NCBI GenBank assembly: GCA_026004795.1 | Contig: BPJV01000010.1 | Location: forward strand, 1 to 64,000 | DNA length: 64,000 bases | Source: Pirellulaceae bacterium | GTDB taxonomy: Bacteria > Planctomycetota > Planctomycetia > Pirellulales > Pirellulaceae | Direction: 5' to 3' | In this document: piece by piece, positions 1 through 64,000 of the stretch | Layout: the number at the start of each line of letters is the position of its first letter | Position numbering within the stretch: position 1 is the stretch's first letter | Program-made: the position numbers and the translations under genes | Notes under the pieces: generated by a model | Seen by the model: the letters and a program-made list of their open reading frames with translations, nothing else | Told to the model about the DNA's origin: nothing | Database searches by the model: none

Positions 1-345
1 GTAGAGATGGTCGTAGATCTCCGATTCGAGGGCATCGACGTTGACCGAGCTTGTCTGGTACACCTCTTCGAGCTCGCGGACCTTGGGCGACTGGGCCGGG
101 TCCATTCCCGCGCGCTCGATCGAGGCTCGCAGTTCCTGCAGCTCTTTCTCGATCATCGCCTTGTCGGCCGACTGGAACTGCGAGAACGCTTCTTGAACCT
201 GTGGCAAAAGGTCGTGATCCAGGAACTGGATAATCTCATCCGCCTTGGCATGCATGATGCGGTACAGCCCAAAGTCCAGATCGGGCTGGTCGAGCTGGAA
301 CAACTCTTTGAGCAGGGCGATCAGTTTTTCGAATTTTTGGGACAT
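1..345 (-). CDS. Adenine-specific DNA methyltransferase, N-terminal part (gene continues past the window edge)
   Basis: The reading frame is open from the ATG at 345 to base 1, about 115 residues. It begins MSQKFEKLIALLKELFQLD and continues with DQPDLDFGLYRIM and a helical, Glu/Gln-rich stretch. This opening is characteristic of large type III-like adenine methyltransferases that sit beside SNF2 helicases and restriction subunits. The catalytic DPPY and FxGxG motifs would lie beyond base 1 and cannot be seen. The gene follows the helicase, Abi and four-helix-bundle genes on the same strand, so it probably modifies DNA for the same defence locus. No Shine-Dalgarno is visible before the ATG, because a heptad repeat array occupies that position. 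Family assignment rests on the N-terminal signature only. Confidence 0.72.
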   Translation of the reverse strand, partial: MSQKFEKLIALLKELFQLDQPDLDFGLYRIMHAKADEIIQFLDHDLLPQVQEAFSQFQSADKAMIEKELQELRASIERAGMDPAQSPKVRELEEVYQTSSVNVDALESEIYDHLY

Positions 346-352
346 GGGGGGT

Positions 353-415
353 AAGTGTTCAGTTTTCAGTGTTCGGTGTTCAGTTGTCGGTGTTCAGGGT
401 TCAGTTTTCGGTGGA
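353..415. repeat. Heptad repeat array, cagtgtt orientation on +
   Basis: Nine consecutive 7-bp units read cagtgtt/cagtttt/cggtgtt with small variations. The array lies between the methyltransferase start and the four-helix-bundle gene and overlaps the last codons of the latter. It runs opposite to the arrays at 771-819 and 2034-2068, so with 771-819 it forms an inverted pair around the four-helix-bundle gene. Confidence 0.85.
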
Positions 416-749
416 TGGAGTTGGCCAGGCCGGTGAGCATTCTTGATATTTCTTTGAGTTCGGAAGTCAGGGATTTCATTTGCGAATCCGTGATGATTTT
501 TGCTTTCATGGCGATATAGCATTGGGTTCTGAGTTCCGCGGCGGAGCCGCGGGCAATCGACAGGAAGCGAATAAAGTCTTTCCCACCGCGTTCACACCCC
601 TCGGCAATGTTGGATGGAATAGACACGGCCGCACGTTGCATCTGGTCGCGCAAAGCAAAATCGCGGCAATCACGCAGCATCTCATACACTTGCACAGACA
701 ACTGGCAACTCCGCTTCCAAACATCCAAATCCTCAAACGACTGGTACAT
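366..749 (-). CDS. Four-helix-bundle protein (23S rRNA intervening-sequence protein family)
   Basis: A 127-residue protein opening MYQSFEDLDVWKRSCQL, with SIPSNIAEGCERGG near residues 44-57 and FLSIARGSAAELRTQ near 62-76. These are the signatures of the four-helix-bundle family (TIGR02436, S23/IVP), which is encoded inside 23S rRNA intervening sequences and also dispersed in genomes. Its biochemical role is not established; related Avd proteins act as nucleic-acid-binding accessory factors in diversity-generating retroelements. The last dozen residues (LNPEHRQLNTEH) are encoded by the heptad array itself, so the C-terminus has been extended or replaced by repeat DNA. The gene is flanked by inverted heptad arrays, suggesting a mobile cassette rather than an original member of the operon. 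No reverse transcriptase is visible in the window. Confidence 0.88.
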   Translation of the reverse strand: MYQSFEDLDVWKRSCQLSVQVYEMLRDCRDFALRDQMQRAAVSIPSNIAEGCERGGKDFIRFLSIARGSAAELRTQCYIAMKAKIITDSQMKSLTSELKEISRMLTGLANSIHRKLNPEHRQLNTEH

Positions 750-770
750 CGCCTTGTCTCGTTAGCTCTG

Positions 771-819
771 AACACTGAACACTGAAAACTGAACACTGAA
801 CACTGAATACTTAATACTC
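771..819. repeat. Heptad repeat array, aacactg orientation on +
   Basis: Seven 7-bp units, aacactg/aaaactg/aatactt, preceded by one degenerate unit at 764-770. The array starts exactly at the TGA of the upstream Abi gene (complement of 818-820) and ends about 15 bp before the four-helix-bundle start. It is the inverted partner of 353-415. Confidence 0.85.
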
Positions 820-1735
820 ATCTCCAAATGGGATTGGTTTGCCAGTTGCTTGTCAATCCCATACGTGAATCAGCATTGGCGACATGGGGAGGCTGCGCCA
901 GACGGGCTTCGACGCGAGATTTCCAATTGTGCGCGAAGCGGGCGACGGTGGGAATGCGCTTCAGGCAGTATCGCAACAGCAACAAAGTCGCCAGCAGATG
1001 GCGGTTGGAACGCACAGCAGGCGGTTGCCAGTTTTTGCCGCGAGGCAGCGTCGGTTTGATCGCCCAGACTCGGTCCCACAGCCGCGAGTGATGGGCGCAC
1101 AGGTTGCGAATGTAGACCAGATGGTGCATCCAGCTTTGCAGTATCCGCGATTGAAGATTGTATTGCCCGGCTATCGCTTGTTGATCATTCCGAGTCATCC
1201 ATTTGAAGAAGGTAGACAGGCCACCGAACGACATAATTTCGGTGGCAATCCAGATGGGCAGATCAGGGAAGTCGGAATAGTTGTTTTTGAAGTGTTCGAC
1301 GAACAGTTCACTCGAACGCCCGGCTTCGTCTCGCAAACGCTCAAGCCACCGCGAATGGTCGAACTTGTCAAAGAAATTGGCCTCGTCAGTGTGCCCGAAC
1401 GGGCCGTGCCGCCGTCCAAAGTGATGCGCGATACCGGACCGCAGATCGAGTTCGATGACTTCGAGGGCTTCGGTGACCAGGTCTCGCAGAATCAAATCGA
1501 ACTGATAGGCCGCCGCGATCTGTTCGAACGTTGTACCGGGTATGAAGCAGTGGCGCGCGGATTCGAAAGCCAGGCAGTAGCCGCTGAGGCGATAATAGCC
1601 GACGTGCCGGAGGAACTGTTGGGCTGCTGCCGTGTCTGCAACGACGAGGCCGCGTTGCTGCAGCCGTTGCACCTGGTCGGCGTGGGAGAGCCAAGGCTTG
1701 GAGTAGCGTCTACGAGGAGAATTGGCCTGGCTCAT
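818..1735 (-). CDS. Abi_2 family abortive-infection protein (AbiD/AbiF-like HEPN)
   Basis: A 305-residue protein. Residues 13-53 carry KPWLSHADQVQRLQQRGL and VGYYRLSGYC, and residues 206-222 carry the RNLCAHHSRLW motif. R210-N-L-C-A-H215 fits the R-x4-H catalytic signature of HEPN ribonucleases, and a second R-x4-H is present at R99-H104. Family knowledge: Abi_2 proteins (AbiD, AbiF) abort phage infection and are inferred RNases; AbiF relatives have been linked to an adjacent antitoxin RNA. The ATG at 1735 has a GGGAGG 7 nt upstream, but that SD lies inside a 7-bp hairpin. A predicted promoter lies about 110 bp upstream, so the gene may be expressed apart from the helicase. Both length and motifs look intact. 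Confidence 0.88.
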   Translation of the reverse strand: MSQANSPRRRYSKPWLSHADQVQRLQQRGLVVADTAAAQQFLRHVGYYRLSGYCLAFESARHCFIPGTTFEQIAAAYQFDLILRDLVTEALEVIELDLRSGIAHHFGRRHGPFGHTDEANFFDKFDHSRWLERLRDEAGRSSELFVEHFKNNYSDFPDLPIWIATEIMSFGGLSTFFKWMTRNDQQAIAGQYNLQSRILQSWMHHLVYIRNLCAHHSRLWDRVWAIKPTLPRGKNWQPPAVRSNRHLLATLLLLRYCLKRIPTVARFAHNWKSRVEARLAQPPHVANADSRMGLTSNWQTNPIWR

Positions 1736-1739
1736 GCGT

Positions 1740-1762
1740 GCGCCTCCCGGTCGGAGAGGCGC
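1740..1762 (-). promoter_or_regulatory. Hairpin that sequesters the Abi Shine-Dalgarno
   Basis: On the minus strand GCGCCTC pairs with GAGGCGC around a 9-nt loop. The GGGAGG that would serve the ATG at 1735 is half in the loop and half in the 3' arm. A closed hairpin would block initiation, so the toxin would be translated poorly unless the RNA is remodelled or processed. Confidence 0.6.
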
Positions 1763-1839
1763 AAAAAAAGAACTCGCCCTTGATGCACGTCACCAGATCG
1801 ACCAGTGGTCAAATCCGGGAGTGGTGCGGCGAGTGTGTT
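1763..1839 (-). ncRNA. Candidate structured RNA upstream of the Abi gene
   Basis: On the minus strand an ACTCGCC arm (complement of 1828-1834) pairs with GGCGAGT (complement of 1772-1778), followed at once by a T-rich tract ending in seven Ts (complement of 1763-1769). This is the layout of an intrinsic terminator. The 49 nt between the arms contain further pairing, CACCA with TGGTG and GACCA with TGGTC. With the promoter predicted just upstream, the expected product is an RNA of about 75 nt ending before the Abi ribosome-binding hairpin. No ORF of credible quality covers it. The promoter, terminator and foldable body are read from sequence; the role as an Abi-controlling RNA is inference. 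Confidence 0.5.
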
Positions 1840-1845
1840 ACTTGA

Positions 1846-1874
1846 ATTATCGTCACTCTGGCGAAATAAATCAA
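1846..1874 (-). promoter_or_regulatory. Predicted sigma-70 promoter for the Abi leader RNA
   Basis: Read on the minus strand: TTGATT as -35 (1874-1869), a 17-bp spacer and GATAAT as -10 (1851-1846). The expected start is near 1839. The spacing is ideal and the -10 matches the consensus at five of six positions. Confidence 0.5.
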
Positions 1875-1898
1875 TCGGAGCCGTGAGTTGGAGATCGG

Positions 1899-1914
1899 AA
1901 AATCTGCAGATTTT
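1899..1914. promoter_or_regulatory. Perfect 16-bp palindrome upstream of the Abi promoter
   Basis: AAAATCTGCAGATTTT is a perfect palindrome centred about 32 bp upstream of the predicted -35 box. It could be a dimeric regulator site or an AT-rich upstream element. No regulator gene is adjacent. Confidence 0.35.
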
Positions 1915-2033
1915 GTGGAAAATGGCCGATAATGCGAGTTTTTCGTACCATAGGGAGATCCGGAAAGGCATCCAGGCAAGGCCCCACTGGCGCCTCCTCC
2001 GTGTCCAAAGCCAATCGCAACCCCTCCGCCCGG

Positions 2034-2068
2034 AACACTGAAAACTGAACACTGAAAACTGAAAACTC
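2034..2068. repeat. Heptad repeat array at the end of the helicase gene
   Basis: Five units, aacactg/aaaactg/aacactg/aaaactg/aaaactc, in the same orientation as 771-819. The helicase TGA (complement of 2067-2069) falls at the end of the array, exactly as the Abi TGA does at 771-819, so the repeats start at the stop codon in both cases. Confidence 0.85.
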
Positions 2069-4949
2069 ATACAACCTCCCAGCGGATCGTGAACAGTGTT
2101 TCGCGGCTGGTCTGTTGTGCGAGCCGCTTTTCCAGCGAGTCGATCAGTGCGTCCCGTTTGTCGATGATTTCGTCTTCCACCTTGAAAATCTCTTGCCGTT
2201 GGCGGCGTTTGAGCTTTTCCAGCTTGCGGATTTCTGCCTGAATGCGATGTTGCTCGTCGAGCGATTCCGCCTGGCGAGCTTCACGTTGAAGCGATTTGAT
2301 CCGTTCTTTCGTGTCGCGCAGGGCCTTTTCAGCGGCCAGCACCATGTCGTCCGCCCACCGTTCGAGTTTGTCGCGTGCCTGCTGGAAGTGCCGGCTGTTG
2401 GCTTCCAATGAACGGCTGACCGTTGCGTCGGCATGCCGCCGCGATTCGGCTTCAAGGCGCGATTTGATCACTTCGGGGACGTCGATTTCCGCTCCAACGC
2501 GCCCGGCGCAGTGAAACAGCTTTTCCATCGTCTCCTGATCGAGGGCGTGTCCGTCGTCATCGAATCCGGAAAAGAGCAGGTACTCTTCGGTGTCATAGGA
2601 TTCGATAGTCAGCCGCGTCAGCGTCAAGAACCCGCTCTTGCCGCGCAATTGTTCGACGACGCTCAGCCGCGTGGGATGGTTCGTGATATCGAAGACGACA
2701 TGCACCGCGGGCGTTTCGACCTGTTTGCCTCGGTCGACGACGTATTCTCCCAACGGATGCGACAGGCGATAGAGAAACTGTCCCGTATCCTCGTCCGAAT
2801 CTTCGCTGGTATGCGGCTGCGTCTTGGAGATCAGGTGATAGCGTCCGGGCAGCACGCCATCGACTGGTGATCGCCTCAAGTTGAAGGTCAACCGATCGTC
2901 ATCGAATTCGGCCTGCCCGTCGAGAATGAATCGTGTGACGGTCCAGAATCGCTTGCCGACCTTGTCGAGTTGGGCTTTGGTGTCGGCCAGTTGCATTCTC
3001 AAACGTTCGTGCACGTCTTCATCGAAGTGTTCGAGCAGCGTCCGCTGCGTGTCCTTGATCCGAGTCCGGATTTGGGCGTCCATTTCTTCCTGCAACTGGC
3101 TGAAGGCAGCGTCGATTTCCTCGGGTGTGCGACACTCCTGATAGATGGCCAGAATCCGTTTCTCGAAATCGACGCCGGATTCGATGGAACCCAGAACTTC
3201 GTCCGAAGCGCCGAAAACACCGCTGAACAGATTGAATTTCTCGGACAAGAGTTCGAGAACACGACGGTCGGCAGCGTTGCGTTCGTTCAGAAAGTTGATG
3301 ACAACCACATCGTGTTTCTGGCCGTAGCGATGACATCGTCCGATGCGCTGCTCGATGCGCTGCGGATTCCAAGGCAGGTCATAGTTGACCACCAGCGAGC
3401 AGAACTGGAGGTTGACCCCTTCGGCGGCCGCTTCGGTGGCGATCATGATTGAGGCATTGTCGCGAAAATGCTCGATCAACGCGGTCCGAACGTCGACCGC
3501 ACGCGAGCCGGTGGCTCGACCGGTTTCCCGGTTCTCTGCCACCCATTTCTCGTAGATCGCTGTGGCCTCAGGACCGCTGTTCGTGCCGTTGAAGAGAACG
3601 ACCTGGTCCTTGTAGCCGTGTGATTCCAGAAAGGCTTTCAAGTGTTCCTGAGTTCGCCGGGATTCGGTAAAGACAACCGCTTTTTTAGCGGCACCGAGTG
3701 AACTGAGGGTATCGAAGCCCAGCTCGAGGGCCTTGAGCAACGTGCGTGTCTTGGTGTCGACGCCGATGTTATGAGCCCACTGTGCCAGACGGTCGAGTTC
3801 CTGAATCTCTTCCCGGAGCTTGGCGCGGTCAATCGACTCTGCGGCTGCTGCTTCTGGTTCTTGCGCGTCTTCTTCGAGGATCTCGTCGAGCAGTTCGTCT
3901 TCGATTTCTTCGCCGTCGACCAGGCGTTCCGCAAATTCGGGGTCGTTGACCAGTTGCTGGTCCCGGAGTGCCTCCAGTCGCTCACGCAGCGTGTCGAGCG
4001 TGGCGGCGATGGCTTGAGACGACGATGCAAGGAGTTTTCGCAGAATCAAGGCAGTCAGGTGCCGCTGGCGCTGCGGCAATGCGTAGCTGTCCTCACGTTG
4101 CAGAAACGCGGAAACCGCTTCGTAGAGTGCGTGCTCGTCATCCGTTGGCCGGAACGGCAAGGTGAGCGGTCGGCGCTCGGTGTAGCGTATGTATTCCGTG
4201 ACCTGATTGCGAAGCGTGCGTTTGCAAAACGTGGCGAGCCGTTGGCGAAGGGCCTCCAGGTTGGCCCCAGCCGTGGTGTACTGACTGCGAAATGAATTCA
4301 CGTCCCCGAACAGGTGTTCGTCAATGAGGGTTGAGAGACCGTAGAGTTCGAGCAGCGAATTCTGCAAGGGGGTTGCCGTAAGCAGGAGCTTGCGACAATC
4401 TTCGGTTGCCCAGCGGATACCTTGTCCAATCTTATTACTGGGCCGATAGGCGTTACGCAGCTTGTGTGCCTCGTCGATAACGACCAGATCCCAGGCGATG
4501 GTCTTGAGTTCGTCACGCATCCTGTTAGCGAAATGGAACGACATCACCAGGACCGCTTTCTCCGTCAGCGGATTTCGCCCATGTTTCTTGAGTTCGCGCA
4601 TGGCTCGAGCGTCGAGTACGATCGAGGGCAGGTTGAATTTCTCGGACAGTTCGAGAGCCCATTGCTTGCGGATGGAGGCCGGCGTTAGCACTAACAGACG
4701 CCGCTTGCGTTCCGCCCAGAACTGGCAGAGAACAATGCCGGCTTCGATTGTCTTCCCGAGTCCGACTTCGTCGGCCAGAATCACGCCTTGGGACAGCGGC
4801 GACTGCAAGGCAAACAGTGCTGCCTCGATCTGGTGCGGATTCAGATCAACGGCCGCATCGAAAAGCGACATCGACAGTCGATCCAGCCCGGCCGAGCTGC
4901 GGCGGGTCAAATCGTGAGCGAAATACTTTGCATGATGCGGAGTGGTCAC
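2067..4949 (-). CDS. SNF2/RapA-like DEAD/DEAH helicase of a defence locus
   Basis: A superfamily 2 helicase-like ATPase of about 960 residues. Residues near 58-74 hold the Walker A GVILADEVGLGKTIEAG, then VVIDEAH (motif II) near 160 and LLTATPLQNS (motif III) near 190. The C-terminal helicase half has ATEAAAEGVNLQ and QRIGRCHRYGQ (motifs V and VI). The last 300 residues are charged and helical, ending in a likely coiled coil. It probably translocates on DNA in a restriction or phage-exclusion system with the methyltransferase at 1-345. The frame can be read from a TTG at 4958, but the GGAG at 4959-4962 abuts that codon, so the GTG at 4949 (or the TTG at 4952) is the more likely start. This is the first gene of the minus-strand cluster. 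Confidence 0.88.
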   Translation of the reverse strand: MTTPHHAKYFAHDLTRRSSAGLDRLSMSLFDAAVDLNPHQIEAALFALQSPLSQGVILADEVGLGKTIEAGIVLCQFWAERKRRLLVLTPASIRKQWALELSEKFNLPSIVLDARAMRELKKHGRNPLTEKAVLVMSFHFANRMRDELKTIAWDLVVIDEAHKLRNAYRPSNKIGQGIRWATEDCRKLLLTATPLQNSLLELYGLSTLIDEHLFGDVNSFRSQYTTAGANLEALRQRLATFCKRTLRNQVTEYIRYTERRPLTLPFRPTDDEHALYEAVSAFLQREDSYALPQRQRHLTALILRKLLASSSQAIAATLDTLRERLEALRDQQLVNDPEFAERLVDGEEIEDELLDEILEEDAQEPEAAAAESIDRAKLREEIQELDRLAQWAHNIGVDTKTRTLLKALELGFDTLSSLGAAKKAVVFTESRRTQEHLKAFLESHGYKDQVVLFNGTNSGPEATAIYEKWVAENRETGRATGSRAVDVRTALIEHFRDNASIMIATEAAAEGVNLQFCSLVVNYDLPWNPQRIEQRIGRCHRYGQKHDVVVINFLNERNAADRRVLELLSEKFNLFSGVFGASDEVLGSIESGVDFEKRILAIYQECRTPEEIDAAFSQLQEEMDAQIRTRIKDTQRTLLEHFDEDVHERLRMQLADTKAQLDKVGKRFWTVTRFILDGQAEFDDDRLTFNLRRSPVDGVLPGRYHLISKTQPHTSEDSDEDTGQFLYRLSHPLGEYVVDRGKQVETPAVHVVFDITNHPTRLSVVEQLRGKSGFLTLTRLTIESYDTEEYLLFSGFDDDGHALDQETMEKLFHCAGRVGAEIDVPEVIKSRLEAESRRHADATVSRSLEANSRHFQQARDKLERWADDMVLAAEKALRDTKERIKSLQREARQAESLDEQHRIQAEIRKLEKLKRRQRQEIFKVEDEIIDKRDALIDSLEKRLAQQTSRETLFTIRWEVV

Positions 4950-4958
4950 CAAGTACAA

Positions 4959-5414
4959 CTCCAGTATTGTCTATACGAGATGACAGCACCCATGGTTACG
5001 TTCCTTCATTTCAGCCGGGTGATTGCCGAAGCGTTTTCCCGATACCTGTTTCCGCTTTCCACTGGCCAAAGCGATTCGGGCAGGAGCACCGGCTATAGGG
5101 AAGACGCATTCCCACCGGAAAGCTTGCCATTGGAAAGATGCGTTTCCACGCACGAGTGTTCACCGACCGCAGCCGCAAAAACACTCACCCTGCAGGGCAA
5201 GATCGCTCATGATATCACATAGGCAATCGAGCGTGTACGGGCGGCGAGTGGCTTGGCTGATCGTTGTTCCGGTGCGACGAGACGTTTCGTTGGCCTTCAG
5301 TTGGTCGCTTGAAGGTGTTGCCACATTTGGCGTTGTTTTTGCCAGTTGGGTTGGGTGGTGAAGGGGGCGGAGTTGGGGTTCGGTGATGGTGGGGCGGCCG
5401 CGGGGTGTTCATGC
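4959..5414. other. Intergenic region with degenerate inverted repeats, no gene
   Basis: No credible coding sequence. Between about 5030 and 5155 the DNA is built of degenerate copies of a GGAAA-TGCG-TTTCC type motif; ggaaagatgcgtttcc and ggaagacgcattcc resemble each other in opposite orientation. This looks like a dispersed repeat between the helicase promoter region and the transposase remnant. Confidence 0.4.
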
Positions 5415-5936
5415 GATACCGATCTCGCGCTGGCAGCTCTCGACCAGGCCGTCGCGCTGCGTGAACCGCCTCAGGGGTTGATCGTTCACAGTGACCGGGG
5501 ATCGCAGTTCGCCAGCGCCGCGTACCGACAGCGACTGGAAAAGCACGGGTTTCTTCAAAGCATGAGTCGCAAAGGAAACAGTTACGATAACGCGCCCATG
5601 GAAAGCTTCTTCAAAAGTTTCAAGATCGAAGAAGTCCACCACGCCGCCTACCAATCTCACGAACAAGCCGTACGCGCCACAGCCGATTCCATCGACCGCT
5701 TTTACAACACCGTCCGATTGCATTCGAGCTTGGACTATCGGGCTCCGGCCGATTACGAAAAACAACTGCAAGTTGAAAACAACGCAGGCCAGGAAATCTG
5801 CCTTCGTCGGAGCCATTCGTCGGTCGCTCGCCAATACCTGGCGACCGACAATGGTGACAGAGAAGCAGCAGATCCCAAACCTGCCTTTGTTGGTGAATTC
5901 AGAGGAAGCAACACTACTTGCTCAAACAACACCTAG
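5415..5936 (+). pseudogene. IS3-family transposase (OrfB integrase core), 5'-truncated remnant
   Basis: From about 5415 the translation matches the C-terminal half of IS3-family DDE integrases: TDLALAALDQAVALR, then HSDRGSQFAS with the second catalytic Asp, then SRKGNSYDNAPMESFFKSFK with the catalytic Glu, then FYNTVRLHSSLDYRAP. The first catalytic Asp, the HTH and OrfA are absent. The frame stays open upstream to 5346, but the low-complexity GGGGG-rich sequence there does not belong to the family, so the junction near 5412 is a deletion or rearrangement breakpoint. The family homology probably ends near 5770 and the remaining codons to 5936 are read-through. No terminal inverted repeat was identified. 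Confidence 0.85.
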
Positions 5937-6109
5937 AACAGATCCACTGTCAACATTTTTTGGGGAATTCCAAGGAAACAGAGAGAACGGGGGAGGGGAC
6001 GGGTGAAACACAGAGGGCACGGAGGGCACAGAGAGGAGAGAGGAGAGGGGAAGTTGGTTTGGGGCGAGGTTGGGTGGCGGGCGTCGGCGGCTGGGTGCGT
6101 GGGTTGCAC

Positions 6110-6595
6110 TGGAATGAGTGGCTGGCCATCGTGCTGGTGACGTTGTCGGCCGCATCGAGCTTGCGGGTGCATCCGCACTACACCAGCTACTTCAATACGC
6201 TCTCCGGTGGCCCGGAAAACGGATGGCGGTTGCTGAACCATTCGAACATCGATTGGGGCCAGGACATGCTGGAGGTGGACGAGTGGATCAAGGAGCATCC
6301 GGAGTGCCGGCCGCTGAGGTTCGAACTCGATTATTGGAATTTCGGTGGCGAGCTGTTTGGGTTGGAGCCGCTGCGCCCGCCGCATTTGCCCACTGGTGCC
6401 TCGGTGGATCTAGCGCGGCGGATGGTTGACCAGACCGAGTGGTGGATCATCAGCGTGAAGACGTTGTACAACAAGCCAGGTCATAGCGGGCTGGAGTACC
6501 TGCAGCAGCTCGAGCCGGTCGATCGCATCGCCTACGCCTACCACGTCTACCGCATCGATCCGCTGCCCGAGGCGAGCGTGGAGGTATCGGAATAA
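6110..6595 (+). pseudogene. C-terminal fragment of a membrane glycosyltransferase (ArnT/PMT-like)
   Basis: From about 6110 the frame encodes WNEWLAIVLVTLSAASSLRVHPHYTSYFN followed by SGGPENGWRLLNHSNIDWGQD. The HPHY-SYFN-GGPENG and SNIDWGQD signatures mark the periplasmic C-terminus of planctomycete GT39/PMT-like glycosyltransferases, which normally have about 10 upstream membrane segments. Here only one TM segment and the tail remain. The preceding 190 bp are a purine-rich repeat (cacagagggcacggagggcacagag, 6008-6032) that cannot encode the missing domain, so the gene was truncated and fused to repeat DNA. It may still be transcribed but is unlikely to be active. Confidence 0.75.
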
Positions 6596-7358
6596 GCTCC
6601 GAAATTGGTGAATAAGCGTCGAGGTATTTCAATGGGCATATCAAGAAACCCTACCCTCCGCTTGGGAGGGTCGCGAGTAATGCGAGCGGGGAGGGCTCGA
6701 GCCGAGAGGGCCCGAGCGGTCGATGCGCGGGGGAGGTGGGTACAAGGACGCGTGGTGGAGGTTGCCCCGCATTATCATCAAGAGGCTGCCCCGCATCATC
6801 ATGAATTGGTGACTGCTGATGCCTTGGGGGAGCGGGTAGGGCTGAGGACAGTTTGCACTACAGAGGACATGCCCCCAACGACGACTTACGTTTCGTACCT
6901 TTGGCCCCCCAGAAACCTAAACCTACCGGCAAGTTCCTACGTCGAGCTCACTTCATTGGCCATCGATGGGTTGTCCGCGCCGGGGACCGCAACGGGCAAC
7001 AGCCGTGCACAGAAATCAGGCAGTCCGCCCCAAATGGTGCCTAGACCTTGAGCTTTTCCGGCAGGTTTTGTCTGGATCACTGGCGGACCATCTTTGCGAC
7101 TTACTAGCCTCCGAGTGGTTCCCCATAATGACCTTATGCGGACATCTAGGGGCGAAAAACTACATGTAATGTTGTTCGGTAGAAGCGATGCACGGTGCGT
7201 CCGCAGCCGCGCTGACCGGTACTTACAAGCAAATGGCACAGATCTTGCGACAAGGATTTTCGCTGTTCGAGGGAAGGGGCGACCTTTACTGGAAGTCCGC
7301 TCATCCATTGGGTTCGTGGCCGAGAGATCGATTGCTTGGGTACTGAGGAGTTTCAACA
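6596..7358. other. Non-coding stretch with dispersed repeat fragments
   Basis: No convincing gene. At about 6648-6694 there is a fragment of the ccctcc-ttgggagggtcgcgag-gcgagcggggaggg type, which resembles repeats found dispersed in genomes of this kind. A direct repeat of gccccgcat-atcat occurs near 6763 and 6788. The last 150 bp before the transporter probably hold its promoter, but no clear -10/-35 pair stands out. Confidence 0.4.
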
Positions 7359-8258
7359 GTGTCGTATTTGGAGCCGAGTGAGTTCGTCACCAAGATGGTC
7401 GATCAAGGCGAGTCTAAAGTCTACATGTCCACGAAGGACACATTCATTCGCGCCTTCATGGCGGGGGCACTGTTGGGTTTAGCAGCCATTTTCGCGATTA
7501 CCGTGTCCGTGAACACCGGCGCTCCACTGTTAGGTGCCATACTTTTTCCAGTCGGCTTCATCATGCTATACCTGATGAAGTTCGATCTGCTGACGGGAGT
7601 GTTTACGCTCGTACCACTAGCCCTACTGGACAAGCGTCCCGGAGTTACTGTGCGGGAGGTGTTGCGCAATTGGGGCTTGGTGTTCCTTGGAAATTTCGCG
7701 GGAGCACTGGTCACCGCCTTCATGATGTCCTTCATTCTCACCTACGGCTACACCATCGACGGAGGTGCGATTGCGGAGAAGGTGGGGAGTATTGGCGAAG
7801 GCCGCACGCTTGGCTACAAAGCCCATGGTCTCCCAGGATGGTTCACAATCTTTATCCGCGGAATTCTGTGCAATTGGATGGTATCCATGGGGGTCGTCGG
7901 TGCCATCATCTCCACTTCTGCGACCGGCAAGATGGCGGCCATGTGGATGCCCATCATGCTCTTCTTTTATATGGGATTTGAGCATTCCATTGTCAACATG
8001 TTCTTGTTTCCATTCTCGATGATCATGGGAGGCGGTTTTACCATCACGGATTACTTCCTATGGAATGAGATTCCCACGGTACTGGGCAACCTGATCGGCG
8101 GATTCTTACTGGTGGGATTGCCGCTGTATTTTACCCACGTGCGTACCAGTCCCGAGCGTATCTTGAAGAACCGTCCTAGCGCCAGAGCTGCCGCGGCATC
8201 AGAACTGGAAACAGCGGCGGGCGGAGAGCCGTCAGCCACCTTGAAGGCCAGCCTCTGA
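7359..8258 (+). CDS. Formate/nitrite transporter family protein
   Basis: A 299-residue FNT-family channel. It starts at a GTG with GAGGAG 8 nt upstream. Six hydrophobic segments are visible, including FMAGALLGLAAIFAITVSVNTG, LLTGVFTLVPLALLDKRPGV and GILCNWMVSMGVV, the last being the conserved region around the pore. The C-terminal cytoplasmic tail is short and Ala-rich. The family passes formate, nitrite or hydrosulfide as a pentamer in the inner membrane. In related bacteria this gene sits in nitrate/nitrite assimilation loci next to a bifunctional protein kinase/phosphatase; such a gene lies at 11098 beyond the IS91 element, so nitrite uptake is the likeliest role. The ORF is intact. Confidence 0.92.
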   Translation: MSYLEPSEFVTKMVDQGESKVYMSTKDTFIRAFMAGALLGLAAIFAITVSVNTGAPLLGAILFPVGFIMLYLMKFDLLTGVFTLVPLALLDKRPGVTVREVLRNWGLVFLGNFAGALVTAFMMSFILTYGYTIDGGAIAEKVGSIGEGRTLGYKAHGLPGWFTIFIRGILCNWMVSMGVVGAIISTSATGKMAAMWMPIMLFFYMGFEHSIVNMFLFPFSMIMGGGFTITDYFLWNEIPTVLGNLIGGFLLVGLPLYFTHVRTSPERILKNRPSARAAAASELETAAGGEPSATLKASL

Positions 8259-8370
8259 CATGTCCGATGACCTGAAGTGCCTTTATGGATTGCAGCCCCG
8301 CATGCTTCTTATGTCTTGCGTTGAACTAAGCCGCTTCGCGGAAGTCATTTTCTTCGACCACTCATTCGGG

Positions 8371-8452
8371 TCGTCCGCGCTGTAGGGAATGTCCGCGCTG
8401 GAACAATCGTCCGCGCGATGAGGGTCGTCCGCGCGATGAGAGTCGTCCGCGC
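8371..8452 (+). repeat. Five iteron-like tcgtccgcgc repeats upstream of the recombinase
   Basis: The core gtccgcgc recurs with starts (as tcgtccgcgc or tgtccgcgc) at about 8371, 8390, 8407, 8425 and 8443. The last three are spaced exactly 18 bp apart and share gatgag or ctgta flanks. The array lies between the transporter and the recombinase, at the expected left part of the IS91-type element. Confidence 0.7.
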
Positions 8453-8599
8453 TGTAATGTCTCTCTGAGGATGATATCTGGCATTCTTGCCCCGCCCGTC
8501 AAGTTTCTACTTGCGCGATGCCTTGTTCTGAAGCATGCTTCCGGTAGTCAGGCCGAATGGCCAATTGCCGATCCAGCAACTCTACCAAGCGAGGCAGCC

Positions 8600-9526
8600 T
8601 TGACGCCCTTTAAGAAACGAATGAATGGTTATATCAAGCGGATGGCCGAGGACATGCAACTACGGAACTTCTCGCCCAGTACCATCGACTCCTACACCTA
8701 CCACGTCGACAAGTTCTGCCAGCACTTCGGCAAGACCGCAGACCGGCTGGGCCCCGAAGAGATCCGGTTGTATCAGTTGCACCTGGTCAATGAGAAGAAA
8801 GTTTCCTGGAGCAGCTTCAACCAAGCCGTTTGTGGCCTAAGGTTTCTGTACACCGTGACGCTCGGCAAGGACTGGGCCATCAAACACATTCCATTCGGCA
8901 AACGACCCAAAAAACTGCCGACTGTGCTCTCCAACGAAGAAGCTTGCCGGTTATTCGAATGCCTTCACAACCCCAAACACCATGCCGTCCTGCTGACTTG
9001 CTATGCAGCCGGCCTGAGACTCAGCGAGGCGACGCACCTGAGGGTGGCCGACATCGACGGCGACCGTTCGCAACTGACGATCCGCCACGGCAAGGGGCGC
9101 AAGGCCCGAGTTGTCCCAGCATCCCCGCGACTGCTCGAGGCACTGCGAACGTATTGGAAGATCGACCGGCCGCGGGACTTTCTGTTTCCCGGCAAGACGC
9201 CCGACAGCCCGCTCTCTTCGGCGACGGTCCAGAAAGCATGCAAGCTGGCGGTGGCCAAGGCGGCAATCACCAAGCCGGCCGTCACCCCACACACGTTGCG
9301 GCACAGTTGGGCCACCGGAATGCTCGAAGCGGGCGTGGACTTGCTGACCATCAGCAAACTGATGGGACATTCCAGCTTCGTCACCACGATGGTCTACCTG
9401 CACGTCCGGCGTCAGCATCTGGACCGGTCGCCCAGCCCGATCGACTGGTTGCCGGTGAGGCAATGTCCGCGATGGGCCGAGCCACGACAGGACGATCCGC
9501 CGACCAAGAGCAACGGCCGCGGGTGA
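8600..9526 (+). CDS. Tyrosine recombinase/integrase of the IS91-type element
   Basis: A XerC/D-like recombinase of about 308 residues from the TTG at 8600, which has GAGG 5 nt upstream. The frame is open from 8471, but the extra N-terminus does not resemble the family. The N-terminal SAM-like domain is LRNFSPSTIDSYTYHVDKFCQHFG. The catalytic domain shows AAGLRLSEATHLRVADID (first Arg), HGKGRKARVV (Lys), HTLRHSWATGML (His-x-x-Arg) and MGHSSFVTTMVYLHV (His and nucleophile Tyr), so the catalytic set is complete. The stop codon TGA overlaps the downstream transposase frame, indicating coupled expression. It probably helps process or resolve the element. Confidence 0.9.
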   Translation: MTPFKKRMNGYIKRMAEDMQLRNFSPSTIDSYTYHVDKFCQHFGKTADRLGPEEIRLYQLHLVNEKKVSWSSFNQAVCGLRFLYTVTLGKDWAIKHIPFGKRPKKLPTVLSNEEACRLFECLHNPKHHAVLLTCYAAGLRLSEATHLRVADIDGDRSQLTIRHGKGRKARVVPASPRLLEALRTYWKIDRPRDFLFPGKTPDSPLSSATVQKACKLAVAKAAITKPAVTPHTLRHSWATGMLEAGVDLLTISKLMGHSSFVTTMVYLHVRRQHLDRSPSPIDWLPVRQCPRWAEPRQDDPPTKSNGRG

Positions 9527-10797
9527 TCGATTTATTGCGGCAGTTCACTCCGCGGTTCATGATGCGGAATCGTACGCATCCCCAAGTCAAGAGCGTCCTG
9601 TCGAAGATTCTGCTCTGCCGCACGGCGGTCCTGAAAGGACACGTCTATGAGTGCAACCGTTGTCGGTCGCGGATCAACGTGTACAACTCGTGCACCGACC
9701 GGCACTGTCCGCAGTGTGGGGGAGCCAGGCGGGCGGACTGGATGGACAAGAGCGCCGAAGTCCTGCTGCCCGGCGTGCCGTACTTTCAAGTCGTCTTCAC
9801 GCTGCCCGACAAACTTTCGTCGTTGATTCTCGGAAATCGGAGCGAGCTTTACAGCTTGTTGTTTCAAAGTGCTTGGCGGGCTCTCGATAGTGAACTTCGC
9901 CGCACGGGCAAGTTCCACCCGGCGGCACTGATGATTCTCCACACATGAAACCAACAGTTGGAACACCATCCGCATATTCACGCGGTGGTTCCCGGAGCCG
10001 GACCGTCGCTCGACGAGGACCGGTGGGTCGTGGCGAAACATCCAAGGCACCGCCGTCGCAAGAAGCCGTACCTGACCGATCATGTCGAACTTGGCCGGGC
10101 CTTTCGCAAGTGCTTCGTTCGCGGTCTGAGACGACTGCTTCGCAAGGGAACGCTCAAGCTCGGCGGAAGCGTGGAGTTTCTGAACGGTCCAGCTCAACGC
10201 GACGCCTGGCTCAACGAGCTCGAAGCGACTGACTGGAACGTGTTCATCGAAGGCCCTCCCAGCGGCCACAGCGACCCGGCGAATGTCATCAAGTACTTGG
10301 CCCGTTACCTGACCGGCGGTCCGATCGCCGACAGCCGCATCATTCGTGCCAACCAGGACGAAGTCTGGTTCTGGGCCCGGCCCAAACGAGCTTCGGGCAA
10401 AAAGCGACGCGGCATGCACAAGCCGCGGCCATTCCGCCTCGCCGCGGATCAGTTTATGACGCGATGGACAACTCACATCTTACCCAAAGGCTTTACCAGG
10501 TCCCGTTCCTATGGTGGCTACCATTCCCGCAAGCGAAAAAGTTATCTCAATCGATGTCGTGAACTGCAGTGCCCGAAGCCAGCCGAAGAACCCGTCGACG
10601 AGATGACAAATCCAGTCATTGCCAGTTCACAACCCGAACTCCGTTGTCCGCGTTGTGAGGGCGAGGTTGCCTGCATTCAAAGCAGCAAGCGCCCCAGTTG
10701 GCGGCAAATCTTCGACCGCGACATCTACCAGGTCGCGGGCTTATACAGTCCGATGTTCCACGTGCTCTCTCGCGCCCCGCCTCGGAGACCGCGTTGA
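9463..10797 (+). pseudogene. IS91-family transposase interrupted by an in-frame TGA
   Basis: The frame encodes an N-terminal zinc-finger region (CNRCRSRINVYNSCTDRHCPQCGG), then FQVVFTLPDKLSSL, and after the break HHPHIHAVVPGAG, the HUH rolling-circle nickase motif, followed by VIKYLARYLTGGP and FHVLSRAPPRRPR near the end. At 9946-9948 the codon is TGA where the family has Trp: LHT-stop-NQQLEHHPHIH continues in the same frame, so a single G-to-A change split the gene. The upstream piece lacks the HUH motif and should be inactive. The start is uncertain; ATG 9463 and 9472 follow GTGAGG, and a GTG at 9523 overlaps the recombinase stop. Confidence 0.85.
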
Positions 10798-11045
10798 CCA
10801 TGAAACTTATCGCCACCGGGCCGCCTTCCATTCAACTCGTCTCCGGGCGAGCCCGCCGCCGATGCGCTTGGGCCGCCCATACTGCCTTTCTGTTCGGACA
10901 ACATCATCCATCCGCTGAAGCTGTGGCACTTTCCTTGGGCGCGAAATTGTTTGACCGGCAGTGACGATTTGCTACGATGTTAGGCAAAGGAGGCCGCCGT
11001 TGCAGTGCAATCCGCATACCGCGACAGCGGCAAGTTCAACGCCAA

Positions 11046-11078
11046 ATCTATCCATCGACATCCTGTCACTGGATAGAT
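11046..11078. promoter_or_regulatory. 8-bp inverted repeat upstream of the kinase/phosphatase gene
   Basis: ATCTATCC (11046-11053) and GGATAGAT (11071-11078) form a perfect inverted repeat with a 17-nt gap, ending 19 bp before the ATG at 11098. It could be an operator or a leader hairpin. No T-tract follows. Confidence 0.4.
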
Positions 11079-11097
11079 TCCAATACGTTAGCCGGCT

Positions 11098-12831
11098 ATG
11101 TTGAGGGTCAGTATCGGGCAATACTCCGATGCGGGGGTTAAACCGATCAACCAGGATTTTCACGGTTGTGTTCATCCCTGGGACAGATTGCTGCTTACGA
11201 AGGGTGTGGCCGTCGCTCTGGCCGACGGCATCAGCAGCAGCGAGGTGAGTCAGATCGCGGCAGAAACCGCGGTAAAGAGTCTGCTCACCGATTACTACGC
11301 GACTTCGGAAGCATGGCCTGTAAAAACGGCCGTCCATCGGGTGTTGACCGCCACCAACTCCTGGTTGTACGCGCAGTCGCGAAGGGGACCATATCGCTTT
11401 GACCTCAACCGCGGTTACGTGTGCGCATTCAGTGCCGTGGTGATCAAGTCACGCACGGCTCACCTGTTCCAGGTCGGTGATGTGCGCATCTGCTACCTGG
11501 CTGGCGAGAAGTTACAAGACTTGACCGACGTCCATCCGGTATGGGTGGACGGTGAGACACGGTATCTGACTCGTGCAATGGGCATGCGCGAGCATCTGGA
11601 GTTGGACTATCACCGATACATGGTCGAACCGGGGACGATTCTCGTATTGATGACCGACGGCGTGTATGAGCACGCGAGCGATCATGAGATTGCCCGCATG
11701 ATACGGGAGCATGCCAACGATCTTGATCGTGCCGCACAATGCATCGTGCAAACTGCGCTGAACAATGGCAGCGGTGACAACCTTACGATCCAGATCGTGC
11801 GCGTCGACGAGGTTCCCTCTCCCAGCCTTGATGACCTCAACGACCGCACCATGCTGCTGCCGCTTCCTCCGCCCGTTCAGGTGCGGAGCGAGCTGGATGG
11901 ATATCGCATTCTCCGCGAGCTGCATCACAGTCCGCGCAGTCATGTGTTCTTGGCTCAAGATCGAATTGACGGCACACGAGTAGTGCTGAAGATTCCTGCG
12001 GCTGATCGCCGTGAAGATAGTGCCTATCTTGAACGATTCTTGATGGAAGAATGGGTCGCTAGCCGCATCGACCATCCCTGTGTGGTGAAAGCGGTGGCCA
12101 ATGACCGCCCACGCAGCCATTTGTACACTGTCTTCGAGTACGTCGACGGACAGACGCTGGAACAATGGATGCGGGATCATCCCCAACCCGAACTGGAAAC
12201 GGTTCGGAGGCTGGTTGAGCAACTTGCCAAGGGGCTGCGTGCTCTCCATCGACAGGAGATTGTTCATCAGGACCTGCGTCCGGCGAACATTCTGATTGAT
12301 GCCACCGGGAACGTGAAACTGATCGATTTCGGCTCGGCACGCGTTGCGGGGCTTGCGGAATTGGCCTTTCCACCCGACGAATCCTTCTTGCCAGGCGCTG
12401 ACCCCTACATGGCACCGGAGTGTTTTCTCGGACAACCAGGTACGATGCAGTCCGACTTGTATTCCCTAGGGGTAATCACGTATCAAATGCTCAGTGGTGG
12501 GGCTCTGCCATACGGCACCGATGTTGCCAAGATTAGCACTCGGGCTTCCCGCAACTGCTTGCGCTACCGTTCGTTGCAAGAAGTTGGGCGGCCAATTCCC
12601 CTGTGGGCCGACGGCTGTATCAAAAAAGCGGTGCACCCGAAACCAGAGTGGCGTTACGATAGCCTGTCCGAGTTCCTGGATGACTTGCGTCATCCCAATC
12701 CAGACCTCATGTCCGAGCGCTGGATGGCATTCCTCGAGCGCCATCCGTTGCTTTTTTGGAAAACGGTTTCTCTGGTGTTACTTATTGCAAATTTGGTGTT
12801 GCTGTATACTCATCCGGGATTGCTCCCCTGA
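11098..12831 (+). CDS. Bifunctional PP2C-type protein phosphatase / serine-threonine protein kinase
   Basis: A 577-residue fusion. Residues 1-240 are a PP2C phosphatase with metal-binding motifs: NQD at 18-20, ALADGISSS near 40-48, LMTDGVYEH and NGSGDNLT. A kinase domain follows, with VVLK (ATP-binding Lys) near 300, HQDLRPANILID (catalytic loop) near 387, LIDFGSARV (Mg-binding DFG) and DPYMAPE. The catalytic loop has Arg where Lys is usual (HxDLKPxN). The C-terminus has one membrane segment, LFWKTVSLVLLIANLVLLY, so both domains face the cytoplasm at the inner membrane. Genes of this architecture are found with nitrate/nitrite transport genes, which fits the FNT gene at 7359; the IS91-type element lies between them. 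The targets are unknown. Confidence 0.9.
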   Translation: MLRVSIGQYSDAGVKPINQDFHGCVHPWDRLLLTKGVAVALADGISSSEVSQIAAETAVKSLLTDYYATSEAWPVKTAVHRVLTATNSWLYAQSRRGPYRFDLNRGYVCAFSAVVIKSRTAHLFQVGDVRICYLAGEKLQDLTDVHPVWVDGETRYLTRAMGMREHLELDYHRYMVEPGTILVLMTDGVYEHASDHEIARMIREHANDLDRAAQCIVQTALNNGSGDNLTIQIVRVDEVPSPSLDDLNDRTMLLPLPPPVQVRSELDGYRILRELHHSPRSHVFLAQDRIDGTRVVLKIPAADRREDSAYLERFLMEEWVASRIDHPCVVKAVANDRPRSHLYTVFEYVDGQTLEQWMRDHPQPELETVRRLVEQLAKGLRALHRQEIVHQDLRPANILIDATGNVKLIDFGSARVAGLAELAFPPDESFLPGADPYMAPECFLGQPGTMQSDLYSLGVITYQMLSGGALPYGTDVAKISTRASRNCLRYRSLQEVGRPIPLWADGCIKKAVHPKPEWRYDSLSEFLDDLRHPNPDLMSERWMAFLERHPLLFWKTVSLVLLIANLVLLYTHPGLLP

Positions 12832-13151
12832 CAGAAGTGGCAGGGCATTCGTGGACGGCAAGCCCGCAAGGCCTGTAATCGGAAACACACCAACGGCTTC
12901 TTTCCCGCGCCGGTCAGCATGACCATGGGGCCTCGCAGCTCCGGTAGAGAAGAAAAGCAGTTGTTATTTTGCGGGTACCATGGTAGATGGCTAGAAAGGG
13001 CAGCCTCTGGTTCTTACGCTGCCATCCTGCGGCGGTTCATCACTGAGCAATCGAGTCGGCAGGAATTGCTGCGTCGACATCTTCCACCGCAGAGGTCGCG
13101 CCTCAGACGCTTCCTTTTGCAAAACACCATTTGCCGGCGCGGAGCGTTTTG
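12832..13151. other. Intergenic region between convergent genes, nothing recognised
   Basis: Separates the kinase gene (+) from the methyltransferase gene (-). No credible ORF and no clear terminator with a T-tract in either direction. Confidence 0.4.
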
Positions 13152-14132
13152 TCACCAGGCCCCTGCGGGTGGTCGCCACCGTCGGCCGGTGGCGCTGTGC
13201 CAAGGAAGTATCGGCTCGGGGCCATGCGGCAGGTGGGACAATACGTAGCGGACGACGGGAAGGGACAGGCTGTTACCCAGCAACTTCCACATGGTCCGCG
13301 GAGTCCCCGGTGCGAGGTGGAAGGTGTCAGGGAATCCGAGCAGTCGCGCGACTTCGCGCGGGCTGAACCTCCGCCAACCAGGACGGCCAGACCGATCATC
13401 GAGCCAATAGGAGCCAGCGTTGAGGATTGTCTTCCCGTAGGCCGCGGTGAAGCACGCGGTGGGACGGAGCGATGCCGGGCCGCAACGATCCAGAGCATCA
13501 CGATAACGGTGGCTGACGTCCTCGGGGAGACGAAGGTCGGTCATGCCGTCGCTTGCCAACTCCGAAGGCGATTGTACCAATTGCCCCACATCGAGGTGGT
13601 ACAACGGCTTGGGACGCCAGGGACGGCACGACGCTTGGCCGGCGATAAGGTAATATCTGGGCCGACGATTCGGCCAACCGAATTCGGCGGGACACAAGAG
13701 GGTTTCCTGGTAGTGGTATCCGCGGCGCTCGAGCACCGATTGCAACTGGTATCGACTATGCGATTGGCGGAAGGAGGCCACGTTTTCCAGCACCAGCCAG
13801 GCAGGGCGGTAGTGCTCGATTGCTCTCAAACATGCGCGCAACCCCTCCGCGCGGCGGTCCAGCCAATCTCGTTGTTTTCCTCGTTGCGTGTACGGTTGGC
13901 ACGGCGGTGACAGCCACCAGGTTGGGCGCGTCAAAAGCGAACTCAGTGGCGGTCGCTCGATGGCCCCTTCGTCGATGGTAAGGACTTCATAGCGATGCCG
14001 AAAATTGGCGCGATACACCGCCGCGGCTTGCCGGTTGATGTCAACGGCCACCACATTCTCGGCCTCCGGCCAGGCACAGGCCACACCACCGATTCCGGCA
14101 AACAACTCCAGCACACCACCGGTGTCACCCAT
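13152..14132 (-). CDS. Dnmt2-like cytosine-C5 methyltransferase (probable tRNA methyltransferase)
   Basis: A 326-residue cytosine-C5 methyltransferase. Motif I is LELFAGIGG (8-16), motif IV SPPCQP with the catalytic Cys at 78, motif VI VLENVASF (114-121), motif VIII NRRPRYYLI, and motifs IX-X LLGFPDTFHL and WKLLGNSLS. Residues 227-233 read CFTAAYG, the CFT-x-x-YG signature that separates Dnmt2/TRDMT1 from restriction-type C5 methyltransferases. Dnmt2 proteins methylate C38 of tRNA; the Geobacter homologue acts on tRNA-Glu. There is no restriction endonuclease or very-short-patch gene nearby, which also favours tRNA. The start lies 6 bp after the lactonase stop, so the two are probably co-transcribed. 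The substrate is inferred, not shown. Confidence 0.85.
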   Translation of the reverse strand: MGDTGGVLELFAGIGGVACAWPEAENVVAVDINRQAAAVYRANFRHRYEVLTIDEGAIERPPLSSLLTRPTWWLSPPCQPYTQRGKQRDWLDRRAEGLRACLRAIEHYRPAWLVLENVASFRQSHSRYQLQSVLERRGYHYQETLLCPAEFGWPNRRPRYYLIAGQASCRPWRPKPLYHLDVGQLVQSPSELASDGMTDLRLPEDVSHRYRDALDRCGPASLRPTACFTAAYGKTILNAGSYWLDDRSGRPGWRRFSPREVARLLGFPDTFHLAPGTPRTMWKLLGNSLSLPVVRYVLSHLPHGPEPILPWHSATGRRWRPPAGAW

Positions 14133-14138
14133 CGCGCG

Positions 14139-15287
14139 CTACTCTTGGTGGAACAGGACGCAGATCGGCGATGGGGTGGAGATGACGCTTCCGTTGTAAG
14201 TGATTCTCCCAGTGGCCTCATCGACTGCGAATGCCGTCAAGGTATGCGAATCTTGTCCACCGACTACTAGCCAATGACCATCGGGGGAGAGGTTGAAATT
14301 GCGCGGCGTTGCCCCACGCACCGGTTCAATCTGCAGTCGTTCCAGCCGTCCGTCGCTCTGGATGGCGAACACGCTAATCGTGTCGTGCCCACGATTGGCG
14401 GTGTACACGAATTTTCCATTGGGGTGGATACGAATCTCCGAGGCGCTAACAAATTTCTCTTTCGCCAACTCTTCGGGAGGAACGGTGGGCACGGTTTCTC
14501 GCATGGTCATCGTTCCCTCTTCAGCGTTGTAATCAAAAAGAGAGACCGTCAAAGTAAGCTCGTTGAGCACGTAAGCCCATCGGCCATTGGGGTGAAACTT
14601 CATGTGTCGTGGCCCACTGCCAGGAGGCACATCCGCTTTACCATGAGGTGCTACCGTGGCCTTGTCCAATTCAACGCGGTAGATCACCACTTGATCGAGT
14701 CCGAGGTCGGGAACAAACGCGTAACGGCCATCGGGCGAGAAGCCTGCCCAATGCGGATGAGGACTTTCTTGACGATTGGCCACTACCCCTGAACCACCCT
14801 CATGTGGAATCAAGCCGGTCCGCTGGGCGATGGAGCCATCCTCTTCCAAAGCGAACGTGGCCACGGTGCCGCCACTATACTGCGCCGTGATCAGCATCTT
14901 TGCGGACGGATGCACCGACAGGTGCGTTCCACGTCCTCCGCCAATGGCCTCTTGGTCGCTCAACTCCAAAGCAGCCTCAGCTCCGGTGCTGACGATGCGG
15001 TAGGCGGCAACACACGGTTCACCGTTCAACTGGCCCACCGCGTACAAGTGGGATTTGCGGGGATGGAGCGCGAGAAAACCGGGACCGACGATCTCGGCGA
15101 CCAACCGCGAGTCGCTCAACACGCCTTCCTTCGCGTCAAGTTGGCAATGGTAGATGCCGCGGCTAAGTTTGCTGCTACTTGTTCCCAACCAAATATCGTA
15201 TTTCTGGGCAACCGCTGCGCTGCTCAACACACTTACTCCTGTCACGAACACTACTCCCAGGATCCAAACGTTGGTCATCTTCGCCAT
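14139..15287 (-). CDS. Exported lactonase-family seven-bladed beta-propeller (6-phosphogluconolactonase-like)
   Basis: About 382 residues from the ATG at 15287, which has GGAGAG 7 nt upstream; the frame also opens from a GTG at 15302. The N-terminus is a signal peptide, VWILGVVFVTGVSVLSSAAVAQ. The mature part carries propeller repeats typical of the Pgl/YbhE lactonase family: GFLALHPRKSHLYAVGQ, THLSVHPSAKMLITAQYSGG, PHWAGFSPDGRYAFVPDLGLD, GPRHMKFHPNGRWAYVLNEL and EIRIHPNGKFVYTANRGHDTI. Cytoplasmic members hydrolyse 6-phosphogluconolactone; an exported member must act on another lactone or sugar ester, so the substrate is open. It is divergent from the DUF1549 gene at 15354 and upstream of the Dnmt2-like gene. 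Confidence 0.87.
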   Translation of the reverse strand: MAKMTNVWILGVVFVTGVSVLSSAAVAQKYDIWLGTSSSKLSRGIYHCQLDAKEGVLSDSRLVAEIVGPGFLALHPRKSHLYAVGQLNGEPCVAAYRIVSTGAEAALELSDQEAIGGGRGTHLSVHPSAKMLITAQYSGGTVATFALEEDGSIAQRTGLIPHEGGSGVVANRQESPHPHWAGFSPDGRYAFVPDLGLDQVVIYRVELDKATVAPHGKADVPPGSGPRHMKFHPNGRWAYVLNELTLTVSLFDYNAEEGTMTMRETVPTVPPEELAKEKFVSASEIRIHPNGKFVYTANRGHDTISVFAIQSDGRLERLQIEPVRGATPRNFNLSPDGHWLVVGGQDSHTLTAFAVDEATGRITYNGSVISTPSPICVLFHQE

Positions 15288-15289
15288 GT

Positions 15290-15318
15290 TTCGGCTCTCC
15301 ACGAGAATGGTTTATACT
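15290..15318 (+). promoter_or_regulatory. Possible promoter in the divergent lactonase/DUF1549 interval
   Basis: TATACT (15313-15318) is a good -10 box. A weak -35 (TTCGGC, 15290-15295) lies 17 bp upstream. The start would be near 15325, about 29 bp before the GTG at 15354. Confidence 0.33.
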
Positions 15319-15353
15319 GTACAACACCCCTCGACCACTGCTAGAGGAATTCA

Positions 15354-18069
15354 GTGGCTTATCATAGCCAATGGATCACGCCAATAGTTTCCCACCACAC
15401 GCAATCGATGCTCATCATGGCTGTACCTGAATCGAATTATGCCGTTGCGGCGATCGTAGTCCTAGGGGCGCGGATCAAGCGCTCAACATGTGTGGCGGCC
15501 ATCGCGGCTTGTATGTCGGGCGTTCATCTGCTCGGTGGTTGCCTCATCGGGGGCAACAGTATCGTGGCCGGCAGCGAGCCGCCAGCAGCAGGCTCGCCAT
15601 CGACCTCCGGCGCGGTCGATTCCACCGTGGACGAGTACCTGGTCTTACCCGCCGAATTGCGTTTGGATGGCTATGGCGCACGTGCCAATTTGCTGGTGCA
15701 ACGTGTAGAGGACGGCCGGGTGGGCGAGCAGGTCCAGCCACTGCGGGTCGAAGTCGACGATCCGGCAGTGGCCGAAATCGTTGATGGCCAAGTCGTGGCT
15801 CGGGGAAACGGTCAGACGCAGGTGGTTGTTACCGTGGAGAGCCAGCACCGTGATCGACCGCCATCTTCGTTTCAGATGCCGGTGCGAGTGTACCGTGCGT
15901 CGCAACCTATGGATGTCGAGTTCGTGGCACATGTCGAGTCGATCTTGTCCAAACGAGGCTGCAACAGCGGCGCTTGCCATGGCGCCTTGGCGGGCAAAGG
16001 AGGATTGCGGCTTTCCTTGCGCGGTTACGACCCGGTGGCGGATCACTTTGCCATTACCCGCCAGGATCGCGGCCGGCGTATTGAACCGGCGGAGCCTGGC
16101 AGGAGTTTACTGCTTACGAAACCCACGGGGGTAGTGCCGCACAAGGGGGGAGTTCGTTTGGAGTCCGATTCATCGGATTTCCAGTTGCTCGCTCGGTGGA
16201 TCGCCAAGGGGTTTCCCGGCCCCAAGGCCGATCAAGCGGTGTTGGAGGAGATTGAGGTACTGCCAGCCGAAGTGCGGTTGGCCGTGGGACAGCGGCAACA
16301 GATAGTCGTGCGCGCCCATTATGGGGATGGGCGTATCGAAGACGTCACCCAGTGGGCCAAATTCAGCTCGGCGGATGAGACCGTAGCGCGAGTCGATGCC
16401 GACGGAAAGGTATCCGTGGTCGGCCACGGCAGGGGCGCGGTGGTGGCATGGTTTGCCAGTCGCATTGCGCTGGCGCGGATCACCGTGCCTTACCAGCAGA
16501 AGGTGGTTGACGAGGAGTATGCGAGCTTCGCACCGCAAAACCTGATCGACGAAATCTTGTGGGAAGAATGGAAAACACTACGACTTTCTCCGTCTCCGCC
16601 GTGCTCCGATGCTACTTTCTTGCGCCGCGCCTGCCTGGATGCGACGGGGCGATTGCCCACCGCCGAGGAGGTGGCAGATTTCTTAGCCGATCCGGCGCCG
16701 GATAAGCGGCAGCGGCTTGTCGACCACTTGTTGGCTAGCGAAGGTTTTGTCGACTATTGGTCCTACAAGTGGTCCGACCTCTTGTTGATCAATGGTACCC
16801 CTGCTCCGCCCCGATGCGGTAAAGGCGTTTTATGGCTGGGTACGTGCGCAGGTAGAACAAAACACTCCTTGGGACCACATGGTACGGCGGATCATTCTGG
16901 CCCGGGGGGATAGCCTGGCTGATGGAGCGACGAATTTTTATGCCATTCACCAAACACCGGAAGCGATGACGGAAAACGTTTGCCAAGCGTTCATGGGGTT
17001 ATCGATCAGTTGCGCGAAATGCCATAATCATCCTCTAGAAAAATGGACCAACGACCAATACTATGCCATGGCGAACCTCTTCGCTCGCGTGCGTGCTAAA
17101 GGCTGGGGAGGCGATTCTCGCAATGGCGATGGCAAACGTACCTTGGTGGTGCTTGACCGCGGCGATTTGATTCAACCACGCACCGGTCGTGCCCCACTTC
17201 CAGCTCCGCTGGACGCGGCCCCCATCGATCCAGATGCTCCCGGCGATCGCCGCCAGTACCTGGCCGAGTGGCTGGTTAGTCCGGATAACCCCTACTTCGC
17301 CCGGGCCATTGTGAACCGCGTGTGGGCCAACTTTTTCGGCGTTGGTCTAGTGGAACCCGTCGACGACCTGCGTGCCAGCAATCCGGCGAGCAGTCCCCGC
17401 TTGCTGGACGCCCTGGCAGCCTATCTGATCGATCACGACTACGATCTCAAGGCGCTCATGCGGCTGATGATGAATTCGGCCGTGTATCAGTTGTCCAGCG
17501 AACCGCTTCCCAGCAACGAAGCGGATCATCGTTTCTATTGCCGCTACTACCCCCGCCGCCTGATGGCCGAAGTACTGCACGATGCGGTGGTCAGTGTTAC
17601 CGAGGTGCCAACCAAGTTTACCCACATCGAGTACCCAGGTGCCGATCGCCGGGCCATCGACTTTTATCCGGTCGGCACGCGAGCCATCGAGTTGTACGAT
17701 TCGGCAGTCGCCAATTACTTTTTGCAGACGTTTGGGCGGCACCAACGTCGCATCACGTGCGAATGCGAACGCAGCAACGAACCGACCGTGGTGCAGGCGC
17801 TCCATCTGAACAACGGTGACACATTAAATCAAAAACTGGCTGACCCTCAGTGTAGGATCACTCGATGGTTGGAGCACGATCTCGCATTGGAGCAAGTTGT
17901 CGATCAAGCCTACGTGCGGTGTCTCTCCCGTTGGCCAGATCCCCAGGAACGCCACCGTGTGTTAGCCGAAATGGAGCAGGCGGAGCGTGCCCAGGTTCCG
18001 CGACGGCAGTTGTACGAGGACTTGCTGTGGAGTCTAATGACCAGTCGTGAGTTTCTATTTGCTCACTGA
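15354..18069 (+). pseudogene. BIG2/DUF1549/DUF1553 planctomycete cytochrome-like protein, frameshifted
   Basis: Together the two frames encode about 904 residues, the usual size of this family. The GTG start has AGAGGA upstream. After a hydrophobic leader ending LLGGC (possible lipobox) come an immunoglobulin-like (BIG2) region, a haem-like site NSGACHGA, the DUF1549 domain (FLRRACLDATGRLPTAEEV) with a CAKCHNHP site, and DUF1553 (RAIVNRVWANFFGVGLVEPVDD). The frame changes at a C run (16798-16801). Removing one C joins SDLLLING to TLLRPDAVKAFYGW, which matches family sequence, so this is a one-base insertion or a sequencing error. These proteins are abundant in planctomycetes, often near polysaccharide and sulfatase genes, with unproven function. 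Confidence 0.85.
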
Positions 18070-18129
18070 TGATTGGCGAGATGCACGGACGTTACCACGG
18101 TGGCAGGCCACCGTACCTCGGGATCCCTC

Positions 18130-18636
18130 ATGCGAACCTTAATCTTGATGCGCCACGCCAAAAGCGACTGGTCTCAACCGGGCTTGGCCGATTACGATCG
18201 CCCGCTCAATCGACGAGGCAGAAGGGCGGCTCCGGCAATGGCCCACCTACTGGAGAAACACCACCTGCGGCCGGAAGTGATTTTAACCAGCACCGCACGT
18301 CGGACCCAGGAAACGCTCGAGTTAATGCGTGCCACAGGTTGGGCCCCCGACGCCATTGTGATCAACGAAAAACAACTTTATCTTGCATCGCCAGAGACGA
18401 TCTTGGAATGCATCAGTGCCTTGGACAATCATTGGTCCAACGCGATGGTGATGGGACATAATCCGGGGTTGGCGCAGTTGGTCCAGCGACTGGCCGGACA
18501 GGAGATGGAACTTCCCACGGCGGCAGTGGTTGTATTTAGTTGCGACGCCGAAGACTGGCCGACCGCGGGACGAGGAAGTGCGTGGAAGTTACTGCACTAT
18601 TGGAAACCTCGTGATCTCGAGCCTTCGGACGCATAG
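18130..18636 (+). CDS. sixA: SixA-like phosphohistidine phosphatase (histidine phosphatase superfamily)
   Basis: A 168-residue protein starting MRTLILMRHAKSDW. The RHAKSDW motif carries the phosphoacceptor His, STARRTQET supplies a phosphate-binding Arg, and MVMGHNPGL holds the second catalytic His. This combination and the small size match SixA, which removes phosphate from phosphohistidine on phosphotransfer proteins. The frame is open from 18073, but homology begins at the ATG at 18130. It follows the DUF1549 gene by 60 bp and precedes aroK on the same strand. The target is not evident from context. Confidence 0.85.
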   Translation: MRTLILMRHAKSDWSQPGLADYDRPLNRRGRRAAPAMAHLLEKHHLRPEVILTSTARRTQETLELMRATGWAPDAIVINEKQLYLASPETILECISALDNHWSNAMVMGHNPGLAQLVQRLAGQEMELPTAAVVVFSCDAEDWPTAGRGSAWKLLHYWKPRDLEPSDA

Positions 18637-18709
18637 CATCGGCCCCGCCTGTGTGGTATCGCAGACGGGCTCTTGGCAGCGCAATGGATGATTCAGTAGG
18701 AGGTGTCCA

Positions 18710-19240
18710 ATTTCCCCACATGTTTATTTGATCGGTTTTCGAGGGTGTGGCAAGTCGACGATCGGTCGCGCACTAGCCGACCGGCTGGGGCGAGATTTTG
18801 TCGATACTGACGATCTGATCGAACAAGAGGCAGGCAAGTCGATATCCGAGATTTTTCGAGTGGAAGGGGAGCGTGGGTTTCGTGATCGCGAGGAAAAGAT
18901 CATCGCGCGCTGCGCCCAACTCTCGCAACCAACCATCGTGGCGTTGGGAGGAGGAGCTGTCTTGCGTGCCGCCAATCGCCAGGCCATCCGCCGGTCCGGA
19001 CGCTGCGTTTGGTTACAAGCCACGGTGGCTACGCACCTGGAACGCCTAACATCGGATCCACAAAGCCGTACAAGACGACCAGCTCTTACCTCACAGACTC
19101 TGGAGAAGGAGATCGCCGTGGTGTTGCAATCGCGGGAACCGTTGTACGCCGAACTCGCCGAGAAAACCGTCAGTGTCGACCACCGCACGCCCGATGATAT
19201 CGTGTTAGAGCTTATGGATTGGCTTAACGTAAACGATTAG
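18710..19240 (+). CDS. aroK: Shikimate kinase
   Basis: A P-loop kinase of about 176 residues that phosphorylates shikimate in chorismate biosynthesis. LIGFRGCGKSTIG holds the Walker A, FVDTDDLIEQ the shikimate-binding Asp pair, FRVEGERGFRDREE the substrate-binding Arg, and VALGGGAVL the GGG motif. Near the C-terminus, REPLYAELAEKTVSVD holds the adenine-loop Arg. No ATG or GTG lies in frame upstream of the P-loop. A strong AGGAGGT at 18698-18704 is 5 nt from an ATT at 18710, which would give SPHVYLIGFRG; a TTG at 18728 is 23 nt from that SD and too far. The ATT is therefore the best start. Confidence 0.88.
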   Translation: MSPHVYLIGFRGCGKSTIGRALADRLGRDFVDTDDLIEQEAGKSISEIFRVEGERGFRDREEKIIARCAQLSQPTIVALGGGAVLRAANRQAIRRSGRCVWLQATVATHLERLTSDPQSRTRRPALTSQTLEKEIAVVLQSREPLYAELAEKTVSVDHRTPDDIVLELMDWLNVND

Positions 19241-19287
19241 GAGGACGGAACCGCGTCAACAATTCATTTCGAGGATAAGCGATTTCA

Positions 19288-20520
19288 GTGGTTGAGGCGT
19301 TCATTCAACTGCCGGAGGCATGGCGTGCGGCGATCGTAGGGCTCCTGTCCTTGATCGTCGCTCGTGGGATTAACTGGGCGATATACAACTGGGCCTATCA
19401 TCGCCGAGCGATCGGCCCGTGGGTGCCACCCCAAAGCGGTGCGCGCCGCTGGAGCGAGCATCTGCCGGTGGTGGGGTGGTGGTTGCTACGTCGGGAGTAC
19501 GCAGCATTTAGTGTCTGGACGTGGCTTCGACCGCTAAGCCTTGAACTGCTGCTACCGGTGTTCCTCACCTACTATTACCTCGCTTACACGCACGGGATCA
19601 GTTTGCCACCCGGCGTCGTGCTCGATCCTTTTATGCAGGCCCTGCACTGGCAGTTTGTCGCCCACTACGTGCTCTTCAGCCTGATGACGGTAGCGACGTT
19701 CATCGACTTCGACGAGCAATCCATTCCAGACTATGTGACGATTCCAGGGACCTGCATCGCGTTGGCCGGGGCGTTATTCGCGCCATCGTGGTACCCGATG
19801 GACGCGTTCGGTACCATTCAGGAGCTGCACGCCTGCAGTCCCCGGCGCTGGGATCCGCAACTGGATACCGTTGTCGGTTTGCGTTGGGGACTGATCATCA
19901 TTGCCGTCTGGTTCTTCGCCTTGCTGGATCGACGATGGATCGGTCGCCAAGGCATACAACGCGCGATAGTGTATTTTTTGGCGAGAATATTGCGTAGTCG
20001 CACGGTATTGTTTTCCGTGGCTATCGGCGCTGCCATCATGCTGGCGCTGACCCTCTACGGCTGGCTGGCGGCTCGACCGGGCAGGTGGACTTTCTTGCTC
20101 AGCGGCTTGTTCGGCCTGGCCTTCGCCGGAGGTGTAACCTGGGCGGTACGCATCACCGCATCGGTAGGATTGGGCGTCGAAGCGCTTGGGTTCGGTGATG
20201 TCACACTCATGGCCATGATTGGGGCATTCCTTGGTTGGCAGCCCAGTTTGCTCATTTTCTTTCTGGCACCATTGGTCGCCATCGTGTTTGTCATCGTCCG
20301 CTGGCTGCTGACCGGAGAAACGGCTACCCCCTACGGGCCCTACCTTTGCGCCGCGACCGCGTTACTGCTGCTATTCTGGAACGCGCTGTGGACGGCGTGG
20401 GCGGCGGCGGTGTTTGCCAGCTTGGGCACCGTCGTGATCGCCATTGTGATTGGTTGTGTGGCCTTGATGGGCGTGCTGCTGTGGATCTGGCGGTTGGTCA
20501 AGGAGACACTGCTGCACTAG
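19288..20520 (+). CDS. Prepilin peptidase (A24 family), type IV pilin/pseudopilin processing
   Basis: A 410-residue polytopic membrane protein from a GTG with GAGGA upstream. The two catalytic Asp motifs of A24 aspartic peptidases are present: TFIDFDEQSIPD near residues 136-147 and ALGFGDVTLMAMIGAFLGW (the GxGD motif) near 295. The N-terminal zinc-binding/methylase cytoplasmic domain with CxxC pairs is absent; in its place is a different N-terminus with TM segments. It is longer than a minimal A24 peptidase, with extra TM segments at both ends. The likely substrates are the prepilin-like DUF1559 proteins, one of which is encoded at 37793. Confidence 0.87.
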   Translation: MVEAFIQLPEAWRAAIVGLLSLIVARGINWAIYNWAYHRRAIGPWVPPQSGARRWSEHLPVVGWWLLRREYAAFSVWTWLRPLSLELLLPVFLTYYYLAYTHGISLPPGVVLDPFMQALHWQFVAHYVLFSLMTVATFIDFDEQSIPDYVTIPGTCIALAGALFAPSWYPMDAFGTIQELHACSPRRWDPQLDTVVGLRWGLIIIAVWFFALLDRRWIGRQGIQRAIVYFLARILRSRTVLFSVAIGAAIMLALTLYGWLAARPGRWTFLLSGLFGLAFAGGVTWAVRITASVGLGVEALGFGDVTLMAMIGAFLGWQPSLLIFFLAPLVAIVFVIVRWLLTGETATPYGPYLCAATALLLLFWNALWTAWAAAVFASLGTVVIAIVIGCVALMGVLLWIWRLVKETLLH

Positions 20521-20564
20521 CTCGCGCCAAGTGGTGGTAGGTTCCGTCGAAAGGGGAGCGGGAA

Positions 20565-23314
<2,750 letters not shown>

Positions 23315-23318
<4 letters not shown>

Positions 23319-24388
23319 GGCAGTGAAGATGCAGCAGCGGATGGAAGGAGAGCCTGCAGCAGCGGTTGCCGCCACTGACGCGTCCCCAGATCGTAGATTC
23401 CGAAGCCTGCGGCGAATTCCCAATACGCCCAACTCATTCCCAGCGATTCTGCCGTGCGAGCGACTTCTCGGGTCCATCGTACACGGCTATCCATCGGTGC
23501 GATGTGGTAGGCTCCAAACTCTCCCACAAAGATGGGGCGCCCGTGCTGCTTACCCCACTCCGCCGCTTTGCGCAAGTGTTCGTGCAATGCCTTAACCTCT
23601 TGGGGGGTGCCCCAAGAACGGTCCCGGATGTCACGCACCGCCGAACTCGTCCACGTCGCTCCCTGATGGGTAAACTCGAACGGTTCATACATGTGTACTG
23701 TGACAATCAAAAACGGATCATCAGGCAACTGAAGATCGCGCAAAGCGTGGACATTGTTCCAACGATCGGGCCCGACGATCACCATGCGTTCCGGAGAAAC
23801 TTGCCGGACGGCGGTCAACGCCTCTGGGAATAGACGGTTCCATTTATCAGCCGTCAAATTGCCATGCGGCTCGTTATGAAGCTCGAAGTACAGCCAATCG
23901 CCGGCGTCCTCAAAGTGTCTGGTAAGCTGTTTCCAGAGGGCGACAAATCGTGGCCGATGCGCCTCGGGGGCTTCGTCGAGCCCCTGGTAATGATGGCTGT
24001 TCAAAACAACATTCAGTCCGACTCGATGCGCTGCATCCAGGAGCTGCGTCACGCGCTCCAGGAGCTCTGATTCGATGGTGTACGGGGGCTCATTCAGCGC
24101 ATAGTCGCTCCACCGCACCGGCAACCGCACGGAGTCAAAACCCGCATCGCGTATCAACTTGAAATGCCCCTCCTCGATCCGCACTCCCCAGTCGGCTCCA
24201 CGCGGCGCTTCGAGGAAATTGCCCAGATTGATCCCTCGCCCTAACCTTTGATTCGCCGCGAAGGCACGCTCGCCCCCGCGCTGCGAGTTCGTGGATTGAC
24301 CGAAAAGGTAGGGGGTTAAAAGAATCAGGATGAGTCCCGTCAACCCCATCCGCTTCCAGCAACTCGCGACCAGCACCCTGTCCCACAT
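23315..24388 (-). CDS. Exported glycoside hydrolase family 5 (cellulase-like)
   Basis: A 357-residue protein with an N-terminal signal segment, LTGLILILLTPYLFGQ, then a GH5 barrel: RGINLGNFLEAP, GFDSVRLPVRWSDY, VLNSHHY, YFELHNEPHG (acid/base Glu in the NEP motif) near 172, and PIFVGEFGAY (nucleophile Glu) near 291. The family hydrolyses beta-glucans, mannans or xyloglucan; substrate prediction from sequence is unsafe. It is encoded alone, convergent with the GH63 gene, and overlaps its stop codon by 3 bp. It probably acts in the periplasm or outside the cell. Confidence 0.9.
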
Positions 24389-24444
24389 ACGCTTACCTCA
24401 TCGAACTGCACCCCAAAAACGCACTAGCCGCATCGACTTCTACC

Positions 24445-24465
24445 AGACCAACCCCGCATTGGTCT
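24445..24465. promoter_or_regulatory. 7-bp inverted repeat upstream of the GH5 gene
   Basis: AGACCAA and TTGGTCT flank a 7-nt spacer, 57 bp upstream of the GH5 start. This is a possible operator for the glycosidase. The rest of 24389-24773 shows no gene. Confidence 0.3.
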
Positions 24466-24773
24466 TACGGTGGTGACCCCGTAGCAGCTCACCAGTCGCA
24501 ACCGACGCAAGGTCGATGCTACCAGGGGATCTGACCATAAAACTCATCGCTACCGTGTGACGGTGGCCGGCCTGGAGATGTGGCTGGTGGCCCGGAGGGA
24601 GTCACCCGTAGCCTTTTCAGCCTAGCCCAAATAGTCGCCAAGTAGAAGCGTCCGGTTGTCCAGCAGCAATGAGCGGCGCCGCCAGGCACGGAGTTCATGC
24701 ACAATCGTACGGTCGCAAGGTAGGAACGCTGCCTTCGCCCCTTGCCCTGAGCGCTTCGTTTTCTCCCGGAAAT

Positions 24774-25586
24774 CTAGTTGCCTGAGCCAAACGGATCGCT
24801 GCCAAACGGATCGGCATTATTTCCCGATCCACCGAAGGGATCTGCCGGGGTGGAACCTGTTCCGCCAAAGGGGTCGCTACTGCTACCGCCAGGGGCATTG
24901 AACGGATCGCCTCCCACAGGCTGGCCCCCTCCGAAAGGATCTCCGGCAGTCGGTGGCGATCCTGCTTGCTCACTTCCACCGGCAGGAGCCACGGCTGCGC
25001 CGGTGGTAGCGGGCCCTGGCGAAATCTCAGCCACAGCCGGTTGGGGTTGTTCCTCCTCGACGACGACGTTGTTCGCACGCAGCCCAGCGACGGCGGGATC
25101 GGTCGGGTCGTTCTCGATGGGCTGCGGTTGGGGAAGGCTCGCCGCCTTCTTGGCCAGTTCTGCCGCCTTGGCTCGCCGAGCCTCTTCGGCTTTCTTCCGC
25201 GCCAACAGCGCTTGCAGTTTGGCTTCCCTGCGCAATTTCTCGATTTCCAACCGGACGGGACCTTGAATTCGCTCCAGCGCCTGATTGACATTCACCGCCA
25301 AGCGACCGGTCGCTTCCAACTGAGCCGCTTTGGCAAAATCGTCGCTGCCGTCTCCACCCAGGCATTCTTGAGCCAACCCGTGGTACAGATACACCCTGGG
25401 GTCCTCACTTCCCGCAGCAATCGCATCGGCTAGGACCGCTAATGCTCCTTGGCAATCTCCCGAGAAATACCGATGGACTCCTTCACCGAACAATCGAGCG
25501 GTGACCGCGTCCTGGCCGCGCAAATTGGTGATTAGCGATGTACCTGCCACCAGAATGGCAACGCACTGCAATCCTAAAAGACGCAT
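24774..25586 (-). CDS. Exported TPR-like protein with a DPFG-repeat tail
   Basis: A 270-residue protein with signal peptide LQCVAILVAGTSLITNLRGQ. Residues 30-95 resemble a degenerate tetratricopeptide pair (GVHRYFSGDCQGALAVLADAI and YLYHGLAQECLGG). Residues 110-150 are a Lys/Arg/Ala-rich probable coiled coil. The last 60 residues are low complexity with five DPFG motifs and one DPFN spaced by Gly/Ser/Ala. I do not know a function for it; DPFG tails of this sort look common in planctomycete exported proteins. It is probably monocistronic. The ATG at 25586 has GGAGGTTCTTC upstream. Confidence 0.75.
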   Translation of the reverse strand: MRLLGLQCVAILVAGTSLITNLRGQDAVTARLFGEGVHRYFSGDCQGALAVLADAIAAGSEDPRVYLYHGLAQECLGGDGSDDFAKAAQLEATGRLAVNVNQALERIQGPVRLEIEKLRREAKLQALLARKKAEEARRAKAAELAKKAASLPQPQPIENDPTDPAVAGLRANNVVVEEEQPQPAVAEISPGPATTGAAVAPAGGSEQAGSPPTAGDPFGGGQPVGGDPFNAPGGSSSDPFGGTGSTPADPFGGSGNNADPFGSDPFGSGN

Positions 25587-26447
25587 GCTGAAGAACCTCC
25601 TAACCCATGCATGAATTTAAGCTGGTAACGCCTCCCGCCCACCTGGGAGACACCGCTGTCAAAGGCGAATACAAGGCCAATAGACGAGACTTCGGGAGAA
25701 AACAGTTCCTTCGCTAACTCTTTGATGGTAGTCGCTGGCATGGGTCCAAGCAAGCGCTGGGTGGCGCGGATTGCTTCGGGTACCTAGCTCTCCGCATCAC
25801 GTTCCGTCTCACAGCGTCCCTTGGGCAAGATCCCCCGGGCCTCCATGCAGGTACGTCCGAAAACTGCGCACGACCGTGCGTTCCCACATGGAGGGGCATG
25901 GCCCAACCGTACTGTGCCCCGGACGTAGCGGTAAGAGAGAGAGCCGAAAGAGAGATCCGAATTGTTGGAGAGGCAAGCCTGCTCTGCCTGCCACGGTGAG
26001 ACTCACAGCGTCCGTAAATCGCCGGTAATCCCTTGGCTCTCTGGGCTTTGGAAACTGCCACGCCGCTCGAGGTGGCATGCCGTCCTCCACAGTGCCGCCC
26101 ACCACACGGCACAAAATAATCAGCGGAGTCGGGTGGACACCCTAAGCGGGGCCCCCTCCCTCCATGGTGCTGCGAGTAGCGAGCGAATGCCCCCAGGAGG
26201 CGACTCGAAGCAGTCTAACCATCCGGGTACGGCTGGCGTCCTGAAATTCTGGTTCTGGTATCCTCTGTTATTCTTGGCTTTTCGACTTTTGTTTCATCCG
26301 CTAGGATTTGGAGAGTCGAGTAGAGATATCGCTGGCGAGCGTGCAGGGACTTTGTCGGCCTCGACGCGTTGCGCAGCGAGCGAGTTCATGCCATTGGTGA
26401 TTTTCGGATTCTGTTCCTTTTGAAAAGCAGCAAGGGAGTACATCTGC
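25587..26447. other. Long region without a credible protein gene; contains a strong potential hairpin
   Basis: About 860 bp separate the DPFG gene from the small basic ORF. Several short frames are open on both strands but none has a plausible start, composition or family signature. At 25840-25894 the DNA can fold: CCTCCATG pairs with CATGGAGG, with an inner GCGCAC/GTGCGT hairpin at 25866-25881. An unrecognised structured RNA is possible; no tmRNA, RNase P or 6S signature was recognised. Confidence 0.4.
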
Positions 26448-26546
26448 ATGACGAAACCACATCGCAAGTTAAAGAAAGCCAATCACGGTGCACGACCTGC
26501 GAACGCGAAGGCCCGCAAGGCGAAGCGGCGTAAGGTACGAACTTAA
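26448..26546 (+). CDS. Very small, highly basic protein (32 residues)
   Basis: An ATG with GGGAG 9 nt upstream opens a 32-codon frame, MTKPHRKLKKANHGARPANA, ending AKARKAKRRKVRT. It has about 13 Lys/Arg and no acidic residue, as in nucleic-acid or ribosome-binding peptides. It is not L34 or Thx by sequence. The good SD, the non-random composition and the position 136 bp before apt argue for a real gene. I cannot name a family. Confidence 0.6.
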   Translation: MTKPHRKLKKANHGARPANAKARKAKRRKVRT

Positions 26547-26682
26547 TCGGCAAGCAGGCTGCGGTGGCGATGCCCACCGGTCGGCCTGTTGCCTTTTCAC
26601 TCGAGGAGCGTTGCTTGTTGCCCATCGGGCGATGCACGGTGTCGCGACGGCCAGGGTCCACTCGGAGAATGCTTGAGGTACG

Positions 26683-27210
26683 ATGACCACGACGCTAGAT
26701 CTAAAAAGCTTCATTCGCGACATTCCCGATTTTCCTAAGCCAGGCATCCTGTTCCGCGACATCACCCCGCTGCTGGCCAACCCGGACGCGTTTCGTGAAG
26801 CCATCGATCGTTTGCATCAACGGTACGCGGACCAGCAGATTGATGCGGTGGTAGCGGCGGAGTCCCGCGGGTTCATTTTCGGCGCGCCTCTGGCCTTGCG
26901 TTTGGGGGCGGCGTTTATTCCAGTTCGCAAGCCCGGAAAACTCCCCTTTGATACTCACCGCCATGCCTATGAACTGGAGTATGGTAGTGATGCGTTGGAG
27001 ATCCACCAGGATGCGTTGCCTCCCGGATCTCGCGTGGTCGTGGTGGATGACCTTTTGGCAACGGGGGGAACATTGGAGGCTTGCATCAAGTTGCTCGAGA
27101 ATTTCGAGGGAGTCGAAATCGTGGAGTGTGCTTTCTGCATCCACTTGACGGACCTGCAAGGAGAGAACCGCCTTGCCCCTCATCCGGTGTTTAGTTTGAT
27201 CCGATACTGA
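26683..27210 (+). CDS. apt: Adenine phosphoribosyltransferase
   Basis: 175 residues, the standard length. It converts adenine and PRPP to AMP in purine salvage in the cytoplasm. Visible features are IRDIPDFPKPGILFRDITPLL at the N-terminus, AAESRGFIFGAPLAL (adenine-binding region), RKPGKLP, and the PRPP-binding motif RVVVVDDLLATGGTLEA near residues 118-134. It is first in a plus-strand group with uvrC, which starts 30 bp downstream. Confidence 0.95.
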   Translation: MTTTLDLKSFIRDIPDFPKPGILFRDITPLLANPDAFREAIDRLHQRYADQQIDAVVAAESRGFIFGAPLALRLGAAFIPVRKPGKLPFDTHRHAYELEYGSDALEIHQDALPPGSRVVVVDDLLATGGTLEACIKLLENFEGVEIVECAFCIHLTDLQGENRLAPHPVFSLIRY

Positions 27211-27239
27211 ACTGATTAGGCTCTCGCACAGGGAAGGTT

Positions 27240-28709
<1,470 letters not shown>

Positions 28710-28721
28710 AGCGAGGGAACG

Positions 28722-30254
28722 GTGAGTACGGTAGAGGTGCTGCAGGCGACATGGCAAACGCTGCTTGTCCTGTTCCTCTGCCTGGCCGTCACGCTACCGA
28801 CAGGCATTTTTCTGGCGCTGTTGATTTTCCGTACCGATGCCGTCGGACGCCTGATGGCTCTGGTGATGGTGAGCAGTCAAATTGCAGTCCCCCTCTATGC
28901 GATCGCCGCCGGCTGGAACGCTGGCTTCGGAATCCAAGGCTGGTTGACCGGTATGGGCTGGGTGCCCCTGGAGTGGTTTTCTGCAGCCGGCATGACGGCC
29001 GATTGGCAGCGCGTCGCTGCCGTGGGTGCGATTCACGCCTTGGCAGGTATTCCTTGGGCCGTGCTGATGATCGGGCTGGGCAGCCTGTCGACACCGTTGT
29101 CCGCCCAGTGGCAAGCCGCGTGCGACGGCGGGCCGTGGCATGTTTGCCGGTACGTGTTACTACCCCAGCTGAGACCATGGATTGCCCTGGCCGCACTGTG
29201 GTGCGCTGTCTCGGTAACGACCGAGATGGTGATTAGTAATCTTTATCAGGTGACCACGCTGCCGGAATTGATCTACCTGGACGCGACACGCGGCGGATTA
29301 CGTGCCCGCACTTACGGGACAGGCATCGTGGCCGCCTGCGGCTTGTGGTTGCTGCTGCTCGGCGTTCGTCGACTGTTTTTGCCGGACAAGGCACCGGCTA
29401 CCCACCGTTTCTGCTGGGCGCCTGGACAGACGATCGGCCTGGGAAAGTGGCGGCCGTGGTGGTCGCTGGCGATGTGGTTGGTGGTCCTACCGCTGATCGG
29501 CCTGCCCCTGGTCAGCTTGGTGATCAAGGCCGGATGGCAGCCTGTCACGCATCCCGAGGGAGCGATGCATTATCAGTGGGACCTGCATCGTTTCGTCACT
29601 ACGCTCAGGGAGACCTGTTACAATTTTGGGCCCGAATATGCATGGAGCATGCAATTGGCTGGCGCCAGCAGTTTATTGGCTCTGGGGCTGGCTGTCGTCC
29701 TCCATGGCATCGTGGCTCGGCGGTGGCAGTGGTTGGTCGGAGCGTTGGTTCTCGGTCTGCTAGCCGTACCAGGGCCATTGGTAGGGATTACGATCACCCA
29801 CCTGCTGAATCGAGCGCAACCGGCGTGGTGTGGTTGGTTGTACGATCACACGCTGGCCGCTCCCATCTTAGCGCAGCAATTCCGCCTCCTGCCACTGGCT
29901 TGGCTAGGAACCTTGGTGGTCCTCTCCAGTTTGGGTAATCAAGGGTGGGAGCAGGCGCGGTTGGACGGATTGTCCCGGTGGCAAATGTGGTCGAGGTGGA
30001 TCTTGCCGGTAGCGGGGCGCCGATTCCTTGCCATCGGCATCCTTCTGGCAGTGTTCAGTATCGGCGAATTGAGCTGTACCATCCTGGTGCTCCCTCCCGG
30101 TGTCACCACCCTGTCGATGCGATTATTCGAAATGTTGCATTTCGGCATGCGGCATCAAGATTCTGGCCTCAGCGGCGTGTTGGTGCTTCTCGGCTGGATT
30201 GCTGTCTACGCCCTGGGAAAGACCTTGATTGGGCGAAATGCTCCGTCGTCCTGA
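28722..30254 (+). CDS. ABC transporter permease, fused double-domain (iron/thiamine type)
   Basis: A 510-residue integral membrane protein with about 12 hydrophobic segments in two homologous halves. Each half carries an EAA-like loop that contacts an ATPase: AACDGGPWHVCRYVLLPQLRPWI near 133-155 and QARLDGLSRWQMWSRWILPVAGRR near 410-433. This fused layout is that of FbpB/ThiP-type permeases for ferric iron, thiamine or similar solutes. Neither the ATPase nor the binding protein is within the window, so the substrate is unknown. The start is a GTG after GCGAGGG, 12 bp after uvrC. Its 3' end overlaps the convergent truB by 49 bp. Confidence 0.85.
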   Translation: MSTVEVLQATWQTLLVLFLCLAVTLPTGIFLALLIFRTDAVGRLMALVMVSSQIAVPLYAIAAGWNAGFGIQGWLTGMGWVPLEWFSAAGMTADWQRVAAVGAIHALAGIPWAVLMIGLGSLSTPLSAQWQAACDGGPWHVCRYVLLPQLRPWIALAALWCAVSVTTEMVISNLYQVTTLPELIYLDATRGGLRARTYGTGIVAACGLWLLLLGVRRLFLPDKAPATHRFCWAPGQTIGLGKWRPWWSLAMWLVVLPLIGLPLVSLVIKAGWQPVTHPEGAMHYQWDLHRFVTTLRETCYNFGPEYAWSMQLAGASSLLALGLAVVLHGIVARRWQWLVGALVLGLLAVPGPLVGITITHLLNRAQPAWCGWLYDHTLAAPILAQQFRLLPLAWLGTLVVLSSLGNQGWEQARLDGLSRWQMWSRWILPVAGRRFLAIGILLAVFSIGELSCTILVLPPGVTTLSMRLFEMLHFGMRHQDSGLSGVLVLLGWIAVYALGKTLIGRNAPSS

Positions 30255-31169
30255 CGCTCGACAACAGCGGCCAAACGTCCCGCAGCATCGGTCACCGCGA
30301 CTCGCATCGGCGGGCTCGAGCCGGGCCTGCGATCCGCTGGCCGAACGGCGGGCGCGTGGCCGGATCCGCTTACCTGTTGTACCTTCCGATAGAGGTAATC
30401 TTGAGCTGCAGCCGTGAGCGACCTCCCGTTTGCGACGGCGGCTAACAATTCGGCGTCCAATTCGACGCGGGGAATGCCGACGAGCAACTCGGTGGCGGGA
30501 AAAAGATGCTTTTTGATCGCGGCAACATCGGTGATGGCGTCGAGAGGTGCGCACTGTTGGACACCGATCGAACCAATACGCACGCGTTGCAGCGACCGCA
30601 TGACGGCAGCGCGTGCCGAGCTTCTTCGCCATATCATCTCCCAAGGTGCGAACGTAGGTACCGGTGCTGCACACGATCTCTACTTCAACCAAGGGATAAT
30701 CGAAACGCGTGGTGCGCAGCGCATGGATGTGGACTCGCCGCGGCGGCAGTTCCACCGTCTTACCGGCACGTGCCATCGCGTAGGCCCGACGACCGCCAAC
30801 TTGAACCGCTGAGTATGCCGGCGGCGTCTGCTCGATCGTGCCCAGCATGGTGCACGCGACGTCCTCCCACTGCTGTTGCGTCGGCCGTCGTGGCTCGCGC
30901 ACCCTCTTGATCTCGGCATCCGCATCGAGCGTATCGCTGAAGACGTCAAGCTCGAAAGTGGCTCGATACTGCTTTTCAGCAGCGTGCGCAAATTCGGTCA
31001 AACGGGTGGCCGGTCCCACGCACACGAGCAATACGCCGGTAGCGAGCGGATCTAAAGTGCCAGTGTGCCCGACCTTCGTCCGCCGCTTGCCGAGGATTCT
31101 TTGCACATGATTGACGACGTCGCGGCTGGTCCTGCCGGCCGGCTTGTCAATCGGCAACACTCCAAACAT
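30206..31169 (-). pseudogene. truB: tRNA pseudouridine-55 synthase, apparent frameshift
   Basis: Makes pseudouridine 55 in the T-loop of tRNA. The first frame gives MFGVLPIDKPAGRTSRDVVN, KVGHTGTLDPLATGVLLVC with the catalytic Asp, QTPPAYSAVQVGGRRAY and GTYVRTLGDDMAKKLGT. After about base 30612 the family sequence continues in another frame: AAVMRSLQRVRIGSIGV to the end at PIKVFPRA, about 320 residues in total. Removing one base in ggcagcgcgtgcc (30605-30617) restores LGTAAVMRSL, as in other TruB proteins. truB is nearly universal, so a sequencing error or recent mutation is likelier than a functional split. It starts 16 bp after the RND gene and overlaps the ABC permease gene tail to tail. 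Confidence 0.88.
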
Positions 31170-31185
31170 GGCAATTCCTATTCGG

Positions 31186-34100
31186 TCACGCTCCTGCCGT
31201 CACCAATTCGCCTGTCTCCGGCCCCGCTCCCGCGTCTCCGCGGTGATCCTTGCCCGTGGCTGCCTCCAACGGACCGCGCGCCGCATCAATCCCCAGCAGG
31301 CCGAGGAAATCAAGGTACAAGCGAAAGAAGACTGGGACCTGGAACAAGACGAGAACGGTCGACAACATCAGACCGAAGGCGATACTGGTGGCCATCGGAA
31401 CAAGAAATTGCGCCTGAAAAGATGTTTCCATCAACATCGGCACCAAACCGCCGATGGTCGTCAAACTGGTTAAGAACACCGGTCGTAGTCGCCGCCGTCC
31501 AGCCTCCAGCAGCGCCGCCCGCTGATCCATGCCGTCACGGATACGATGGTTGATGAAGTCGACGAGGACGATCGAATCATTGACCACGACGCCGGTGAGG
31601 GCCACCAATCCAAAGAAACTGAACAGGGTAACGTCCAGCCCCATCAACCAGTGCCCCCAAACTGCTCCGATGATGCCGAAGGGGATGATGGCCAGGATGA
31701 GGACCGGTTGCACGTACGAACGGAATTCCATCACCAACAGGACGTACATCGCCAGAATGGCAACCGCCGAGCCCAACATCAAACTGTTGATCGACTCGGT
31801 GGTCTGCTGAGCTTGCCCTTCCCATTTTACCGATACCGCAGGGTAGGCAGCGCGAAACAGGTCGTCCATATTGCGTTGCAATTGCTGCGTTACCTCATAA
31901 GCGTTGCCCTCGTTGGTATCGACGTCGGCGGTGATCGTGACCGAGCGGCGCTGGTCGAGTCGGTTGATCTCCGCGTAGGCACGGGTGACGGTGATCTCGG
32001 CCAATTCGGTGATGGGACGCTCGATGCCATCGTTGCCACGTACATAGATTTCGTGGAACTCGGCCAGCGACGTTCTTTCCTCCTCGGGGTAGCGAACCAT
32101 GAGCTTGACCTCGTGGCGACCACGCTGCAACCGCATCACCTCGGCACCGTAATAGGCGTTGCGAATCGTCTCGGCCAACTCCTGTTCGGTTACCCCCATG
32201 GATTTCGCACGTTCTTTAACGCGAATCTGGAACTCCAGCTTGCCGGGGGAGGAGTCGTCACGGATGTCGTACACTCCCTTGAACTCGGCCAGCATGCCCT
32301 TGACATCCTCCACCGCCCGATCGAGTTGATCTTGAGCCGATGCGGGAGCCAGCAACTTGAACTCGATCGGTTTTCCTCCCGGCCCGATCGACGCCGAGTC
32401 GAATGATATTCGTTCCGCGCCGGTGATCTCTCCCACCTCTTTGCGCCAGCGGTTCACCAATTCGGCCGAGCTGAGCGATCGCAGGCTCGCATCCTGTAGT
32501 TCAACATACACTTGCCCCACCGCGCTGCCGGACCCGTTGCCAGCAGAGCCCATCGGTCCTTGTGTCGTCAACTGTCCCACTTGACGGAACGTCAACTTCA
32601 CCGGACCGGCCATCTCGCCTGCGGCCACCGCCCGCGTGATCTGTTCCTCATCGACAGGCTGGCCAGACTCTTCGAGATGCACCCGATAACTTACCCGTCG
32701 TACCGCCTCTTCGATCCGCGAGGTAGCTTCATCAGTAATCCGCGCCGGCGTCCCATCAGGAAATGCGATCTGGGCCAACAGTTGATTGCTATCCGTTTTC
32801 GGAAAGGGCACGACTTTGACGATGCGTGCCTTCATGGCCGCCGAGGTAAACAGCAACAAGAACAAACCGATGGAAACACCCATCCACGGGTACTTGAGGA
32901 GCCAAGCAAGTGCAGGAACGTAAACACGATCTCCAAACAAGTCCATGGCTCGCCCGCAGACGCGGCTACCATAATTGAGTCCATGGACAATGGGATGGAA
33001 CAGCCCAGCGAAACCACGTAACGACTTCTGCAGCCAAGAGGTGGCCGGCCGACGGTGTTCACCATGGGCCAAGTGGCACGGCAACGCGGTCGACGCCTCG
33101 AACAGCGAGATGGCCAACATGGCGATAATAGCCACCGGCATCACCGCGATGAATTTCCCCATCACCCCTTCCACGAAAAAAAACGGCATGAAGGCGATGA
33201 TGGTAGTACTGACCGCCGTAATCACCGACGGCATCACCTCGGCCGTCCCCTCGATCGCCGCCGTTACAAAATCCTTGCCCATCAGGCGGTGGGCATAGAT
33301 GTTCTCCCCGACGACGATGGCATCATCGACCACGATCCCCAGGGCCATCAGAAAGGCGAACATGCTCAACATGTTCAGCGTCTGGCCGGTCACCAAAAGG
33401 ATCAGACCAGCGCCGAGCACACAGATGGGAATCCCCAGCGATACCCAAAAGGCAAGCCGGAATTCCAGGAACAGGGTCAACAGCAGGAAGACGAAAACAA
33501 GCCCCTGGATGCCATTGTCGCGCAACAACCGCATGCGATCCCGCACATCGACGCTGGTGTCTCCCCAGACCTGCAGTTCGTAACCGGCAGGAATCAAGCC
33601 CTCGAGTTCTGCTTGCTCGGCAAATTGATGCACCGCATCGGCAATCTGCAATAAGTCTTCGTCACTGGTACGATCGACGCTGATGACCAGTGCGGGACGT
33701 CCGTTGACCTCGTTGATCATCGTCGTATCGGCAAACGCGTCGCGTACGGTGCCCAAGTCGCGCACGCGCAGGACCACCCCATTGGCCTGCATGATCAATG
33801 GCAGATCGGCAATCTCAGCGCCCCATTCACGGCGGTTCTTACCGCGGAGCAGGATTTCCTGACCGTCCGCCTTCAACTGTCCGCCGGGCATCTCGATGTT
33901 CTCTTGCCGCAAGATCTGGGCGACACGAGACAAGGTCAATCCATACTCGCGCAGTGTTTCTTCGGACAGCTCCACGTCGATCTGGAAGTCCTTGGCGCCT
34001 TGGATGGTAGCCTGGGAGATGGTATCGATATCCAACAGGCGCTCGCGCACATCCTCGGCGACTTGCCGCAGGCGCAATTCCGCATCTTCGTCCTGCGACT

Positions 34101-34542
34101 CGGGACCGACAATTGCCAAGCGGATGGCCGCTTCACGAAAGGTAATCTGCTCGACTTGAGGATCTTCGGCCAGATCCGGGAAGTTGGTGATGCGATCGAC
34201 GTGAGAGCGGACTTCGGCGACGACCTTTTGCACATTGCGAACATTGGACTCCAGCTCCAGGATGACGTAGCCACCCCCTTCCCGAGCGATGCTTACAATC
34301 CGCTTGATGCCATCCAAGGAACGGACCGCTTCTTCGATGGGCTGGCACACTCCTTTCTCCGCATCTTCCGGCGAGGCGCCGGGGTATAAGACGCTGACCA
34401 GCACGATCTCCAGCTCGAATTCGGGAAACACCTCGCGGCGCAGCATAAAAAAGCTGCCCAACCCCACCGCCATCAGGCCGAAGACGAGCACATTGATGCC
34501 CGGGGTGTTTCGAATCGCCCACTTGACAAGTTCTCGCATCAT
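31186..34542 (-). CDS. RND efflux transporter permease (AcrB/HAE1-like)
   Basis: 1118 residues, full RND size, with two homologous halves of six TM segments each and two large periplasmic loops. It opens WAIRNTPGINVLVFGLMAV. The proton-relay region in TM4 is GIVVDDAIVVGENI (Asp pair) near 395-410, and the second half has GVVVNDSIVLVDFINHR. The family extrudes drugs or other hydrophobic compounds as an inner-membrane trimer with an adaptor and an outer-membrane channel. No outer-membrane factor gene is adjacent. The start overlaps the adaptor stop by ATGA. Order on the minus strand is TetR, adaptor, RND, truB. Confidence 0.93.
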   Translation of the reverse strand: MMRELVKWAIRNTPGINVLVFGLMAVGLGSFFMLRREVFPEFELEIVLVSVLYPGASPEDAEKGVCQPIEEAVRSLDGIKRIVSIAREGGGYVILELESNVRNVQKVVAEVRSHVDRITNFPDLAEDPQVEQITFREAAIRLAIVGPESQDEDAELRLRQVAEDVRERLLDIDTISQATIQGAKDFQIDVELSEETLREYGLTLSRVAQILRQENIEMPGGQLKADGQEILLRGKNRREWGAEIADLPLIMQANGVVLRVRDLGTVRDAFADTTMINEVNGRPALVISVDRTSDEDLLQIADAVHQFAEQAELEGLIPAGYELQVWGDTSVDVRDRMRLLRDNGIQGLVFVFLLLTLFLEFRLAFWVSLGIPICVLGAGLILLVTGQTLNMLSMFAFLMALGIVVDDAIVVGENIYAHRLMGKDFVTAAIEGTAEVMPSVITAVSTTIIAFMPFFFVEGVMGKFIAVMPVAIIAMLAISLFEASTALPCHLAHGEHRRPATSWLQKSLRGFAGLFHPIVHGLNYGSRVCGRAMDLFGDRVYVPALAWLLKYPWMGVSIGLFLLLFTSAAMKARIVKVVPFPKTDSNQLLAQIAFPDGTPARITDEATSRIEEAVRRVSYRVHLEESGQPVDEEQITRAVAAGEMAGPVKLTFRQVGQLTTQGPMGSAGNGSGSAVGQVYVELQDASLRSLSSAELVNRWRKEVGEITGAERISFDSASIGPGGKPIEFKLLAPASAQDQLDRAVEDVKGMLAEFKGVYDIRDDSSPGKLEFQIRVKERAKSMGVTEQELAETIRNAYYGAEVMRLQRGRHEVKLMVRYPEEERTSLAEFHEIYVRGNDGIERPITELAEITVTRAYAEINRLDQRRSVTITADVDTNEGNAYEVTQQLQRNMDDLFRAAYPAVSVKWEGQAQQTTESINSLMLGSAVAILAMYVLLVMEFRSYVQPVLILAIIPFGIIGAVWGHWLMGLDVTLFSFFGLVALTGVVVNDSIVLVDFINHRIRDGMDQRAALLEAGRRRLRPVFLTSLTTIGGLVPMLMETSFQAQFLVPMATSIAFGLMLSTVLVLFQVPVFFRLYLDFLGLLGIDAARGPLEAATGKDHRGDAGAGPETGELVTAGA

Positions 34543-36194
34543 GATTCACCTCCCGCTCGCTGGCCATCAGGCACCGTCGCGATGGGCCCCAGCGGTCGCG
34601 GCTGCAACTTCGCCTTTGGGGTACGTACCGGGTCGGTTCCATCCGCCTTGATTCCGGGGATCGGCGAGGTGATGACAAAGTCGCCTGGACGCAGTGCCGA
34701 CGCGTCGACTTCGCACACCCAATACCCATCAGCAAGCTCCGAATTGCGGAGTTCCGATACGACATTGACGTCTTCGATCACCTTGAGAAAACCGGCTTGC
34801 CACTGGGACGGATCGACGTTCTGCCGGCCCGCACGCTCGGCCGTCGCTGCGTCCATCTGCTCACCGGGTGTCTCCGCGTCGCTGCTACCAGCCGCAGCGG
34901 CCAGCTTGGCGATCGGGGTCTGAAACACCGCTCGATCATCAGGGGCGAACTTCCAAATCACATAATCATCGTTGGACGGTTTGATACTAAGCTTCGGCAC
35001 CAACAGCAGCTGCTTACCCGGTTGGGTCTTGATGATGACATCGACGAACATCCCCCGCACCAGAACCGGTGGCCCGGTCATCTCCAGACGTTTTCCCAGC
35101 CCATCGTGGACCTGGTACGGCTGATCGACTCGCAGGCGAATCGGCACCGTGCGACTCTGCGGATCCAGTCCGGCACCGTCAAAACGATCTACCACCGCCT
35201 CCCACTGCATGACTTGCTCCTCCCTGCCGCCAACACGAAACTCGATCACCGCCGCCGTCTCGGGCAATTCGAAGCGTGCCGCATGAGCCGCCGAAACGAG
35301 CTCTTCGGCGCTGTTGATCTGCTGATCGAGAATCCACAGCAATTGATCCATGCGCAAGTTGCAGGCAATCTCCGCTTTGCTGGTATCCTCCAGCACCACC
35401 AGCGGCGTGCCGCGCTGGACAAAGGAATCGACTTCCACTTGTTCACTGACAATCCGACCATCGACTGGGGCGCGCACCACCGTGCGCTCCAGATTCAACT
35501 TCGCTTGTTCCAGTTCGGTTTCTGCCAGTTTCAGATTCAACTGCATGCGCGCACGGCGGGCGTCGAGCGTGCGCAGCTGATTCTTCAGGGATACGACCTG
35601 ATTGAGTGCGGCAAGTCGAGCCCGCCGCGCTTGATCCAATTCCGCCGCACTGGAAAAATTCGCATTCAGGCTCTCCAAACGCTCCACATCGGCGTTGGCT
35701 AGCTGCAATTCCTGTTCGGCTACCTGGAGCAGATCCTGAGCATTGGCAATATCCTGGTCCAATTCGCGCAGTGAGGCGGCTTCCTGTTCGAGCCGCTGCG
35801 TCAACCGTTCCACGTCCAACTGGTAATCGCGGGGGTCGATGCGGTACAGCAGTTGGCCCTGTTGCACGTAGTTGCCACTGCGCAACTCCGGTGGCTTTTC
35901 GATAATCTTGCCGGCAACCTGTGCACCGATCTCCAGTTCGCGGTACGGCACCACCGTTCCATGGGCATGAAGATCCAAAGTCGGACTAACCTCCGACAGA
36001 GCACGCACCATGGCCACATCCACTCGGGGAACGTAAGGCAGCAATTCCTCAGGCACCGGTCGTGGCAAAGCCGACTTAGGAGGCGGCGGAGCCTTCATGC
36101 CGAGAAAAAATCCCACTCCAGCGATGACCAACGCCAGTGGAATGATGGCACCAAAGAGGAGTTTCTTAGGAAGTCGTTTCATCGCCCTGTTCAT
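34539..36194 (-). CDS. RND efflux periplasmic adaptor (membrane fusion protein)
   Basis: A 551-residue adaptor with N-terminal anchor LLFGAIIPLALVIAGVGFFLG. A lipoyl half-motif (VAGKIIEKPPELRSGNYVQQGQLLYRID) near 95-120 is followed by a long coiled coil (about 125-235) and the second half-motif TVVRAPVDGRIVSEQVEVDSFVQRGTPL near 240-265, then beta-barrel and membrane-proximal domains. At 551 residues it is longer than the usual 350-400, with an acidic, Ala-rich insert near 455-480. It couples the RND pump at 31186 to an outer-membrane channel. It overlaps the TetR gene by 29 bp and the RND gene by 4 bp, so translation is coupled. Confidence 0.92.
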   Translation of the reverse strand: MNRAMKRLPKKLLFGAIIPLALVIAGVGFFLGMKAPPPPKSALPRPVPEELLPYVPRVDVAMVRALSEVSPTLDLHAHGTVVPYRELEIGAQVAGKIIEKPPELRSGNYVQQGQLLYRIDPRDYQLDVERLTQRLEQEAASLRELDQDIANAQDLLQVAEQELQLANADVERLESLNANFSSAAELDQARRARLAALNQVVSLKNQLRTLDARRARMQLNLKLAETELEQAKLNLERTVVRAPVDGRIVSEQVEVDSFVQRGTPLVVLEDTSKAEIACNLRMDQLLWILDQQINSAEELVSAAHAARFELPETAAVIEFRVGGREEQVMQWEAVVDRFDGAGLDPQSRTVPIRLRVDQPYQVHDGLGKRLEMTGPPVLVRGMFVDVIIKTQPGKQLLLVPKLSIKPSNDDYVIWKFAPDDRAVFQTPIAKLAAAAGSSDAETPGEQMDAATAERAGRQNVDPSQWQAGFLKVIEDVNVVSELRNSELADGYWVCEVDASALRPGDFVITSPIPGIKADGTDPVRTPKAKLQPRPLGPIATVPDGQRAGGES

Positions 36195-36924
36195 CCCCGC
36201 GCTCCAGAATGTTCTCAGTCAATGCATCACGCGGCGCCGAATGATCGATCTCGCTCGACATCTGACGCAAGTAATTGATTTGCCACAGAAGAGTATCGCA
36301 GATGCGATCCGCGTATTGCTGCGGATCCTCGTTAGCCGGAGTATTCAAGCCCACAATCTTCCGTAACCCTGCTCCGGTACGGAGGAACATGCAGCGGGCC
36401 ACGATTTGGGTGGCCATGTCCAATCGCCACTGATCGCGGTAGGCACCATGAGGCAGCAACTGATCAAGGATGTGCAATAACGAATGGAAGTCTTCGCGGA
36501 AAGGTTCCTCAAGCAACTCGGCAACCCCTTCCGATGGCTGCAAAACTTCACGCAGCATCAAGGTGCTGTGCCAGGAAACAGACGACTCAGCGCTTACCCG
36601 TCGACACAGTGCCTGCAGGAAAACTCGCAATCGCTGCTCTGGACTCGCATCGGCGGGAAACTTCGGCAGCGGAACCAACTTCTTTTTATGCTCGCAGGCC
36701 GTGGCCACACACTTCAGGTAAAGCTGATGCTTATCACCGAAGTAGTAATTGATAGCAGCAACCGAACATCCCGCCTTCTTGCAGATCTCCCGCACCGTGG
36801 CTTGAGGCCCCCGCTGGGCAAACACCTGCCCAGCAGCTTCCAACAGCCGCTCGCGGGTCGCTCGTTGAGTTTCCCCTGATGTATCGTCATCACCTAGGTG
36901 TCTAGATGGATCTAGCCGGACCAT
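36166..36924 (-). CDS. TetR/AcrR-family regulator with CerR-type C-terminal domain
   Basis: 252 residues. The N-terminal TetR HTH is seen as RERLLEAAGQVFAQRGPQATVREICKKAGCSVAAINYYFGDKHQLYLKC (25-73). The C-terminal part (LPKFPADASPEQRLRVFLQALCRRV, then LMLREVLQPSEGVAELLEEPFR) resembles the CerR/YbiH-type ligand-binding domain found in regulators of efflux genes. It is first in the efflux operon and overlaps the adaptor gene, so it most likely represses its own operon and is released by a pump substrate. The start is the ATG... frame at 36924, encoding MVRLDPSRH. A tandem AAAC-GTTT element at 37039-37063 upstream is a candidate binding site. Confidence 0.9.
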   Translation of the reverse strand: MVRLDPSRHLGDDDTSGETQRATRERLLEAAGQVFAQRGPQATVREICKKAGCSVAAINYYFGDKHQLYLKCVATACEHKKKLVPLPKFPADASPEQRLRVFLQALCRRVSAESSVSWHSTLMLREVLQPSEGVAELLEEPFREDFHSLLHILDQLLPHGAYRDQWRLDMATQIVARCMFLRTGAGLRKIVGLNTPANEDPQQYADRICDTLLWQINYLRQMSSEIDHSAPRDALTENILERGDEQGDETTS

Positions 36925-37038
36925 CCAACCAACGCCTCACAACTTGTTAAAAATGCTGCAGTGGGACTGCGAACCACGCGACAACATCCCACTGGCTCCC
37001 CTCTTTCACCGGGAGCACCGCATTCACGCTCGGATATG

Positions 37039-37063
37039 AAACAAGCGTTTAAAACAAGTGTTT
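37039..37063. promoter_or_regulatory. Tandem AAACAAGYGTTT elements, candidate TetR operator
   Basis: AAACAAGCGTTT (37039-37050) and AAACAAGTGTTT (37052-37063) are near-identical 12-mers one base apart, each with AAAC/GTTT palindromic ends. They lie about 115 bp upstream of the TetR gene and 26 bp after the end of the gene at 37089. Operator function is inferred from position and symmetry. Confidence 0.4.
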
Positions 37064-37088
37064 ATCGCATACCCTAGTTTGACAAGCC

Positions 37089-37547
37089 CTATCGAGCGCT
37101 CCATTGGATAAAATTACGAGAAGTCCCCAGGTGCCTACCCCATTGTGGGTGGGGGACGCTCCCGAAATGACCATAGGGGAACCAGGGTTTCGTAGGCAAT
37201 ACCGCGCTCTCGGGGAAAGCAGAGGGGGAAGAAAGATGCTCGCCAAGTGCTTCCGGTACGGAAGACATCCGGTCATCTGGCGGCGTGGTGGGAACTCGAG
37301 CGTGCGTCCCGCGATTGGTAAGTCGCCAGACTGGCCGCGTTTCGGCTGGTGTTGCTGGACGCCGCAACTCCGGAAAGGTGGATGCGGCTCGACTTGCCGT
37401 TCCCCATGGAAAAGTAGAACGCGGCAAGGGGGCCTGAGCATGGCAACCTGCCATGTCCCCCCATAGGGAGAGCGAAAGACTGCCGCCGATTACCGCTACC
37501 ATTACAATACGTAATTCAACATACAGCCAGCAGAACCGATGGTGCAT
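37089..37547 (-). CDS. Small exported protein with a YGHFG-WxRHxG-QW C-terminal motif
   Basis: 152 residues from an ATG at 37547 with GGGAGAG 8 nt upstream. A hydrophobic leader (LYVELRIVMVAVIGGSLSLSLWG) is followed by a low-complexity Pro/Arg/Thr middle. The C-terminus reads KPWFPYGHFGSVPHPQWGRH then LGTSRNFIQWSAR. The YGxFG-p-p-W-RH-G-QW pattern resembles the end of short secreted planctomycete proteins that I recall only as uncharacterised. The good SD and this tail favour a real gene; the biased middle part is a reason for caution. Function unknown. Confidence 0.5.
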   Translation of the reverse strand: MHHRFCWLYVELRIVMVAVIGGSLSLSLWGDMAGCHAQAPLPRSTFPWGTASRAASTFPELRRPATPAETRPVWRLTNRGTHARVPTTPPDDRMSSVPEALGEHLSSPSAFPESAVLPTKPWFPYGHFGSVPHPQWGRHLGTSRNFIQWSAR

Positions 37548-37792
37548 GGAACGCACTCTCCCGTGAGGACACCGACAACAGGAACTTCTATCCGCAGACC
37601 AGTTCGGGGGACTAATCGGCAGTGCCTACCCGGCCCACGGCACCTCCCAGCCTTCCAAGCTTAGCTCATAGTGCGGATCTTTTCTGGGCGAATGCTGGAC
37701 TTTTCGCCGTCATTCTGGCACAATGCAAATGGGGAGATGGTATCGGTTCTTGTCCAAGTCTTTTCGAGAGATGAAGCAGAAAGGAGAGCGTC

Positions 37793-38866
37793 ATGCGAAA
37801 GGTGCAGCGCGCCGCGTTTACCTTGGTGGAGTTGTTGGTGGTGATCGCCATCATTGGTGTGCTGGTGGGACTATTGGTTCCTGCCGTACAAATGGCTCGT
37901 GAGGCGGCCCGGCGGACATCTTGTCAAAACAATCAACGGCAGTGGATCATGGCTACTGCTAACTTCGAGACATCGAAAAAAGCATATCCAGGTTACCAAA
38001 GCGAGTTTGGTCGAATTCCCAACCCCCAATCTCAACAAACTCCTCAAAAAATAGGAAGTTGGGTCGTCTCGCTGATGCCGTACATCGAGCAGCAGGCATT
38101 GCGTGACGTGTGGGATGATCCGGCAGAGAACGACTTTTGGGCGCAGGCCAGCATTTCAGCGAACCCAGTGAATGTAGATCAGGCACAGCGTTTCTTTCCC
38201 ACAATTAGCATGAGTATCTGCCCTAGCGATATCGCCAACACCGAGGAATATGCACTCAACAGCTATGTCGTAAACGCTGGCTTTCTTCCCGTGTTTTTGA
38301 ACGGTCAAGGCCAACCATTGGGGTATACAGGGAGTGCTGCACAGAATTCTGTGTTGTCTCAGAAGAAGCAAAATGGGGTGTTCACCAACAAGGCCTTGGG
38401 AACATTCGGATACAATGCCACGAAGATTCGAGCTTCAGACATTCGGGATGGCCTGAGCAGCACGCTTGCCTTTTCAGAAAACCTGCAGGCAGATTCGTGG
38501 CGTTATGTCAACGGAGCAGATGACTCCACTCGCTGGCATATCGGGATGGTTTGGTTGTACCGGCTCGACGACCCATCACGGACTACGAAGACGGTCAATG
38601 GTCAAACTATTACCGCTGACAACCTCACCGTCACCAATCGATTGGACGGCAACAAGTTAACCGCCTCCGTGGGGGATTTCAATGCCGCACGCCCCTCGTC
38701 GAATCATTCCAACGTCGTGGTGGCAGCGATGTTGGATGGTTCGGTGAAAAACATCGATACCAATGTCGAGTACCATATCTATCAGGCGTTAATGACGCCG
38801 ATGACCAAGCAGAGCGACGCTCCTTTCAATCAGTACCTGTTGAAAGACGACGATTATTTGCAGTAA
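37793..38866 (+). CDS. DUF1559 prepilin-like protein
   Basis: A 357-residue protein with a type IV prepilin N-terminus: basic leader MRKVQRAA, then FTLVELLVVIAIIGVLVGLLVPAVQ with the processing site before Phe and Glu at mature position 5. The rest is the DUF1559 head: AREAARRTSCQNNQRQW, SLMPYIEQQAL, ICPSD, SYVVNAG, DGLSSTLAFSENL, and at the end NVVVAAMLDGSVKNI. Planctomycetes encode many such proteins, thought to form pseudopili or surface structures after cleavage by a prepilin peptidase such as that at 19288. AAAGGAGAG lies upstream of the ATG. An intrinsic terminator follows, so the gene is probably transcribed alone. Confidence 0.93.
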   Translation: MRKVQRAAFTLVELLVVIAIIGVLVGLLVPAVQMAREAARRTSCQNNQRQWIMATANFETSKKAYPGYQSEFGRIPNPQSQQTPQKIGSWVVSLMPYIEQQALRDVWDDPAENDFWAQASISANPVNVDQAQRFFPTISMSICPSDIANTEEYALNSYVVNAGFLPVFLNGQGQPLGYTGSAAQNSVLSQKKQNGVFTNKALGTFGYNATKIRASDIRDGLSSTLAFSENLQADSWRYVNGADDSTRWHIGMVWLYRLDDPSRTTKTVNGQTITADNLTVTNRLDGNKLTASVGDFNAARPSSNHSNVVVAAMLDGSVKNIDTNVEYHIYQALMTPMTKQSDAPFNQYLLKDDDYLQ

Positions 38867-38914
38867 GCGTTGGCTGTAGCAGGCCTCTCCTGCTTGCTTC
38901 ATGCCATCTTCCCG

Positions 38915-38949
38915 AAACGGCCCGCATGTGATCATGGTGGGCCGTTTTT
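38915..38949 (+). terminator. Rho-independent terminator after the DUF1559 gene
   Basis: AAACGGCCC (38915-38923) pairs with GGGCCGTTT (38939-38947) over a 15-nt loop and runs into TTTTT (38945-38949), 49 bp after the DUF1559 stop. The remaining interval to 39234 shows no gene. Confidence 0.85.
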
Positions 38950-39234
38950 GATTGTCCAGCGGCTTTGCGGTCGCTGTTGGTGTTGCTTCCTCACGCGGCC
39001 AGCGGTCAACGCAGCGCGGTGCCAGACCGACGCCCCATGGCGGACGAAGGGCAGCGGTTGTCTGTTGGACGAGGAGCCTGAACCGATGGGATACCAGCCA
39101 ATCCGATGGACGACGAACACGCTACCGCAATCAAGCTTTCTCCAGCGGGCCTACGTTTCTACACAAGTGCCCACCTGGCGGGACATCGATTGTGAACCTC
39201 AGCAGCGACCGCCGCTCCAGAGAGACAGAAATCG

Positions 39235-41835
39235 ATGAGTATTGAACGGACGCTATTGGTTCTGATGTGGACGACACTGCGAGTTTGCGGTTGGCTGCTC
39301 GTCGGCTTGGCCGGCATTCAGTGCCCTCGAGCTGGGCAAGCCCAAGAGTTGGCCGAGCCACCTTCGTCCGCAGCGCCCGAAGTGGAAATCATCGGTCCTC
39401 CCAAGCAAATGGTGATGGTGTTCATCCGTTACTATCGCGATGGGAATAATCCCACTACGGCGAAAACGGTAGGAATTCGCCACCAGATCGAATCCCCGCC
39501 GGCACGCATTGCGCTGGAGTTCGGAACGGAAGCGGCAAGGGTGTGGGTGGTCAATCCATCGAGGCAGCCGGTCCACTGCCGTTTGCTGCTTGACAATCGA
39601 GTTGCTGCGGAAGCCTCAGCCACTGGACCTGCCGCCATGCAGGTGGCAGTCGGTGATTGTCCCGAGGAGCCGACCTTTCGCATTCCACGCGTTTTACTCA
39701 ACGCCACCGAAGTAAGGTGGCTGCAGCAAGTCATCGAATGCCTGGAAGGCAAAAGCAGTGAAGGGTTATTGGTTGCACCACCGCTGGGGCGAGTCGACTG
39801 GCCAACGTTCGATGCGTTTACGCAAGTGGTCCGGCAACGCTGGGGACAGCCTCTTCCGGAGGCCTACGAACTGGATGGCTGGCTCAGTTGGGACGGGGCC
39901 TTGGGAACTCGTGTTCTGCACGGGAGTATTCCATTGTCCAATCATCAGGCGCTGCGTGTCACGTTGATCCGCAGCGGCGGAAAGCTGCTCGACATCATCC
40001 CCGAGGAAGTCGATTTGCCAGATGACTGGTTTGCAGGCCCTACCTCGATCGAGCCTTATCGATTGCCGGGTGAACTGATGGTTTATTCGCTGCTTACCGG
40101 CGACACGAACAAGGCCATGGAACTGTTCTCGCCATCCTATCGCCAAGACATCGATCTGGAGGAACTGCGGAGCCTGGCAGGTCGTTTGCGGGACAAGTAC
40201 GGTGGAGATATCCGCCAATTGCGTTTCAAACGCAGTGTGGTAGGCCCGTACGATTTCGACATTAGATCGCGCCCGTTGTGGCTGGACTACGTCGTCGAAT
40301 TCGAATCCGACCGACGCTGCCTCGCTCGGGTGACCTTCATGTTTCCCTGCCATGCGCATCGCATTGCTCGGGGGCATCTGGCGGCGGTCGATTTCGCCGA
40401 GACCTGGCAATCGGCTGCGCCCCAGCGTTTTGAGCTGGCGCGAACGGCGGTCGAGGCCATCATCGCGGCCAGCCAAGTGGAGGACCAGCAGGAGCGGCGG
40501 TCGCTGTTGACGAACATCCCCTGGTCGCGGCAGTTGGCCCTCGTACAAGATCGTGCCGACGCCACGACGACGATTTGCAACGTACTGGATCGCACGGGCA
40601 AGATCGATGCCGAAGTGGACTGGGATCTGTGGTATGGCGATGCCTTGGGCGGCTATCCGTTCCTCGCCGGGGAACTGAAGGCCGGAGAGCAGTCGATCGT
40701 TCTGCGCGTCGAAGTGCTCGATGATGGAATCCTGGGGGTTTCCTTCCACGGCCCCACTCTCGCCGACAGCACTTTGTTAGACGTGCACCATGATCGTGAT
40801 TGCCGACAGCATTTCCAAGAGTTCTGGCGGCGGTTGTTGAGCGGCGAAGTGGATGCGGCCCATGCGATGCTGGCGCGTTCGTTCCAGGACCAGGTTGCGC
40901 CGACGAAGCTGCGGGAGTTGCGCGATGCCATGCCGCTGCCTCCCGCGGAGCATCTGCAGCGGATTGAAGTCGATCCGGTAGGGCTATCCAATCGATTGGA
41001 CCGTGTGTTTCCAGTGATGATTACGGTCACGGGGGCGGCGTATTTCGACGGTCATCCTCCCCTAACTCTGCTCGCTGAGTATCGTATCGCGGAAGACCAG
41101 ACCATTGGGCTTTACGACTTTACCACTGCATTTCAACTGAGGACTCCAGTTCGGGATCATGGTGCGATCGAAAAGTTGGCCAAGGCGTTGGAGGACTCCA
41201 GCGGAGATCAGCTTATCGGAATGCTCGCTCCGGCCGACCGCGAGCGCGTCATGCCACCGTTGACACAGGCTTTCCTGCGAGAATTGCATGGCAACTTGGG
41301 CCCCTCTTTGGCTTTGTCCACGCACCGTCGGCGCGTCGAGCGGATTTATGAGTCGGGACAACGCACCGAATCGATGGAGGGAGTCATTCAGTCGGCGGAC
41401 GGGCACCACGAAGCGTTATTGAGCGCCACCCTGTTGTGGGACCATTTGCAAGGGTTTCAAGTGGTTTCGCCACAACCGCTGCGGTCGTTGCGGCACATCG
41501 ATCCGGCTCTGCTCGTCGAACAAGTTATGAAGCGAACGGCGAAAGCGCTTCTCAACGGGAACCGTGAGGAATTGCAATATCTACTGGTCCCGGAGCTTCG
41601 CGACGCGGAAACGCTGCAAAAGCTGGAGAAGATACGGGCCGAATGGATTGGAGTTCATGGTCCCTGGCAATCGTACCAAGTGGAACATTTCGTCGTTGAT
41701 GACGAACACAACACGTTGACGGCAACCGTTCGGTGGCAGTTCGAGAATGGCACCGTTCGTTCGAGACTGGATTTTCTCGCCGACGCGTTTGCCGTGCATT
41801 TGCACACGCTCCAACCTTTGCCCGCGCATGACTAA
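39235..41835 (+). CDS. Large exported protein with tandem DUF3887/NTF2-like modules
   Basis: 866 residues with an N-terminal signal sequence (LRVCGWLLVGLAGIQCPRAGQAQ). I do not recognise the whole protein. Four segments share a pattern of an amphipathic helix, a small residue plus Gly/Asp or Gly/Asn, a helix ending in -R or -L, then a beta-rich stretch: LMVYSLLTGDTNKAMELFSP (near 278), FWRRLLSGEVDAAHAMLARS (near 528), LAKALEDSSGDQLIGMLAPA (near 648) and RTAKALLNGNREELQYLLVP (near 766). Such helix-beta modules resemble DUF3887/NTF2-like domains, so it may be a multi-module periplasmic binding or scaffold protein. There are no catalytic motifs and no operon partner. The start ATG is preceded by AGAGAGACAG. 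Confidence 0.7.
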   Translation: MSIERTLLVLMWTTLRVCGWLLVGLAGIQCPRAGQAQELAEPPSSAAPEVEIIGPPKQMVMVFIRYYRDGNNPTTAKTVGIRHQIESPPARIALEFGTEAARVWVVNPSRQPVHCRLLLDNRVAAEASATGPAAMQVAVGDCPEEPTFRIPRVLLNATEVRWLQQVIECLEGKSSEGLLVAPPLGRVDWPTFDAFTQVVRQRWGQPLPEAYELDGWLSWDGALGTRVLHGSIPLSNHQALRVTLIRSGGKLLDIIPEEVDLPDDWFAGPTSIEPYRLPGELMVYSLLTGDTNKAMELFSPSYRQDIDLEELRSLAGRLRDKYGGDIRQLRFKRSVVGPYDFDIRSRPLWLDYVVEFESDRRCLARVTFMFPCHAHRIARGHLAAVDFAETWQSAAPQRFELARTAVEAIIAASQVEDQQERRSLLTNIPWSRQLALVQDRADATTTICNVLDRTGKIDAEVDWDLWYGDALGGYPFLAGELKAGEQSIVLRVEVLDDGILGVSFHGPTLADSTLLDVHHDRDCRQHFQEFWRRLLSGEVDAAHAMLARSFQDQVAPTKLRELRDAMPLPPAEHLQRIEVDPVGLSNRLDRVFPVMITVTGAAYFDGHPPLTLLAEYRIAEDQTIGLYDFTTAFQLRTPVRDHGAIEKLAKALEDSSGDQLIGMLAPADRERVMPPLTQAFLRELHGNLGPSLALSTHRRRVERIYESGQRTESMEGVIQSADGHHEALLSATLLWDHLQGFQVVSPQPLRSLRHIDPALLVEQVMKRTAKALLNGNREELQYLLVPELRDAETLQKLEKIRAEWIGVHGPWQSYQVEHFVVDDEHNTLTATVRWQFENGTVRSRLDFLADAFAVHLHTLQPLPAHD

Positions 41836-42052
41836 GTTCGGCCGGCTGGCACTTGGTGGTGCCTGCGGAGAACGACGCGACCTGTGGATGCGAAGTTAGG
41901 CAGTCCCTTTTCGGCTCGCAGTTGCTATCGCGACGCGGCCTATGGAGCGATAGAGTCACGGAACGAACGGTGGAGCGATGGCACGGCGGCAAGCACCGAT
42001 CGGCCCAGGCGAACGCATCCCCAGAACGGTCAGTGCCGATGCGCTCGCTTGT

Positions 42053-42775
42053 TCAGAACCACTGTTGGCCCAGCGGCTTGACGACGATCTCCGGGATGTG
42101 CACTGCTGCGGGCAACTCGACCAGACTGCGAATCACCTTCGCCACGTCATCGGGTTGCAGGATGTTCCGCCGATGCTCTTCCGAGACCGGAGTGGGACGT
42201 TGTTCGAGAAGCGGCGTATTGACCTCCCCGGGATAGACGTTGGTAACGCGGATTCCGTCGGTCGCCACTTCATTGGAGACACAGATTCCCAATGAGGTCA
42301 TCGCAAACTTGCTGGCCGAGTAGGCGATGCCGCCGAGAGCGATGGCTCGTTTACCGGCCACCGATGAAACATTGATGATCAACCCATGCTTGCGAGCCCG
42401 CATGGTGGGGAGCACCGCCTGCAAGCAATTGTAGGCACCGGTAGCATTAACCGCCATCACCTGATCCCACTGCTCCGGTTTCATCTCCTGCATGCTGCGG
42501 TTTTTGATGTTGATTCCTGCGGCGTTGATCATGACATCGATCTGCCCGAGAGTTTCCAGTGCCCATTCGAAAAAGGTGTTGACGCTATCACGAACAGCCA
42601 CGTCTACAGGGTGGCAGCGGATCGACGTGCCGTCCGCCGCTTCCTGCAACACACTCTCTCGGCGACCGCCGATGACCACATCACACCCCACTGCGTCGAG
42701 TTCCCGCGCCGCGGCACGACCCATCCCCGTTCCACCACCAACGACAACTACCTTGGTTCCCGCAAGATTCGACAT
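42053..42775 (-). CDS. Short-chain dehydrogenase/reductase
   Basis: 240 residues, the classical SDR size. The cofactor motif GGGTGMGRAAARELD (13-27), followed by an acidic/basic pattern favouring NADP (GGRRES), is at the N-terminus. NAAGIN near 83, the catalytic Ser in INVSSVAG near 133, and Tyr/Lys in YSASKF near 148 complete the set. The substrate is unknown; it could act on a 3-oxo or hydroxy acid or sugar. It is monocistronic on the minus strand between two unrelated plus-strand genes. Confidence 0.9.
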   Translation of the reverse strand: MSNLAGTKVVVVGGGTGMGRAAARELDAVGCDVVIGGRRESVLQEAADGTSIRCHPVDVAVRDSVNTFFEWALETLGQIDVMINAAGINIKNRSMQEMKPEQWDQVMAVNATGAYNCLQAVLPTMRARKHGLIINVSSVAGKRAIALGGIAYSASKFAMTSLGICVSNEVATDGIRVTNVYPGEVNTPLLEQRPTPVSEEHRRNILQPDDVAKVIRSLVELPAAVHIPEIVVKPLGQQWF

Positions 42776-43010
42776 AGCGAAGGCTTTCTACTCCCGGATG
42801 ATGAAGCTCGAATCGGTTTCTGCAAAACGCTCAGTATCCTCGTTCGATCTTTATTGGGAATACCAGAATACGCGTTTGGCTCGGAAAACGCTCTTCATAC
42901 CGCAGGCTTTGGGTTACTACAATGAATCGGTGGCTCGGTTGCCATGAGTCGCAGAGAGAGCCTGCCAAGCGGGGTTGGCCCTTAACTACACAGCGTGGGG
43001 AATCCTATCG

Positions 43011-43973
43011 ATGTTCTTGATAGAGATTGTTTTCGCCAACATCTTCATCCCCACGCTGCTGGTCTTGCTGGCAGCGACCGTCTGGCGGCGGCTCTCGCGA
43101 CAGGGGCCCGTTCCCGAATCCCAGGATGAGCTTCGTTCAAGCCAGCAATCGATAAGGCGATTTATGGCTGCCGGGGTGGTAACCGTGCTGATGAGTGCCG
43201 CGTTCTATGCGGCATTTGCCTTCAGGAATCAGTGGCTTGTCGACTGGGAAGACTATTGGCAGCGCATCCCCGCCATCACGTTGGTCATTTTCTGGGGCGC
43301 AGGTTGGTTGGCGGGAGGCATCCCTTCGCCATTGAATTGGCTGTTCCGTGGCGTCCTTTTGCTCTGGGGCGCCTGGATGGTATTTCCCGTCGGCAGTGGC
43401 TGGGAGTTCCTGGAGGAGCGTCGTGGGGCATGGTTGGTCGCCATAGGGGCCAATGCGGTCGTGGCGTCTTGGTTCGCCTCGCAGCTCCCTAGCAGGTTCC
43501 TGCGCCATCTATTGTTCAGCTGGTTGCCATGCTGGATCGCGGCGGCTTTCTTAACCGCTCAATCATTCATGCGAGTTACGGAGTTGCTGATCACGATCGG
43601 CTGTATAACCGGCGCCGCGGCAGTGGCTTTGGCCAGACGCTCCGTTCCACCACCGTCGGGCTCCATGTGGATCACCGGTATCGTCTTTGGCGGGATGGCA
43701 GCATTGGCGCATGGACAGTTCAATTCGTTCCTTGGCTTGTCGGACGCCTTGACGTGGTTGGCCATGACGGTGCCGACATTGGTGGCGGGCGTGGCGTATG
43801 GAGTTTCCAAGTATTGCGGCGTCGAGCAAAAACCATCCGCGGGGAACCCTGAACCATCGACGAAGCAGGCGTTACCAACCATCGTTAGCATGTGGTGCGT
43901 GGCGTTGGTCGGAAGTTTGGCGGTGGTCACGTGGACTCAACTCAGCGTCACCGCATTGCTCGATGGCCAATAA
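43011..43973 (+). CDS. Polytopic membrane protein of unknown function
   Basis: About 320 residues from the ATG at 43011 (GGGGA 9 nt upstream); the frame also opens from a TTG at 42975. Hydrophobic segments include FLIEIVFANIFIPTLLVLLAA, AAGVVTVLMSAAFYAAFAF, ITLVIFWGAGWLAGGI, LLITIGCITGAAAVALA, WITGIVFGGMAALAHG and IVSMWCVALVGSLAVVTW, giving about nine membrane spans. I recognise no conserved motif or family. It precedes the single-span protein at 43998 by 24 bp, so they may be an operon. Confidence 0.7.
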   Translation: MFLIEIVFANIFIPTLLVLLAATVWRRLSRQGPVPESQDELRSSQQSIRRFMAAGVVTVLMSAAFYAAFAFRNQWLVDWEDYWQRIPAITLVIFWGAGWLAGGIPSPLNWLFRGVLLLWGAWMVFPVGSGWEFLEERRGAWLVAIGANAVVASWFASQLPSRFLRHLLFSWLPCWIAAAFLTAQSFMRVTELLITIGCITGAAAVALARRSVPPPSGSMWITGIVFGGMAALAHGQFNSFLGLSDALTWLAMTVPTLVAGVAYGVSKYCGVEQKPSAGNPEPSTKQALPTIVSMWCVALVGSLAVVTWTQLSVTALLDGQ

Positions 43974-43997
43974 TGTTCCTCGAGGAGAGCCGATAGG

Positions 43998-44843
43998 ATG
44001 GATGCACGGAACCGCGACGGAATCGACCACGCGCTGGCCCCGGTTGAACTTCAGCAACGAGGGAGCGTTGATTTCGATCGGAGTGGAGCGAACAATTCTC
44101 TTCATGCCCATGGGGAACCTCAGACCGGGAAGGTGGTGCCGGCGGAATTGTCGGCACCGCCTCGTTCGCCGCTGAAACTAATGTGCGGCGTCATGCGGTG
44201 GGGTGGACTCTTGATACTGACGACCCTTGCCGTCCTCGGCTGGATATACTTCCGACAGATCCATGCCTACACCTCCGACGTTCCTCGCCCCTTACCCATC
44301 GCCGAATTGCCACCTCGAACGCTGGAACAAGTCGAGGAGCAAGTCGAACAGGTATTGGTCCATGCGGAGACGCCGTCGGAGGCACCAGAGCCGATCGTTT
44401 TGAATGCGGATTTGATCAATGGATTGATCGCTGACCAGCCCCGATTGCGCGGTCGGCTGTTCGTGGAAATCGCCGACGGAGTGATTCACATCGACATCAG
44501 CTTACCCGCGTCCATGATCCCCGGAGCCGGCGGACGTTATATCAACGGAAGCGTCTCCGCGCGGGGCAGTTGGAAAGCAGATTCTTGGGAACTGGAGATA
44601 GTAAAAGCGACGGCGAACGATCGCGAAATACCAGCCGCGTTGGTCGAGGAGATGCTTCAGCAGCAGGCGCAGATGTGGCTGGAAAAACGAGACGATGTGC
44701 GACGTTGGCTAGATCTTGTCGAGGAGATTTCGGTGCGCGAGCGCGAGATTTGGATTCGCCCGCGGCCCGGGCGTCTTCTTGAAACCGACGTCGACCCCGC
44801 ACGCCGCTGGACTCGTTCGCCAGCGTCGAAAACCACCATCTAG
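43998..44843 (+). CDS. Single-span membrane-anchored protein of unknown function
   Basis: 281 residues. A soluble N-terminal 60 residues is followed by one membrane segment (WGGLLILTTLAVLGWIYF, near 68-85), then a 190-residue periplasmic domain. That domain starts with an acidic helical linker and has LNADLINGLIADQPRLRGRLFVEI and GRYINGSVSARGSWKADSWELEI, a beta-rich pattern like lipid-binding or YpmS-like anchored domains. The fit is loose and I do not name a family. The C-terminus is Arg-rich. It follows the membrane protein at 43011 and may act with it. A possible alternative start is an internal Met near the TM. Confidence 0.62.
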   Translation: MDARNRDGIDHALAPVELQQRGSVDFDRSGANNSLHAHGEPQTGKVVPAELSAPPRSPLKLMCGVMRWGGLLILTTLAVLGWIYFRQIHAYTSDVPRPLPIAELPPRTLEQVEEQVEQVLVHAETPSEAPEPIVLNADLINGLIADQPRLRGRLFVEIADGVIHIDISLPASMIPGAGGRYINGSVSARGSWKADSWELEIVKATANDREIPAALVEEMLQQQAQMWLEKRDDVRRWLDLVEEISVREREIWIRPRPGRLLETDVDPARRWTRSPASKTTI

Positions 44844-45163
44844 AACGCTACGCCTAAACACGGGTCGGTGCTCGTGCTTTGGTGCCTGCCGTTTTTTACG
44901 GGCCACCGTTCGCCTACTGAACCAGAGCCTTTCCCCCCACGGACCGCCTGCCGGTAACTGGCAAGCCAGCCCCCAATGGCGGCCTAGCGTGAGGCCGACG
45001 GGAATATGGTAGACTGTTGCTGGTAGTAGGCACCTCGTGCAATGACAGCCTACGGGCTACCTTCCGTTTGTCCCGGCCAGCACCCTCCTAGGCTCACCCG
45101 CTGATGATTACGACTGGCCCATGGAGTCCGGACAACGTCCCTAATTATTCGAAAGGTGAAACC
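44844..45163. other. Intergenic stretch, no gene
   Basis: No ORF of quality. A TATGGT (45006-45011) followed by GACTGTTGC could be part of the promoter for the TlpA-like gene, but no matching -35 was found. Confidence 0.35.
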
Positions 45164-46678
45164 ATGGCCATGAACTCGACCAACGAAATCCTCGTGTCTC
45201 GACGCTTTCCACGCTCGGTCGTCTTTGCCATGGCGTTTTCGATCTCGAGCACGTGCTTGGTAACTTTGCGGCCCGGGGCCGCATGGGGGCAGGAAGACCA
45301 GACGGCCGGAGAACAGGCTCGGTCGCCAGCGGTGCCGCCGGACCAACTCAGCCCGAATGACGTGCGCCAAATGATTCAGGCACAGCAGTTCGACGAGGCG
45401 ATCGCTGCCGTCGACGCAGCCTTGCTGGCTCACCCCGATGACCCGCAATGGGTCAACCTGGATACCATGTTGAACATTTACTTGCTGCGCAGCAAAGCTG
45501 CTGCGGGGCAAGCACGGATCAAGCAAACGATCGAACAATTGATCGATACTCCGGAGGCTCCGGCCGTACAGTTGATGAGGTTGCCTGCACTGGTACGTTA
45601 CCTGGTCTTGGCCGAGGGCACTGGCGGCTTGGACGAGCAGTTGAAGTTACTCGACCGGGTCCATGACAAGCTGCTGGCCTCTCCCGGCACCCGCACCATG
45701 GCCCTCTCCCTGCGCGAGTTGAAAGCCGAGCTGTTAGCCCGCGGTGGCAGAAAGGAGGAGGCAGCCAGTGAATTGCGGTCGTTGCTGGAAGCCGAGCGTC
45801 CCACGGCTGCCGGAACGAATCAAGAAAAACTTCAGCGTTTCACCCATTTGGTAACGCTATGGATGGCATGGCTCGGCGACGACTTTCCCGATGAAGCGGC
45901 GAAGTTGTTTGCCGAAGCCGATCGATTGCTCCGCCAACAGTTGGATACCGAAAAGCCGGCCCTGTGGGCAGCGACTTCCTATGTGAATCTCAAGATGTCC
46001 GGCATATCCCGCACCCTGTACGAGGAGCCACACCAGGCAGAGGCGCTGCTGTCCGATTTGGAGCAACATTTGGCCGATTGGAAAGAGCGTCTCGGCGAGG
46101 AAGGTTCCGCCATGTTGCAACGAATGGAGGCGACCGTCGCTGCCTACCGCAAGCGATTGGACGGCGAGTTGAAACGAGCGTCGCTTATCGGAACCCCAGC
46201 CCCAGAGATCGACGCCGATGCCTTCGTCGGCATGGAACCGGTAACGATGGAGGACTTGAAGGGCAAGGTAGTACTCCTCGATTTCTGGGCCGTGTGGTGT
46301 GGTCCGTGCATCGCCACGTTTCCTCATCTGATTCGATGGCATGAGGAGTTTGCCGATGACGGATTGGTGATTCTAGGGGCCACGCGTTACTACAATTACC
46401 ATTGGGATGCCGAGGCCGGACGCGCCGTGCCAGGCGAGGACGTGTCCCGTGATCAAGAACTTGCCATGTTGGAACGTTTTCGCGAGGAACACAACTTGAA
46501 ACACGGTTTTTTCGTCTCGCCGCAGGAAAGCGACTATGCTCAAAAGTTTTACGTCGAAGGGATCCCGCAAGCCGTGCTGATTGATCAGCTAGGTAACATT
46601 AAGATGATCCGCGTCGGTAGCGGTGAAGCCAATGCTGCCGCGTTGGAACAGAAGATCCGAGAATTGTTGGGGCAGTGA
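45164..46678 (+). CDS. Exported TlpA-like thioredoxin protein with helical N-terminal domain
   Basis: About 504 residues from the ATG at 45164, which has AAGGTGA about 5 nt upstream; the frame opens earlier at 45104 without an SD. A signal peptide (SVVFAMAFSISSTCLVTLRPGAAWG) leads to a 270-residue helical, TPR-like region, then a thioredoxin fold: LIGTPAPEIDADAF, VVLLDFWAVWCGPCIATFPHL with the redox CGPC near 385, and YVEGIPQAVLIDQLGNI with the cis-Pro. Such proteins reduce disulfides in the periplasm, for example in cytochrome c maturation. Haem proteins encoded here (the octaheme cytochrome, DUF1549 proteins) could be clients, but that is inference. Confidence 0.88.
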   Translation: MAMNSTNEILVSRRFPRSVVFAMAFSISSTCLVTLRPGAAWGQEDQTAGEQARSPAVPPDQLSPNDVRQMIQAQQFDEAIAAVDAALLAHPDDPQWVNLDTMLNIYLLRSKAAAGQARIKQTIEQLIDTPEAPAVQLMRLPALVRYLVLAEGTGGLDEQLKLLDRVHDKLLASPGTRTMALSLRELKAELLARGGRKEEAASELRSLLEAERPTAAGTNQEKLQRFTHLVTLWMAWLGDDFPDEAAKLFAEADRLLRQQLDTEKPALWAATSYVNLKMSGISRTLYEEPHQAEALLSDLEQHLADWKERLGEEGSAMLQRMEATVAAYRKRLDGELKRASLIGTPAPEIDADAFVGMEPVTMEDLKGKVVLLDFWAVWCGPCIATFPHLIRWHEEFADDGLVILGATRYYNYHWDAEAGRAVPGEDVSRDQELAMLERFREEHNLKHGFFVSPQESDYAQKFYVEGIPQAVLIDQLGNIKMIRVGSGEANAAALEQKIRELLGQ

Positions 46679-46739
46679 AACCGCGCTACCGGCGATGATC
46701 ACGTATCGAATGCTTATATCAGTTATGAAGAGGTGTGAT

Positions 46740-48086
46740 GTGAGTACAACTAGACGAAGTTTCTGGAGTCGGACTATCGCTTGGGGCGGGCTGCTGCTGT
46801 GCTGCAGTTGGTGTGCTCCTGCGGCGCGTGGTGAGAATTGGCCCCAGTGGCGGGGCCCGCGCTTCGACGGCATCTCGCGGGAAAAAGGCATCCCCGTTCA
46901 TTGGTCTAAGGAGAGCGGAAAGAACATCGCCTGGCGCTGTCCCATGCCGGGGCAGGGAGGAGCAACACCGGTCGTGTGGGACGATCGCCTATACGTGACC
47001 TCAGCCGAAGGCGACGATTTGGTTGCCATCTGTGTGGACGCGCAGACCGGAAAACAGCGGTGGAAACGTTGGGTGACCAGTGGCAATCAGGATGCCCGCG
47101 CCGGTGAAGGCAATTCGGCCTCCCCGTCCCCCTGCACCGATGGAGATCATGTATGGGTCTTCTTCTCGACGGGAGTCTTGGCCTGTTTCGACAAGGATGG
47201 CAACGAGCAATGGAAGATCGACGTTGGCCAACGTTACGGAAAACTCGACATCCAATTCGGGATGACTTCGACTCCGGTCCTCGACGGCGATTACCTCTAC
47301 CTGCAGTTGATTCACGGTCCCATGCGCATGGACGACGATCGAAGGACGGGGATCATCGTCAAGTTGGACAAACGCACCGGCGAAACCGTGTGGGTGGTCG
47401 ATCGACCAACGGAGGCGATTTTCGAATGCAAACACTCCTATGCATCTCCCATGATTTACGACGACGGCCACCGCCGCTTTCTCGTCGTGCATGGTGCCGA
47501 TTGCACCACGGGGCATGACTTAGAGACGGGAAAGGAATTGTGGCGCATGGGGGGCCTGAACGGCACCTCGGAAGTGAATCAGACGCGTTTCGACCCCACT
47601 TTCCGCTTCGTCGCTTCACCTGCCGTTACCCACGGAGCCATCATCATTCCCACCTGCAAGCGTGGCCCCACACTCGCCTTGCACGTCAACGACCAACTGG
47701 CCGGGGATGTGTCGCATAACGCCGATTTGCGTAAATGGGTAGTTCCCATTACGCCAGATGTTTCGATCCCCGTGGTGGTTGACGGCTTGGTCTATTTGTT
47801 GCACAAGGACGGGAAACTCCAGTGCATCGAACTGGAAACCGGTAGAGAGGTATATTTCGAGCGAACGCATTCGGTACAGCATCGAGCAAGCCCGCTATAC
47901 GCAGACGGCCATCTCTATTTGTGCGCGAAAGATGGGATGTGTACGGTGGTCAAAGCCGGGCGGAAGTTTGAGATTGTGGCTCAGAACAACCTGGGAGAAC
48001 CAATAACAGCCTCTCCGATCGTAGCCAATGGAACGCTGTTCATTCGCACTTATGATGCGGTCTATGCGATTCGCCAATCCGATTGA
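46740..48086 (+). CDS. Exported PQQ-type beta-propeller protein
   Basis: About 448 residues from the GTG at 46740 (GAGGTG 4 nt upstream); ATG 46725 is an alternative. A signal peptide (IAWGGLLLCCSWCAPAARG) precedes NWPQWRGPRFDGIS, the standard opening of planctomycete PQQ-like propellers. The repeats follow with VVWDDRLYVTSAEGDDLVAICVDAQTGKQRW, GTGVLACFDKDGNEQWKID-type blades, VKLDKRTGETVW, HDLETGKELWRM and YLLHKDGKLQCIELETGREV. The GxxxW ends mark PQQ-repeat blades, but whether PQQ is bound is unclear. Possible roles are sugar oxidation or scaffolding. It starts 61 bp after the TlpA-like gene. Confidence 0.87.
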   Translation: MSTTRRSFWSRTIAWGGLLLCCSWCAPAARGENWPQWRGPRFDGISREKGIPVHWSKESGKNIAWRCPMPGQGGATPVVWDDRLYVTSAEGDDLVAICVDAQTGKQRWKRWVTSGNQDARAGEGNSASPSPCTDGDHVWVFFSTGVLACFDKDGNEQWKIDVGQRYGKLDIQFGMTSTPVLDGDYLYLQLIHGPMRMDDDRRTGIIVKLDKRTGETVWVVDRPTEAIFECKHSYASPMIYDDGHRRFLVVHGADCTTGHDLETGKELWRMGGLNGTSEVNQTRFDPTFRFVASPAVTHGAIIIPTCKRGPTLALHVNDQLAGDVSHNADLRKWVVPITPDVSIPVVVDGLVYLLHKDGKLQCIELETGREVYFERTHSVQHRASPLYADGHLYLCAKDGMCTVVKAGRKFEIVAQNNLGEPITASPIVANGTLFIRTYDAVYAIRQSD

Positions 48087-48311
48087 CCTCTCATGGTCCG
48101 TCTTTAGGGCGGATGTCCTTCCCGCCGCGCAGAGTTGGTAGACCCAAGCGCGGCACCGCAGGGGTATCCGAATCACACCGTAGGGGAACAGAGAGAGCGA
48201 CGACGAGCAACGGGCTCGTCGTCGACCGCACTTGTGGCGTTGCGCTCGAGCGCTTGGTGCGTCCAAGTGCCATGAACAGTAGCGCCCTTATTCTGGCCTC
48301 AGTTCCTCGCC

Positions 48312-48791
48312 TCAGTCATCTTCACCTTCGAGCTGGCGATAGACCTCTTCTCGACTTCGCAATTGGCAGAACAGAGCTCGCTTTTGGTCGGGCAGCGAAT
48401 AGTCGAATCCGACATCGCGAAGCAGCTTTTCCGAGGAACTGATGGCCATTACTTCCATTACACCTCGCTGGCGGGCCAACTCGACGCACCGCCGCACCAA
48501 TTCATGCCCCAACCCGCGGCAACGGTGTTCGGGAGCCACTGCCAGGCATTGGATTTCGGCCAGCTTTTTCGAATAAATCTCCACCGCACTGAAGCCGACG
48601 ATACGCCCTTCGCACTCCACCACGAACCCCGTGTGCAGCAAAACGGCCAATTCTGCGCGCGTGCGATGAAGAATTTGGCGATTTTCCACAAACGGGCGCA
48701 GGAATGCGCGTACTTCGCCCAAATCCTCCTCGGTCGAGGGCCGAATGACATACCCATGAAACGTTTCCAACGGGTTGGTGCATTGAGTCAA
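48312..48791 (-). CDS. GNAT acetyltransferase, ArgA-type N-acetylglutamate synthase
   Basis: 159 residues. IRPSTEEDLGEVRAFLRPFVENRQILHRT at the N-terminus and ECLAVAPEHRCRGLGHELVRRCVELAR (acetyl-CoA loop Q/RxxGxG/A) identify a GNAT fold. The arrangement VRAFLRPFV, ILHRTRAEL, IAEIQCLAVAPEHR and FLRDVGFDY resembles the catalytic domain of ArgA N-acetylglutamate synthase without the kinase-like regulatory domain. It is encoded 17 bp after an ArgE-like deacetylase on the same strand, so the pair makes and removes the acetyl group used in arginine biosynthesis. Other GNAT substrates cannot be excluded. Confidence 0.78.
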   Translation of the reverse strand: MTQCTNPLETFHGYVIRPSTEEDLGEVRAFLRPFVENRQILHRTRAELAVLLHTGFVVECEGRIVGFSAVEIYSKKLAEIQCLAVAPEHRCRGLGHELVRRCVELARQRGVMEVMAISSSEKLLRDVGFDYSLPDQKRALFCQLRSREEVYRQLEGEDD

Positions 48792-48808
48792 TAACGGGGT
48801 CTCCTGGA

Positions 48809-49978
48809 TTATTTAACGACATCGTCCTCCGCACAGCAAAATCGACGTAGAACGCGTTCGAACACGAACGTTCCCTGCTGAAGTTCGTCGAGGGATATCC
48901 ATTCATCACCTCGGTGTGCTTGCTGAATGCTTCCCGGGCCCATCACCACGCGGTCACGAAGGTCGGTGAGAACGCATCCATCAGTCGCATAGCTGACGGC
49001 CAGCGGCGCCTCCTGATTCAGCATTCTTAATAGCACGCGAACAGCAGGGCTATCCGACGGGGTGTACAGCGGAGGTAGTTCCCTCACGCCCTGTACCGTC
49101 AATCCACTTCGCTGCGCCGCGGTGAGGATGGTCTCTTTTACCTCTTCCATGCTGATTTGGGTATTGGGCATCGGACGATAGAACAAACGGCACACGGCGC
49201 GACCGACGGTGATGTTCAACGCAGTGGGCTCGTTGATGATGACGGGATTGAAAGTCAGATGAGGCGGATCGAATGCCGCGTTTTGCCACCGTGGATCTTC
49301 TTGAGCGTGACGGTTGATTTCTGCCAAGGCAGAAAGAAAAGGAATCAGTGCCCAGTTCGCATTCTGTCCCTCGGCCGTCGAGGAATGCGCAGCAACACCC
49401 GTCGCCACGATTTCCAGTCGACAACCGCCCTTGTGCGCTGCAACCAACCGCATCATGGTGGGCTCACCGATGATCGCCACTCCTTGATGGCCAGCAAACT
49501 CGCGGTACACAACACTGCGTGTCACCAGTCGTTCCGCCCCCAACATTCCGCATTCTTCATCACCCGTAATGAACACATAGATGGGAGCCCTTTGATCCCT
49601 CACCGATATCCGGGATATGGCTGCCAAAACCGCAGCTATGGATCCCTTCATATCACATGCTCCCCGCCCCCACAGTCGCCCTTGAGCACATACTGCATCG
49701 AAGGGGCCCCCATGCACGCAATCCCAATTCTCCACGGCAACCACATCGCTGTGCCCAAAATATCCGACCGCTCTCGCTGCATGATCGCCTCGGTCAGGAT
49801 AGCGAACGGCGGCCACCGTCTTCTTCGGTGTTCCCTGCAGGTCCAGGTAAGCGTCGATTTCTACTGAAAATCCCTGCTGTTCAAGCCACTGGGCGAGAAC
49901 TGCTGCCAACTCCTCGTTGGAATGCGTAGTGACCGAATCGATGGCGACTAGTTGCTGGGCAAATCGTAGGACATCCAT
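48809..49978 (-). CDS. argE: M20 metallopeptidase, acetylornithine deacetylase-like
   Basis: About 389 residues from the ATG at 49978; the frame also opens from a TTG at 50011 (MPPLPTTHQHS). M20 family motifs: YFGHSDVVAVENW (His/Asp zinc ligands) near 80, LWGRGACDMKGSIAA (bridging Asp) near 105-119, ITGDEECGMLGAE (catalytic Glu pair) near 145, and GEPTMM near 175. AHKGGCRLEIVATGVAAHSS is the dimerisation-domain start and QQAHRGDEW the last His. ArgE removes the N-acetyl group from N-acetylornithine. The GNAT gene follows by 17 bp. Other M20 specificities, such as succinyl-diaminopimelate, are possible but fit less well. Confidence 0.85.
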   Translation of the reverse strand: MDVLRFAQQLVAIDSVTTHSNEELAAVLAQWLEQQGFSVEIDAYLDLQGTPKKTVAAVRYPDRGDHAARAVGYFGHSDVVAVENWDCVHGGPFDAVCAQGRLWGRGACDMKGSIAAVLAAISRISVRDQRAPIYVFITGDEECGMLGAERLVTRSVVYREFAGHQGVAIIGEPTMMRLVAAHKGGCRLEIVATGVAAHSSTAEGQNANWALIPFLSALAEINRHAQEDPRWQNAAFDPPHLTFNPVIINEPTALNITVGRAVCRLFYRPMPNTQISMEEVKETILTAAQRSGLTVQGVRELPPLYTPSDSPAVRVLLRMLNQEAPLAVSYATDGCVLTDLRDRVVMGPGSIQQAHRGDEWISLDELQQGTFVFERVLRRFCCAEDDVVK

Positions 49979-50011
49979 GGAATGCTGATGTGTCGTGGGG
50001 AGCGGCGGCAA

Positions 50012-50531
50012 GGGTTGTCATGAACCATGACGGTTAACTGGCACCCAAATCCACGAGGGAAAGGGAAGAGCACCGCCAGTTGGCCCTGACGATTGTAGCC
50101 GGTCACGAGAAACCTAGGCAGCCGACTAGCCTGAGCGCTTCGTGGAGCGCAAATGGGGTTTCAGGTGAGCGTTCCTTGACTTTGCAAACGCAGCGGCAAT
50201 CGAGTGAAGCCCCAGGATACATTAACAGCCGGAATACCGGTCGGGAGATTCATCTCGTGGATTCATGCGCCCCTTCCATGCGTAGCTCCTCAGCGCAGTG
50301 TTTCTACCTGAATACTGTCCCACGCTTTTCCCGGCGCGCATGCGAAAACGATTGCGTTCGTTCGTCACCGCGCGACAGCGCCCACCACCCGCGGCGGGGT
50401 ATTCATTTGCCGATCGGGAAATCCCCCTCAGGAAGGATGGCTATTGTCCGGGAGGCTTCTCAGCGTCTATCCTTTCTCAAGAGAGGCAAGTTTGTTTTCG
50501 GTCGCTACCCTGATCCTGAAGACCGTCACTG
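50012..50531. other. Intergenic region, no gene recognised
   Basis: Separates the divergent M20 and C25 genes. Short frames exist, but their translations have no family features and frequent rare-residue runs. No clear terminator or promoter stands out. Confidence 0.4.
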
Positions 50532-52316
50532 ATGATCAACCATACAGCGGTGAGACTCCGAGCGCTGCGTCTTTTGCGGGCACGACACCGATGGCCTTGG
50601 CCTCGGGGCCGTTGCGTTCAAGGGGCCGTCTTGGTTTGGTGGGCAGTAGGGGCGTGGACGCTGTGGTGGTCTCCGACCAGTTTGATGGCGGCAGATATCA
50701 TCGTCATTCGCCCGGCACGGTGGAGCCAGTCTCTGGAGCAGTGGCGTCGCTACCGGCAGGATCAGGGTTGGACAGTTGCTGAGATCGATGTAGCCGCCAC
50801 GGCAGAGTCGACGCGTCAGCGGGTGATGGATTATTGCCAACTGCATGGATCGCCACGCTTTGTCGTCCTCATTGGTGATGCCCGGCCCTTACCAGAGCAT
50901 CCCGACGACTACGTGCCGACGTTTTATCGCCGCAGTACCGCATTGGTGCAATTCGGTGGCGACGACATGCTTGCCACCGACTTACCGTACGGCGATTTCG
51001 ATGGGGACGAGACGCCGGATGCGGCGGTAGGAAGGATCCCTGCAGATAGCTCCGAACAGGTTGCCCGTTTCCTTCAGCGCGTGATCGCCTACGAGCAGTC
51101 CCATGACTATGCTCCCTGGCGACGAAATGTTCACGTCGTGGCTGGCGTCGGAGGATTCGGGGCGCTGACCGATGCCTTGATAGAAGGCACCACCCGTCAG
51201 TTTTTAGCGCAAAGGATCCCCGCCTGGTCTCGCCTAACGCTGACTCACGCCAGTCCTGGCAGCGTCTTTTGCCCCAGTCCGGACCGGTTTCCTCAATGCT
51301 GCGTTGATCGGTTCAACGATGGAGGCAGCTTCTGGGTCTACATTGGGCACGGGCAAGTCAAGAGCCTGGACTGGATCCATGCCGCCAACCAATGGTGGCC
51401 TATCTTGACCGAGAAGCACCTACCGCAGTTGTCCGCCCCCCACCCACCGGTTGCTGTCTTCCTAGCCTGCTATACCGGAGCCTTCGATGCAGCCGAGGAT
51501 TCCTTGGCAGAATCCATCGTACTGCACCCCGGTGGGGCCATCGCCGCGATTGCCGCCAGTCGCGTTTCGGGCCCCTATGGCCTGGCGATGCTTTCCCACG
51601 GCTTGCTCGAAGCAGTCTACCAACGACACCTGGCGACGCTCGGTGAAGCGATGTTGCATGCGAAGCGTTCCATGCTGCACCTCGACGGGAATACGCGCGG
51701 AAAGGAAACCATCGGAGCAGACACAGCATCGACGCAGGACGCTGGCTCTACTGCACCAAGTGAAGCGACGACTGACAGCCTACAACCTCAATTGCAACTG
51801 ATTCAGGGCATCGCGGCAGCGCTCACCCCTGAAGGCTATGACCTGCATCAGGAACTCCAGGAACATGCCTGGCAGATGCATCTCATTGGAGATCCATGCA
51901 TGGCGTTAGCGTATCCCCAGGAGGTTGCCCTGAAGGCTCCTCGGGTCGCGGCACCAGGTAGTACGGCGAGCCTGTCTGCTCAGCTTCCTCCTGGACGCAT
52001 TCTGGTAGAACTTGCCTATCGGCGGCGCGACGCACGTACCGACCTGTCTGCCGATTCACTTGACTACTCGGTGCCGCAGGACTGGAGCCAATTCCAAAAC
52101 CGGTACGAACAAGCCAACCTGCCGCATATCGTGGCGGTGGATCAAGCATGGTCAGGCGGCAGGTGGGAGCACGCGTTGATTGTTCCCGACGACTTGCCGC
52201 GCGGCAAGTACGACATCCGTCTCTTCGTGCAATGCGATGAAAAATTCTGCGTTGGGCATGCGGAGCTAACAATCCGACCGCTCGCTCAACTGAACACTTC
52301 AAGCGCGGCACCATGA
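50532..52316 (+). CDS. Exported C25 (gingipain-like) cysteine peptidase
   Basis: 594 residues. A basic N-terminus and hydrophobic stretch (GAVLVWWAVGAWTLWW, near 31-46) precede SLMAADIIVIRPARW, probably the start of the mature protein. The C25 caspase-like fold follows: FVVLIGDARPLPEHPDDYVPTFY, then DLPYGDFDGDETPDAAVGRIPA (calcium-type loop), SFWVYIGHGQ with the catalytic His near 274, and VAVFLACYTGAFD with the catalytic Cys near 312. The C-terminal 200 residues are less conserved and beta-rich. Gingipain relatives in planctomycetes are secreted and sometimes tied to extracellular degradation. No neighbouring partner gene is seen. Confidence 0.85.
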   Translation: MINHTAVRLRALRLLRARHRWPWPRGRCVQGAVLVWWAVGAWTLWWSPTSLMAADIIVIRPARWSQSLEQWRRYRQDQGWTVAEIDVAATAESTRQRVMDYCQLHGSPRFVVLIGDARPLPEHPDDYVPTFYRRSTALVQFGGDDMLATDLPYGDFDGDETPDAAVGRIPADSSEQVARFLQRVIAYEQSHDYAPWRRNVHVVAGVGGFGALTDALIEGTTRQFLAQRIPAWSRLTLTHASPGSVFCPSPDRFPQCCVDRFNDGGSFWVYIGHGQVKSLDWIHAANQWWPILTEKHLPQLSAPHPPVAVFLACYTGAFDAAEDSLAESIVLHPGGAIAAIAASRVSGPYGLAMLSHGLLEAVYQRHLATLGEAMLHAKRSMLHLDGNTRGKETIGADTASTQDAGSTAPSEATTDSLQPQLQLIQGIAAALTPEGYDLHQELQEHAWQMHLIGDPCMALAYPQEVALKAPRVAAPGSTASLSAQLPPGRILVELAYRRRDARTDLSADSLDYSVPQDWSQFQNRYEQANLPHIVAVDQAWSGGRWEHALIVPDDLPRGKYDIRLFVQCDEKFCVGHAELTIRPLAQLNTSSAAP

Positions 52317-52891
52317 GCCCTGCCGGGCAACAGGCATTCTACTGGCCCTTTCTCGCCACAGGAGACGCGCGGCAGATGGGCTTTCTCAGAGGATTACGCT
52401 TTGGGAGATGAGCCTCCGGCGCTGCCGAAAGCAGAGAAAAACGGAAGCTGGCCTGAAAACTCTTAGCACCGGCAGCAAGGAGGCACTAAGCCAACCAAAC
52501 GACGATGGCTCTCCTTCGCTGCAGCTTCTCACCGGTCTGGTCGCCCAACGCTGTGCAGTCGTCGGTCGTACGCGTAGAGCCGGAGCTGGGCGAACCAGCG
52601 AGCCACGGTCAAGCCTTCAATGCTGATGGCTGAGGAACCGCGGAAACATGCGGCGCTCCCCCCGACCACCCGAGCGATGGCTGCTCCGCAAAACGTGCGA
52701 TGAAAAAGCGGAAAAGCATTGGCTGAGAATATGCCTGGACCTGCTCTGGAAAATGTTGCTATGGTTCCCACTGGGATTTGTTTCGCTTCGCCGCGGGGGT
52801 GCTTGGAGGCGTTACCGACCGATGGCCGCATCGCCTTCTTGTCACGCTTCGCCGCTAATAACACCTTGTTTTCGGTTCGGGAATTCTGAGC
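52317..52891. other. Intergenic region, no gene recognised
   Basis: Nearly 580 bp without a credible ORF. A few short open frames lack SD sites and family features. No hairpin with a T-tract was seen. Confidence 0.4.
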
Positions 52892-53674
52892 ATGATTCGT
52901 ACAACTGCATTGCTCGTAACTCTGTTGTGGGGGGGTGCTGTGCTGCTGGGGAATTCGGCCGTGGTGATCGCTCAGACGACAGATTTTCGGATCGAGACTG
53001 ACGTCCTGGAAGATGGACACGCGCGGCCCGTGGTACAAACGCTCACGCTTTTCCAGGATGGAATCGCCTACGACTTCACTCGCGGTGATGAGGACAACTG
53101 CGTCTTAGTCGATCCCCAGCGCGACCGGATCGTACTGATGAATAGCAAGCACCAGTTGCGGACGGAAGTGAGTATCAATGAAATGAAACACCTGATCGAG
53201 TCAGCTCGTACTCAGGCCGCTGGCACTTCGCTGGCCGTGTTTCTGATTGGTGCTAGCAAGACGGAGGTCGTCGATGGTGTCGTGAAGGTGGGAGACGAGC
53301 ATTTGCACTACCAGGCGACGACGCAACGGGTATCGCACCCTGGTGTCGCCACCCTATATCAAGAGTTTGCCGATTCGATGGCGCGGTTGAATGCGTGGGC
53401 CTCCGCTGGCACCCCACCTTTCGCCCGGCTAGCCCTCAACCAGGCGGTCGCCGATCTGAATGCTCTGCCCGTCGAGATCAGGCGGTCGATGAAGGTAGGC
53501 GGAAAAACGTTGGTGCACATTAGTAGATTGCATCCTACCTGGTTGCTGTCGAAAAGCGATCGCCTGAAAATCTCCGAGGCACAGAAAGGATTGGTGGCAT
53601 TTACCCAAGTCGACTACGCCACCTTTCAATCGCGTACACGCGCTATCAATAATGAAGTCGCTTCTGGGAATTAG
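52892..53674 (+). CDS. Exported protein of unknown function, precedes the GlmU-like gene
   Basis: 260 residues with signal peptide ALLVTLLWGGAVLLGNSAVVIAQ. The mature part (TDFRIETDVLEDG, LTLFQDGIAYDFTRGDE, VLVDPQRDRIVLMN) is beta-rich, followed by a helical C-terminal half. No catalytic motif is visible and I do not assign a family. It starts at an ATG after GGGAATTCTGAGC. It lies 7 bp before the GlmU-like gene and is probably co-transcribed with it, but a shared job cannot be stated. Confidence 0.72.
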   Translation: MIRTTALLVTLLWGGAVLLGNSAVVIAQTTDFRIETDVLEDGHARPVVQTLTLFQDGIAYDFTRGDEDNCVLVDPQRDRIVLMNSKHQLRTEVSINEMKHLIESARTQAAGTSLAVFLIGASKTEVVDGVVKVGDEHLHYQATTQRVSHPGVATLYQEFADSMARLNAWASAGTPPFARLALNQAVADLNALPVEIRRSMKVGGKTLVHISRLHPTWLLSKSDRLKISEAQKGLVAFTQVDYATFQSRTRAINNEVASGN

Positions 53675-53681
53675 CTAAGCC

Positions 53682-54941
53682 GTGAGTATTCTGCTGGTCG
53701 AAGACGCTCGTACTCCGCAGCTCGCACCGATCACTACCGGACGAGCGGCCTTCAACATCACCGTCGCGTCGTTTTCGCTGCTGCAGCTGGTCCAGCAACT
53801 GGGCGCCCCTGTAGCGGCCTTTGTGCGCACCTACCTGCGCGACGTACTGGCACATGACTTTCCCGACGTTCGTCTCATGGGCAGGTCGGCCGATTCGGCG
53901 AACGACGAAGGCCCAACGCTGGTGATCAATGCCCGCCTGACCCCTCGTGCAAAAAACCTCGACGCTTTGAGGGAGCTGTGGCAGGATGATACGTGCCGCG
54001 GAGTCGTCCGTTGCGACGGTCAGATCGCCGCCGTGGTGCGTCCGGGCTGGACCTGGTCGACGCTCGAGGCGCAAAGCGGCGATCCCTTGGAGGAACTGGT
54101 TGGGCAGGAGAGCGACCTGCCGGAACTGGAAGTTCCACTGGAGCTGATGTCGTGGCCGCATGAAGTGATTGCAGCCAACATGGACGCTTTTGATGAGAAC
54201 ATCCGGTTGCGGCTGGCATCCGATCGCTACCGTCAATTGAATGACGGCCTGTTCGTGGCAACAGGTGTGCGGCTCGGTGACTACGTATTGACCGAAACAG
54301 CCGCTGGTCCCATCGTGCTGGATGAACATGTGTCGATTGGCCCTTACACTTTATTGCGCGGCCCATTGTACATCGGACCGCGAAGTCGCGTGTTGGAGCA
54401 TGCAGCAATCAAGGATGCTGTCTGCACGGGGCACACGACGAAGATTGGCGGGGAGGTCGAGGCTTCCGTGATCGAAGCCTACACCAACAAACAGCACCAC
54501 GGTTTTTTGGGACACAGCTATTTAGGCAGTTGGATCAATCTGGGCGCGGGAACCTGCAACAGCGATTTGAAGAACACCTACGGCACGGTCAACATGGAGT
54601 ATCCAGGCGGCAAGATGGCGACCGGCATGCAATTCCTGGGGTGTGCCATGGGGGACTACAGCAAGACGGCCATCAACACCGGAATCTTCACTGGGAAGGT
54701 GATCGGTGTGTGCAGTATGATGTACGGCTTCGTCACCAGCAATGTGCCAAGTTTCGTCAACTATGCCCGCTTGTTCGGCCAACTAGCCACACTTCCACCG
54801 GAAGTCATGGTGGCTACTCAACAGCGGATGTTCCGGCGGCGCAATGTGGAGCAGCGCCCGTGCGACATTCGCTTGATCCACGACATGTATCGCATCACCC
54901 AAAGCGAACGTGACCGCTACGGCGACGAACTGGCATTGTGA
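53682..54941 (+). CDS. GlmU-like putative sugar nucleotidyltransferase with left-handed beta-helix
   Basis: 419 residues from a GTG. The N-terminal half (LLVEDARTPQLAPITTGRAAFNITVASFSLLQ) resembles the truncated GlmU-type family annotated as putative sugar nucleotidyltransferase, without the classical GxGxRM pyrophosphorylase loop. The C-terminal half is an acyltransferase-like beta-helix: GPIVLDEHVSIGPYTLLRGPLYIGPRSRV, DAVCTGHTTKIGGEVEASVI, GHSYLGSWINLGAGTCNSDLKN, and TAINTGIFTGKVIGVCSMMYG. The loop TCNSDLKNTYGTV is typical of this family. It probably makes or modifies a nucleotide sugar for the envelope. It overlaps the convergent fliM by 25 bp. Confidence 0.82.
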   Translation: MSILLVEDARTPQLAPITTGRAAFNITVASFSLLQLVQQLGAPVAAFVRTYLRDVLAHDFPDVRLMGRSADSANDEGPTLVINARLTPRAKNLDALRELWQDDTCRGVVRCDGQIAAVVRPGWTWSTLEAQSGDPLEELVGQESDLPELEVPLELMSWPHEVIAANMDAFDENIRLRLASDRYRQLNDGLFVATGVRLGDYVLTETAAGPIVLDEHVSIGPYTLLRGPLYIGPRSRVLEHAAIKDAVCTGHTTKIGGEVEASVIEAYTNKQHHGFLGHSYLGSWINLGAGTCNSDLKNTYGTVNMEYPGGKMATGMQFLGCAMGDYSKTAINTGIFTGKVIGVCSMMYGFVTSNVPSFVNYARLFGQLATLPPEVMVATQQRMFRRRNVEQRPCDIRLIHDMYRITQSERDRYGDELAL

Positions 54942-56014
54942 GCCAGCTCCGCCGACTCTTCCGCCGCGGCCGTTTCAACTGGCTCGTCCCCCTCTCCCTG
55001 ATCGCTCTTGACGATCGGGCCGAGAATCTCCACGGCTTTTTTGCCTTTGAAAGCACCGGCGCGCGCTTGAAATTTCCCCACTCCCGCTACCTCGACCTCG
55101 AGCGGTTCGCGAATGTCCTTCTCCGTGGTGACGATGTCTCCCACTTGGAGGTTCAATAGATCCACGGTGGAGATCGAGCTGCGTGCCATCGTTACGATCA
55201 GCTCGACGACAGCACCGGAGAGCAGTTTCTGAATCTGCCGCTGCGTCGCCGGTGTCGATTTGGCGGAAGCATAGCTGATCCAATTGTTCGACGTCAGTCG
55301 CGAGCCGATCCGCTCGATCGTATTGAAGGGGATGCACAGATTCACCATACCTCGCGCCTTCCCCATGACCAATTCAAAGCTGATGAGCACCACCACTTCG
55401 TTGGGCGGCACGATCTGTACCAACTGGGGATTCGATTCGATGCGCTCCAAAGAGATCTCCATGGCGATAGCATTTCGCCATGCGGTGACCAGTTCCCGCA
55501 GAAGCGTATTGATGACCCGCGAAGCCAATCGCTGCTCGATTTCGCTCAAGGGACGCTTCAGGGCCGATTCGGGGCTGGGATGGCCCCCAAGCATACGGTC
55601 GATAATCGGATAGAGAATGGTCGGGCTGATATCGAGGATCCAGTTCCCCTCCAACGGCTTGGGACGCAGGACGCTGAAGCAGGTAGGAATCTCCAGGCTG
55701 TAGACGAACTCGCTGTAGGTAAGCTGGTCGACACTGATGAGCTTTGTTTCCACGATTGTCCGCAACAGGGCGGAATAGGAGGCACCGAGATTGCGAGCGA
55801 ACCCTTCATGTACCGATTGGAGCGCACGCATCTGTTCTTTGCCGACGCGCTCAGGACGTTTAAAGTCGTAGGCGACGATCCGTTGCCGCGGTTGTGGACT
55901 ACCGCCAGAGGTGCTATCGCGCTGCCCTCCTTCGGGATTCTCACGCATCTGGCCAGCGTCCATGCTGCGCAGCAAATCTTCCACGTCGGCGCGTTCCAAT
56001 TCGTCTTTTGCCAT
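54917..56014 (-). CDS. fliM: Flagellar motor switch protein FliM
   Basis: 365 residues, with ADVEDLLRSM near residues 9-18 where the CheY-binding LSQxEIDALL peptide normally is. The FliM core follows: YDFKRPERVGKEQMRALQSVHEGFARNLG, LTYSEFVYSLEIPTCFSVLRP, and YPIIDRMLGG. The C-terminal SpoA (FliN-like) domain holds ISTVDLLNLQVGDIVTT and EPLEVEVAGVGKFQARAGAFKGKKAVEI. It forms the C-ring that reverses the motor. No other flagellar gene is in the window, so fliM is isolated from its usual operon. The last 30 residues are Glu/Ala-rich. It converges on the GlmU-like gene with a 25-bp overlap. Confidence 0.92.
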   Translation of the reverse strand: MAKDELERADVEDLLRSMDAGQMRENPEGGQRDSTSGGSPQPRQRIVAYDFKRPERVGKEQMRALQSVHEGFARNLGASYSALLRTIVETKLISVDQLTYSEFVYSLEIPTCFSVLRPKPLEGNWILDISPTILYPIIDRMLGGHPSPESALKRPLSEIEQRLASRVINTLLRELVTAWRNAIAMEISLERIESNPQLVQIVPPNEVVVLISFELVMGKARGMVNLCIPFNTIERIGSRLTSNNWISYASAKSTPATQRQIQKLLSGAVVELIVTMARSSISTVDLLNLQVGDIVTTEKDIREPLEVEVAGVGKFQARAGAFKGKKAVEILGPIVKSDQGEGDEPVETAAAEESAELAHNASSSP

Positions 56015-56083
56015 CCTGGCATTCTCCGCTGATGATGGTGTCCGATGCGAGCCAGCGCGGGAGGATCGCGCGGCGGCGCTGGA

Positions 56084-57376
56084 TTACGTGCGAATTTGCC
56101 CTTCCCCGAGAACCAAGTATTTGTAGGTCGTCAGTTCACGCAGTCCGCATGGGCCGCGGGCATGGAACTTATCCGTACTGATACCGATCTCCGCCCCCAA
56201 TCCGAACTCGCCGCCATCATTGAATCGTGTGCTAGCGTTGACCATCACGGCACTGGAATCGACCCCTGCGCAGAAGCGTCGCGCGGCCTGCAGGCTTGAG
56301 GTCACGATCGCATCGGTATGATGGGAGCCATAACGGTTAATGTGCTCAATGGCCTCGTCCAGGCTATCGACGATCTTAACACTGACGATCGGCCCCAAAT
56401 ACTCGGTGGCCCAGTCCGCCTCGGTAGCCGGGACGGCAGAGGGAAATTGGCGACAGACACGTTCGTCCCCGCGAATCTCGACTCCCTGGTCCGCCAACGC
56501 ATTCAACACAGGATGAAGCAACCGCTGCACGCTCGCCGAATGGACCAGCAGGCTTTCGCATGCATTGCAGACTCCCATCCGTTGGCACTTTGCATTCACT
56601 GTGATGGCGACCGCCATATCGACTTCTGCCGACTCATCAAGATAGACGTGGCAGTTTCCATCAAAGTGTTTGATGACAGGCATCCGAGCTTCACGCACCA
56701 CTCGTTCGATCAGGCTCCGCCCGCCGCGCGGAATGGCGACATCAATGTAATCGTCCAAGCTGAGAAAATGCCCCACCGCCTCCCGATCGGCAGTTTGAAC
56801 CAACTGGATCGCTTCCCGGGGAATGCCAAACTGCGGAGCGATGCCAGCCATAACATCCACCAGCGCCGACGACGAATGCCGTGCTTCCTTGCCACCGCGC
56901 AGAATAACAGCATTTCCGCTTTTGACGCAAATCGCTGCCGCATCGACCGTGACATTCGGTCGCGATTCATAGATGAAAAATACGGTTCCCAATGGGACAC
57001 GTACCTTCTGAATTTCCAACCCATTTGGTCGGCGGAAACCTTCGATCACCTCACCAACGGGGTCGCGCAAGGCAGCGATTTCGCGGAGGGCGTCGGCCAT
57101 TACCGCAACTCGCTTGGCGTCGAGTTTCAGTCGATCGATGGCTGCCTCAGTAAGACCATAACTGGGCGCGGCCTCCAAATCCAAGGTATTGGCGGCAAGG
57201 ATGGGATCGACATTCTCCTCCAAAGCCTCGGCGGCGGCGCGCAGCCAAGCGTCCTTCGCCGCCGCAGACAAGGAAACCAGCTTTCGCGATGCCAGACGCG
57301 CTTGCTCAGCCGTCTTTCGGCAGTACTCCTGCAGGTCTTCTCCTTGGACATCGATTGACGTAGCCAACGATTTCAT
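56084..57376 (-). CDS. proA: Gamma-glutamyl phosphate reductase (glutamate-5-semialdehyde dehydrogenase)
   Basis: About 430 residues from the ATG at 57376, after AGAAGGG; the frame extends to 57439 without a better SD. The NADPH-dependent enzyme makes glutamate-5-semialdehyde in proline synthesis. Visible features are RRPNGLEIQKVRVPLGTVFFIYESRPNVT, GNAVILRGGKEA, IQLVQTADREAV, HFDGNCHVYLDESAEVDMA, RMGVCNACESLLVH with the catalytic Cys near 285, and RYGSHHTDAIVT, ending with VMVNASTRFNDGGEFGLGAEIGIST. It is encoded alone; proB is not in the window. Confidence 0.95.
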   Translation of the reverse strand: MKSLATSIDVQGEDLQEYCRKTAEQARLASRKLVSLSAAAKDAWLRAAAEALEENVDPILAANTLDLEAAPSYGLTEAAIDRLKLDAKRVAVMADALREIAALRDPVGEVIEGFRRPNGLEIQKVRVPLGTVFFIYESRPNVTVDAAAICVKSGNAVILRGGKEARHSSSALVDVMAGIAPQFGIPREAIQLVQTADREAVGHFLSLDDYIDVAIPRGGRSLIERVVREARMPVIKHFDGNCHVYLDESAEVDMAVAITVNAKCQRMGVCNACESLLVHSASVQRLLHPVLNALADQGVEIRGDERVCRQFPSAVPATEADWATEYLGPIVSVKIVDSLDEAIEHINRYGSHHTDAIVTSSLQAARRFCAGVDSSAVMVNASTRFNDGGEFGLGAEIGISTDKFHARGPCGLRELTTYKYLVLGEGQIRT

Positions 57377-57451
57377 CCCTTCTGTGAATCCTCCGGACCA
57401 AACGATCGTTTGCCGTGGGAGTATCGCCGAAAGTACCATAAGCGGTCAACA

Positions 57452-59335
57452 TCACCGCCGCGAACTTCGCCCAGACAACTCCGATTGTAGCGCCGCGATC
57501 TCGGAGTCAGGCACCAGCGTTCCGCTCAAATCGCATCTCTCCAGCTTCGGAAGCAAACGCAACTGGGGCACCACGGCCGCCGTTACTCGGGTTTCCCCCA
57601 GCCACAGCGTGTGCAGATGGCGAAGCTGCGTCAAACCCTCCAGCGCCTCATCATCGACCCTACAGCCTGTCAGATCCAGCTCCTCGAGGCCTTCCAGTTC
57701 GAAAACCCGTCGCAATGTTCGCGGGCCAACCGTCGTCCCCTCCAAGCTTAACCGACGCAGATGGCGGCACTGTCCGATCCACTGCAAATCGTCGTCGGTG
57801 CCATTGGTGAAACTAAGATCGAGCCACTGGCAATTCTCGGCAACTCGCCCGATGTGTGCCCAACCTTGAGGGTGGAACTTGCTCCCGCACAACACCAGGT
57901 CGCGCGGCCGTGCCGCGGATGCGGCAAGCTGCTCCATCTGATCCTCGGTAACGATCAGCAGGTCCTGGTACCGCTCCTTGGCTTCCTCTTCCTGCCGGCC
58001 CAGTAGATCGACCAGGCCCGTGGAGCCCCCCTTTCCGCGATAGACATCCGCCACCGTCGCCATCAACACGCGTTTTTTCTCGTCGCCCGCTAAATCCATC
58101 AAAGCATGGGTCAATCCCAGAGCGTGAGCGTAGAGCAAGCTGATTTGGGGATTCGTCTTCCAGTCGTGAAGGCCGGCCGATGCGTAGGCTGGCCAACTGG
58201 GCCAAAAACCATCGCGAACACCGCGGTAACGGGCCACCTGCACGCGCGGAGCATCGATGCCTCCCACGGTCCAAAAAGTCCCGCGGGAGCGGAGCGATTC
58301 CATGTACAACGCGACTCCTTCGACGAGCCAGATATCGCTTTCGCGGCCCGGAAGCGTATCATCCACGCTGCAGCGCTGTTGCAGCAATTGGTGCGTCAAT
58401 TCGTGCTGCAACGTTTCGCTCAACCCTTCGCCAGGATAGAAGAAACTTTTCCTTAGCTCAGGGTGGTAGTACCCCACCGACACGGCGATATTGGCTTCCT
58501 CGCCTCCCAGAAGATGCAGATACTCGGTCCGATCAGCGAATAGATAGACCTCCGCTCGTGGGGGGCGCTTCAGCGGCTGAGGGTTGTTGCCCTCGAGCTG
58601 TTCACTTAGCCAACCTGGTGGAGCCCACAGGGGATAGAAAACTTGGCTCCACAACGCATGGAATAATTCTAGTTCCTCGATCACTTGCCCCGTGATATCC
58701 GCTGCGGCACGGCTGGTGACTCGAAAATGTGCCGAAGTGGAGGTGCGGTAAGAACGCGCCGGCCACTGAAAAAGTGGTTCGGTCACCCGTCCCATTCCAA
58801 CGCGAGAGGGGCTGGTCAACGCGGCCGGCAGGCTTCCCAGAACGCGTGCCGCCAACGCGTGGTCGGGGTTTTCGCGCAACGTTCGCCACAGCAAGCGAAA
58901 AGCGTCATGCTCTCGCCCTTGCCTAGCTGCTTGCTGCGCCATCTCGTAAAGCTGGTCGGCGAACTGCCGCCGCGTCGCGTTGAAGGCACGTGCAAAACTG
59001 CGCGCCGCGGGCGCTGCCACGGTTTCGTCGGCCAACGGAACGGGCAAATACAGAACCGTCCAATCCTCACGGGGCGGAATTATCCATGCGTCGAGCTGCT
59101 GGATTGCCTCTTCCACGCGTAGCTGGTCGGCAATGTCCCTCAGCCGCGATAATTCCTCGTCGAACCACGTGGGGTTACCACCGCGCAGGATGGTAGCCAC
59201 CGACGGCGAGTCGCCAAAAACGGGCCAGCTGGCCAGGGTGAATAGGAGCACGCTGGCGACGAAGAACCGCCACCAACGCACCGCCTTCCACCATGGACTG
59301 GTTTCATCGTCGGCAGAGGAGTACAGACGGTGCAT
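57452..59335 (-). CDS. Membrane/exported metallopeptidase with C-terminal leucine-rich repeats
   Basis: About 627 residues from the ATG at 59335; the frame is open to 59422. One hydrophobic segment (FFVASVLLFTLASWPVFG) is a signal or anchor. A helical region leads to a gluzincin-type catalytic domain: LQHELTHQLLQQR (HExxH zinc site) near 314, and WLVEGVALYMESL with the third ligand Glu near 340. The last 150 residues are leucine-rich repeats: WLDLSFTNGTDDDLQWI, LRRLSLEGTTVGPRTLRRV, LEELDLTGCRVDDEALEGL, LHTLWLGETRVTAAVV, and LERCDLSGTLVPDSEIAAL. An LRR tail on such a peptidase is unusual. It overlaps nothing and stops 76 bp upstream of the proA start. Confidence 0.8.
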   Translation of the reverse strand: MHRLYSSADDETSPWWKAVRWWRFFVASVLLFTLASWPVFGDSPSVATILRGGNPTWFDEELSRLRDIADQLRVEEAIQQLDAWIIPPREDWTVLYLPVPLADETVAAPAARSFARAFNATRRQFADQLYEMAQQAARQGREHDAFRLLWRTLRENPDHALAARVLGSLPAALTSPSRVGMGRVTEPLFQWPARSYRTSTSAHFRVTSRAAADITGQVIEELELFHALWSQVFYPLWAPPGWLSEQLEGNNPQPLKRPPRAEVYLFADRTEYLHLLGGEEANIAVSVGYYHPELRKSFFYPGEGLSETLQHELTHQLLQQRCSVDDTLPGRESDIWLVEGVALYMESLRSRGTFWTVGGIDAPRVQVARYRGVRDGFWPSWPAYASAGLHDWKTNPQISLLYAHALGLTHALMDLAGDEKKRVLMATVADVYRGKGGSTGLVDLLGRQEEEAKERYQDLLIVTEDQMEQLAASAARPRDLVLCGSKFHPQGWAHIGRVAENCQWLDLSFTNGTDDDLQWIGQCRHLRRLSLEGTTVGPRTLRRVFELEGLEELDLTGCRVDDEALEGLTQLRHLHTLWLGETRVTAAVVPQLRLLPKLERCDLSGTLVPDSEIAALQSELSGRSSRR

Positions 59336-59422
59336 AGTCGATTCGCGTGCTGGAGTCTGAAGGACCGAATGGCGAGCAAGCCGAGCACGGTGAGCTGCCG
59401 ACTGCCGCTCGCCGCCAACCAC

Positions 59423-59767
59423 TGCTAAGGTCGGTGTCGGTGTAGGGCGAAGTCCGATGCATAGGGTAGATTCTAGAGTAACGATCTGTTCACCGCAGGC
59501 ACGACCGCGGTCGTAATCTCGATCGGCCTACGCGCGGCTTTTTACCTGTATCATTATACTTTTCGCTAATGTGGTAGAGGGAAAGTGGCGACTGCAGTGA
59601 CGTGCGGGGCCGGCCAGGACGGCCTGAAATCTGCTACGATCGGCAATAGCGCGATCATTGCCTGCCGCACAATCCTAACAACCGCACACTCCTAGCAGTT
59701 CGACGACGCTCGCCGGCGACAATCTCCATCGGTCGCGATCCGTTCATTGTTCGATAGCAGGGTTTTC
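59423..59767. other. Divergent intergenic region, promoter-bearing, no gene
   Basis: Separates the divergent metallopeptidase and cytochrome genes. At about 59543-59576 the AT-rich sequence tgtatcattatacttttcgctaatgtgg contains TATACT-like boxes. It is likely to hold both promoters, but I could not fix -35 partners. Confidence 0.4.
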
Positions 59768-62308
59768 ATGAATTTAGCAGGCACATCCAATCTGACTTGG
59801 CCATCAATCCCCGCGGCGGACGGCCACGTTGCCGTACCAACTGGTGATCCAGCGGCAGTACAGCGGCATGTTGTTTCCACCACCCAGCGTGGCTGGCCCC
59901 TCGCCGTGTGGCTAGTCCTGACGGCGCTGGTCGGCTGCCGCCCGGCGAACACTACGCCGTTCGACTTGAGTCAAGCGACGTATGTGGGCAGTCAGGTATG
60001 CGCGGACTGCCATCGCGAAGAAGTGGAGAAGTACCGTGGCTCCCATCACGACATGGCCATGCAACGAGCGACCGAACAGACGGTGCGGGCGGACTTCGAT
60101 AACGTCAAGATGGAACACCACGGCATCGTCAGCACCGCCTACCGCGACGGAGAGCGTTTCATGATACGTACCGAAGGACCGGACGGAGAGCTACACGATT
60201 ACGAAATCAAGTACACCTTCGGATGGGAGCCGTTGCAACAGTACATGGTTGAGTTTCCTGCACCGGGTAGGAAAGACGACGGCACGCTTCCGCGTTTGCA
60301 AGTACTGCGGCTGAGCTGGGATACGGAGCGACGACAGTGGTTCTATTTGGCACCGCCCGACGTCTCCGAAAAACTGGCTCCCGATGATGACCTGCACTGG
60401 ACCGGCATTGCTCAGCGATGGAACACGATGTGCGCCGAATGCCACAGCACGAATTACCAGAAAAACTTTCTTCCCTCTTTTGAACTTGAGGAACACGCGT
60501 CGGGCGAAGTACAGCAACCAGATTCCTCGATCGGCTGGTCGCCAGGCGAGTACCATAGCACGTTTTCCGAGATCAACGTGGCGTGCGAAGCCTGCCACGG
60601 CCCGGGCAGTGTCCATGTCGAATTGGCACAGCAGTGGTTTCCTGGCTGGAGCCGTGAGCGAGGCTACGGATTGGCCAATCTCAAGCGTTCCCCGGAAGAC
60701 CAGATTCAGTCCTGCGCACCGTGCCATAGTCGTCGCAACGTCGTGCACCCCGGGTTTCAAGCCGGCGACAACTACTACGACTACTACAGCAACGAATTGT
60801 TATTAGAGCCGATCTATTATCCGGACGGCCAGATTCTCGATGAGGATTACGTCCATGGATCCTTTATTCAAAGCAAGATGTATCACAAATCGATTCGCTG
60901 TACCGATTGCCATGATCCCCACTCCGCCCGCTTGAAGGCTGTGGGCAATGCGGTGTGTACGTCATGCCATCAGCACCCGGCCGCCAAATACGACTCGGTG
61001 GGACATCATTTTCATCAACCGGGATCGCCGGGGGCACAATGCGTCAATTGCCACATGCCGGCCACGACCTATATGCAAGTCGACGCGCGGCGTGATCACT
61101 CCATTCGCATTCCGCGTCCGGACCTCAGTTCGCCTTTGGAGACGCCGAATGCTTGTACCGGTTGTCATGTGAATCCGGAGAATGTCTCCCAGGAGAAGAG
61201 AGACAAGCTCAAACTCTATCAGGACTGGATGGCGGCTGCCCGTCAGGGGGACGAAGAGGTGGCTGCCGAATTACACCGGGCCAACCAGTGGTGCGACGCC
61301 GCTTGTCAGCAGTGGTATGGTGAGCAGCGGCAGCAGCCCGTTCATTTTGGTGTCGCTTTGGACGCGGGACAGGAACAGGATGCCGATGCGGTGCCGAAAC
61401 TCCGTCAACTACTGCGGACGGGGGGAAGCGAAGGACCGGCCATTGCGCGAGCCACTGCCCTGGAACTGCTGGCACGGTTGGATGCCTCGGCAGCGTGGCA
61501 GGAGGCGAGCCGTGCCGCAGAGGATGAGCATCCGTTGCTGCGCGCCGCCGCAGCGCGGGCATTGGCCGTGGGTGGCAATCCCACGCGGAGTGTCCACCGC
61601 CTTGAGCAACTATTGGCCGATCCCGTCCGTAGCGTCCGTGTGGAGGCGGCACGCAGCTTGTTGGACATGCCACGACAACTCCTTTCTCCCAGTCGGGCCG
61701 CGGACTTTCGCAAGGCATTGGAGGAAATGGCCGCTGGGTTGCGTTACAACAATGATCGTTCTGGCGCTCACCTGGCCTTGGCCCTGATTGCTGAAAGCCA
61801 AGGTAGGTTGCAACAAGCAATTCGCCACTACGAAAACGCGATTGCCGTCGAACCACGCGTCACCGGACCGCGAACGAACTTAGCCGCCCTGTTGGAACGC
61901 ACCCTTCAGCATCCGTCGGCTGAAACCGAGACGGCAGCAGCGATACACCAGAGGGTCCACCAACTGCGCAAAGAGGAACTGGCGCTGTTGCAGCGCGATG
62001 TCGAGCTGCTTCCAGATGCCGCTGCCATCCGATACCGCTACGGACTGGCGTTGTACCTCGACGGGCAAGCGGAAGCCGCTGCCGAGCATCTGGTGGCTGC
62101 CGCGACACTCGAGCCGACGGCCGCGGCCTATGCTCAGGCCGCTGCGCTGTTGTTCGAGCATTTGCAAAAGTGGGACGACGCGTTGTACTGGGCGCGAGAA
62201 GCCGTCAAGCGCAACCCCGAGGACCCAGCCAACACCGTGCTTTTGCAGCGAATTGCGCAGGCCGCGGGGCAGGCGACGAACGATTCGCCCGCATCGCGTG
62301 CCCCCTGA
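59768..62308 (+). CDS. Octaheme c-type cytochrome with HEAT and TPR repeats
   Basis: About 846 residues from the ATG at 59768 with AGCAGGG 5 nt upstream. A membrane segment or lipoprotein leader (PLAVWLVLTALVGC) with a possible lipobox LVGC precedes the haem region. Eight CxxCH motifs are visible: CADCH, CAECH, CEACH, CAPCH, CTDCH, CTSCH, CVNCH and CTGCH. Residues 500-650 carry HEAT-like repeats (AIARATALELLARLDASAAW), and the end is TPR (LALALIAESQGRLQQAIRHYENAI, YRYGLALYLDGQAEAAAEHL). The protein is likely exported and haem-loaded, functioning in electron transfer or as a scaffold. The octaheme-TPR fusion is notable. Its redox partner is not identified. Confidence 0.88.
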   Translation: MNLAGTSNLTWPSIPAADGHVAVPTGDPAAVQRHVVSTTQRGWPLAVWLVLTALVGCRPANTTPFDLSQATYVGSQVCADCHREEVEKYRGSHHDMAMQRATEQTVRADFDNVKMEHHGIVSTAYRDGERFMIRTEGPDGELHDYEIKYTFGWEPLQQYMVEFPAPGRKDDGTLPRLQVLRLSWDTERRQWFYLAPPDVSEKLAPDDDLHWTGIAQRWNTMCAECHSTNYQKNFLPSFELEEHASGEVQQPDSSIGWSPGEYHSTFSEINVACEACHGPGSVHVELAQQWFPGWSRERGYGLANLKRSPEDQIQSCAPCHSRRNVVHPGFQAGDNYYDYYSNELLLEPIYYPDGQILDEDYVHGSFIQSKMYHKSIRCTDCHDPHSARLKAVGNAVCTSCHQHPAAKYDSVGHHFHQPGSPGAQCVNCHMPATTYMQVDARRDHSIRIPRPDLSSPLETPNACTGCHVNPENVSQEKRDKLKLYQDWMAAARQGDEEVAAELHRANQWCDAACQQWYGEQRQQPVHFGVALDAGQEQDADAVPKLRQLLRTGGSEGPAIARATALELLARLDASAAWQEASRAAEDEHPLLRAAAARALAVGGNPTRSVHRLEQLLADPVRSVRVEAARSLLDMPRQLLSPSRAADFRKALEEMAAGLRYNNDRSGAHLALALIAESQGRLQQAIRHYENAIAVEPRVTGPRTNLAALLERTLQHPSAETETAAAIHQRVHQLRKEELALLQRDVELLPDAAAIRYRYGLALYLDGQAEAAAEHLVAAATLEPTAAAYAQAAALLFEHLQKWDDALYWAREAVKRNPEDPANTVLLQRIAQAAGQATNDSPASRAP

Positions 62309-62349
62309 GCGGCGTGGGAATGTGCAGCCGGAGCGTCCCCGGCAGGACA

Positions 62350-63195
62350 CTACTGCCCAATCCCGCAGAATCGCAAGATGTCCGCCGCACTCGCCCGATA
62401 GCCGGTGTAAAACGAACCAAATTCCCCGTACTTCGCGCTGGCCTCATCAAAACGCATGCGGTAAACGATGTCTTTCAGGTAGTCAGGGCGGCGGGCCCAC
62501 AAGGTGACCCCCCATTCCCAGTCATCCAAGCCTACCGAAACAGTAACGATCTGCGTCACCCGGCCCGCAAACAGCATCCCGCTCTGCGCGTGCTCGGCCA
62601 TCATTTCATTTCGCCGCGAAAAGGGAGTGGTAAACCAGTTCGCTCCCACCACGCGACTCTTATTCATCGGGTAGAAACACAGCGCTGGCCAATCGGGTAG
62701 ATCGGGAGTCAGCCGCTGGGCATTCATCATCGGCAACCGCTTCTCGTAGGCCGCCACTTTGGCCGCAAACGCAGGAGAATTGGGGTCTTCTCCCCCACGC
62801 TTCAATCTCTCCGCATACTGCTCCGGCGAAGGAACGTATTCGGAGATCTCCGTGAGGGACACGAACGAATAAGTGGGTGACAATCCACGCCCCAGTGGAC
62901 CGGCCATCAGTTGTTGATGCAAACCTTGCAGTTTCAATGGGTCAGGGTCGAAAAGAATCAACCCGAAATCGGCTTTATGACCGGCGACGAGAAACGATTG
63001 CATCCGCACGGGAGCCTGATCGCGTTGAGGATCGAGCAGATGAAGGAATACCTCGGTGCCCGCCGAGATTTCCGCAGGAGAGAGGTGGGCCAGATTACTT
63101 CTATCGAAGCGGTAGAAGAGGTGCAGACAATGCCACCCTACGGTCGGCTCCACTCCCGGTTCTGGCAATTCCGATGGGGGGACTGGTCTCGACAT
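62350..63195 (-). CDS. hemQ: Coproheme decarboxylase/chlorite dismutase family protein (HemQ)
   Basis: 281 residues from the ATG at 63195, or 289 from ATG 63219. The family fold shows WHCLHLFYRFDRSNL, RMQSFLVAGHKADFGLILFDPDPL, and YSFVSLTEISEYVP. FYPMNKSRVVGANWFT and MMAEHAQSGMLFAGRV carry the proximal His of the haem site, and GLDDWEWGVTLWA and MRFDEASAKYGEFGSFYTG follow. HemQ converts coproheme to haem b in the coproporphyrin-dependent pathway of Gram-positive-type haem synthesis. No other haem gene is adjacent. The 3' end converges with the octaheme cytochrome 41 bp away. Confidence 0.92.
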   Translation of the reverse strand: MSRPVPPSELPEPGVEPTVGWHCLHLFYRFDRSNLAHLSPAEISAGTEVFLHLLDPQRDQAPVRMQSFLVAGHKADFGLILFDPDPLKLQGLHQQLMAGPLGRGLSPTYSFVSLTEISEYVPSPEQYAERLKRGGEDPNSPAFAAKVAAYEKRLPMMNAQRLTPDLPDWPALCFYPMNKSRVVGANWFTTPFSRRNEMMAEHAQSGMLFAGRVTQIVTVSVGLDDWEWGVTLWARRPDYLKDIVYRMRFDEASAKYGEFGSFYTGYRASAADILRFCGIGQ

Positions 63196-63334
63196 GGTAA
63201 TTCCGTCACTCCTTTGCATCTACTTCACGGGTGATGATCAATAAAGCTTTGCCGTCGCACAGGCATCCGGTCCAGACAGGTCGCCATTGGTTTTCCCACG
63301 CGCCGTCAGGAACAGAGCTTGCTCTCCTCCGACA

Positions 63335-63362
63335 GGCACCGACAGCGATCGCCGTCGGTGCC
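63335..63362. other. 9-bp stem-loop downstream of the sulfatase gene
   Basis: GGCACCGAC and GTCGGTGCC form a perfect 9-bp stem over a 10-nt loop that itself contains gcgatcgc. It lies 45 bp after the sulfatase stop. No T-tract follows on either strand, so it is either a Rho-dependent-type structure or a 3'-end stabiliser. Confidence 0.4.
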
Positions 63363-63406
63363 ATTATGTGCCAATCACTAAAATCCTTCGAGTGCGGTTA
63401 AACTCG

Positions 63407-64000
63407 CTATTCCGCCTCACCCCGCACCGGCCAGTTAGGATCCATGCGGTGTTCGCGGTCCAGGATCTCCACCGCACGGCGCACAATCTCTGGATGCTGT
63501 GCGGCCACATCACGCGCTTCGCCCACGTCGGATTCCAGATCAAATAAGCGCACCGGCCCGTCGAACATCGGCTGCCGAATGGCTTTCCAGCGTCCAAAAC
63601 GGACTGCTTGGGCCGTACCACGTTCATGAAACTCCCAGTAGATGGGAGTGGTGCGCGTTGCATCTAGCCTGCCATCGAGTAGCACCGAACTAAAATCCTC
63701 ACTATCCAATTCGTGATTGTTGGGTAACGGAGCCCCGGTGATGGAGGCAAACGTCCGAAAGAAGTCACCGAAGTACCATGGCCCGGTTGCTTCCCCACCG
63801 GGAGCAATGTGATTGGGCCAGCACGCGATCATGGGGACCCGAATCCCGCCTTCGGTCAAATCGCGTTTGTAGCCGGTGAGGGGACCATTGGAATCGAAGA
63901 AGTCCGCATCGTGGCCACCTTCGTGATGAGGGCCATTGTCGGAGGTAAAGAGAATCAATGTCTGCTCGGCCAGTCCCAATTGGCGGACCGTTTCCACCAA
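63407..64000 (-). CDS. Sulfatase (arylsulfatase family), C-terminal part
   Basis: 198 residues are visible, and the frame continues past base 64000. LGLAEQTLILFTSDNGPHHEGGHDADFF carries the TSDNGxH motif, whose Asp and Asn bind calcium. YKRDLTEGGIRVPMIACWPNHI contains the conserved K-x(5)-EGGIRVP stretch. The C-terminal subdomain follows (GRWKAIRQPMFDGPVRLFDLESDVGEARDVA). The formylglycine site (C/S-x-P-S-R) lies beyond the window. Sulfatases of this type remove sulfate from polysaccharides in planctomycetes. Confidence 0.9.
   Translation of the reverse strand: MVETVRQLGLAEQTLILFTSDNGPHHEGGHDADFFDSNGPLTGYKRDLTEGGIRVPMIACWPNHIAPGGEATGPWYFGDFFRTFASITGAPLPNNHELDSEDFSSVLLDGRLDATRTTPIYWEFHERGTAQAVRFGRWKAIRQPMFDGPVRLFDLESDVGEARDVAAQHPEIVRRAVEILDREHRMDPNWPVRGEAE

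Follow-up and report, generated by a model that had tools for sequence, protein, structure and literature searches.

The locus examined here raises a question of substrate. It lies in a 64,000 nt stretch of DNA from a Pirellulaceae bacterium (contig BPJV01000010.1; "the window" hereafter means this whole stretch) and encodes a cytosine-C5 methyltransferase that can be read either as a Dnmt2 enzyme, modifying position 38 of a tRNA, or as a DNA methylase; if the former holds, the further point is which tRNA the enzyme would modify.

Regarding the gene itself, it is an intact open reading frame of 326 amino acids on the minus strand (13152-14132), with its ATG at 14132 and its stop codon at 13152, as read from the ORF and its translation. 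The protein matches PF00145 with an E-value of 6.3e-36, far beyond chance; this is its sole Pfam domain, so that the protein is short, single-domain and without an extra regulatory domain. The only PF00145 protein found in the genome of origin is the product of this gene, recovered there as two stretches of one gene. Its motifs are ELFAGIGG, SPPCQPYTQRG, ENV, NRRPRYY, ACFTAAYGK (which contains the CFT signature), RRFSPREVARLLGFP and LLGNSLSLPVV; we take the first four to be motifs I, IV, VI and VIII, respectively, and RRFSPREVARLLGFP and LLGNSLSLPVV to be motifs IX and X. The string CFTAAYG, on which the first-pass annotation had relied, is present exactly as given there.

The core of a cytosine-C5 methylase is complete, as the PPC, ENV and RxR residues are all present. 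On the minus strand, motif IV (S75-P-P-C78) lies at 13899-13910, motif VI (E116-N-V) at 13779-13787 and motif VIII (R157-P-R159) at 13656-13664, while the CFT signature (C227-F228-T229), which adjoins motif IX, is found at 13446-13454. C78, predicted to be the catalytic nucleophile, occurs in 72/72 bacterial Dnmt2-like, 4/4 eukaryotic and 16/16 DNA methylase rows, and the same counts apply to motif VI and to both arginines of motif VIII. Eight positions carry the same residue in all 72 bacterial rows, namely C78, E116, N117, V118, R157, R159, F228 and Y232.

As for the family, the names of the NCBIfam and PADLOC models do not tell Dnmt2 from DNA methylases: the closest NCBIfam model is the dcm superfamily, just under its cut-off (98 vs 100.65 bits), and the PADLOC matches among those listed (25 of 48) are only DNA cytosine methylase models, type II included. 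In the PDB sequence search, the best matches are five Dnmt2 sequences (7.9e-32 to 5.8e-26), with the M.HhaI variants at 1.9e-16 or weaker, more than 9 orders of magnitude behind. Foldseek, run with the AF2 model of the protein (pLDDT 93.7), returned Dnmt2 in the top 9 chains and M.HhaI next; the VIA-align Z values of the model, 33.7, 31.3, 30.5, 29.4 and 28.8 for the Dnmt2 entries and up to 29.4 for M.HhaI, overlap, so that structure alone would not decide between the two, the margin being thin.

The CFT motif, described as confined to Dnmt2 in the account of Jurkowski and Jeltsch from 2011 (PMC3227630), is taken here as a mark of this family. It occurs in 60/72 bacterial, 4/4 eukaryotic and 0/16 DNA methylase rows (one methylase has no residues at that place), the first of these counts being biased towards CFT by a locus scan that used peptide patterns including CFTAAYGK; among the rows obtained solely by the other genome search, outside the pattern scan, 5/8 have it, and either CFT, CFA or CFG is found in 70/72 bacterial rows.

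Two trees were built. The careful one (54 of 92 rows, with a bootstrap that had not settled) splits 41 bacterial and 4 eukaryotic Dnmt2, the window protein among them, from 9 DNA methylases at 100/100; besides thinning, it omits 7 of the 16 DNA methylases for their length or divergence, as well as L068, a long row that stands outside the other 71 bacterial rows in the quick tree. The quick tree (92 rows) separates the Dnmt2 side from the 16 DNA methylases with a support of 99. Eleven fragmentary loci (L064-L067, L069, L081-L084, L087 and L088) and four duplicates (L071, L072, L077 and L089) were left out of both trees, L085 and L086 were classed as DNA methylases in the counts, and M.HhaI, compared by sequence and structure, has no row of its own in the tree. 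When the window protein and its sister L070 are made to join the HhaI/Dcm-like clade, the tree becomes 108 log units worse and the placement is rejected (p-AU 7e-46); a weaker constraint, under which the pair need only share one side of a single branch with the DNA methylases, is not rejected (AU p 0.387), because it lets the pair sit at the root of the Dnmt2 side, a position that is still outside the DNA methylases. The phylogeny against restriction methyltransferases, put forward in the first-pass annotation as a check, hence finds the protein outside the DNA m5C methylases. A restriction-type methylase was ruled out by the PDB ranking, the 100/100 split and the rejected HhaI/Dcm-like placement, and the protein is almost certainly a member of the Dnmt2 family; the proposal of a bacterial Dnmt2 holds, with CFT present, a place on the Dnmt2 side of the tree and no restriction partner among the neighbours scanned.

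The distribution of the family was assessed in several collections. One scan of a species-level genome collection gave 68 loci, with the NCBI labels Thermodesulfobacteriota (21), Planctomycetota (19), Myxococcota (11), Acidobacteriota (7), Pseudomonadota (7), Actinomycetota (1) and none (2). These loci are mostly from metagenome bins, 'Deltaproteobacteria' are filed under Myxococcota and two labels are doubtful (L067, 'Klebsiella', and L026, Acidimicrobiia); named strains include Geobacter argillaceus, Rhodopirellula solitaria CA85 and Roseimaritima sediminicola JC651. A search of 60 relatives, a set that counts the genome of origin, found matches at E <= 1e-10 in 18; two of these (G056 and G058) cluster with the DNA methylases, so that 16 remain. 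When the phylum was sampled evenly, with at most 5 candidates scored per genome, 8 of 393 genomes, again counting the genome of origin, had a match at E <= 1e-25, and six of the eight holders belong to the window's family, Pirellulaceae; the gene is patchy in the phylum and concentrated in Pirellulaceae. The idea that a planctomycete member widens the distribution is thus borne out, as Dnmt2 loci exist beyond Geobacter and 19 of them are labelled Planctomycetota; no report of a planctomycete Dnmt2 was found in the open-access literature, a scope outside which subscription journals mostly fall. Phage (50,697) and plasmid (72,556) records held no close match to the protein: 196 phage and 109 plasmid record matches were obtained, none reaching 60% identity, the best among the 40 rows listed having 28.3%; a mobile-element origin was rejected on this ground.

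Within the trees, the window protein belongs to a planctomycete group of 11 to 12 sequences (96/94 in the careful tree, 98 in the quick one), and its nearest relative, L070, is 55% identical to it over the tree columns; the same ORF is present in L003 and in the same-genus genome G013. The Geobacter sequences group elsewhere, together with further Thermodesulfobacteriota and 'Deltaproteobacteria', and the eukaryotic Dnmt2 make up a single clade (100/97) next to the bacterial one; the bacterial rows as a single clade have a support of 85/83 in the careful tree and 62 in the quick tree, which is not firm. The 2011 phylogeny (PMC3227630) included bacterial Dnmt2 from Geobacter only and suggested a transfer from eukaryotes. 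Holding the Geobacter group and the eukaryotes as a clade makes the tree 30.6 log units worse, with a modest p-AU of 0.036, for a hypothesis that was named after the tree had been seen and for a six-row group that includes L030 and L034, not labelled Geobacter. As this clade is disfavoured, the result argues, in a tree with four eukaryotic rows only, against a eukaryote-to-Geobacter transfer. In the window clade (12 rows), 7 have CFA or CFG instead of CFT, and 4 of the other 60 bacterial rows lack the T; this loss hints at a relaxed or altered recognition in the clade, with rows that are related and do not constitute an independent test.

Turning to the neighbourhood, a 7-bladed beta-propeller lactonase (14139-15302, minus strand; PF10282, E 1.1e-106) lies upstream of the methyltransferase, and 6 nt separate its stop codon from the methyltransferase ATG; since the two genes share strand and are so closely spaced, they are probably co-transcribed. 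The lactonase is predicted to be exported from a signal-peptide-like N-terminus recognized by eye. By tblastn, a lactonase stands beside Dnmt2 in 1 of 88 loci only (L070, with the same order and strand); the 88 include duplicates and fragments, and in several loci of the same genus the flank is only ~1.5 kb long, too short for a more distant partner to be seen. The pairing with an exported lactonase that had been pointed out is therefore real as adjacency, and a functional partnership is not supported, given this lack of recurrence among the 88 loci.

No nuclease or restriction enzyme was named by Pfam among the 12 proteins between 7.3 and 20.5 kb, methyltransferase included, nor did PADLOC name a nuclease on 10 neighbours (for the kinase, among the 25 of 37 families listed); within the neighbours scanned by these tools, the claim of a missing restriction partner is supported. 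The genes of this interval encode a formate/nitrite transporter, a tyrosine recombinase, a Y2 transposase, a PP2C-kinase fusion, the lactonase, a DUF1549/DUF1553 protein, a histidine phosphatase, a shikimate kinase and a prepilin-peptidase-like protein. Some of them have features of their own. At 8471-10797 (plus strand), the tyrosine recombinase adjoins the Y2 (IS91-like) transposase, which looks broken by eye, its N-terminal part seemingly being in another frame, at the end of the ORF 8830-9948. The PP2C phosphatase and the Ser/Thr kinase are one fused protein (11098-12831, plus strand), and PADLOC kinase models such as PD-T4-6 match its kinase half, probably as a generic kinase only. The PSCyt2/PSD1 (DUF1549/DUF1553) gene (15354-18069, plus strand) is present as a pair of ORFs that overlap in different reading frames, and each of them matches a part of the PSCyt2 profile, a pattern that indicates a frameshift or a sequencing error.

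Across the loci, no family-wide partner gene was found, and shared neighbours occur mostly within close groups. When the neighbour ORFs were clustered, one set covered 12 loci and held 14 minus-strand ORFs, of which 11 partly overlap the methyltransferase of their own locus; no Pfam match was obtained in the 7 ORFs scanned, and the set probably consists of antisense frames. One 4-locus set that spans distant groups is of histidine kinase type (20-29% identity) and is taken as generic; the remaining 4-locus sets are within close relatives. Downstream on the plus strand, a lipoprotein-like ORF is seen by eye in L028, L039, L056, L059 and L061, and a glyoxalase-like one in L034, L036 and L047; a CorC-type gene is upstream in L002, L069 and L075, the Pfam scan covering the L002 copy. 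A promoter and terminator scan gave no signal above shuffles.

With the family established, the substrate was approached through the tRNA genes, none of which was found within the 64-kb window. The genome of origin (96.8% complete) gave 43 tRNA genes, and its sole tRNA-Asp found has the loop CUGUCGA, that is G37 and A38. Having A and not C at position 38, this tRNA cannot carry m5C38, and it was ruled out as a substrate; the first-pass annotation, which had proposed tRNA C38 methylation with tRNA-Asp among the tRNAs to be examined, has to be amended on this point. C38 is present in only four of the 43 tRNAs, namely Glu(UUC) (CUUUCAC), Ala(UGC) (UUUGCAC), Gln(CUG) (UUCUGGC) and His(GUG) (UUGUGGC); the other tRNA-Glu, with the anticodon CUC, has G38, and both Gln(CUG) and His(GUG) have G37 in place of A37. 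The classical loop is CUGUCAC, from which that of Glu(UUC) differs at position 34 only. Glu(UUC) is the best candidate because its loop is so near the classical one and because the Geobacter Dnmt2 is listed with tRNA-Glu (PMC5372726), a preference also reported for that enzyme in PMC5456315; by this analogy, it would quite plausibly be the main substrate.

The same positions were read in other genomes, with tRNA patterns that missed some of them; matches without a locus or without an ARAGORN Asp or Glu call (for instance G003 for Asp and G010 for Glu) are uncounted, and G061, which repeats G013, is counted once. Among the planctomycete Dnmt2 holders read, Glu(UUC) has C38 in 17/17 and tRNA-Asp has A38 in 16/18. 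The non-planctomycete holders read have C38 in tRNA-Asp in 10/10 cases and in Glu(UUC) in 2/3, the exception being the acidobacterium of L004, in which position 38 is A in Glu(UUC) and C in Asp. The tRNA-Asp loop is reported to be perfectly conserved in Dnmt2-bearing species (PMC6409601), a rule that the planctomycete A38 breaks. It should be noted that A38 is not a consequence of having Dnmt2: it occurs in 15/18 relatives without Dnmt2 whose tRNA-Asp was read, which are mostly from the same order rather than the same family and include G058, with its DNA methylase match. Being equally common without the enzyme, A38 is therefore a lineage trait; likewise, C38 in Glu also occurs in relatives without a Dnmt2 match and thus has no specific link to the enzyme.

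Some further observations concern the order as a whole. A tRNA-Asp with G37-A38 instead of A37-C38 is widespread in it, with or without Dnmt2 (e.g., L185, L161 and L176), and a few members have A37-C38 (L180, L197 and L198). In G048 (L216 and L174), which has no Dnmt2 match, the tRNA-Asp and tRNA-Glu(UUC) read both have A38, an anecdotal case.

The observed family, intact catalytic residues and distribution of C38 lead us to propose that the enzyme is probably a bacterial Dnmt2 making m5C38 on tRNA, most likely on Glu(UUC). We infer that it would be S-adenosylmethionine-dependent and would follow the chemistry of DNA methylases, with C78 attacking C6 of the target cytosine, assisted by E116 and the two arginines, to give 5-methylcytosine at position 38 of the anticodon loop. 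Activity on tRNA, as opposed to DNA, is judged likely. The substrate here would most likely be tRNA-Glu(UUC), with the loop CUUUCAC, since position 38 of tRNA-Asp is not a cytosine, and the modification might fine-tune the decoding or charging of Glu, or keep the tRNA from being cleaved, effects that have been suggested for Dnmt2 enzymes elsewhere.

Three other readings were weighed. If Dnmt2 acted on C38 of Ala(UGC), Gln(CUG) or His(GUG), alone or together with Glu, rather than on tRNA-Glu alone, this would agree with their being the only other C38 tRNAs among the 43, and the context CAC-GCA of Ala(UGC) resembles the CAC-GCG reported for other Dnmt2 substrates (PMC6409601), so that its 3' flank puts Ala(UGC) in second place and Glu is not the sole candidate. 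However, the one studied bacterial homologue is described as a tRNA-Glu enzyme (PMC5372726 and PMC5456315) and Gln and His depart from A37, which makes this reading unlikely.

A little further from the data is an orphan Dnmt2-like DNA m5C methylase, acting on genomic DNA either in gene regulation or as the remnant of a restriction-modification system: the PF00145 and PADLOC type II matches, the fold and catalytic residues common to both families and the unrejected one-branch constraint would all suit it, but the grouping with Dnmt2 at 100/100, the exclusion from the HhaI/Dcm-like clade, the CFT motif and the missing restriction partner among the neighbours scanned speak against it, and we consider it decidedly unlikely. 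Less probable still is that the gene is a non-functional or drifting relic, kept by chance only after tRNA-Asp lost C38; the patchy spread in the phylum sample, the A38 of most planctomycete holders and the loss of T in 7/12 of the window clade could be understood in this way, but an intact frame, a confident AF2 model and eight residues unchanged in all 72 bacterial rows could hardly be. A tRNA methyltransferase with Glu(UUC) as its likeliest target is, therefore, the reading retained.

As for its meaning, the Dnmt2 family is known, and what is new is a planctomycete member whose tRNA-Asp lacks C38, together with a corrected substrate prediction. The planctomycete Dnmt2 separates the enzyme from tRNA-Asp and offers a natural test of what Dnmt2 does with tRNA-Asp ruled out, and of how the family chooses its tRNA; the scattered bacterial family also provides more material on the origin of eukaryotic Dnmt2. 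A tentative and rather doubtful history would start from an old, scattered bacterial family with m5C38 of tRNA-Glu as its original job; planctomycetes would have dropped C38 from tRNA-Asp and kept the enzyme, and eukaryotes would have acquired a bacterial Dnmt2 and moved it to tRNA-Asp, with no passage from eukaryotes to Geobacter.

Compared with known systems, one of the closest is the Dnmt2 of Geobacter sulfurreducens (GSU0227; tRNA-Glu m5C), also bacterial; its own sequence is absent from the set, and Geobacter is represented by L014, L023 and L040, which have CFT, fall on the window protein's side of the tree and are 40-43% identical to it. The tRNA-Glu substrate is reported for Geobacter (PMC5372726 and PMC5456315) and predicted for the window protein; the Geobacter genomes read (L194 and L195) keep C38 in tRNA-Asp, whereas the window genome does not, and the planctomycete and Geobacter groups form distinct branches. 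The abstract of PMC5456315 states that 'bacterial DNMT2 acts as a DNA methyltransferase', with M.HhaI and M.HaeIII counted under that name. Such M.HhaI/Dcm-type DNA m5C methylases have the fold, shared motifs and catalytic residues of the window protein, but they have no CFT motif, and the Dcm-type rows are on the other side of the tree. Eukaryotic Dnmt2/TRDMT1 (human, 1g55; S. pombe Pmt1, 6fdf; Spodoptera, 4h0n; Entamoeba EhMeth, 3qv2) provides the closest solved structures, both by sequence and by Foldseek, and has the same motifs, CFT included; it forms a clade of its own (100/97), separate from the window protein, and its main reported target is C38 of tRNA-Asp (PMC5372726), the very base that is absent in the window genome.
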